A DNA stretch of 41,663 nt from positions 1 to 41,663 of the forward strand of contig JAJAZN010000267.1 in NCBI GenBank assembly GCA_026785685.1, given 5' to 3'. Under the pieces are notes generated by a model. The model was not told the origin of the DNA. It ran no database searches and saw nothing but the letters and a program-made list of their open reading frames with translations. The DNA is from Thermoleophilia bacterium (GTDB lineage: Bacteria > Actinomycetota > Thermoleophilia > Gaiellales > Gaiellaceae). Position 1 is the stretch's first letter. Each line of letters begins with the position of its first letter. Below are positions 1 through 41,663 of the stretch, one piece after another. The translations under genes and the position numbers were made by a program.

Positions 1-29
1 GGGGGTGGTGGAACTCTCCCTCCTCCCCA

Positions 30-407
30 CTACTTCAACCCTTGGTGGGTTTCGTGGGGGCGGGCGGGGCCGCCCGCGCCCCCCCCCCCCCCGCGGTCGG
101 CTCCCGCCGCAACGTCCGGCTGCACCTCGGCGGCGTTCGGACCCGGGTCGCGGCCGGTCCGCGTGACGCGAATGTCCCTCCCGAGAGAGTCTCGCGCTGC
201 CGCCTTGACGAAGCCGAGGAAGTGACCCTCGATCCATTCGCGCGTGAAATCGTTCGGGACGACGAGCGAAAACGCATCGTTGCCGAGGTCTCCCGCGAAC
301 GCATCGCCAAACCAGGTTGCGTACGTCGTTTCGTTGAGTGCCTCCTGAAGCCGGCTCGAGACGTCGTCCCACAGGCGTTCGGCAGTCGGCTCGGTGGTGT
401 GCTCCAC
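30..407 (-). CDS. dnaA: Chromosomal replication initiator DnaA, N-terminal domain I plus linker; truncated/frameshifted near contig end
   Basis: LWDDVSSRLQEALNETTYATWFGDAFAGDLGNDAFSLVVPNDFTREWIEGHF is DnaA domain I-like; located next to oriC-like region and rpmH in divergent orientation; frame ends soon after a 14-C run. Confidence 0.85.
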   Translation of the reverse strand: MEHTTEPTAERLWDDVSSRLQEALNETTYATWFGDAFAGDLGNDAFSLVVPNDFTREWIEGHFLGFVKAAARDSLGRDIRVTRTGRDPGPNAAEVQPDVAAGADRGGGGGAGGPARPHETHQGLK

Positions 408-499
408 CCTTGGAGGCTCCTCTCTGGTCGGTCGTCGGGAGGGCGAGCATAGCAGCGTCCCGTGGCGGTTCCAACCGACCTCCCACTCCCCTCCGGTGA

Positions 500-655
500 C
501 CGAAAAAGCGTCAATTTACAGGGATTTTCTTCCATCCACACAAATGTCCACACCTGTGGACAACCGGTACGTACGAGCCTCGGTGGGCAACGCCTCTCTG
601 GCCCGTGCAGCACTTTCCCAAATCACGTCCGCCGCGCCGGTTGTGGATAAGTCGG
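500..655. promoter_or_regulatory. Putative oriC: DnaA-box cluster plus AT-richer stretch between dnaA and rpmH
   Basis: TGTGGATAA at 642-650, TGTGGACAA at 555-563, ATGTCCACA at 544-552, CCATCCACA at 532-540; A/T-richer stretch gaaaaagcgtcaatttacagggattttct at 502-530. Confidence 0.75.
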
Positions 656-733
656 CGACCCAGGACCTCATCTATACTGACGCATCCGTGTCCGCACGTT
701 GCGACCACGAACCGCCGACCGAGAGAGTTTCCC

Positions 734-868
734 GTGAAACGCACCTACCAGCCCAACGTCCGTCGTCGCAAGCGCAAGCACGGTTTCCGCGCCCGCATGT
801 CGACGCGTGCCGGACAGACGATTCTGAAGCGCCGTCGCGCCAAGGGGCGCAAGCGCCTCTCCGCCTGA
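734..868 (+). CDS. rpmH: 50S ribosomal protein L34
   Basis: GTG start; [44 protein letters not shown], classic L34. Confidence 0.97.
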
Positions 869-883
869 CCGCGCGCCCTGCCT

Positions 884-1234
884 GTGGAGCGCCGATATCG
901 CCTGTCACGGTCGAAGGACTTCGATGCGGTCTACCGACAGGGGCGGTCGGTTTCGACGCGCTATCTGACATTGCACTGGTTTCCGCGTGAAGACGACCCG
1001 TCTGGTGAGCCCCGGCTCGGGCTTGCCGTGCCGAAGTCCGTCGGCAGCGCCGTCGTCCGCAACCGACTCAAGCGCCAGCTTCGCGAGACGTGGCAGGAGG
1101 TCGCTCCGCAGGTTCCGGCCGGCAGGGATTACGTCCTCGCGGCCCGCGCAGGTGTCGCCGAGCTCGCCGACACGCGCGGGCATGCCTGGCTCGTGGAGCA
1201 GGTGACCGAGGTGCTCGGAAAGGTGGCGGCATGA
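884..1234 (+). CDS. rnpA: Ribonuclease P protein component
   Basis: RLGLAVPKSVGSAVVRNRLKRQLRE motif; position after rpmH. Confidence 0.95.
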   Translation: MERRYRLSRSKDFDAVYRQGRSVSTRYLTLHWFPREDDPSGEPRLGLAVPKSVGSAVVRNRLKRQLRETWQEVAPQVPAGRDYVLAARAGVAELADTRGHAWLVEQVTEVLGKVAA

Positions 1235-1488
1235 GACACATCGGGATCGTTCTCGTCCAGACGTGGCGCCAGACGTTCGGCCGCCTGACTCCTGCCGGGA
1301 CGTGCAAGTACTACCCGAGCTGCTCGCAGTACGCGATCGACTCCTTCCGTGGGCACGGACTGGTGAAGGGCGGCCTGTTCGCGGCGTGGAGGCTCCTTCG
1401 CTGCAACCCCTGGAGTCATGGTGGCGTCGATCGGGCCGAGGATGCCCACTTCAGGCGTCGCCGCGCGAAAGCGGAGCACCCCGCATGA
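1231..1488 (+). CDS. yidD: Membrane protein insertion efficiency factor YidD
   Basis: PAGTCKYYPSCSQYAIDSFRGHGLVKGGLFAAWRLLRCNPWSHGGVD; overlaps rnpA by 4 nt. Confidence 0.95.
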   Translation: MRHIGIVLVQTWRQTFGRLTPAGTCKYYPSCSQYAIDSFRGHGLVKGGLFAAWRLLRCNPWSHGGVDRAEDAHFRRRRAKAEHPA

Positions 1489-2336
1489 TCGCGATCTTCG
1501 GTGTCGGCAATCCGCTTCGCCCCCTCGAGAACTTCCTGCAGGAGGCGCTGATCTGGCTGCACACATCCGTCGGGTTCTCCTGGGCCTGGTCGATCGTCGT
1601 GCTCACGGTGATGGTGCGCGTCCTCCTCGTCCCGGTGACGGTCAAGCAGATCCACTCGATGCAGGCACTCCAGGCGCATGCGCCCGAGATGAAGGCGCTG
1701 CAGCAGAAGTGGAAGCACGACAAGCAGCGCCAAAACGAAGAGTTGATGAAGTTCTACCGGGAGAACAAGATCAATCCCGCGGCCTCGTGCCTCCCGATCG
1801 TTCTGCAGATCCCGATCTTCATCTCGCTCTTCTACGTCCTTCGCCACTTCGATGATCGCGTGCTGCCCATCTACGGCGGTTCGGTCGACTGGCTCGGCCT
1901 GGTCGATATCACCGAGAAGATCGGTGCGTGGCCGAGTTGGGGACCGCTGCTTCTCGTCATCTACGTGGCGAGCCAGCTGTCGTCGTCGTACTTCATGTCC
2001 TCGACGATGCAGGGGGCACAACGCATCCTGCTCATGGTCCTGCCCGTCCTCTTCGTTCCCTTCATTCTCGCGTTCCCGGCCGGTCTGATGCTGTACTGGC
2101 TGACGACGAACCTGTGGACGACCGGTCAGGGCCTCGTGACACGGAAGCTGATGCCAAAGCCGGCTGCGCCCGAGAAGCGCAGCTCGCGGACACCTGCAAA
2201 GGACGATCCGCCACCGAACGGCGCCGGCGAGAAGACAAAGGCGACGCAGCTCGAGCCGACGCCGGCCCGCCCGAGGGTTGCAGGCCCGCCGCGCCGGGTC
2301 AAGCGTAAGTCCGGCGGCGGAGCCACGAAGAAATGA
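1485..2336 (+). CDS. yidC: Membrane protein insertase YidC/Oxa1
   Basis: GFSWAWSIVVLTVMVRVLLVPVTVKQ...INPAASCLPIVLQIPIFISLFYVLR; ATGA overlap with yidD; true start 1485 rather than ORF start 1263. Confidence 0.95.
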   Translation: MIAIFGVGNPLRPLENFLQEALIWLHTSVGFSWAWSIVVLTVMVRVLLVPVTVKQIHSMQALQAHAPEMKALQQKWKHDKQRQNEELMKFYRENKINPAASCLPIVLQIPIFISLFYVLRHFDDRVLPIYGGSVDWLGLVDITEKIGAWPSWGPLLLVIYVASQLSSSYFMSSTMQGAQRILLMVLPVLFVPFILAFPAGLMLYWLTTNLWTTGQGLVTRKLMPKPAAPEKRSSRTPAKDDPPPNGAGEKTKATQLEPTPARPRVAGPPRRVKRKSGGGATKK

Positions 2337-3043
2337 GTGACCACCAGATCTCGGTCGAGGCGACCGGGGAGACGGTCGGAGAGGCGAAGTGGAGCGCTGT
2401 GCGCGAGCTGCAGCGCCGCGTGCCAGGCCTCGATCGCGAGGCCATCACGTTCCAGGTCGTCACCGAGGGCGAGCGCGGGCTCCTGGGCGTCGGATACACC
2501 CCGGCGTCGGTGATCGCGTCGGCCGTGGTTCCTCCGCGGGAGGTGACCGTTCCGGTGTCTCGTGAGGCGCAGGATGACGACCCGAGCCAGGCCGGCATCG
2601 TTCGCGGTCTGCTCGAGCGTACGGTCTCGGCCAGCGGCGCCGACGCAGCTGTCTCGATTGCCGAGGTCGACGGCGAGCTCGTCGCGACGTTGGTCGGTGA
2701 CGATCTCGGAGTGCTCATCGGCCGCCACGGCCAGACGATCGACGCGCTGCAGTACCTTGCGAACGCGATCTGCCACAGGACGCAGGGGGACGATCGCATG
2801 CGCGTGGTCGTCGACGCCTCCGGCTATCGCGCGCGCCGCGCCGCGACGCTCGAGTCGGCCGCGCGTACGGCAGCCGAGCAGGTTGTGGCGACGGGCCACC
2901 GTGTCGAGCTCGAACCGATGACCGCCGTCGAGCGCCGCATCGTTCATGAGCTGCTCAAGGACGATCCCGAGGTCGAGACCTCGAGCGAGGGCGCCGACCC
3001 GAACCGGTTCGTCGTCGTCTTGCCGAGGCGCTCCGCGGACTGA
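2333..3043 (+). CDS. jag: Jag/KhpB RNA-binding protein (Jag-N, KH, R3H)
   Basis: LIGRHGQTIDALQYLANAI KH motif, R3H-like C-terminus; gene order. Confidence 0.92.
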   Translation: MSDHQISVEATGETVGEAKWSAVRELQRRVPGLDREAITFQVVTEGERGLLGVGYTPASVIASAVVPPREVTVPVSREAQDDDPSQAGIVRGLLERTVSASGADAAVSIAEVDGELVATLVGDDLGVLIGRHGQTIDALQYLANAICHRTQGDDRMRVVVDASGYRARRAATLESAARTAAEQVVATGHRVELEPMTAVERRIVHELLKDDPEVETSSEGADPNRFVVVLPRRSAD

Positions 3044-3051
3044 GCCGCGGG

Positions 3052-3642
3052 ATGTCGCTGCCCCTCGTCGAGAAGTGGCTTGCAGCCGTTCTTGCCACAC
3101 CCGGCCTGACTGCGATCACGGACGTGGCTGCTGCCCGCGCGACGCTACTCGACGACGCGCTCAAGGCCTCGGAGATCGTCGCTGCAACGGACGGCCCGAT
3201 CATCGATGTCGGCTCAGGTGGTGGCACCCCCGGGATTCCCCTTGCTGCGCTGTTTCCGGACAGACCGGTGACTCTTCTCGAGGCGGAGCACCGCAAGTGC
3301 GCCTTCCTCGAGACCTGGATGCCGGATCTCCCGAACCTGTCCGTCGTCTGGGGACGAGCGGAGGAGCAGGAAGGAGAGCGGTTCGGTGTTGCCGTTGCGA
3401 AGGCTCTCGCGCACCCGCCGACAGCTGCAGAATGGTGCCTTCCACTCGTCCGTGATGGTGGCCTCGTCGTCCTCTGGGTCGGGGAAACGGCCGAGGAGGC
3501 TCGCGTCGCCCGCGTCGCCGAGCTGATCGCGGGCGTGCTCGAGCCCTCGCCACCAGGCCTGTTCCTGATCCGCAAGACCGGTCCCACACCCGACCGGTTC
3601 CCGCGCCGCACCGGCGTTGCGCGCAAACGCCCGCTGGCGTAG
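3052..3642 (+). CDS. rsmG: 16S rRNA (guanine(527)-N(7))-methyltransferase RsmG
   Basis: IIDVGSGGGTPGIPLAALFPDRPVTLLEAEHRKCAFLE; gene order. Confidence 0.92.
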   Translation: MSLPLVEKWLAAVLATPGLTAITDVAAARATLLDDALKASEIVAATDGPIIDVGSGGGTPGIPLAALFPDRPVTLLEAEHRKCAFLETWMPDLPNLSVVWGRAEEQEGERFGVAVAKALAHPPTAAEWCLPLVRDGGLVVLWVGETAEEARVARVAELIAGVLEPSPPGLFLIRKTGPTPDRFPRRTGVARKRPLA

Positions 3643-3692
3643 TGCGGCGTCTCGCAACGTTGGACAGCCGCACCTGAGGCTAGCCTGGAAGT

Positions 3693-4434
<742 letters not shown>

Positions 4435-4451
<17 letters not shown>

Positions 4452-5274
4452 CACGCCCCGCCGCGGCCTCGGCCGCGGTCTCGAGGTGCTCATCGGCGGT
4501 GCCGGCGAGGCAGAGCTTCTGCACCTGCCAGTCGAATCCGTCCACGCGAACCCACGCCAGCCCCGCCGCCGCTTCGAGCCCGAGGCAACGAGCGGCCTCG
4601 CGGCCTCGATTCGCCATCAGGGGGTCCTCCAGCCCGTCGTCGTCCGCCCCCGCGCCGAGGGCGGCTACGAGCTCGTTGCAGGAGAGCGTCGGTGGCGCGC
4701 AGCGCGTGAGGCCGGTGTGCCGACGATCCCGGCCGTGGTGCGCGATGTCGACGACCGCAACACGCTCCTACTCGGCCTCGTGGAGAACGTCGCGCGCGAG
4801 AACCTTTCGGCGGTGGAAGAGGCGCGGGCCTACGCGTCGTTGATCGATGAGTTCGAGCTCTCGCTCGGAGAGGTCGCGGAGCGTGTCGGTCGGTCGAAGC
4901 CGTCGGTGTCGAACCGGGTGCGGCTGCTCGAGCTCCCGGAGGACGTCCTGTGGATGCTCGCGCGTGGCGACCTGACGGAAGGTCACGCGCGAGCGGTGCT
5001 CGCACTTCCGGACGACGACGCGCGCCGCCGTCTTGCCAAACGGATCAGTGACGACGGCCTGACAGTTCGCGCGGCGGAAAAGGCCGCCAGAGAGGGCGGT
5101 GCAAAGCGCCGACGGACGAGCCACGCCGTCGACCCGGCACTCGCGGAGCGCGCCCGGAACGCGGCGCAGAGACTGACCGGCCTCGACACGCGGATCAACG
5201 GAGGGAAACTCGAGCTGCATTTCGGCGGCGAAACCGGCCTTGCGGAGCTGGTGGAGACGCTCGAGGCGCTGTAA
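4435..5274 (+). CDS. parB: ParB/Spo0J partition protein
   Basis: RRGLGRGLEVLIGG ... NPRQPRRRFE ... ELVAGERRWRAAREAG ... VENVARENLSAVEEARAY; probable TTG start overlapping parA. Confidence 0.94.
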
Positions 5275-5329
5275 CCGCGCCCCGACCCGCCGTGCTCCTG
5301 ATCGCGGGTTCGGTACACTCGCCGGCCGC

Positions 5330-5403
<74 letters not shown>

Positions 5404-5409
5404 CTCCGG

Positions 5410-5436
5410 AAACCCCTGCCCAGAGCGGGGGTTTTT
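5410..5436 (+). terminator. Rho-independent terminator after tRNA-Ile
   Basis: AAACCCCTGC-CCAGA-GCGGGGGTTT stem-loop (10 bp, one G-T pair) followed by T run. Confidence 0.9.
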
Positions 5437-5502
5437 CGCTTCCAGGCGGGAAACCCCCCAGGAGGGGGACGCCCGTCGTCGAAAGGCGCGTATGCTGGAT
5501 CG

Positions 5503-5697
5503 GTGGCCCAGAGTCGTGTTCTTGCAGGGACGCTCGCTCTCGCGACCGTCGTGCTCGCGGTCGGCGGCGAAGCAGTTGTCCTCACGCACACAGGCGGACC
5601 GCTTGGGCTCTTCCTGCTCGCGTTTGCCGCGCCCGTGGGGATGACGGCGTGGGTTGTGCTCGGTGCACCAATGACGCGCTCGGATCTCAGCGCCTGA
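5503..5697 (+). CDS. Small membrane protein, unknown
   Basis: 64 aa with two hydrophobic segments; TATGCT-N6-GTG leaderless-type start. Confidence 0.6.
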   Translation: MAQSRVLAGTLALATVVLAVGGEAVVLTHTGGPLGLFLLAFAAPVGMTAWVVLGAPMTRSDLSA

Positions 5698-5733
5698 TCG
5701 CGCGTCGCCGCGGATACACTCCGGCAGAGGACG

Positions 5734-6267
5734 ATGCGTGAGATGACCGTCTACGGCGTGAGCTTCGATCTTGTCGGCAAGCAGCCGATCGTCTTGCTGA
5801 GGACGCAGGAGGGAAACACGTTCCTTCCGATCTGGATCGGACACCCCGAGGCGGCGGCGATCCTGATGTGCCTGCAGGGAGCGGAGCCTCAGCGGCCGAT
5901 GACGCACGATCTAGCGACGTCGATCGTCGCTTCGCTCGATGCCGAGATCCGGCAGATCGCGGTCACGGAGCTCCGCGAGAACACCTTCCACGCCAAGATC
6001 ACGCTCGTGCGGAACGGAACCGAGGTCGAGCTCGACGCCCGGACTTCCGATGCCATAGCCCTCGCGCTTCGCTGCGACGCAAAGATCTTCGCGGCAGACC
6101 ACGTGATCGAGGAGTCGGGCGTCGAGTTCGAAGGAGACGAGGAAGAGGCGTCGCGGCGGCTCATCGGCCAGGACTCGCTCGCCGATCTCGACCCAGACGA
6201 GTTCCGCCGCTTCCTCGATACGGTTTCGCCCGACGAGTTCGCTTCCGAGCCCGACGAGGAGCAGTAG
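5734..6267 (+). CDS. Bifunctional nuclease family (DUF151) protein
   Basis: LLRTQEGNTFLPIWIGHPEAAAILMCLQG...RPMTHDLATSIV...DARTSDAIALALRCDAKIFAADHVIEE. Confidence 0.9.
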   Translation: MREMTVYGVSFDLVGKQPIVLLRTQEGNTFLPIWIGHPEAAAILMCLQGAEPQRPMTHDLATSIVASLDAEIRQIAVTELRENTFHAKITLVRNGTEVELDARTSDAIALALRCDAKIFAADHVIEESGVEFEGDEEEASRRLIGQDSLADLDPDEFRRFLDTVSPDEFASEPDEEQ

Positions 6268-6534
6268 TCAGCGGGCGCTGAGCTCCCGCTTCGTGAGGTC
6301 GAGCAGGTCTGTGATCAACCGCTCGAGGCCGGCCGCCGAGAGTCGCCCCGTGTTCGCTTCGGCCAGGGCGTTCCGTAGCCTCCGCTCCCGGTCAGGATCG
6401 ACAGTCCCGAGTCCCAGCTGAGCCTTCAGCTCCCAGAGCTCGGTGACGAGGGCGAGCCGCCGGTTGACTGCGGCGACAATGGCCTTGTCGTTCTGGACGA
6501 TCTCCACGCGGATCTCCTCAAAGCGCTCTTTCAC
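6268..6534 (-). CDS. Chorismate mutase, type II (AroQ-like)
   Basis: VKERFEEIRVEIVQNDKAIVAAVNRRLALVTELWELKAQLGLGTVDPDRERRLRNAL; GTG start. Confidence 0.8.
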   Translation of the reverse strand: MKERFEEIRVEIVQNDKAIVAAVNRRLALVTELWELKAQLGLGTVDPDRERRLRNALAEANTGRLSAAGLERLITDLLDLTKRELSAR

Positions 6535-7235
6535 AGCGTGACCGCAGCCAGAATGGCCACCCCGTTGAAGATCCCGTGCACGACCATCCCAGGATAGACG
6601 CTGCCCGTTTTCCAGCGAAGCCAGCCGAGCGTGATCCCGAAGATCGTCAGGACAGGAAGCCCGAGCACGAGCCCGTGGGCGAGCCCGAACGCGAGACCGG
6701 TGATCGCGATCGAGCAGAGCGGGCCGACAAACGGGAAGAGCAGGCTCATCCCAAGCCCTCGATACAGCAACTCCTCGACGAATGGCGCCACGAGCACGAC
6801 GACGAGGGCGTTGGCCAGGAAGGGGACTGCGCGACTGCTGTCCCACGCGTCCGGCACGAGTCCCTGCTCGTTACCTGCGTCGAGAATCTGCCCCAGGAGG
6901 CCGGCCGTGACGAGGATCACACCGAAGGAGACCGCGCCGAGCCTCACCACTCGACCCATCGCAGCGGGCCGCTCGAGCGCGAGCGACGGGCTCCCGAACC
7001 CTCGTGCGATTGCCAGGATCAAGACGAGCATGATCCCGTACTGGATCAGCGCGCCTGCGAACGTCGACCACAGATAGAGCACGTCGCTCGGCGTCTTCGC
7101 GTCGGACAGGCGCGCTCCGTACGACGCTAGCGCAAGCAACCCGACGAGGATGCCCCACGCAAGGAGCCGGCCACCGCGCCGGGGATTCTCCACCGGTGCG
7201 CCCTCTCTGCCCTCGACGATCTCCATCTCGCTCAC
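6531..7235 (-). CDS. CPBP family intramembrane metalloprotease
   Basis: APFVEELLYRGLGMSLLF...GLAFGLAHG...VHGIFNGVAIL; probable GTG start at 7235 with upstream purine-rich RBS. Confidence 0.88.
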   Translation of the reverse strand: MSEMEIVEGREGAPVENPRRGGRLLAWGILVGLLALASYGARLSDAKTPSDVLYLWSTFAGALIQYGIMLVLILAIARGFGSPSLALERPAAMGRVVRLGAVSFGVILVTAGLLGQILDAGNEQGLVPDAWDSSRAVPFLANALVVVLVAPFVEELLYRGLGMSLLFPFVGPLCSIAITGLAFGLAHGLVLGLPVLTIFGITLGWLRWKTGSVYPGMVVHGIFNGVAILAAVTL

Positions 7236-7248
7236 GGACGTCCTTTCC

Positions 7249-8349
7249 TCACGCGACCCAGTACCACAGTGACCATCTGACCACATAGACCGCGAGCGCC
7301 GCAGAGAGAATCGCCGCCGTGACGACCGTCGCCTTCCGTGAGTGCATGATCGTTGCGAGCGCCATGAACGCCGGGAACGCGACGACCACGAAGCGCTGCA
7401 TCGAGAGGAGCGGCGCCTTGGTCGAATACACCGCGAGGGGCAGCGCCAAGCTCACGAGGACATACAGGCCGTAGGGGGCGCCGATTCGCCGCCAGGCGAC
7501 CACGCCGAGCGCGATCACGATGCATGTGACAGCGAGATCGAGAGCCTGGCGATCCTGCACCGCCGCGACCAGCCCGCCGATCGGGCCGGCAGGCGAGAGA
7601 TGCCTCTCCCAGACGACCCTTTGCGCATCGAGGAACGCGAGCGGACGACCGATCCACAGCGCGAGGAGCAGCGGGTAGAGAGCGAAGAGAATGGGCGCGA
7701 TCGCGACACCCGCAAGTGCCCGCCGGCGATCGGGCGACCGCCACGCGAAGACGATCAGGGCCGGGAGCAGCGCCACTCCGGCCGATCGCGTCAGGAGGGC
7801 GAGACCGGCGAGACCCCCCGCCTTCCAGAAGCTCCCCTTCTCGGCGAAGAGGAACGTCCCAACGGCGAGCAGCAGAAACAACGATTCGCTATAGACGGCG
7901 CCGAAGAAGAGCGACGTAGGCGCGAGGGCGAGATAGAGGACGGTGTGTTGTGCGGTCGCTGCTCCGAGCTTGACCGCCGTGAGCCGGTAGAGGAGAACGA
8001 ACGCGGCGGATCCCGCAACGAGCGACACGACGACTCCCGCGAGCAGCGGATGACCGAAGAGGACGAAGCCGAGCCCGGCGACGAGGAACGGATAGAGCGG
8101 CAAGAAAGCAGGCGTGCTCGACGGCCACGAGTAGCCCTCGCCCGCGATCTTCAGGAACCAGTTGCTGTCCCAGCGCGCCCAGACGTCGATCACCGTGCCG
8201 AGCTCGTGCAGACGGGGTGAATCCCACTCGGCACCCGGATCCGCTCGCTCGAAGAAGACGACAGCGATTATGGCGACCACCCAGATGGCGGCACGACTCC
8301 AGAGGAAAATTCGGAGCGCGGGCGAGGCGCTGCGCGTGTCGTCCGGCAC
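7249..8349 (-). CDS. PIG-V-like integral membrane mannosyl/glycosyltransferase
   Basis: WARWDSNWFLKIAGEGYSW...AFLPLYPFLVAG...APTSLFFGAVYSESLFLLLAVGTFLFAEKG. Confidence 0.8.
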   Translation of the reverse strand: MPDDTRSASPALRIFLWSRAAIWVVAIIAVVFFERADPGAEWDSPRLHELGTVIDVWARWDSNWFLKIAGEGYSWPSSTPAFLPLYPFLVAGLGFVLFGHPLLAGVVVSLVAGSAAFVLLYRLTAVKLGAATAQHTVLYLALAPTSLFFGAVYSESLFLLLAVGTFLFAEKGSFWKAGGLAGLALLTRSAGVALLPALIVFAWRSPDRRRALAGVAIAPILFALYPLLLALWIGRPLAFLDAQRVVWERHLSPAGPIGGLVAAVQDRQALDLAVTCIVIALGVVAWRRIGAPYGLYVLVSLALPLAVYSTKAPLLSMQRFVVVAFPAFMALATIMHSRKATVVTAAILSAALAVYVVRWSLWYWVA

Positions 8350-8428
8350 AAAGAGACTCTAACCGGAAGGGTGAGAGGCCCCTGTTGCGCGACGCCGAAT
8401 CCGACGTTCTGATGGCTACCATCACACA

Positions 8429-10540
8429 ATGAGCGCACCGCGTCGGCGACCACCGCGTGGAACGCGATCCGATCTCCCTGTCCGCCGCCGTCCGCGGCGT
8501 CGATCGCGGCGTCGGCCGCTGCTCGTTGCCCTGCTCGCGATCGTAGGCGTCCTCACAGCCGTTGCGTTCGCAGCGGGCGCAGGTGTCTACACCTTCGGTT
8601 CGTCGTGCGATCTCGCGTCGCTGCAGGAGGTCAGGATCGGGCAGAACACCTTCGTGTACGCAGCTGACGGCTCATTGCTCGGGTCGATTCCTGCGGAACG
8701 CAATCGCCAGGTCGTGCCGATTGCGAGCGTCAGCGCCTGGATGCCGAAGGCGACCGTCGCGATCGAGGACAGGCGCTTCTACACCCACGGAGGGATCGAC
8801 CCGCAAGGGATCGCCCGCGCCGTCGTCGCCGATGCGAGGGCGCGGAGCGTCGTTCAGGGCGGTTCCACGATCACGCAGCAGCTGGTCCGAAACCTCTACA
8901 TCTCAAACGAGCGCACGGTGCAGCGGAAGCTGAAGGAAGCGTGCCTCGCGCTGAAGCTCAACGACGCGTGGTCGAAGGACAGAATTCTCGAAAGCTACCT
9001 CAACCAGGTCTACTACGGAAACCTCGCCTACGGGATCGAGGCGGCGGCCCAGACGTACTTCTCGAAGCCGGCACGGGCACTGAACCTCCGCGAGTCAGCA
9101 ATGCTCGCGGGGTTGACCCAGGCGCCGTCGGCCTATGACCCGTTCGTCGAGTCCACGAAGGCTCTCACGCGCCGCAACGCAGTTCTCGATGCGATGAGGG
9201 ATCAGGGTGTGATCACGGCGAAGCAGTACCGCTCTGCCCGAGGCTCGAGCGACCTTCACCTCAAGCCCGGCCGCCTCTACAAGGAGATCAAGGAGCCGTA
9301 CTTCTTCGGATATGTCCGTGATCGGCTGATTCGAACCTACGGGACCGAGACCGTGCGGTCCGGTGGGCTGAGCGTCTACACGACGATCCTCCCTCGGTGG
9401 CAGCGCGCCGCGCAAGACGCGATCCGCGAGACCCTCACCGAGTCGGCGGACCCGGCGGCAGCAGTGATCTCGATCGACCCCGGAAACGGCGCAATCCGCG
9501 CCATGACCGCCGTCGTTCCGGGCCGCAGCAACAACCAGTTCAACCTGCTCTCGCAGGCCCGGAGGCAGCCGGGATCGACCTTCAAGACGTTCGTACTCGC
9601 AGCCGCGATCGAGAAGGGAATCGATCCCGACTCGAGCTACTACGTCTCCGCTCCGTTCACGTACAAGCCCGAGCCGGACGGCAACTGCGACGACGGCTCG
9701 TGGTGGTGTGTCAAGACCTACGACTCCACCTACAACGGCTGGACATCGATCTCGCGGGCGACGCTCCGTTCGGACAACGTCGTGTACGCGCAGTTGACGC
9801 TCGACGTCGGGCCCGAGCAGGTCGGCAAGACTGCCCGCAAACTGGGCGTTCGTTCGCCGCTCGAGGTCAACGGCCAGTTCGTACCGGCAATGGGCCTCGG
9901 GTCAGTCGCCGTTTCGCCCCTGGACATGGCGTCCGCGTACGCAACGCTCGCCGCCGGAGGTATCTATTCCGAGCCGACGGCGATCCGAAAGGTCGTCCTA
10001 CCGAACGGCAAGGAAGACACGAAGGCCGGGTGGGGTACGCCGAAGCGGACACGCGTGATCCCGGACGGCGTCGCCGCAAAGGTGACAGAGATCCTCGAGG
10101 ACAATGTGAGGTACGGCACCGGCGTCAGGGCGGCGTTCGGTCGGCCCGCTGCCGGCAAGACGGGAACAACGGACAAGCACGCGGATGCCTGGTTCGTCGG
10201 ATACACGCCGGAGCTTGCGACCGCCGTCTGGATGGGCTACGCGGCGGGCGAGATCCCCATGGAGAACGTGCACGGGATCTCTGTCTCGGGCGGGAGCTTC
10301 CCGGCCGAGATCTGGCGGAAGCTGATGGAGCGCACGATCGGCCTTCGGCCCGTCAGGGAGTTCCTCGAACCGAAGAGCCCACCTGTCTACCAGCCATTCC
10401 AGCGCGGCCCGCTCGCTCTGAGTTATGACCCGCTCTACGTTGCACCGACGACGAGCACCGAGACCGAGACGACCGGGACTGCCCTGACCGCGACGACGAA
10501 GACCCCGGCAAGGCCCGCAAAGACGCCCAAGGCGCCGTGA
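8429..10540 (+). CDS. PBP1A-type bifunctional penicillin-binding protein (transglycosylase/transpeptidase)
   Basis: AIEDRRFYTHGGIDPQGIARA...QGGSTITQQLVRNLY...RQPGSTFKTFVLAAAIEKG...GKTGTTDKHADAWFVGYTP. Confidence 0.95.
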   Translation: MSAPRRRPPRGTRSDLPVRRRPRRRSRRRPLLVALLAIVGVLTAVAFAAGAGVYTFGSSCDLASLQEVRIGQNTFVYAADGSLLGSIPAERNRQVVPIASVSAWMPKATVAIEDRRFYTHGGIDPQGIARAVVADARARSVVQGGSTITQQLVRNLYISNERTVQRKLKEACLALKLNDAWSKDRILESYLNQVYYGNLAYGIEAAAQTYFSKPARALNLRESAMLAGLTQAPSAYDPFVESTKALTRRNAVLDAMRDQGVITAKQYRSARGSSDLHLKPGRLYKEIKEPYFFGYVRDRLIRTYGTETVRSGGLSVYTTILPRWQRAAQDAIRETLTESADPAAAVISIDPGNGAIRAMTAVVPGRSNNQFNLLSQARRQPGSTFKTFVLAAAIEKGIDPDSSYYVSAPFTYKPEPDGNCDDGSWWCVKTYDSTYNGWTSISRATLRSDNVVYAQLTLDVGPEQVGKTARKLGVRSPLEVNGQFVPAMGLGSVAVSPLDMASAYATLAAGGIYSEPTAIRKVVLPNGKEDTKAGWGTPKRTRVIPDGVAAKVTEILEDNVRYGTGVRAAFGRPAAGKTGTTDKHADAWFVGYTPELATAVWMGYAAGEIPMENVHGISVSGGSFPAEIWRKLMERTIGLRPVREFLEPKSPPVYQPFQRGPLALSYDPLYVAPTTSTETETTGTALTATTKTPARPAKTPKAP

Positions 10541-11745
10541 GGCGCACGGCCGCGATCCCGGCCGGAGTAGCCACGCTTGTTCTCACTGCGGTGGCTTGTG
10601 CACTTGCCTGGCAGACCGATTCTCCCCTTGTGCCGGTGCAGGGAGGCAAGGTCGAGGGCACGGCCCCGTGGTTCCTCGCGCTTCTGCTTGGGGCGTTCGC
10701 GACGTATCTCGTCGCCCTCGCCGCCCTCAGAACGGTGCCGGCTTCCACTAGGGCCGCGATCTTCCTCGCTGCGGCGATCCAGCTCGTTCCGGTGGCGGCG
10801 CCGCTGCTCCTCTCGACGGACGCCTGGTCGTACTGGTCGTACGGCTGGATCGGCTCCACCGGAGGCGGAAACCCGTACACCGAGGCGCCCGAGGAGTTTC
10901 CCGCGAACCCCGCTCTCCCCTGGATGGGCAGCGCCTGGATCGACACGACGAGCGTCTACGGGCCGGCGTTCTCGATCGCGTCGGAGCCGCTTGCGATCCT
11001 CGCAGGCGACTCCGAGGACGTCGCCGCGTGGACGTACAAAGCACTAGCGGCTCTCGCCACTCTCACGGCGGCACTCCTCGCCGGTCGCCTCTCGCGGCGG
11101 AAGGTGTTTGCGGTCGCATTCGTCGGCTGGAATCCCCTCCTCGCCATCCATGCTGCGGGAGGAGGACACAACGATGCCTGGGTCGGCGCCCTGATTCTGG
11201 CAGCGCTCGCGCTGTCGGCCTCACGACGCCTGCAGGCCGCGGGCGTCATGTGGGTGCTCGCAGTCACGATCAAGTGGGTACCGATCCTGTTCCTTGCTCT
11301 CCGAGCCGCCGAAGCACGAGCGACCGGTCGTCGCACCGGGCATCGCGGTTTCGCAATCGCAGCTGTTGCCGTTGCGACGGTCGCGACGGGTCTCTACGGC
11401 CCGGCCTGGCCGCTCGCGATCTTCCCGCTCGCCGGAAATGCCGCTCTCGAGACGAGCTACGCCTTCCCCCATCGGCTGGAGCAACTCGGCGTGCCGGGCG
11501 GTCTCGCGCTCTGTCTCGCGGTTGCGGCGTTCGTGATCGGATTCGCATGGCTGCTGCGTGAGGCGAACCAGGGTCGCGCCCGTCTTGGCCTCGCGGCCTG
11601 TCTCGTGCTCGTCACGACGCCGTATCTTGCGGTCTGGTACCTCGCCTGGGCCGTTCCGCTTGCGGCAGCCGACGACGACCGAGCGGCGCTCGCCGCATGC
11701 CTCGTCCTCTGTCTGTATCTGCTCCCTCAAACAATTACGGTCTAG
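10537..11745 (+). CDS. GT87/DUF2029-like membrane glycosyltransferase
   Basis: Multi-TM, DAWSYWSYG...GGGHNDAWVGALIL...AVTIKWVPILFLAL; overlaps PBP gene by 4 nt. Confidence 0.7.
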   Translation: MRRTAAIPAGVATLVLTAVACALAWQTDSPLVPVQGGKVEGTAPWFLALLLGAFATYLVALAALRTVPASTRAAIFLAAAIQLVPVAAPLLLSTDAWSYWSYGWIGSTGGGNPYTEAPEEFPANPALPWMGSAWIDTTSVYGPAFSIASEPLAILAGDSEDVAAWTYKALAALATLTAALLAGRLSRRKVFAVAFVGWNPLLAIHAAGGGHNDAWVGALILAALALSASRRLQAAGVMWVLAVTIKWVPILFLALRAAEARATGRRTGHRGFAIAAVAVATVATGLYGPAWPLAIFPLAGNAALETSYAFPHRLEQLGVPGGLALCLAVAAFVIGFAWLLREANQGRARLGLAACLVLVTTPYLAVWYLAWAVPLAAADDDRAALAACLVLCLYLLPQTITV

Positions 11746-11769
11746 ACCACTAAAGGACTAGACCTTTTT
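11739..11769. terminator. Shared hairpin terminator between convergent genes
   Basis: GGTCTAG(11739-11745)-12 nt-CTAGACC(11758-11764)-TTTTT; arms contain both TAG stop codons. Confidence 0.75.
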
Positions 11770-13179
11770 ACGTAGGATGACGATGCCGTCCTCGCGTCGT
11801 ACAACGGTCCAACCACCACTCCGTCGAAGCCGATCGTAGGCGCCGGCGAAGCGTCTGCCGGGAGCGTTGTCGCGGTAGCTCGGCCTGGTCAGGTCGAGCG
11901 CGATCCACGTCGCCTCGCGGAGGACGGGGAAGCTGAAGATCCGTTGCCGCTCGGAGAGATGGGCTCCCAGGGTGTTTGTCGCGCTGACCGGGGCGCCGGG
12001 AGGGATCACCCGGAGAACGCGGGCAGCAGTGCGATCGTGAGCCGTTATGACGTGAGCGTCCGCCGCCAGCGTGGAGCCAAGGGGGACATGGGCCCAGATC
12101 GGTAGGGGGCCGAGCACGACTCCCGAACCGACGACGAGGAGAACGAGCGCCGTCGCGAGGGCGGTCGAGGCGCCGGGCCACCGCCGCTTGATCCGGCTGG
12201 CTCCGAGAACGGCAGCGGCGACGAGCCCCGGAATCGCGCCGGCCGTGTAGTGAAAGTGAATCGATGTCTGCGTCGGCGTATCCGAGAGGAGGTTGATCGC
12301 GACCTCGGGCAGCGCCGACGCCGCAAGCAGCGGCGAGAGGAGCGAGAGGCCGCCGAGCGGGGCGAGCAGATCGATGAGATACGTGAGATCGCGGTGTTCG
12401 GCGAGGGCCTGCACCAGCCGTAGCGGATGCTCGAACGCCCCGCGCACGATGCCGGCCGGCGATCCTCCAACAGACGCGTAGCGTCCTTCGAAAGGCGACC
12501 CGCCGCCCGGAGCGAACGCCGGAACGATGATTGCCGTGGCGAGCACCGCGATGACGGTGCCTGCCCCAAAAATCAGGGCGCCCGCCCGCTTTCGACCGTG
12601 TGCAATCGCGTACCAGAGCCCGAGCATCGCAACGACGAGGCCGATCTGTTCCTTCGTGAGACAGGCGGCTCCGGCGCAAAGCGCAAACGGCAACAGCCGA
12701 TCCTCGTCGAGGAACCAGATCGCTGCAAGGAGGAGGGGTGTGGCGAACGCAACGGGATGGAAGTCGTCGACGACGAGCCACTGGGTCGGGGGGTAGAGCA
12801 GGTAGACGACGCCGAAAACGAGCCCTGCTCGGTCGCTTCCGAGGTGCTTCCTCGCGAGCAGATAGACGGGAACCGCGCCGAGGGCGACGGCAACGGCCTG
12901 CGCGACAAGAAGGAGCTCGGGGCTGGGCCAGATCCACCAGAGCGGGACGAGGAGGACGACAATCGGGTCGAAATGGGCACCGAGGCGGGAGATCTGCTCG
13001 CCGTTCACATCGGTGATCTCGAGAAAGCGGCCGTTCGCAGTCGACCAGACGACCTGGGTCAGATTGCCGACATCGAAGCGCCCCGTCTCGAACGCTCGCT
13101 GCTGGAGCACCGAGAGTGAGGACATGCCCACGCAGAAAGCGCCGACCGCAATCCACAAAAGGCTCCGAGGACGCGTCAT
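11758..13179 (-). CDS. DUF2079 membrane protein
   Basis: LQQRAFETGRFDVGNLTQVVWSTANGRFLEITDVNGEQISRLGAHFDPIVVLLVPLWWIWPSPELLLVAQ. Confidence 0.85.
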   Translation of the reverse strand: MTRPRSLLWIAVGAFCVGMSSLSVLQQRAFETGRFDVGNLTQVVWSTANGRFLEITDVNGEQISRLGAHFDPIVVLLVPLWWIWPSPELLLVAQAVAVALGAVPVYLLARKHLGSDRAGLVFGVVYLLYPPTQWLVVDDFHPVAFATPLLLAAIWFLDEDRLLPFALCAGAACLTKEQIGLVVAMLGLWYAIAHGRKRAGALIFGAGTVIAVLATAIIVPAFAPGGGSPFEGRYASVGGSPAGIVRGAFEHPLRLVQALAEHRDLTYLIDLLAPLGGLSLLSPLLAASALPEVAINLLSDTPTQTSIHFHYTAGAIPGLVAAAVLGASRIKRRWPGASTALATALVLLVVGSGVVLGPLPIWAHVPLGSTLAADAHVITAHDRTAARVLRVIPPGAPVSATNTLGAHLSERQRIFSFPVLREATWIALDLTRPSYRDNAPGRRFAGAYDRLRRSGGWTVVRREDGIVILRKKV

Positions 13180-14252
13180 GCCGCGGCGATCGCTCGCTCG
13201 ACGACTGCCCGCCAGCGGAGCCCGAGCGTTGTTTCGTCGGCCCGCTCCACGTACGTTTGACGCCCTGCGGCTCCGATTCGAGCACGGGTCTCGTGGTCAC
13301 GAGCCAGAAGCCGGACCGCCTGTGCGAGGGCGGTCGGGTCGCCGGGTGGGACGAGAAGCGCGTCTCGTCCGTCGGCGAGCAACTCGCGCGCCGCGGGTGT
13401 GTCGGCCGTAACCAGGGGAGTCGCGCAGGCGAGTGCCTGAAAGGCCTTGTTCGGAATCACGCGTGCCGCCTTGGCGCCGGAGCCGAAGATCCCAAGCGCG
13501 CACCCGGCTGCCTGAATCTCGGCCGGCAGGTCGGCGTACTCGACCCACGGAGCCCAGTCGACGTTGCCTCCACGCGTCGCGAGGAGCGACTCGAGCTGAC
13601 CGCTACCGATGACCCGGAACGTGATCTCGGGTGCAAGCTCGGCCGCTGCGAGGATCGTCTCCAGCCCGTGGAGCGGGATGAGCTTTCCGACAAAAAGCGC
13701 ATGAAACCGCCGCTCAGGCTGCCACCCCGGGTGGAACAACCTGTCCTCCGCTCCCACAAAACACACCTCGAGACGATCTGCGGCCAGCCCGAATTCCTCA
13801 CGGAAGAACCGGGCGTGAGCGTCTGTGTCGGCGACGACGACATCGGCTCGCCGAAACGCCCGTCGGTCGACGAGGTGCACGATTCCCGCAGCGGTCGATC
13901 CCTGTCGAAACCTGCCACGATCACCCACGACCGTGTCGTGGAGGGAGACGAGCGGGTTGAAGATCACCGGCCGACCACGCGCCACCCGCTTCGCGGCAGG
14001 GAGGTCGAAGTGACCCGGATACCCGACGATCAGGGCGTCAGCGTCACGACCGACATCGCCGGTATGGCGAAGGCTGCGCTCGGCTTCAGCGACCCGCAAC
14101 ATCTGTCGGAACCCGACCTTCCAGTTGTGCCGCCGCTCCCAGACCGGACGGTGTTGCTCGATCACCTCGACGCCGGTGGCGCGCAACGCGGAGATCACCT
14201 GAGCGTTGCGAGGGTAGGCCCGATCGTAGGTTCCGAAATAGAGGACGCGCAC
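13176..14252 (-). CDS. GT-B glycosyltransferase (group 1/4 family)
   Basis: FVGKLIPLHGLETILAAAELAP...RVIPNKAFQALACATPLVTADTPAARELL; ATGA overlap with downstream DUF2079 gene. Confidence 0.88.
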   Translation of the reverse strand: MRVLYFGTYDRAYPRNAQVISALRATGVEVIEQHRPVWERRHNWKVGFRQMLRVAEAERSLRHTGDVGRDADALIVGYPGHFDLPAAKRVARGRPVIFNPLVSLHDTVVGDRGRFRQGSTAAGIVHLVDRRAFRRADVVVADTDAHARFFREEFGLAADRLEVCFVGAEDRLFHPGWQPERRFHALFVGKLIPLHGLETILAAAELAPEITFRVIGSGQLESLLATRGGNVDWAPWVEYADLPAEIQAAGCALGIFGSGAKAARVIPNKAFQALACATPLVTADTPAARELLADGRDALLVPPGDPTALAQAVRLLARDHETRARIGAAGRQTYVERADETTLGLRWRAVVERAIAAA

Positions 14253-14261
14253 GTCAGCGCA

Positions 14262-15200
14262 CTACCGCAGCACTTCGTCGACGAACCGGCCGGCCCGATC
14301 GGGCGCGCCGGAGCGCTCCTCGTGGTGACTTGTGATCAATTCCGAGAGGAGACCGAGCGACAGCAACTGGATTCCGACCACGACGAGCAGCACCCCGAGT
14401 GTGAGCAGAGGTCGCTGTCCGATCGCGTCACCGGTCAGCTTGACAACTGTCAGATAGAGCAGAATCGCGAACCCGAGTGCCCCCGCGGCGAGTCCGAGGC
14501 CACCGAAGAGATGGAGCGGGCGGTGGCTGTAGCGTCCCATGAACGTCACCGTGAGGAGATCCAGAAACCCGCGCACGTAGCGCTCGACACCGTAGTTCGA
14601 GCTTCCGTGCTCGCGTGGCCGATGATTCACCGGGAGCTCCGTGACCCGGTACCCGCGGTAGTGGGCGAGGACGGGGATGTAGCGGTGGAGCTCGCCGTAG
14701 AGGTTGAGCCCATCGAGGACATCGGCGCGGTATGCCTTGAGACCGCAGTTCATATCGTGCAGTCGAATCCCCGAGACCCTTCCCGCGACGGCATTGAAGA
14801 GCTTCGACGGGATACGACGCGTCAGCGGATCGCGCCGTTTCGTCTTCCAGCCCGTAACGAGGTCGTACCCCTCGTCGAGCCGGGCGAGAAGCCGAGGGAT
14901 CTCGGCGGGATCGTCCTGGAGGTCTCCGTCGATCGTCACGACGATGTCTCCGCCGGCCTCCTTGAATCCTGCGTCGAGCGCGGCAGCCTTACCGAAGTTC
15001 CGTCGGAAACGTACCGCACGAACGTTGTCGTTCGCGGCATGCAGGTGGGTCAGCGCGGCGAACGTCCCGTCCGTGGAGCCGTCATCGACGAACACGGCCT
15101 CCCACGCGAGCCCCTCACCGAGGAACGTGGCCGAGAGCTCGTCATAGAGCAGCGCGACGCTTCGCTCCTCGTTGTGCACGGGAATGACGACCGAGATCAC
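14262..15200 (-). CDS. GT2 glycosyltransferase, DPM1/GtrB-like with C-terminal TM helices
   Basis: ISVVIPVHNEERSVALLYDEL...VDDGSTDGT...RNFGKAAALDAGF...IDGDLQDDPAEIPRLL. Confidence 0.92.
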   Translation of the reverse strand: MISVVIPVHNEERSVALLYDELSATFLGEGLAWEAVFVDDGSTDGTFAALTHLHAANDNVRAVRFRRNFGKAAALDAGFKEAGGDIVVTIDGDLQDDPAEIPRLLARLDEGYDLVTGWKTKRRDPLTRRIPSKLFNAVAGRVSGIRLHDMNCGLKAYRADVLDGLNLYGELHRYIPVLAHYRGYRVTELPVNHRPREHGSSNYGVERYVRGFLDLLTVTFMGRYSHRPLHLFGGLGLAAGALGFAILLYLTVVKLTGDAIGQRPLLTLGVLLVVVGIQLLSLGLLSELITSHHEERSGAPDRAGRFVDEVLR

Positions 15201-15241
15201 GACGCGAGGGTACCCCGTCCGCCTGGTGTAGCGTGAGATTC

Positions 15242-16432
15242 GTGAGCAACCTGCTTTCAGTGGACGAGGCTCTTGCCCTCATTCTCGCGCGCGTAGAAAC
15301 GCTTCCTGCCGAGCGGGTCATGCTCGCAGCTGCAGCGACCCGGGTGAGCGCCGAAACCGTCGTCTCGGCGGTCGACGTCCCCCCCTTCCGGAGCTCGTCG
15401 ATGGACGGGTACGCCGTCCGGTCTGTGGATCTCCCCGGCACGTTGGCCATCGTCGATCACTCCGCGGCGGGTCGACCGTCGGATGCGACTCTTGGCGCGA
15501 ACCAGGCGATCGAGATCTCGACAGGGGCCGTTGTCCCGGAGGGTGCCGATACGGTCGTTCCGGTGGAGCGGGTCGAGGTGACAGGAGACACGGTGACGAT
15601 CCCGGAGCCCGTGCCGACACGTGACAACATTCGCGAGCCCGGCGGAGACGTTCGGATCGGGTCGGCCCTCGTCTCACCCGGTGACGTCCTCACGCCTGCC
15701 CGTCTCGGAGCTCTCGCGGCATGCGGGATCGAGAGCGTCATGGCGCATCGCGTACCACGCGTCACGATCGTCGCTACCGGGACGGAGCTTCGGCCCCCCG
15801 GTGAACCTCTGGCACGCGGCCAGATCTACGAATCGAACGGCCTCATGCTCGCGGCCGTACTCGAGGCTGCAGGCGGAGCAGTGACCCGACTCGCGGCCGC
15901 GGAGGATACGGAGGATGCACACGCGGCTTCGCTCGAGCAGGCCCTCGAAGCGGACGTCGTCGTCACGTCGGGCGGAGTATCCGTCGGGCCCCACGATCTC
16001 GTTCGGCTTGTTCAGGCACGCCTCGGCGTCGAGGAGGTCTTCTGGGGCGTGGCAATGCGGCCTGGAAAGCCGCTCGCCTTTGGTTGCCGGGGGCGGACGC
16101 TCGTCTTCGGCTTGCCGGGAAACCCGGTGTCCGCTCTCGTCGGAGCGCTCCTCTTCGTCCGTCCGGCGCTGCTTGCCCTCACCGGTCACACCGACCCGGC
16201 TCCACCGTTTCGGCCGGGTCTCCTGGCGGCTCCGATCTCGCAGCGACCGGAGCGGGACGACTTCGTCCGGGCGCGAGTGACGTGGGGTGAGGACGGTGCG
16301 CTTGTCGAGCCGATCGTCGGCCAGGAATCTCACATGATCGCGCACACGACGGCGGCTACCGGTCTCGCCTGGATTCCCCGTGGGTCGGGATCACTTCCCG
16401 CCGGGTCGCGCGTCCGCTTCCTGCCTCTCTGA
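15242..16432 (+). CDS. moeA: Molybdopterin molybdenumtransferase MoeA (ORF opens at 15233)
   Basis: FRSSSMDGYAVRS...STGAVVPEGADTVVPVE...TSGGVSVGPHDLV...GLPGNPVSALV; GTG 15242 preceded by TAGCGT-N7. Confidence 0.93.
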   Translation: MSNLLSVDEALALILARVETLPAERVMLAAAATRVSAETVVSAVDVPPFRSSSMDGYAVRSVDLPGTLAIVDHSAAGRPSDATLGANQAIEISTGAVVPEGADTVVPVERVEVTGDTVTIPEPVPTRDNIREPGGDVRIGSALVSPGDVLTPARLGALAACGIESVMAHRVPRVTIVATGTELRPPGEPLARGQIYESNGLMLAAVLEAAGGAVTRLAAAEDTEDAHAASLEQALEADVVVTSGGVSVGPHDLVRLVQARLGVEEVFWGVAMRPGKPLAFGCRGRTLVFGLPGNPVSALVGALLFVRPALLALTGHTDPAPPFRPGLLAAPISQRPERDDFVRARVTWGEDGALVEPIVGQESHMIAHTTAATGLAWIPRGSGSLPAGSRVRFLPL

Positions 16433-16655
16433 GCCTGAGTCCACCGTTTTGCGTGATCGCGAGGCGCTCGTCGGGGTCGTCAGGACGTGGGGGATGGGCC
16501 GCGCAGGCTGGTGGCCTGTGGGGCCTCATCCCCCCACGGAGCGCACCGTTCGGGTGGGCACCACCAGAGTCCGAAGAAACGGTGCCCACCCCGACGGGAA
16601 GCGGCCTGGCGAGCCCGACGAGATGCAACGCCCGCGCAAAACGGTGGATTCAGGC
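16433..16655. repeat. 223-bp element with terminal inverted repeats and internal hairpins
   Basis: GCCTGAGTCCACCGTTTTGCG (16433-16453) vs reverse complement of 16635-16655 GCCTGAATCCACCGTTTTGCG (20/21), with weaker similarity continuing inward (CTCGTCGGGnTCGnCAGGnCG); internal perfect stem GGGTGGGCACC/GGTGCCCACCC (16552-16562/16581-16591). Confidence 0.75.
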
Positions 16656-18500
16656 TGAGGCACCCTTGTCGCCAGGGCGCTCCGAGCGTCCTCGCGCAAC
16701 GGGCGTATACCGCCCGGATGCGAGGGCACCGAGCTGTGATGCCACCGCTGCCCAGGCGATGAGCGCGAGCACGGTCGGCCAGGAGACGAAGCCCAGCGTC
16801 ATCAAGGAGACGAGGTACAACGGCGTGTTCAGACCGAGCTCGAGCTGGGTTCCAACCGCAACGAGCGCAAGAGCCGGCCCGGCGAGCCCGATGCCGTACA
16901 GGCAGTCGCGCAGCCAGCCGGCTCCTGTGGCGACCTGCGGTAGCCACAGCCACGCATACAGCGAGGGGACAATGAAGAGCAGGGCATAGGGGCTGATCAC
17001 CGCGGTTGCGATCCCGATCCCTCCGAGCGCGAGGAGCGAGACTGCGTATCCGGCCAGCACCTCCTCCGCCGTTGCTGCGGCCGTTGGGATGAGAACGCGA
17101 CGGGCTCGCCACCAGCCGAACGCGGCGGCGGCGCCGACGAGCGCCAGGCCGACCACCGGCCAGTCCGTGACGGCGGGGCTATCCGGTGGTGGTGGAAGCG
17201 CCGACCCGCGCGGGAAGACACCGGCGAGCGCGCCCACGCCGATCACGAAACCGATCCAGAGCCAGACGCCGAGGCGGGTTCGGAGCGCCCGCCACCCATC
17301 CGAGAGCGGGAGCCGCCGCCGTCGACTGCGTGCAAGGAGGTCGACGACGCCCGCAAGAAAGGGGATCAGTGCGACGAGGAGCACGAACTCGATCGCCCAG
17401 CCGCGAACGATCCGAGACCCGAGGTAGACGTAACCGTTCGTTCCCCCCGCGAGGTCGATGCCGTTGTCCAGTGACGCGAGCACCGATTCGGCGGCGCGAC
17501 CGAGCCTGACGAACTGACGACGATCGAGTTGCGCCGTTGTGTCGGAGGTCGCTTCACCACCTCCGTCGTTCGCGGTCGTGAGACGGAGGGCAGAGATCTC
17601 GCGACCGAGGAATGGAGCCTGCTCGCCGTAGCCGAACGGAATCCCGAGGTTGACGAGCTGCGTGAGCCAGCCGGGGTAGACGGGTGCGGCACCGAGCTCG
17701 TCTTCGACGCGAACATCAGCGGTACGCACGAGCGCCGGCGCAGGTGACCGCGGCGCGAGTCCTGCAATCTCGAGCCGGGGCCTCGCTGACCCCGCGAGGG
17801 CGTCGAGTGACACGACCGCGCGAACCGTGTCGCGCCGCGGCGAGCGCGCCGCGAATCGCTCGGCGCCAAAGCCACCAAACGCGCCGCCATCGGAGGAGAG
17901 GAAGATCAACGTGTGCTCCGGTGTCGGGCGCCTTGCGATCGTGCCGAGCCGCCCGTATCCCCGCTCGATCTCGATCAGTGCTGCCGTTCCCGACGCATTG
18001 TCGTTCGCGCCAGGACCGCTGCCGATGTTGTCGCGGTGCGCGAGGAAGAGGATTGCATCGGTGCTCGCGCCGGGGATGACCGTGACGAGGTTTCGGAGTC
18101 GCACCGTCCCGAGCCCGGGAATCGTTTCATCCCATGCGTCTTCTGTCGTGGGAAGGCCGTACAGGGCGAGCCTTTCCTTCACCCAGCCCGCTGCGCCCAG
18201 GGCACCCTCCGTCCCCGGCTCGCGGTCAGGGAAGTCCCTCGCCAGCTCTGTCGCGAGCTGGGTGGCCGAGCCACCGTCGAACGCCGGCGGAAGGGTCGAG
18301 GCGGGGAATGGGCCTGGCGTCGCGATCGTGAACGCGAGCACGAGGAGGGGAACGACGAGGAGCAGGCTCGCTCCTCGAACGATGGCGCCGTTGATGGGCT
18401 GGTCGGAATTTCGCCGCCGGGTGCGCCGCCGAGACCGTGCAGCAGGCCGATCGGAGGGCGGTCTCCGGCCTTGCCTCCTCGCTGAATCAGGGGTCACCAC
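16650..18500 (-). CDS. M28 family metallopeptidase with C-terminal transmembrane region
   Basis: ILFLAHRDNIGSGPGANDNASGTAALIEIERGYG...HTLIFLSSDGGAFGGFGAERFA; probable GTG start near 18497-18500. Confidence 0.82.
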   Translation of the reverse strand: MVTPDSARRQGRRPPSDRPAARSRRRTRRRNSDQPINGAIVRGASLLLVVPLLVLAFTIATPGPFPASTLPPAFDGGSATQLATELARDFPDREPGTEGALGAAGWVKERLALYGLPTTEDAWDETIPGLGTVRLRNLVTVIPGASTDAILFLAHRDNIGSGPGANDNASGTAALIEIERGYGRLGTIARRPTPEHTLIFLSSDGGAFGGFGAERFAARSPRRDTVRAVVSLDALAGSARPRLEIAGLAPRSPAPALVRTADVRVEDELGAAPVYPGWLTQLVNLGIPFGYGEQAPFLGREISALRLTTANDGGGEATSDTTAQLDRRQFVRLGRAAESVLASLDNGIDLAGGTNGYVYLGSRIVRGWAIEFVLLVALIPFLAGVVDLLARSRRRRLPLSDGWRALRTRLGVWLWIGFVIGVGALAGVFPRGSALPPPPDSPAVTDWPVVGLALVGAAAAFGWWRARRVLIPTAAATAEEVLAGYAVSLLALGGIGIATAVISPYALLFIVPSLYAWLWLPQVATGAGWLRDCLYGIGLAGPALALVAVGTQLELGLNTPLYLVSLMTLGFVSWPTVLALIAWAAVASQLGALASGRYTPVARGRSERPGDKGASA

Positions 18501-18558
18501 GACGGGGGCTATAGTACGACCTCCCGGACCCGTAGCCCCGTGGCGTGTGACACCGACG

Positions 18559-19257
18559 ATGCCCGAGACCTCAACCATCCTGCTCGTCGACGACGAGGAA
18601 GCTATCCAGAAGCTCCTCACCTACCCGCTCGAGCGAGACGGGTATCGCGTCGTTCCGGCCTGGGACGGCGAGGAGGCACTTAGGCGCTTCGGCGAGGAAG
18701 AGATCGACCTCGTCGTGCTCGACATCATGCTCCCGAAACTCGACGGCCTCGAGGTCTGCAAGCGCCTCCGGGCCGAAAGTACCGTTCCGATCATCATGCT
18801 CACCGCTCGGGATGACGAGCTCGACAAGGTGCTCGGGCTCGAGCTCGGAGCGGACGACTACATCACGAAGCCGTTCCTGATCCGTGAGTTCCGGAGCCGG
18901 GTCAGGGCTGTCCTGCGCCGTGCTGCGACACCGCATCTCGGCGGAAAGCGCGAGGAGACGATCGATCGCGGCGACGTCAAGATCGATCTGCCGCGACGGA
19001 CGGTCGAGGTACGAGGCGAGCTCGTCCAGTTGACATTTGTCGAATTCGAGCTGCTCGCTCTGCTCGCGGCAAACCCCGGTGTCGTCTACTCGCGCCGACA
19101 GCTCCTCGAACGGCTCCGTGGAGGGGCCGACTATCGCGAGCCACGCACCATCGACGTCCACGTCCGGCACCTGCGCGAGAAGATCGAGGTCGAGTCCCGC
19201 GAACCGGAGCTGATTCTCACGGTCCGTGGCGCCGGATACCGCTTCCGCGACGGATGA
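18559..19257 (+). CDS. OmpR/PhoB-type response regulator
   Basis: ILLVDDEEAIQKLL...DLVVLDIMLPKLDGLEVCKRLR...ELGADDYITKPF; winged-helix DNA-binding domain YREPRTIDVHVRHLREKIE. Confidence 0.96.
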   Translation: MPETSTILLVDDEEAIQKLLTYPLERDGYRVVPAWDGEEALRRFGEEEIDLVVLDIMLPKLDGLEVCKRLRAESTVPIIMLTARDDELDKVLGLELGADDYITKPFLIREFRSRVRAVLRRAATPHLGGKREETIDRGDVKIDLPRRTVEVRGELVQLTFVEFELLALLAANPGVVYSRRQLLERLRGGADYREPRTIDVHVRHLREKIEVESREPELILTVRGAGYRFRDG

Positions 19258-20660
19258 GCATTCCGGGCGGCATCCGCGTCAAGCTGACGCTGGCGCTGCT
19301 CGGCATCGTTGGCGGCGCGCTCCTCGCGGCATACGCGATCGTCGTCCCGTCGCTCGAGCTCCGACTCGTCAATGCCAAGCTGGAGCAGCTGCAGCGTGAC
19401 GCCGAGGCACTGGCGGTCAACTACGCGTTGAACCAACAGCGGCTCGACGACTTCGTCGGAGCGTCCGCATTCGTCTCGAACGCACGGGTCGTCGTCTTCG
19501 ACGTCACAGATCCTCCACGCAACGAAGTCCTCCGGTCACTCGCCGACTCGTCCCCCGTGGGCCGGTTCGAGATCGAGAACGACCCTGCGGCCCTCGAGGC
19601 GGCAAAGGGCGCCGGAACGGTGCGGGCACGGATCGTGCGCGACGGCCGTGAGTACGCCGAGGTGGCCACGACCCTCCTTGCGACGGGCGATGTGATGCTC
19701 CTCTCGAGCTCGCTCGAGGATCAGCTCGCCACGGTTGCCCTCGTCAAACGACGGCTCGCGTACGCGACCGTCGTCGCGCTCCTGATCGCTCTCGTTCTCG
19801 GATTCACCGTCGCCGCAGTACACGCACGGCGACTCGGCCGAATCCAGAAGGCGGCAGACAGGATCGCCGAGGGCGCGTTCGACGAATCGCTCCTTGACAC
19901 CGGCAACGACGAGGTCGGGCAACTCGCGGGCTCGGTCGACAGGATGAGGATCCAGCTCGCGGAGGTCGACCTGGCACGGAAGGAGTTCGTTGCGAACGCC
20001 TCTCACGAGCTGCGCACGCCGCTCTTCTCGCTCGCCGGATTCCTCGAGCTCCTCGTTGACGAAGACCTCGACGACGAGACACGGCGGGAGTTCCTGGCAA
20101 CGACACGGGCGCAGGTCGATCGACTGACGAAGCTCGCAACAGATCTGCTCGACCTGTCCCGGATGGACGTCGGGCGGATCCGGATCGAAGCGGAGGACGT
20201 GGGTCTCGCCGAGGTGGTCAGAGTGGTCGCAGAGGAGTTCGGGGCCGTGGCGGACGCGTCGGGCCACACGCTCGTTGTCACGGTCGACGATGATGCCTGG
20301 GCGCTCGCGGACGAGGAGCGAGTCCAGCAGATCGCACGTGCTCTGACGGGCAACGCGCTCTCCCACACCCCGGCGGGAACCACGGTCGAGCTCCGTGCCG
20401 AGCGCCGCGGGAGTCGGGTGGCGCTTCTCGTCCGAGACAACGGCCCCGGTATTCCACCGGAGCACCTCGGTCGGATCTTTCAGCGGTTCTACCGGGTCGA
20501 CGGCGGTCAGGCGTCGGGGAGCGGCCTCGGCCTCGCTATCGCTCGCGAGCTGGCGGGGCGGATGCACGGCACGGTGACGGTCGAGAGCCAACCCGGCGAC
20601 ACCGTCTTCACGCTGGAAGTGCCGGCTGACACCTCGCCAGGAGCCGATGGGCTCGCCTGA
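19254..20660 (+). CDS. Sensor histidine kinase (HAMP, HisKA, HATPase)
   Basis: FVANASHELRTPLFSLAGFLELL...LVRDNGPGIPPEHLGRIFQRFYRVDGGQASGSGLGLAIAREL; overlaps response regulator by 4 nt. Confidence 0.96.
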   Translation: MSIPGGIRVKLTLALLGIVGGALLAAYAIVVPSLELRLVNAKLEQLQRDAEALAVNYALNQQRLDDFVGASAFVSNARVVVFDVTDPPRNEVLRSLADSSPVGRFEIENDPAALEAAKGAGTVRARIVRDGREYAEVATTLLATGDVMLLSSSLEDQLATVALVKRRLAYATVVALLIALVLGFTVAAVHARRLGRIQKAADRIAEGAFDESLLDTGNDEVGQLAGSVDRMRIQLAEVDLARKEFVANASHELRTPLFSLAGFLELLVDEDLDDETRREFLATTRAQVDRLTKLATDLLDLSRMDVGRIRIEAEDVGLAEVVRVVAEEFGAVADASGHTLVVTVDDDAWALADEERVQQIARALTGNALSHTPAGTTVELRAERRGSRVALLVRDNGPGIPPEHLGRIFQRFYRVDGGQASGSGLGLAIARELAGRMHGTVTVESQPGDTVFTLEVPADTSPGADGLA

Positions 20661-20671
20661 GCCGACCGATC

Positions 20672-20695
20672 CCCCGTTTCCACGTGGAAACGGGG
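20672..20695. repeat. 24-bp perfect palindrome CCCCGTTTCCACGTGGAAACGGGG (terminator or operator)
   Basis: Exact palindrome centred at 20683/20684, between sensor kinase stop and htrA-like start. Confidence 0.9.
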
Positions 20696-20741
20696 CATGG
20701 GCGCGAGCGGTACGGCCACCTCGCCTGGCTACAGTGGGTTC

Positions 20742-21911
20742 GTGCAGCCGCGTGTCTTCGCCATCGCCGTCGTCGCCGCCGTGCTCGGAGGCGCAGCCGC
20801 GCTCGCGATCGGAGCGCTGACCGGGGCCACGGGCGGCCAGACCTCGACCGTGGTCGTCGAGCGCACGATTCCGGTGGACGTTGCGGCCCCGGCCGCCGTG
20901 CCACCGATCGGGACGGGTTTCAACCCGGCCGCGATCTACGCGCGACGCTCGCCGGGTGTCGTGACGATCTACGCCGATCTCGGCGTGGAGGGGCAGGCCC
21001 AGGGTTCGGGATTCATCGTCGACCGAGACGGCACGATCCTGACGAATGCCCACGTCGTGACGGACGTCGCACATTCGTCCGGTGGCGCCGTCACCGGTGC
21101 CGAGACGGTGTACGTCGAGTTCAAGGACGGCGATCGCGTGCCCGCGAAGATCGTGGGCTGGGATCTGTTCAGTGATGTCGCTGCGATCCGCGTCGACACT
21201 GCACTTCATCCCGTTGCGCCCGTCCCGCTCGGGAGGTCGGCCACCGTCGTCGTCGGGACACCGGTCGCCGCGATCGGGAGCCCATTCAACGAGCAGAGCT
21301 CGCTCTCCGTCGGCGTCGTTTCTGCGACGAACCGCACGATCGACTCTCTGACGTCCGGCTACAGCATTTCCGACGCGATCCAGACCGATGCGCCGATCAA
21401 CCACGGCAATTCGGGCGGTCCTTTGTTCGACGCTCGCGGCCGCGTGATCGGCATCAACGCCCAGATTCGATCGACGAGCGGCGCCGGCGAGGGCGTGGGG
21501 TTCGCGATCCCGATCGACACGGCGCGCCGAGCGCTCGACCAGCTGGTCCGCACGGGCCGTGTCTCCTACGCCTACGTCGGCGTCACGACTCAGGACGTCA
21601 CGCCCCGGCTCGCGCAGAAGTTCGGCTTCACGGCATCGCGCGGGGCGCTCGTCGCCAAGGTGCAACCCGACACGCCTGCCTCCCGGGCGGGTCTGCGTGG
21701 TGGTACGAGCGTGGAGGACGCCGACGGCGTCCAGGTCTCCCTCGGTGGCGATGTCATCGTCAGGATCGGCGGCACACAGATCACGAGTGCGCAGGACGTG
21801 TCGCGGGCCGTCGCCTTGCACGTGGCCGGAGAGAAGGTGCAGTTCGCCGTTCTGCGGGGTGGGAAGACGCGCCGCGTCGTGCAGGTGACCCTCGCCGAGA
21901 GGCCTTCCTGA
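20742..21911 (+). CDS. HtrA/DegP-like trypsin-family serine protease with PDZ domain (ORF opens at 20697)
   Basis: [35 protein letters not shown] catalytic motifs; [20 protein letters not shown] 20742 preceded by TACAGT-N6. Confidence 0.93.
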
Positions 21912-21973
21912 GCCTGGCTGAGAGTCTCGTGCCTCAGGCCGGGCATTTCGCCGCCTCCGAGTACGATGCTTCT

Positions 21974-22420
21974 ATGACCCACCTCTCGCACGTTCAGGCC
22001 GACGGGACGATCCGCATGGTGGACGTCGGTGCCAAGCCGCTGTCGCGGCGTCGTGCCGTCGCCCGGGGCTCCGTTCTCATGGCGGCGGAGACTGCGAGGC
22101 GGCTCAGAGACCTTCCGAAGGGCGACGCGCTCACGACGGCGAAGCTCGCCGGGATCATGGCCGCGAAGCGAACGAGTGACCTGATTCCACTCTGCCACCC
22201 CCTGCCACTGACCGTCGTCGAGGTCGAGCTCACCGTCGTCGAGGCCGGAGTCGAGATCACCGCCGTCGCGGAGACGACGGCGCAGACGGGCGTGGAGATG
22301 GAGGCGCTGACGGCCGTTGCCGTTGCCGGATTGACGGTCTACGACATGGCCAAGGCGATCGACAAGGGGATGACGATCTCGGGTGTGACGCTCGTCGAGA
22401 AGACCAAGGAGCCGGCGTGA
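21974..22420 (+). CDS. moaC: Cyclic pyranopterin monophosphate synthase MoaC
   Basis: [22 protein letters not shown]...[17 protein letters not shown]...[30 protein letters not shown]. Confidence 0.96.
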
Positions 22421-22899
22421 GGGCAGCCGTGCTCACGGTTTCGGACGGTGTCCATCACGGCACGCGGGAGGACCGGAGCGGCGACACGTTAACGGAGCTT
22501 CTGACGGCCGAGGGGTTCGAGGTCGAGCGCCGCGTCGTGCCCGACGACACGGACGTGATTTCCGCTGCGATCGTCGACCTCTCGAATAGCAACTCTCTTG
22601 TTCTGACGACAGGCGGCACGGGATTCACACCCCGTGACGTCACGCCGGAGGCGACGCGTCCCATCCTCGAACGCGAGGCTCCCGGGATCGCCGAGGCGAT
22701 CCGCGCCGATGCGAGGACGCGAACACCCCATGCACTGCTCTCCCGGGGTGTCGCCGGCCTGAGGGGCGCGACGCTCGTTGTGAACCTTCCGGGCTCCCCG
22801 GGCGGCTGTCGCGACGGCTTCGCCGTTCTCCAGCCTGCTCTTCTGCATGGTCTCGAGCTTGCAGAGGGCGACCAGAGCTCCCGACACCGCCAGACGTGA
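22417..22899 (+). CDS. mog: Molybdopterin adenylyltransferase (MoaB/Mog family)
   Basis: [23 protein letters not shown]...[23 protein letters not shown] start overlapping moaC. Confidence 0.92.
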
Positions 22900-23762
22900 G
22901 CACGGCCACGCTCTCGCTCCCGCGCCGCTTTGCCTCGCTCGTCAAGCTCGAGCACACCGTCTTCGCGCTCCCGTTTGCGTATGTCGGCGCGTTCCTCGCC
23001 GTCGACGGCTTTCCGGGCGTCGGCCCGACCGTCTGGCTGACCCTTGCGATGGTCGGCGCCCGCACGCTCGCGATGGGCCTGAATCGACTCATCGACGCAG
23101 AACTCGACGCCCGAAACCCGCGCACGGTAACCCGCGAGATTCCCTCCGGGGCCCTCTCTCGCGCCCAGGTCTGGGCCTTCTGCGCCGCCGCCCAGGCGCT
23201 GTACCTCGTCGCCGCGTTTCAGCTCGAGCCGATCGTTCGCTGGCTCTGGCCGATTCCGGTCGCGATGTTCGTGATCTATCCGTATCTGAAGCGCGTGACG
23301 TGGCTCTGTCACGTCTGGCTTGGCGCCTGTACGGGCCTCGCACCGCTTGGTGCCTGGCTCGCGGTGACCGGTGAAGCGCCGTTCGAGGCGTGGGCACTCT
23401 TCGCGGCGCAGGGCCTCTGGGTTGCCGGATTCGACCTGTTCTACTCTCTGTTCGACCTCGCCCACGACCTGCAGCAGGGCATTCGCTCTTGGGCGACGCG
23501 GTTTGGCGAACGCGGTGTGTTCGTCGGGGCACGCCTCTTTCACGCCGCCGCCGTGACGCTTCTCGCTGCCGTCGGCGTAGGGCTCGGGAGCGATATCTTC
23601 TACTGGCTCGGGGTGGTCGCGGTCGCGGCACTCCTGATCTACGAGCACTCTCTCGTCCGACCGGGGCATCTTGACCGGCTCAACGCCGCGTTCTTCACGG
23701 TCAACGGCCTGATCGCGGTCGTTTTTTTCGTCTTCGTCGCCCTGGACACGCTGACCTCGTGA
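22896..23762 (+). CDS. UbiA-family polyprenyltransferase (possible MqnP/menaquinone role)
   Basis: KLEHTVFALPFAYVGAFLA...MGLNRLIDAELDARNPRTVTREIPSG...DLFYSLFDLAHDLQQGIRSWATRFG. Confidence 0.9.
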   Translation: MSTATLSLPRRFASLVKLEHTVFALPFAYVGAFLAVDGFPGVGPTVWLTLAMVGARTLAMGLNRLIDAELDARNPRTVTREIPSGALSRAQVWAFCAAAQALYLVAAFQLEPIVRWLWPIPVAMFVIYPYLKRVTWLCHVWLGACTGLAPLGAWLAVTGEAPFEAWALFAAQGLWVAGFDLFYSLFDLAHDLQQGIRSWATRFGERGVFVGARLFHAAAVTLLAAVGVGLGSDIFYWLGVVAVAALLIYEHSLVRPGHLDRLNAAFFTVNGLIAVVFFVFVALDTLTS

Positions 23763-24376
23763 TCGACGTCGCTGCCGCCGCGGCCGGCCCGGTCGTTCTT
23801 GGGGAAGGCCTCGAGAAGCGCTACGGACGCAAGCGTGTACTGCGGGGCGTCTCGTTCGCCGTTCCGCGCGGCGGGTTCCTGGTCGTGACCGGAGCAAACG
23901 GCGCCGGGAAAACGACCTTGCTTCGACTCGTCGCGGGGCTCGCGGCACCGACAGGAGGCGTGCTGGAGGTCAGCGGCGATCGCCGAGACCTGGGCTTTGT
24001 GGGCCACGAGCCACTCGTCTACCAGGAGCTGACCGCGCTCGAAAATCTCGAGTTGTTCGGGCGGCTCTATCGCGTCGCCGACCGCAGGGAACGCAGTGGG
24101 ATGCTGCTTGAACGCTTTGGCCTCTGGGACGCACGCTCCGACCGCGTCTCCACGTATTCACGCGGCATGATCCAACGCCTCGCGCTGTGTCGGGCACTGC
24201 TACACGATCCGGCTCTGCTCGTCCTCGACGAGCCGTTCACTGCGCTCGACGAGGACGGTGCCGGTGTGCTAGACATGGAGCTCTCGGCGCTCGCGGGCGA
24301 GCGCACGGTGATGCTCTCCACGCATGATCCGGCCCGCGTCGAAGCGCTCGCCACGGACAGGCTCGTTCTCGCATGA
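23759..24376 (+). CDS. ccmA: Heme/cytochrome c biogenesis ABC transporter ATP-binding protein CcmA
   Basis: VTGANGAGKTTLLRLVAGLAAPTGG...STYSRGMIQRLALCRALLHDPALLVLDEPF; followed by CcmB and CcmC. Confidence 0.9.
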   Translation: MIDVAAAAAGPVVLGEGLEKRYGRKRVLRGVSFAVPRGGFLVVTGANGAGKTTLLRLVAGLAAPTGGVLEVSGDRRDLGFVGHEPLVYQELTALENLELFGRLYRVADRRERSGMLLERFGLWDARSDRVSTYSRGMIQRLALCRALLHDPALLVLDEPFTALDEDGAGVLDMELSALAGERTVMLSTHDPARVEALATDRLVLA

Positions 24377-25023
24377 GCGCCCTCACGCTGTACGCGTCCG
24401 ACGTCGTCGCCCTCGCGCGCAAGGATCTCCGGCTCGAGCTACGGGCCCGGGACACGCTCCCGGCGATGCTTCTCTTCGTCCTCTCAACGCTCGTCGTCTT
24501 CCACTTCGCGCTCCCGACCGGCACGGCCGACGACGCTGCCTACGGCCTGCTCTGGATCGCGCTCATCTTCACGGCGCTGCTCGGCCTCGCGCGCGCGTGG
24601 GCGCCGGAGCGTGAAGGCGGCGCTCTCGACGGCCTCGTTCTCGCGCCGTGCGACAGGAGCGCGATCTGGCTCGGTAAGACGCTTGCCGTCCTCGTCTTTC
24701 TGACAGCCGCCGAGCTTGTTGCTCTACCCGCGTTCGCGCTCTTCTTCGCACCTGTCGACCTCGTGGCCGTTGCGGGCGTCGTGCTTGCGAGCATCGGCAT
24801 CTGTGCCGTCGGCTCGCTCCTCGCTGCCATGGCCGCCGCGAGCCGGGGACGCGAGGTCATTCTCCCGCTCCTCTTCCTACCGCTCGCGATTCCTCTGATC
24901 GTGGGCGGTGTCGGCGCTGGAATCTCGCCCGAGGGCGCGACCTACCTCACCTTCCTCGGCCTGTACGACCTCGTCTTCGCGATACTGGCATGGGCCACCT
25001 TCGAATATGTCATCACGGAATAA
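24373..25023 (+). CDS. ccmB: Heme exporter protein CcmB
   Basis: ARKDLRLELRARDTLPAMLLFVLSTLVVFHFAL...APCDRSAIWLGKTLAV...LPLLFLPLAIPLIVGG. Confidence 0.9.
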   Translation: MSALTLYASDVVALARKDLRLELRARDTLPAMLLFVLSTLVVFHFALPTGTADDAAYGLLWIALIFTALLGLARAWAPEREGGALDGLVLAPCDRSAIWLGKTLAVLVFLTAAELVALPAFALFFAPVDLVAVAGVVLASIGICAVGSLLAAMAAASRGREVILPLLFLPLAIPLIVGGVGAGISPEGATYLTFLGLYDLVFAILAWATFEYVITE

Positions 25024-25687
25024 CCTCCCACTCCTCGCCTTTGCGACCACCGCCGTTCTCGGGATCGCAGTTGTGCTTGCACTGCTCGTCGCGCCCGAGG
25101 ACGTCGATCAGGGTGTGTCCCAGCGCATCTTCTACTTCCACGTGCCCATCGCCCTCACGGCCTACCTGTGCTTCGGCCTCGGTGCCTGGAAGGCACTCCG
25201 TCTGCTCTGGGTCGGCGGCGAGCGGCGTGATTTCGAGAGCTACACGTGGATTCACCAGGGCACGATCTTCGGTGCACTGACGCTGATCACGGGGTCGATC
25301 TGGGCGAAGGCATCGTGGGGCGTGTGGTGGAGCTGGGGCTCGAACCAGCTCGTACTCTTCCTCGTGCTCTTCCTCTTCTACTGCGCCTACTTCATGCTTC
25401 GGTTCTCGGTCGACGAGGGTGCTCGCCGAGAGCGGATCTGCGCGGTCTACGCTCTGTTCGGTGTCGCCCTTATCCCGGTCAGCTTCTTTGCGATCCGTCT
25501 TGCGAGCGACTTCATCCATCCCACCGTGTTCACGCGGGAAGGTCCGCAGATGACCGGAACGATGTTCGGATCCTTCCTCGTCTGTTGGGTGGGGATTACG
25601 CTGCTCGCGTACGTCATGTACCGGATCGAGCTCGTCGGCAAACGGACCGATGCCAACCTGCGCGAGCTGCGGGAGGCGCTCTCATGA
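25007..25687 (+). CDS. ccmC: Heme ABC transporter permease CcmC
   Basis: SQRIFYFHVPIALTAYLCFGLGAWKALRLLW...ASWGVWWSWGSNQLVLFLVLFLFYCAYFMLR. Confidence 0.93.
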   Translation: MSSRNNLPLLAFATTAVLGIAVVLALLVAPEDVDQGVSQRIFYFHVPIALTAYLCFGLGAWKALRLLWVGGERRDFESYTWIHQGTIFGALTLITGSIWAKASWGVWWSWGSNQLVLFLVLFLFYCAYFMLRFSVDEGARRERICAVYALFGVALIPVSFFAIRLASDFIHPTVFTREGPQMTGTMFGSFLVCWVGITLLAYVMYRIELVGKRTDANLRELREALS

Positions 25688-25836
25688 GCCAGGGACAGTA
25701 CGTCGCACTTGCCTACGGCGTTGTTCTCGTGTTCGTGCTCCTCTGGGTGGCGATTATCGCGGCCAAGCTTTCGCGACTCGAGCGTGAGACCGGCGAGCTC
25801 GCTGCCCTTGCGCGCGAGCGAAGCGTCGATGGCTGA
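25684..25836 (+). CDS. ccmD: CcmD-like small membrane protein
   Basis: 50-aa, single TM MSQGQYVALAYGVVLVFVLLWVAIIAAKLSRLERETGEL; position after ccmC. Confidence 0.75.
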   Translation: MSQGQYVALAYGVVLVFVLLWVAIIAAKLSRLERETGELAALARERSVDG

Positions 25837-26602
25837 GCTCCTCATCTGGCCCGCACTGATCGGGTATGGGGAGGCGGCCTTCGCGTATGCAGGGGTTCTC
25901 CGGGTGCCGGGAGGCTCCGCACGGCTCGGGATCTGGGGCGTCAGGATCGGCTGGCTCGCTCAGACCGGCCTCCTGATCGCACAGGCGTTCGACGCTGATG
26001 GATTCCCGTGGGGTACCTGGGCCGGCGCACTGAACCTCTTCGTCTGGCTCGTTGTGGGCGCGTACCTGATCTGGGGCTGCACTCCGCGGTACCGCCTCCT
26101 CGGGCTCGCGGTGATGCCATTTGCGGCGGCGCTGCTTCTTGCAGCCTGGGTAGGTGGTGGCACCGGCGGCTCGACCGGTGATACTTCGAGCGTCCTCCTG
26201 GCGCTCCACGTCGGCCTGATGCTCGCCGGGTTCGCGGGCTTGACGTTGGCGGGGGGCCTCGCGGGCCTCTACCTCTGGCAGGACCGACGTCTGAAGCGGC
26301 GCGATATCAGGGTGCTTCGGCTTCGCCTGCCGCCGCTCGAGACGCTCGATCGGCTCTCGGCACGGACGGCGCTCATCTCCCTGATCGTCCTGACGCTCGG
26401 GATCGTCGTCGGCGTGGCGAGCTTCGACCAGGGCGATTTCGACCTCGCGATGGCAACGGCGATCGCGATCTGGGGCTTGTACGCCGTCGGCTTGCTTCTT
26501 CGTCGCGAGGGTCGGATCCAGGCCCGTCGCTTTGCACTGGTTCTCGTCGCCGGCTTCGCACTCGTGGCCGTCGCGCTCCCTCTGACCCACTTCGCCTCAT
26601 GA
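25829..26602 (+). CDS. CcsA/HemX-like cytochrome c assembly membrane protein
   Basis: Multi-TM protein, start ATG 25829; HVGLMLAGFAGLTLAGGLAGLYLWQDRRLKRR; immediately upstream of hemA. Confidence 0.78.
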   Translation: MAELLIWPALIGYGEAAFAYAGVLRVPGGSARLGIWGVRIGWLAQTGLLIAQAFDADGFPWGTWAGALNLFVWLVVGAYLIWGCTPRYRLLGLAVMPFAAALLLAAWVGGGTGGSTGDTSSVLLALHVGLMLAGFAGLTLAGGLAGLYLWQDRRLKRRDIRVLRLRLPPLETLDRLSARTALISLIVLTLGIVVGVASFDQGDFDLAMATAIAIWGLYAVGLLLRREGRIQARRFALVLVAGFALVAVALPLTHFAS

Positions 26603-27870
26603 GGCTCGCCCTGGTCGGCGTTTCGCATCGACAGGCGCCGGTCGAGTTGCGGGAGCGGGTAGCGGTCGGCCCGGCCGACGCAGCTGCTCTCGCCGGCGAG
26701 CTCGCCGACGGCTGCGAAGCCGTGGTTCTCTCGACATGCAACCGGACCGAGGTCTACCTCGCAGCCAGCGACACGACGAGCCACCTCGTGGAACGCGCAA
26801 CGGCGTCGCTTCTCGCGCTTGCACCCGGTGACGCCGATGCTCTTGCGCCCTTGCTGTACCGCCTCGGAGACGACAGTGCGGCACTGCATCTCTTCAGGGT
26901 CGCGGCCGGCCTCGACTCGCTCGTCCCCGGAGAGGGGGAGATCCTGGGGCAGGTGCGTGAAGCGTTCGACGGCGGCTCGACCGGGCCTCTGCTCGACCGT
27001 CTCTTCCGTCAGGCGCTGCACGCCGGTCGTCGCGCACGGGTCGAGACTGCGATCGGCGAGAACCCGTCGTCGGTTCCCGCAGCGGCTGCAGCGCTCGCCC
27101 AACAGGTGTTCGGCGATCTCGGCGGTCGCACAGTCCTCCTCATCGGAGCAGGGAAGATGAGCGAGTTGACGGCGCGCAATCTCCGGTCGCGAGGCGGCAC
27201 GATCGGGGCCGTTGCGAACAGGACGATCGAGCACGGGATGGATCTCGCGGAGCAGGTCGAGTCGACCGCCGTGAGCCTGGCCGATGTGCCCGCCCTGCTC
27301 GCGACCTCCGATGTCGTGATCACATCGACGAGCGCGCCGGGCTTCGTCGTGGATCTGGCGGCCGCCGAGGCCGCGCTCCGGAGCCGGCGCGGCCGGCCCA
27401 TTCTGTTCGTCGATCTTGCCGTGCCGCGCGATGTCGACCCTACGCTCTCGACGATCGACGGGTGCTTCGTCTACGACATCGATGACCTCGAGGCGGTCGT
27501 CGAGACATCGCTTGCCGGCCGCCGCGCCGAGGCTGTTCACGCCGAGCACCTCGTGGCGGTCGAGGCGGAACGTTTCCGGGAGTGGCAGGCATCGCTCGCG
27601 GTCGTTCCTGCGATCGCTTCGCTGCACGCCCACGCAGAGGAGATCCGGGTTGGAGAACTGGCAAAGGCCGAAGGACGCCTGGGGCGGCTTCCCGAGAGCG
27701 AGCGAAAGCTCGTCGAATCGATGACGTCGCAGATCGTGGCGAAGCTTCTCCACCTCCCGACCGTCCGCATGAAGGAGGCGGCGGCCGGCACCGACGGTGT
27801 GATCTATGCTGACGTCGTACGCCACCTGTTCGGACTGGGGGAGGAAGAACAATCGTCACGCGACCGGTAA
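26599..27870 (+). CDS. hemA: Glutamyl-tRNA reductase
   Basis: GVSHRQAPVELRERV...VVLSTCNRTEVYLAA...GEGEILGQVREAF...VLLIGAGKMSELTARNL. Confidence 0.97.
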   Translation: MRLALVGVSHRQAPVELRERVAVGPADAAALAGELADGCEAVVLSTCNRTEVYLAASDTTSHLVERATASLLALAPGDADALAPLLYRLGDDSAALHLFRVAAGLDSLVPGEGEILGQVREAFDGGSTGPLLDRLFRQALHAGRRARVETAIGENPSSVPAAAAALAQQVFGDLGGRTVLLIGAGKMSELTARNLRSRGGTIGAVANRTIEHGMDLAEQVESTAVSLADVPALLATSDVVITSTSAPGFVVDLAAAEAALRSRRGRPILFVDLAVPRDVDPTLSTIDGCFVYDIDDLEAVVETSLAGRRAEAVHAEHLVAVEAERFREWQASLAVVPAIASLHAHAEEIRVGELAKAEGRLGRLPESERKLVESMTSQIVAKLLHLPTVRMKEAAAGTDGVIYADVVRHLFGLGEEEQSSRDR

Positions 27871-27972
27871 TCGTTTCGAGACCACTCCCCGTACAGGCTC
27901 CGACAGCCTTCGTGCGCATCCGCCCGCGCGGCCGCCTCATCTGCGGCGAGCCACGCACGACGACCCGCCTCT

Positions 27973-28797
27973 GTGCTGCTTCGCGTCGGCTCCCGCGGAA
28001 GTAGGCTCGCACTCACCCAGGCCGAGCGCGCTGCCGATGCGTTGCGCCGGCCAGGGGTCGAGATCGCGCTCGTCCCGATCACGACCGCGGGCGACCGCGA
28101 CCGGACGAGTCCGTTTGGTGAGATCGGCTCCCGTGGCGTCTTCGTCAAGGAGCTCGAGGAGGCACTGCTCGAAGGGCGAATCGACGTCGCGGTGCACTCC
28201 GCGAAGGACATGACCGCGGTCGACGCAGACGGCCTCACGGTCGGCGCCTACCCACGCCGCGAGGATCCGAGGGACGCGCTGTGCGGAGCAGACGCGATTC
28301 GACCCGGGATGCGGATCGGCACAGCATCGGCACGCCGCCGGGCGCAGCTCCTCGCCTTCGAGCCGACGCTCTCGATCGAGCCGCTGCGTGGAAACGTGGA
28401 CACGCGACTGCGGAAGCGAGGAGAGCGGGGGCTCGACGCGATCATGCTGGCCTCTTGTGGTCTAGACCGTTTGGGATTGAGTGCGGAGATCGGCCTCAGG
28501 CTCGATCCAGAGGTGATGCTCCCGGAGGCGGGACAGGGCGCGCTCGCCCTCCAGGTACGCGCAGGAGAGGAAGATCTTGTCGCGCGAGCGGACGACGAAG
28601 AGACGCGATCACGTGTCGAGGCAGAACGCAGGTGTGTCGCGCTCATCGGGGGTGGCTGCCTTGCCCCCGTGGCAGCGTTTCACGACGGCTCGGTGCTGAC
28701 CGGGCTGATCGCCCACGAGGATGGCGCTTGGCTCGAGCGTCGCACAGGTCAGAATCCCGCCACGATCGCAGCGGAGCTGCTCGCCGCCGTGCGATGA
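27973..28797 (+). CDS. hemC: Porphobilinogen deaminase (hydroxymethylbilane synthase)
   Basis: LLRVGSRGSRLALTQAE...IDVAVHSAKDMTAVDADGLTVGAYPRREDPRDAL...PLRGNVDTRLRK; GTG start. Confidence 0.97.
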   Translation: MLLRVGSRGSRLALTQAERAADALRRPGVEIALVPITTAGDRDRTSPFGEIGSRGVFVKELEEALLEGRIDVAVHSAKDMTAVDADGLTVGAYPRREDPRDALCGADAIRPGMRIGTASARRRAQLLAFEPTLSIEPLRGNVDTRLRKRGERGLDAIMLASCGLDRLGLSAEIGLRLDPEVMLPEAGQGALALQVRAGEEDLVARADDEETRSRVEAERRCVALIGGGCLAPVAAFHDGSVLTGLIAHEDGAWLERRTGQNPATIAAELLAAVR

Positions 28798-29423
28798 GGC
28801 TCATTGTCACGCGGCCGGCTGGGCAGGAGCACGATCTGATCGAGCAGCTCGAGGCCCTCGGCCACGATGTCGTGCATTGCCCTCTGATCTGGATTGAACC
28901 GCTCTCGGACGAGCCGATCGACGTTGCGGGGTACGACTGGGTTGTCGTCACGAGCCAAAACGGCGCCCGGGAGCTGCGCCGGCGCGCGCGCGGCCCGTTG
29001 CCGCGCATTGCTGCGATCGGTCGGGCAACGGCCGAGGCGATGGGCCACGCCGATCTCATCGCGACCGTCTCGACGCAAGAGGGTCTTGCAGCGGAGATGC
29101 CCCGCCCGGCGGGTCGGGTACTCGTGACGGCCGCGGAGGGCGCTCGCAGGTTCCTGGTCGACACACTCGCGGCAGACTTCGTGCCGCTCTATCGAACGCA
29201 CGCGATCCGTCCTGATCCGCCTCCCGCCGGAGATCTCTGCCTGCTGGCGTCGGCCTCGGCAGCAACAGCGTTCGGTGCGCTCGCAACCGGGATCCCAGCA
29301 CTCACGATCGGACCCGAGACGACGCGGGCGGCGCGGGAGGCCGGCATCGAGGTTTTCGCGGAGGCGTTGACGCACGATGTAGAGGGGCTCGTCGCAGCAG
29401 TCGAACTCGCCGAGAGCCACTGA
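28794..29423 (+). CDS. hemD: Uroporphyrinogen-III synthase
   Basis: LIVTRPAGQEHDLIEQLEALGHDVVHCPLIWIEP...WVVVTSQNGARELRRR; overlaps hemC by 4 nt. Confidence 0.88.
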   Translation: MRLIVTRPAGQEHDLIEQLEALGHDVVHCPLIWIEPLSDEPIDVAGYDWVVVTSQNGARELRRRARGPLPRIAAIGRATAEAMGHADLIATVSTQEGLAAEMPRPAGRVLVTAAEGARRFLVDTLAADFVPLYRTHAIRPDPPPAGDLCLLASASAATAFGALATGIPALTIGPETTRAAREAGIEVFAEALTHDVEGLVAAVELAESH

Positions 29424-29479
29424 ACGCCGGAAGGGGGATCGCGAGCGTGGTCGCCACGTCGTAGACTCCGTCAGCGCCC

Positions 29480-29945
29480 GTGTTCGTGACCTTCCTCAGC
29501 GATTCGGCCTTCAGGACGACTTCGTCGGAACCTGCCATGGCGTTGTCCTGCGCATAGCGCCCGATGCGCGAATCATCGACATCACCCACGGGATTCCGCC
29601 GCAGGCCGTCTTGCAGGGCGCGCTCGTCCTCGCGAACACGCTCCCGAGGACGGCTTCGTCCAGGCCTCGACGCTGTACCTGGACAGCTTCGGCAATGTCG
29701 CCCTCAACCTGACGAGGGATGACCTCGATCGGATCGGCATCGTGCCGGGGACCCGCGTCGAGATAGAGATCTCCGGACAACGGTACTTCTCCGTTGCCGC
29801 GTGGACGTTCGCGGACGCACGGCCCGGGGACGTCATCCTCTACGAGGACAGCTACGGCAACATGTCGATCGCGATCTCGAACGGCAATGCGGCGGCGATG
29901 CTGCGCGCGGTCGTCGGGCGGCCGGTCGACATCAGAGTCATCTAA
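29480..29945 (+). pseudogene. Decayed SAM hydroxide adenosyltransferase (DUF62) gene
   Basis: Fragments in three frames: VFVTFLSD / FGLQDDFVGTCHGVVLRIAPDARIIDITHGIPPQAVLQGALVLANTLP / EDGFVQASTLYLDSFGNVALNLTRDDLDRIGIVPG...; middle of family missing. Confidence 0.85.
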
Positions 29946-30111
29946 TCGGATCCGCGCGTTGCAAGCTCAGCGCGAACGTACTCCTACTCTCTTGCAACGA
30001 GAGACGTCGGCGGAGCGGGACTCCGGCCCCGGCATCTCTTTGCAGCGTGCCCCTCGCGACTCACCGTCGCGTGGCGCACCTTCTGACGGTTACTCTCGGG
30101 GGAGAGCCCTG

Positions 30112-31398
<1,287 letters not shown>

Positions 31399-31418
31399 CC
31401 GGAGCGGGCGCGGAGCAG

Positions 31419-31835
31419 GTGGAGCACGCCGTCCTCGGCGTCATGCGTGGCGATCTCTCGATCGGGCGTGCAGCCGAGGAGTCGGGGCTCTCGGCCTGGG
31501 AGCTTCTCGATGCGACGCGCGTTGCCGGTGTCGCTCATCCGCTTGCTGCCGACGAGGCGCGGCGCCGCCCCGACCGACTCGCCAGCCTCACGGTCGACAC
31601 ACTTCCCGACCGGCCTCCAAGGCAAGGCGGTGTCGTGCTGGTCGGAATCAATCCTGCTCCAGTTTCCGTCGCAGCCGGGCACTACTACCAGGGGCGTCTG
31701 GGCCGGAGGCTCTGGCGGCGCCTGGAGCGCGTGGGGCTGCTCCACGATCCCGAGCCTGGCGCTCCGCGACAAGATCCGCCAATGGAAGCCCCGACTGGTG
31801 CTCTTTGCATTGTCGGATCTCGTCAGCACGGATGA
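31419..31835 (+). pseudogene. Mug/TDG-type uracil-DNA glycosylase-like gene, internally deleted/frameshifted, with N-terminal HTH-like extension
   Basis: VVLVGINPAPVSVAAGHYYQGRLGRRLWRRLERVGLL (UDG motif) then frame lost; family-like C-terminal piece LRDKIRQWKPRLVLFAL in another frame at about 31766-31818. Confidence 0.6.
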
Positions 31836-31909
31836 GGTACTGGCGGTCACGTGTGGGCTCGGCGGCGTCTCGAGAGGAGCTCGGAACGGGGAAGTGCTGG
31901 CCTCTGACT

Positions 31910-34255
31910 CTACGCGCCGCCTGCAGTGAGCACGTTTGCGACCCCCGCCATCTCGTGGACGACGGCGTAGCACCACTCCCCGTAGGCCCCATCCGCATTC
32001 ACCGCGTCGACCCACCGCTGCGCCGCCTGCGCCTTGGCCGCTTCGAGCGGGTCGTACCCTTTCGTCTCGAGGATCAGGTGGACGCCGTTCGTGAGGCGGA
32101 TGACGAAGTCGGGGATGTAGTCGCGGGCCTGCCCGTCGTGGAGATACCGGATAGCGAGGCCGAGCCCCTGGTTCTTCACGAAGGCAACGACCGCGTCGTG
32201 CGTGTCGATGGAGTACGCGGCCGACTGTTCCCACGTCTTTGTGTCGGCGACGACGTAGTTCAGGTGCGAGCGCGACACCTCGCGCACCGGCTTCGTCGTC
32301 CAGAAGTCCACATCCTCGGTCGTTCCCTCGCCCCGGCCTGACTCGTAGCGCGGTACCTCGGGCGCCTCTCCTTGCGCAGCGTTTGGGTGAATCGCTTCAA
32401 GGAGTCGCTCGACGGCCCATCCGTAGTAGGGCGATAGGAAGACGTCCACGGCCGAGCCTCCGCCGGCGACGACAACCTTTTTCCGAACGAATCGCTGCAC
32501 GATCTCGAGCATCTGCGGGAACAGCACGTGCGCCGGGGCCCCGCACGAGTCCTGCTCCACGTACCGTCGGGTGAGCGCGGCCGCGAGGTCGAACTCGCGT
32601 TGTTGGAGCCGCACCTCGCTGCGCCACCGAGCAAGCCCGACCTTCTCGAGCTTTCCGGGGCCGTGCAGCGAAGGAGGCCCTGCACCCGTCATCTGCCCTG
32701 CCTTCATCATCGCCTCGTCCGGAATCTGGGTCGGGTCGACCCGGACGGTCGCAATCGCCTCCCAGTCGACGGCGATCCGGTTGCGCACTGCCTGCTGGTA
32801 CCCCTCGACGCGAGGGAAACGGATCTCGTACTCCTGTTTCTCCGGGAGTGCCCGCACATGATGTTGCGGTTTCTTCGGCTTTGCGACGACCTTCGACTGC
32901 TTGAACGGGACGATCTCGAACGGCACCCCGAGCACCTTGGCGATCTCCTCCGAGAGGAGCCCGTCCTCGCCGATCTCGTAGCTCTGGCGCCGCAGGCCAC
33001 GTCCCACGACTTGCTCGCAGAGGAGCTGCGACATGAATGGCCGCAGGCCGATGATGTGCGTCACCGTATTGCAGTCCCACCCCTCCGTGAGCATCCCGAC
33101 CGAGACGATGCAGCGCACGTCCCGTCCCGGAGGATGCAATGGCCGCTCGAGCTTCGTTGCGAGCGCCTCGAACCCGTCGGGATACACCGGCCTCTCCTGC
33201 TGATCGGTCGGCCACGCACTCTTGCCGACGGTGTCGAGCGTGTGGCGCATCCACGCCTGCTCCTCTACCTTCGCGCCCGAGCCTTCGGACTCGGCGACAA
33301 CTTTCGAGTCGACGCGAATCGTGTTCAGCGTGCCGCCCGTGTTGCGGAGGCCCGGGAGATCGGCAGGGGGCACGCCATCTGGTGTCGCTGCCCCGGCCAG
33401 CCACTCGTGGATGACTTTCGCGAGCCGCGTGTTCTTGCAGACGAGGATGAACACCGGCGGGCGCGCCTCACTCGCCGCTTCCCACTCGGCAGCCATGTCG
33501 TCACGCAGCTTCCCGAGCACGGTGATCGGGATCGCCGCGTGCTTCAACACGGCCTCCGGCTTCGGATTCGCCCGCTTGCCGCCGCGCTCGCGCGTGGTCA
33601 GCTTCGCCATGATCGACCGCCAGAGGTTGAACCACTGCGCCCTGTCTTGTCCGCTCGGGTCGGACACCGCGAGCTGAGGAATCTTGACGAGCCCCGACTC
33701 GATCGCATCGGTCAGACCGAAGTCGCTGACGATCCAGGGGAAGATCCGGTTCGTGTTGCTACCGGCCCGCGCGAGGTAGAACGGCGTCGCGGACAGGTCG
33801 ATCGCGACGTTGATCCCGCGCAGGCGGTGGATGCGGTCGAGACCGTCCACCCACACGGTCGCCTCCTGGACGAACTCCTCGACCGTGTCCTCGTCGAGTG
33901 CCTCGGCATCCTCGACGGGATCGTCGTCGCCCTCTGCCTCGACGATGCGGTACGCGTGGTGAGCCTCGTCGTTGAAGACGAGGATGTTCTGCTTCCCACC
34001 GACCTCGCGGCCGAGCACCCGCTTGACGAGCGCCGTGTCGCTCTCGACGTACCGCGTCTCCTCGACGACGACTTCGGCCTTGGCAGGCCTACGGTCCTCG
34101 ACAAGTCGCATCCACCTACCGGCAAGCCCGTTCTCGAGCGCTAGCTCCGACAGCACTCGTCGGCCACGCCCTGACGTCGTTTTCGGGCCGATCTGGTAGG
34201 TGAACCGGAACAGCTCGGGGACGCCACGCTTCTGCACTTTCGCGCCGGCGCTCAT
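31910..34255 (-). CDS. Type III-like restriction endonuclease Res, C-terminal part (helicase Walker B and nuclease)
   Basis: [61 protein letters not shown] (PD-ExK-like). Confidence 0.88.
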
Positions 34256-34965
34256 CCCTTGCGCTCGAACTCGTGCCAGTTCTTGACGAGCACGCGCCCG
34301 CGCCGCAGCAGCGGCATCAGGTGTGCCGGCACGAGGTCGCGGGTGCGGTAGATCGACGCGTCACCTCCATTCGGGTCGAGCTCGCGCAAACGGTTTCGGA
34401 TCGTCACGTTGGGGCACACACAGACGACGACATCCGAGAACCGCGCATCGCCCTTGGCTTGCACCTTGTTGAGAATCGACCACGCCGCGAGCAGGGCCAT
34501 CACGGTCGTCTTGCCCGAGCCGGTCGCCACCTTCAACGCGTAGCGGCGGAACTCGCCTCCTGGCTCCGGCGGCACCTCGACGCCCTGGAGGAAGTCGCCC
34601 CTCGCCTCGGTGAGGAAGATCACCGTCTCGGCTGCCTCGCGCTGCGCGAAGAAGAGCGGCAGGCGGAGGTCGTCGCGGCTCCACCACTCGAGTAGCTCGA
34701 GCGTCGTCCGCGTCGCGCCCGGATACCCCTGCTCTCGCCACGCCTTCACCCGCTCGCGGACGAGGTTGACGTGGTCGAGCGGCTGCCACTCGCCCCGCGT
34801 GAAGCCCTCTTCGGGTTCGGGCGCCCTCGGATCGCGGTACCAGTAGCCCGCCGGGCGGCGACCGAAGCGGCGGTCCGGCATGGTGCCTTCCTCGATCCAC
34901 CAGTGCTCGCCGGGCTCGGCGAAGGGCGAGCAGAGGATCGGGCTCTCGACCTCGAACGAGCTCAC
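34252..34965 (-). CDS. Type III-like restriction endonuclease Res, N-terminal part (Walker A); probably one gene with 31910-34255
   Basis: [26 protein letters not shown]...[15 protein letters not shown]...[13 protein letters not shown]; ends at the next ORF with ATGA overlap. Confidence 0.85.
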
Positions 34966-35021
34966 GGACAGGTCCCGAAGAGCGGATTGTCAAGACAGGC
35001 CACGGTTGCGACCATGGGACG

Positions 35022-35317
35022 ATGCTCGCTGCGACCCGCGATCCCGACGGCCGGCGCGTCGTTCTGAGCCAGGAAGCGTGGAACCACATCCGGGAGGGTC
35101 ATCCTGCGCTTGGGCGCAGGATGCGCGAGATCATGGCCGCGGTGCGAGAGCCCACCCGGAGCCCACCCGGCGTCTGCCGGGTGGGGACGAACGCGAGGAG
35201 TGGTACTTCACGGACGAGGCGTTCGCGAACCTGTGGGTGCAGGTGGTCGTACACTACGAAAGAGGTGAAGGATGGATAGTCACAGCATTTCCCCGCGAGT
35301 CGCCTCGAAGACGGTGA
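35022..35317 (+). pseudogene. PBECR/DUF4258-like small nuclease toxin, frame broken by 11-bp duplication
   Basis: Frame 1 RRVVLSQEAWNHIREGHPALGRRMREIMAAVREPTR, frame 2 RRLPGGDEREEWYFTDEAFANLWVQVVVHYERGEGWIVTAFPRE; deleting one duplicate copy joins them. Confidence 0.75.
35148..35169 (+). repeat. Perfect 11-bp tandem duplication (GAGCCCACCCG)x2
   Basis: 35148-35158 and 35159-35169 identical; length not a multiple of 3. Confidence 0.97.
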
Positions 35318-35577
35318 AGATCGGCGGCATCGTGTTTGACAACAACCTCTACGACGCGAAAGGGGACGTCCTCTACGTGAACGTGGGCGACCCCGGGGAC
35401 GCCGTCGACTGGATCGGGACGGCCGAGGGCGACGGAACGTGTCACGGCCCTGACGGCAGCCTGATCGGATTGACGATCCTCAACGCCAAGCTGCGGCTCG
35501 AGCAGGACGGGAAGATCGAGCTCACGCTCCCAGAGCACACGGTCTCCGTGACCGATCTCGGCGATCTGCTGGTCTGA
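35272..35577 (+). CDS. DUF2283-like protein, putative antitoxin
   Basis: LYDAKGDVLYVNVGD...GPDGSLIGLTILNAKLRLEQDGKIELTLP; overlaps toxin 3' end by 46 nt. Confidence 0.75.
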   Translation: MDSHSISPRVASKTVKIGGIVFDNNLYDAKGDVLYVNVGDPGDAVDWIGTAEGDGTCHGPDGSLIGLTILNAKLRLEQDGKIELTLPEHTVSVTDLGDLLV

Positions 35578-35579
35578 CC

Positions 35580-38269
35580 TCACTCCGCCTCCGCGAGCTT
35601 CTTGACGACGAGCAGCTCGTTGCCGCGGTCGTCGATCACGGCGATCTCACCCGAGGTGCCACGGGTGAAAGGCGCGCTCGTCGTGCCGGCGAGGTGATCC
35701 CACACCGTGTCTTCCAGCTCACCCTTGAGCGCCTTCTTCAAGCTGTCCCACGCGCTTGGGCGCGGGAAGAATGCCTGCGTGACGTGGAAGACCATCCCGT
35801 TGTAGTCCGTGTCGAGGAACCACGCGGGCACGTCGTTGCCCGAGCGGTGGTCGGCGGTCATCTCGACCGGGTCGAAGACGTCGAGCCCGAGCAGCTCGAC
35901 CTCGAAGCGCTCGGGCTCTCCCGTCGCCTCGGGCGGCAGCTTGCGGACGGCGACATCGGGGAGCCCGGCAACCGAGAACAGCTGGCTCGACCGCATCGTC
36001 TTCAGCAGGTCGCCCATCACGAGGTCGGGTGTCGCCTGGACGTAGGTGACGGGGATACCGACGAGCGCCTCGGCCTTGTCGACGAACTCGCGCGCGTTCG
36101 GCTCGATCGCGAAGCCGATCACGAGCAGCTGCTCGTAGCTCTTCGCGTAGGCCTCGCGCACGGCCTCGTTGACGAGCCGCTCGCCGACGGCGCCGTTCTC
36201 GGCGCCGAAGACGATCGCTACCGGAGCGTCATCCGGCTCGAGTACCGCCTCGGCGCTGAACGAGAGCGAGCGTGCGGGTGGTCGCACGTTCTTGAGCGCG
36301 ATCGTGCGGTTGCCGCCGAGCTGGATGATCGGATTGCGGCGCAGGGCTTCCAGCATGCGGTCGGTCGTCGACGCGTCGCCACTTTGTGGCGGCTCCTCGC
36401 CGTTGACGTCGAGTGGCGTCGGGATCGTCGCCTCGACGACGAACGGGCCGCTGACGCGCGTTATCTTCGTGTCGACCTCGGGGCGGTCGACGAGCACTTC
36501 TTCGCTCGCCGGCTCGTCGTTCGCGATCGACTTCAGGGTGACGTGCGGGACGATCCCGCCGACCTCCTCGCCCTTCGCGTTCTGTTTGCGCTTGTAGGTG
36601 AAGCCACCGGCCGGGCCTCGCGCCGAGTCCTGGAGGTCGTAGTAGGGGAACGTCGCCGTCAGAAGCCGGTGACGTGCGAGTGCGAGCGGGACGCGTGAGG
36701 TGTCGATCGTGATCCAGCGCCGGCCCCACTGTTCGGCAACGTACGCCGTCGTGCCAGAACCGCACGTGGGGTCGAGGACGACGTCGCCGGGATCCGTAGA
36801 CATGAGCAAGCAACGCGCCACAGCGCGGCGGTTCGTCTGAACGACGTACAACGGTTCTTGATCTCCATGCAGGTCGCCCCACATGTTCGTGAGGGTGACG
36901 TATGGCCAGTCCGACCAACGGAGAACGCCACCTAAGGACCTGCCACCCCCATCGAAAAGCCGACCGCGATCAGCGAGCCGCCGCATCTGCGTCTCCGGAT
37001 CGAACCGCCAGTGCATCTTGTCGCCAACGGCGAACTGCTTCCCGTTCAACTCGAACGGAACGGTTCGCGTTGGACTGTAGTCCTGGCTAACAAGCGGGTA
37101 GTTCACCCGGGCATACTCGTACCCCATCGCCATGAGCTCGTCGATCCGCTCGGGACTCAGAGTGGTGACTCGCTCCATCTCGCCATCAGGTGAGAGGAGC
37201 GTGTTGAATTTGGGGTCGTCCTCAGGGCGGCTACGGCGCTCAAAGAGCGTCCGTACCTTCAGTTCCGTCCTGTCCTTTGAGTACCAAAGAATGAAGTCAT
37301 TCACCGGATCTGTTGCCGTCGTCGCACCCTTCTTCTTGAGGATGATCGTCACGACTGCGTTTTCAGAACCGAAGACGTCGTCGAGAATCTCCCGCACGTG
37401 ATGCACGTTCTCGTCCGAGATCTGCACGAACACGCTGCCGCTCGGCGTCAGCAGTTCCCGCGCGACGAGCAGCCGATCGCGCAGGTAGCTCAGGTACGAG
37501 TGCAGCCCGAGCTTCCAGGTGTCGCGGTAGGCCTTGACCATCTCGGGCTCGCGGGTGAAGTCGTCGTCGGCGCCGTCCTTGACGTCGCGCTTGCGTACGA
37601 ACGGCTGGAAGTTCGAGCCGAACTTCACCCCGTAGGGCGGGTCGATGTAGATCATCTGCACCTGCCCACCGAGGCCCTCGTCTTCGAGCAGCGAGTTCAT
37701 CACGACGAGGGAGTCGCCGAGGATCATCCGGTTGACCCAGTCGCCGCGGTGCTCGTAGGCCTCGAGCTGTTGGGCGAGCGAGAGCTGCGGGTCGGTGAAG
37801 AGCTGCAGCTCAATTTGCCGGTCGCGTTCGTCCCCGGTCAGCGTCTGCAGGATCGCCTTCGTCGATAGCCGCTCGTGGACGAAGAGCGGCAAGGTCGGCA
37901 CGTCGAAGGAGAGCCGCTCCGCTTTCCCCGACCAGTCGAGGAAGGGTCGCGAGAGCGCCTTCAGCCGCGCGACGGCATCGTGGAGGCCTGAGATCTCGAC
38001 GTCGCCAAAAAGCCGTGGCTCGGGGAAGGCGAACGGCGGCTCGAGTGCCGATGCCTCCTCGATCTGCACGAGCAGCCACTCGCCAAGCTCCCGCGCAGCG
38101 TTCTGGCCGTCCCAATCCAGTGCGGGTGAGAGCGAGGAGTCGTAGCGGTAGGCCTTCGGCGGCTTGCGCTTCTTGAACTGCGCACCTGCGTCCCGACCTC
38201 GGGCCGCAGCACCGCCTCGTTGTCGTGACGGTAGGTCTCCGCGCGTTTGGGTTGCCTCGGTCTGGCCAT
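35580..38269 (-). CDS. Type III-like (beta-class) adenine DNA methyltransferase Mod; N-terminal ~28 codons in a different frame
   Basis: VQMIYIDPPYGVKFGSNFQPF then DPTCGSGTTAYVAEQWGRRWITID; N-terminus MARPRQPKRAETYRHDNEAVLRPEVGTQ in ORF starting 38269, continuing AQFKKRKPPKAYRYDSSLSPALDWDGQNAAREL in main ORF. Confidence 0.88.
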
Positions 38270-38355
38270 GTCCGGTCGAGCCTATCGTGCTGTCAGCTCG
38301 TCGGGGCTGCGGCCTTACGGGCTCCCGCGCAAGGCGACGTACCCAGGAGAGAGGC

Positions 38356-38682
38356 TTAAGCGCTGTCGGCGAAAGACGTCCCAACTATCTCGGCGACGAT
38401 CTTTGCTGCGATCGTGTCATTCTCCGGAAGCGCGACGATCTCACGAACGGCAACGACTGTCTTCGCGTCGAGTATGAGCTCGTCGCCGGGTGCCGGTCGG
38501 ATGGCAAGTTCGCGCACGACACTATGGGCCTCCGAATCGGCGACGAACGCTATGCGGTAGAGCGACAGGGCTCTGCCTCCACGATTCTGAGGGGACGAAC
38601 GGCAACTCGTACGGTACTCCCTTCCCCGGTCGGGAGCAAGTGCGTGGGCAGAAGCCGCGGTACCGGACGGGTCGGCGGCCAA
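38356..38682 (-). CDS. Small hypothetical protein (start uncertain)
   Basis: LYRIAFVADSEAHSVVRELAIRPAPGDELILDAKTVVAVREIVAL looks protein-like; upstream part of ORF looks non-coding. Confidence 0.35.
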   Translation of the reverse strand: MAADPSGTAASAHALAPDRGREYRTSCRSSPQNRGGRALSLYRIAFVADSEAHSVVRELAIRPAPGDELILDAKTVVAVREIVALPENDTIAAKIVAEIVGTSFADSA

Positions 38683-38701
38683 TTAGGATGAAGCCCTGAG
38701 C

Positions 38702-41398
38702 GTGTATCCGGCACACATGGAGACCGACGTCGTCCTTCGGGACGGGCGCACGGTGCACGTCCGCCCGGCCCGGCCGAGTGATAGAGACCGACTCGAAGAT
38801 TACTTCCTTGGGCTCTCCGACGAGTCGCGGCGACTTCGCTTCTTCGGGCCTGTGGTGAGCATTCGCGAGCGAGCTGCGGAATCCGTCGAGATCGACTACG
38901 TCGACCATCTGACGCTGCTCGCCTTCCAGGGCCCGAACCTCGCGGAGGTCGTGGGCGGTGCCCAGTACGTCCGCGTGGCTCACTCCACTCGCGCCGAGGT
39001 CGCGATGTCTGTCTCGGACGAGCTGCAGGGGCTCGGGCTCGCCTCGATCCTCATCGCCCACCTCGCCGAAGCTGCGCACGAGAACGGGATCGAGTTCTTC
39101 TCAGCCGATGTGCTCCCGGAGAACCACAGGATGATTCAGGTCTTCCGCGGCACCGGATTTCCGATCCAGATCCGTGCGCGCCCGGGCTCGATCGATGTCG
39201 AGTTCCCGACGACGCGCACGAAGGGGACGACCGAGCACTACGACGATCGCGAGAGGGTCGCGGCAGCGAATGCGGTGCGCCGGGTGCTGGAGGCTCGTTC
39301 GGTTGCCGTGATCGGCGCATCTCGTGATCCGGCGACGATCGGCGGCCGGCTGTTGCGCAACCTGATCGCGCAGCCGTTCGCCGGCATCGTGTATCCGGTC
39401 AATCCGACGAGTAGTGCGGTACAGGGGATTGTGGCGTACGGGAGCGTGACGGAGATCCCGGGGGAGGTCGAGCTGGCCTTCGTCGTCGTGCCGGCGGCAT
39501 GTGTGCTCGAGGTAGTCAGGGAGTGCGGCGAGAAGGGAGTCAAGGCGATCGTCGTGATCTCGGCCGGGTTCGGCGAGACGGGCGAGGAGGGACGCGCCCT
39601 GCAACAGGAGCTCGTCGACGTGTGCCGCACGACGGGGATGCGCATGATCGGCCCGAACTGCATGGGTGTCATCAACACCGACCCCGAGTTCAAGCTCAAC
39701 GGAACATTCGCCCAGGCGTATCCACCCGATGGTCGCATTGCGTTCATGTCGCAGTCGGGCGCGCTCGGCATCGCAGTGATCAACATGGCGAATCAGCTCG
39801 GGCTCGGGATGTCCTCGTTCGTCTCGATCGGCAACAAGGCGGACGTCTCTCCGAACGACCTTCTCTGCTACTGGGACGAGGATGAGAGGACGGAGGTCGT
39901 CCTGCTCTACATCGAGTCGTTCGGGAATCCACGGCGGTTTGCGAACCTCGTGCGGCGCATCGGCCGGCGCAAGCCCGTCGTCGTCGTGAAGAGCGGCCGG
40001 AGCGCAGCGGGCCGTCGGGCGGCCTCGTCGCACACGGGGGCGCTGCTCGCGTCGTCCGACACCACGGTCGACGCGTTGTTGCGCCAGGTCGGAGTCACGC
40101 GCACGGACACGCTCGAGGAGATGTTCGACGTTGCCGCCCTGTTCGCGAACCAGCCTTTGCCGAAGGGTCCAAACGTCGCGATCCTCACGAATGCCGGTGG
40201 GCTGGGAATCCAGTGCGCCGACACGTGCGAAGCTCGCGGTCTTGTCGTCCGCGAACTGGCGCCGGAGACAGTTGCCGAGCTGCGGTCGTTTATTCCTGCC
40301 GCTGCCGGTGTGAGCAATCCGGTCGACATGATCGCGTCTGCGACCGCCGAGGACTACGGGCGGGCGATTCGCGTCATTGCAGCAGACCCCTCGATCGATT
40401 CCCTCATCGTGATCTACATCCCACCGCTCGAGGTCGCTGCGCCCGCTGTTGCGAGGCAGATCGTCGACGCAATCGGCTCGATTGATGGCCGCGTGACAGT
40501 GCTGACGTGCTTCATGTCCGCCCAGGGTCTTCCCGAGGCCCTCTCCACGCCTGGCGTCCGCATCCCCTCGTATGTGTTTCCCGAGCACGCGGCGATCGCG
40601 CTCGCCCACGCTGTCGATCACAGCGCGTGGCGGGAGAAGCCGGTCGGATCGGTTCCGCAGTTCCCGGGCATCCGCAAGGACGAGGCCGCCGCCGTGATTG
40701 CCGGAGCACTGGAGCGGCGAGGGGGATGGCTTCTGCCGGACGAGATAGAACGATTGTTCGACTGCTACGGCGTGCCGACGGCACTCACGTTCCGTGCGGA
40801 TAGCCCGGCGGCCGCAGCCGATGTTGCAGCACGCGTTTCGGGCCTCGTCGTTCTGAAGGCGGTCGGGCCTCTTCACAAGACGGAGGTTGGCGGAGTCCGG
40901 GTCGGGCTTGCCGCGAGCGAGGTTGCGGCCGAGGCGGCGGCGATGGCCGAGCGGATCAAGGGGCACGGTGAGCCGCTCGACGGGTTCGTCGTGCAGGAGC
41001 TCGTGAGCGGTGGCGTCGAGATGCTCGTGGGCATGACTGCAGACCCGGAGTTCGGTCCGGTCGTTGCCTGTGGTGCCGGTGGTGTGACCGTGGAGCTGAC
41101 GCGCGACATCGCCGTGCGTGTCGCGCCGGTCACCGATCTCGAGGCTGCCGAGATGATCCGTTCGCTGGCGACGTTCCCGCTCCTCGACGGGTTTCGCGGC
41201 TCGACGCCAAAGGACGTGCAGGCGCTCGAGGACGTGATCTTGCGCGTCTCGGCCATGGCCAGCGATCAGCCGGAGATCGCCGAGGTGGACTGCAACCCCG
41301 TGATGGTGCTCGACCGCGGAGCTGCCGTCGTGGACGCGCGCGTCCACGTACGACTGTCTGCTCCGCAGCCGCCCATTGCCGGACGAACAGACAGCTGA
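38702..41398 (+). CDS. N-terminal GNAT acetyltransferase fused to NDP-forming acyl-CoA synthetase (CoA-binding, ligase, ATP-grasp)
   Basis: GNAT region ELQGLGLASILIAHLAEAAHENGI; SVAVIGASRDPATIGGRLLRNL; GPNCMGVINT; SQSGALGIAVINMA; SHTGALLASSD; ATP-grasp LKAVGPLHKTEVGGVRVGL. Confidence 0.93.
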   Translation: MYPAHMETDVVLRDGRTVHVRPARPSDRDRLEDYFLGLSDESRRLRFFGPVVSIRERAAESVEIDYVDHLTLLAFQGPNLAEVVGGAQYVRVAHSTRAEVAMSVSDELQGLGLASILIAHLAEAAHENGIEFFSADVLPENHRMIQVFRGTGFPIQIRARPGSIDVEFPTTRTKGTTEHYDDRERVAAANAVRRVLEARSVAVIGASRDPATIGGRLLRNLIAQPFAGIVYPVNPTSSAVQGIVAYGSVTEIPGEVELAFVVVPAACVLEVVRECGEKGVKAIVVISAGFGETGEEGRALQQELVDVCRTTGMRMIGPNCMGVINTDPEFKLNGTFAQAYPPDGRIAFMSQSGALGIAVINMANQLGLGMSSFVSIGNKADVSPNDLLCYWDEDERTEVVLLYIESFGNPRRFANLVRRIGRRKPVVVVKSGRSAAGRRAASSHTGALLASSDTTVDALLRQVGVTRTDTLEEMFDVAALFANQPLPKGPNVAILTNAGGLGIQCADTCEARGLVVRELAPETVAELRSFIPAAAGVSNPVDMIASATAEDYGRAIRVIAADPSIDSLIVIYIPPLEVAAPAVARQIVDAIGSIDGRVTVLTCFMSAQGLPEALSTPGVRIPSYVFPEHAAIALAHAVDHSAWREKPVGSVPQFPGIRKDEAAAVIAGALERRGGWLLPDEIERLFDCYGVPTALTFRADSPAAAADVAARVSGLVVLKAVGPLHKTEVGGVRVGLAASEVAAEAAAMAERIKGHGEPLDGFVVQELVSGGVEMLVGMTADPEFGPVVACGAGGVTVELTRDIAVRVAPVTDLEAAEMIRSLATFPLLDGFRGSTPKDVQALEDVILRVSAMASDQPEIAEVDCNPVMVLDRGAAVVDARVHVRLSAPQPPIAGRTDS

Positions 41399-41416
41399 CG
41401 CGTCCGAAAGCGGCGA

Positions 41417-41663
41417 CTACGCCGACTCGAACAGCGCTTCCCACCGCGCAAGCAACTCCTGCAGCTCGTCGCGGGAGGTGCGGTACTCCGTCAGCATGTC
41501 CATGTTCGTCCAATCCTCGGCGAGCTTCGCCTCGAGTTGCTCCACCTTCGTTTCGAGTGTCGTGATGCGGCGTTCGACCTGCTCGAGCTCCGAAGGCCCT
41601 TTCTTCTTCGGTTTCTCGGGCGACCGGCGCACCGTCGGCGACCCATCTAACGCGGGTCGAGGA
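41417..41663 (-). CDS. ABC-F family ATPase, C-terminal coiled coil (partial, runs off window)
   Basis: KPKKKGPSELEQVERRITTLETKVEQLEAKLAEDWTNMDMLTEYRTSRDELQELLARWEAL; frame stays open to the window edge. Confidence 0.7.
   Translation of the reverse strand, partial: PRPALDGSPTVRRSPEKPKKKGPSELEQVERRITTLETKVEQLEAKLAEDWTNMDMLTEYRTSRDELQELLARWEALFESA

Follow-up and report, generated by a model that had tools for sequence, protein, structure and literature searches.

A non-autonomous transposable element at the stop codon of a moeA-like gene in Thermoleophilia, probably mobilized by an IS1380-family transposase

What kind of sequence fills the short space between two convergent genes is the question raised by a contig of a Thermoleophilia bacterium of the family Gaiellaceae. 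The window, that is, the whole stretch of 41,663 nucleotides analysed here, contains a gene for a moeA-like molybdopterin molybdotransferase on the plus strand (15233–16432; Pfam domains MoeA_N, MoCF_biosynth and MoeA_C) and a convergent gene for an M28-family peptidase on the minus strand (16650–18620; Pfam Peptidase_M28); its only RNA gene, according to Rfam and ARAGORN, is a tRNA-Ile (GAT) at 5330–5404. Between the two protein genes, the initial annotation had placed a 223-bp inverted-repeat element at 16433–16655, regarded as a MITE-like dispersed repeat, a REP-like repeat or an elaborate bidirectional terminator. The stretch is a non-coding, non-autonomous transposable element (MITE) at the moeA stop codon, and comparison of sequences makes it probable that this insertion was mobilized in trans by an IS1380-family transposase.

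The inverted-repeat element is real, although its limits had to be corrected. A perfect 5-bp duplication, CTGAG/CTGAG, flanks it at 16429–16433 and 16655–16659, and equivalent duplications border other copies. When these flanks are included, the inverted arms comprise 25 nt (16429–16453/16635–16659) and are 92% complementary; however, since the outermost CTGAG is a direct repeat lying outside the terminal inverted repeats (TIRs), the element proper extends over 221 bp, from 16434 to 16654. Its orientation is arbitrary, the plus strand being taken as the one with the stronger fold. Sequence and family comparison place the left TIR, CCTGAGTCCACCGTTTTGCG (family consensus CCTGGATCCACCGTTTTGCG), at 16434–16453 on the plus strand and the right TIR, CGCAAAACGGTGGATTCAGG, at 16635–16654 on the minus strand. 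The moeA gene ends at the insertion site, with its TGA (16430–16432) inside the left duplication and not directly before the left TIR as first placed, while the right TIR does cover the peptidase stop (16650–16652), so that the last codon and the stop of this gene are within the element. The absence of a convincing open reading frame is also borne out: the frames that cross the element are unsupported as genes, and its interior diverges between lineages through base-pair compensation and not as a protein would. The element is thus short and without a transposase gene, and it combines TIRs, a duplication of constant length (5 bp), dispersed copies and empty sites.

The copies were searched for by BLAST in the same genome and in relatives, and both hold them, so that the finding which the initial annotation had named as refuting, a lack of both further copies and conservation between relatives, does not apply. 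In its own genome, the copy in the window is accompanied by two more full-length copies (contigs C253 and C186) and ten partial ones, 85–96% identical, most of the partials running into contig ends as repeats in assemblies do. Even when halves on separate contigs are paired, at least 10 copies remain, a number to be read as a lower bound because contigs break within copies and half-copies may pair up. On the same BLAST basis, the family occurs in a Lake Baikal Thermoleophilia MAG of the same genus (G001), in the same family but different genera (G018, G067, G068, G085 and G092) and, elsewhere in the same order, in its sister families (G031, G040 and G041); in total, 10 of the 399 sampled genomes of the class match, all within one order of Thermoleophilia. 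The Baikal MAG was the sole match in a collection of genome contigs, no match to the MITE was found in a plasmid collection, and the 3’ end joined to CTNAG had no exact match in IMG/VR. Within the scope of the open-access papers searched, this MITE family appears to be undescribed so far, while elements of its kind are already known.

The target duplications follow the consensus CTNAG, and in intact copies from several genera the middle base agrees across the two sides. Matching pairs are CTGAG in the window, L094 and L113, CTCAG in L059, L100, L106 and L029, CTAAG in L095, and TTAAG in L097. The flanks of a few copies are off by one outer base (CTGAG/CCGAG in L058, ATGAG/CTGAG in L101 and CTCAG/TTCAG in L116), as expected from decay. 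Other traces of the family are shorter. Hairpins of 46–67 bp that run from TIR to TIR are found at L061:1475–1520, L097:402–468 and L036:1501–1565 and are apparently derivatives by internal deletion, the one in L097 having the TGA of a gene within its flank. Moreover, solo right-end fragments (GACGAGATGCAACGCCCGCGC..ACGGTGGATCC) lie beside or inside open reading frames at L014:1501–1561, L015:1501–1532 and L031:1501–1539, and these are possibly decayed copies recruited as coding tails.

The history of the locus can be read from its relatives. Eight of them present a syntenic convergent moeA/M28 pair with no element in between. When the element and one duplication are removed in silico, CTCTGAG joins GCACCC and the peptidase frame lengthens; the restored tail, ASERQEADARPGGK, is comparable to ASEREETDARARRE of the sister genome G001, and the restored frame ends with ...KGASERQEADARPGGK before its stop, which resembles ...VRASEREETDARARRE... 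in that genome. Given this resemblance, the peptidase tail once ran antisense into moeA. The element landed on the moeA stop codon, parting moeA from the convergent peptidase gene and replacing the last residues of the peptidase, which had earlier overlapped the 3’ end of moeA in antisense. The current peptidase stop is a TGA one codon into the element, and it arises from a G-to-A change in the right TIR relative to the family consensus.

A plausible autonomous partner is provided by IS1380 elements. A truncated IS1380 transposase gene in the same genome is preceded, about 120 bp before its start, by TTTAG followed directly by CCTGGATCCACCGTTTTG, and the MITE TIR is identical to this left end of the IS element at 18 of 18 positions, a comparison confined to one end because the other end of the IS is missing. 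The genome G018 carries both the MITE and a full-length homologue, 81% identical to the truncated transposase, with a score of 316.6 bits on the IS1380 model NF033539, whose cut-off is 180. Similar ends recur in related IS1380 copies: CTTAG followed by CCCGGATCCACCG adjoins an IS1380 gene in G006, and an IS1380 remnant in G117 has the ends CCTCGATCCACCG and CGGTGGATCGAGG between CTGAG and CTCAG, whose middle bases differ. The flanks of the IS1380 copies are one-sided (CTTAG, TTTAG and CTGAG), except in the G117 remnant, the only one in which both such ends are preserved. The match of the TIR to the end of this IS1380 element, and the similar ends of related IS1380 copies next to CTNAG-like flanks, point to an IS1380 transposase as the likely mobilizer. 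Such a DDE transposase would recognize the shared end CCTGGATCCACCGTTTTG, cut and paste the MITE in trans, and attack CTNAG sites with a 5-bp stagger.

The MITE resembles the IS1380 element over only about 18 bp at the end, and its interior does not derive from that element by simple deletion. In the genome of the window, no intact IS1380 element was found whose two ends both match those of the MITE exactly, and in G001, where MITEs are present, no close transposase was found. The IS1380 transposases of the window’s genome (G000:C312:5383–5970, in L072 and L121, and G000:C120, in L067) are truncated or interrupted by an internal TGA. Since both are broken, this genome may have lost the means to mobilize the MITE, unless the assembly has missed an intact copy. 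A more distant IS1380 element, at L120:1353–2956, encodes a transposase 38% identical and has the ends CCCGGATCCTGCG; both of its flanks are TAGCTA, a different, palindromic target that also bears a stop codon.

The two other origins initially considered fare poorly against these data. A bidirectional transcription terminator belonging to the moeA/M28 locus would account for the position between convergent genes and for hairpins that are very strong on either strand, but the same locus lacks the element in the eight relatives, many unrelated loci carry it together with target duplications, and the sequence shows no evident U-tract, which makes this explanation very unlikely. As the origin of the element, a locus terminator is refuted by the empty loci and the dispersed copies, and it is superfluous, although the element may still act in this way where it has landed: the strong branched fold would probably serve both genes as a passive transcript end or stabilizer. 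The palindromic, extragenic and multicopy nature of the element also recalls REP/REPIN-type repeats moved by a RAYT (Y1) transposase. However, REPs are palindromes of 20–40 bp, most of them with GTAG or CGTC tags (PMC3733652), and a 221-bp element with long TIRs and a fixed 5-bp duplication, as expected for a DDE transposase, differs from them to the point that this relationship is extremely improbable.

The fold itself raises the question of whether the MITE is more than a transposable element. Folded as RNA, the stretch 16429–16659 reaches −173.8 kcal/mol, with z = −15 on the plus strand and z = −11 on the minus strand relative to shuffled sequences. Well-preserved copies have in common a long terminal stem and internal arms, mostly two, with exceptions in L093, which has one, and L100, which is without most of its arms. 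On the plus strand of the window copy, the first arm, a hairpin at 16486–16538, covaries between lineages, and the second, a hairpin at 16540–16602, contains the perfect 11-bp stem 16552–16562/16581–16591; this stem and the one at 16486–16496/16527–16538, both already recognized in the initial annotation, are present as described. The sequences of the arms differ between lineages, yet their pairing is kept.

It is against this background that the plus strand of the MITE can tentatively be considered to double as a functional structured RNA, or as a single-strand DNA signal, with a fold selected beyond its ends, a reading that has a modest chance of being correct. In its favour, 28 of 78 pairs have changed on both sides, a value reached by no shuffle, and pairing drops to about 40% when the partners are slid by one column. 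Moreover, in representatives of seven diverged lineages, the plus-strand fold is 19–32 kcal/mol lower than that of the minus strand, and opposed non-Watson–Crick positions on the plus strand (counted in L001, L093, L095, L097, L098, L143 and L145) are G.U in 35 cases and A.C in 7–8, approximately 5:1, the A.C count shifting with marginal placements. G.U columns are conserved, as are the junction blocks GGAGCGCACCG and GGGRAGCGGCCTGGC, and a precedent exists in Coxiella burnetii, where some copies of QMITE1/QMITE2 yield sRNAs (PMC5896051). On the other hand, the G.U positions are partly inherited and not independent, since the lineages share ancestry; the bias is absent from the decayed copies L059 and L029; the arms of a palindrome can also stay complementary through hairpin-templated repair; and G.T likewise prevails over A.C in DNA. 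In addition, copies follow their preceding genes in either orientation, and an Rfam search returned only weak, spurious matches to eukaryotic miRNAs, far under the gathering scores. The strand bias, together with its absence from decayed copies, suggests that active master elements have been kept foldable as one particular strand. That the family is an IS1380-dependent MITE lineage bearing a branched structured RNA, selected strand-specifically across several Thermoleophilia families, is doubtful; if true, many insertions would place a folded RNA domain right after the stop codon of a gene.

The position on a stop codon is not peculiar to moeA. In about 18 of 24 scorable insertions, including two IS1380 copies, the stop of a neighbouring gene lies inside the duplication, either as TGA within CTGAG or as TAG within CTTAG, according to open reading frames scored by hand. 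One strand of CTNAG always includes a stop codon, and because the duplication preserves it, an insertion at such a stop leaves the upstream gene intact; insertions of this type would survive, while those that break genes would be removed by selection. In a baseline of 329 kb, made up of the window and 287 kb from the sister genome, stop codons account for 33 of the 68 CTNAG sites that are non-coding, and 186 more CTNAG sites lie inside genes. Since about half of the non-coding sites of this lineage are stops anyway, the preference for CTNAG and the purging of gene-breaking insertions account for most of the stop-codon pattern. The proportion observed could also be read as active steering of the elements towards stop codons or the ends of genes instead of selective survival there, but site choice and purifying selection already predict approximately half, and the leftover excess is marginal and based on hand-scored frames, so active targeting is very unlikely.

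Compared with known systems, the MITE has ends matching the IS1380 elements of its lineage and a duplication of the same length as that of ISEcp1, an IS1380 member that generates 5-bp duplications (PMC10100714). Unlike such IS elements, it has 221 bp, no transposase and an interior unrelated to the IS found, and its target is strongly CTNAG, whereas the duplications quoted for ISEcp1 are AT-rich (TGTTT, ATGTT). QMITE1 and QMITE2 of Coxiella burnetii are also small, non-autonomous, multicopy elements with TIRs and duplications, often found in the 3’ regions of genes (PMC5896051). However, they have other ends and duplications of 2–3 nt (QMITE1) or 7–11 nt (QMITE2) instead of a fixed 5-bp CTNAG, and the fold of the Thermoleophilia MITE covaries across genera. 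The Tn3-derived TIMEs (PMC4133298) are likewise miniature, non-autonomous and moved in trans with duplications of 5–6 bp, but they have 38-bp Tn3-type ends and AT-rich targets.

As a MITE, the element is of an ordinary kind; its points of interest are the unusually well-conserved branched fold and the target that bears a stop codon. It represents a MITE family of an uncultured actinobacterial lineage whose ends and flanks link it to the IS1380 family, of which ISEcp1 is the best-known member. The stop-bearing CTNAG target offers a simple and testable account of how such elements may build up harmlessly at the ends of genes, and the covarying, strand-biased fold makes this family a candidate for a MITE-borne RNA.
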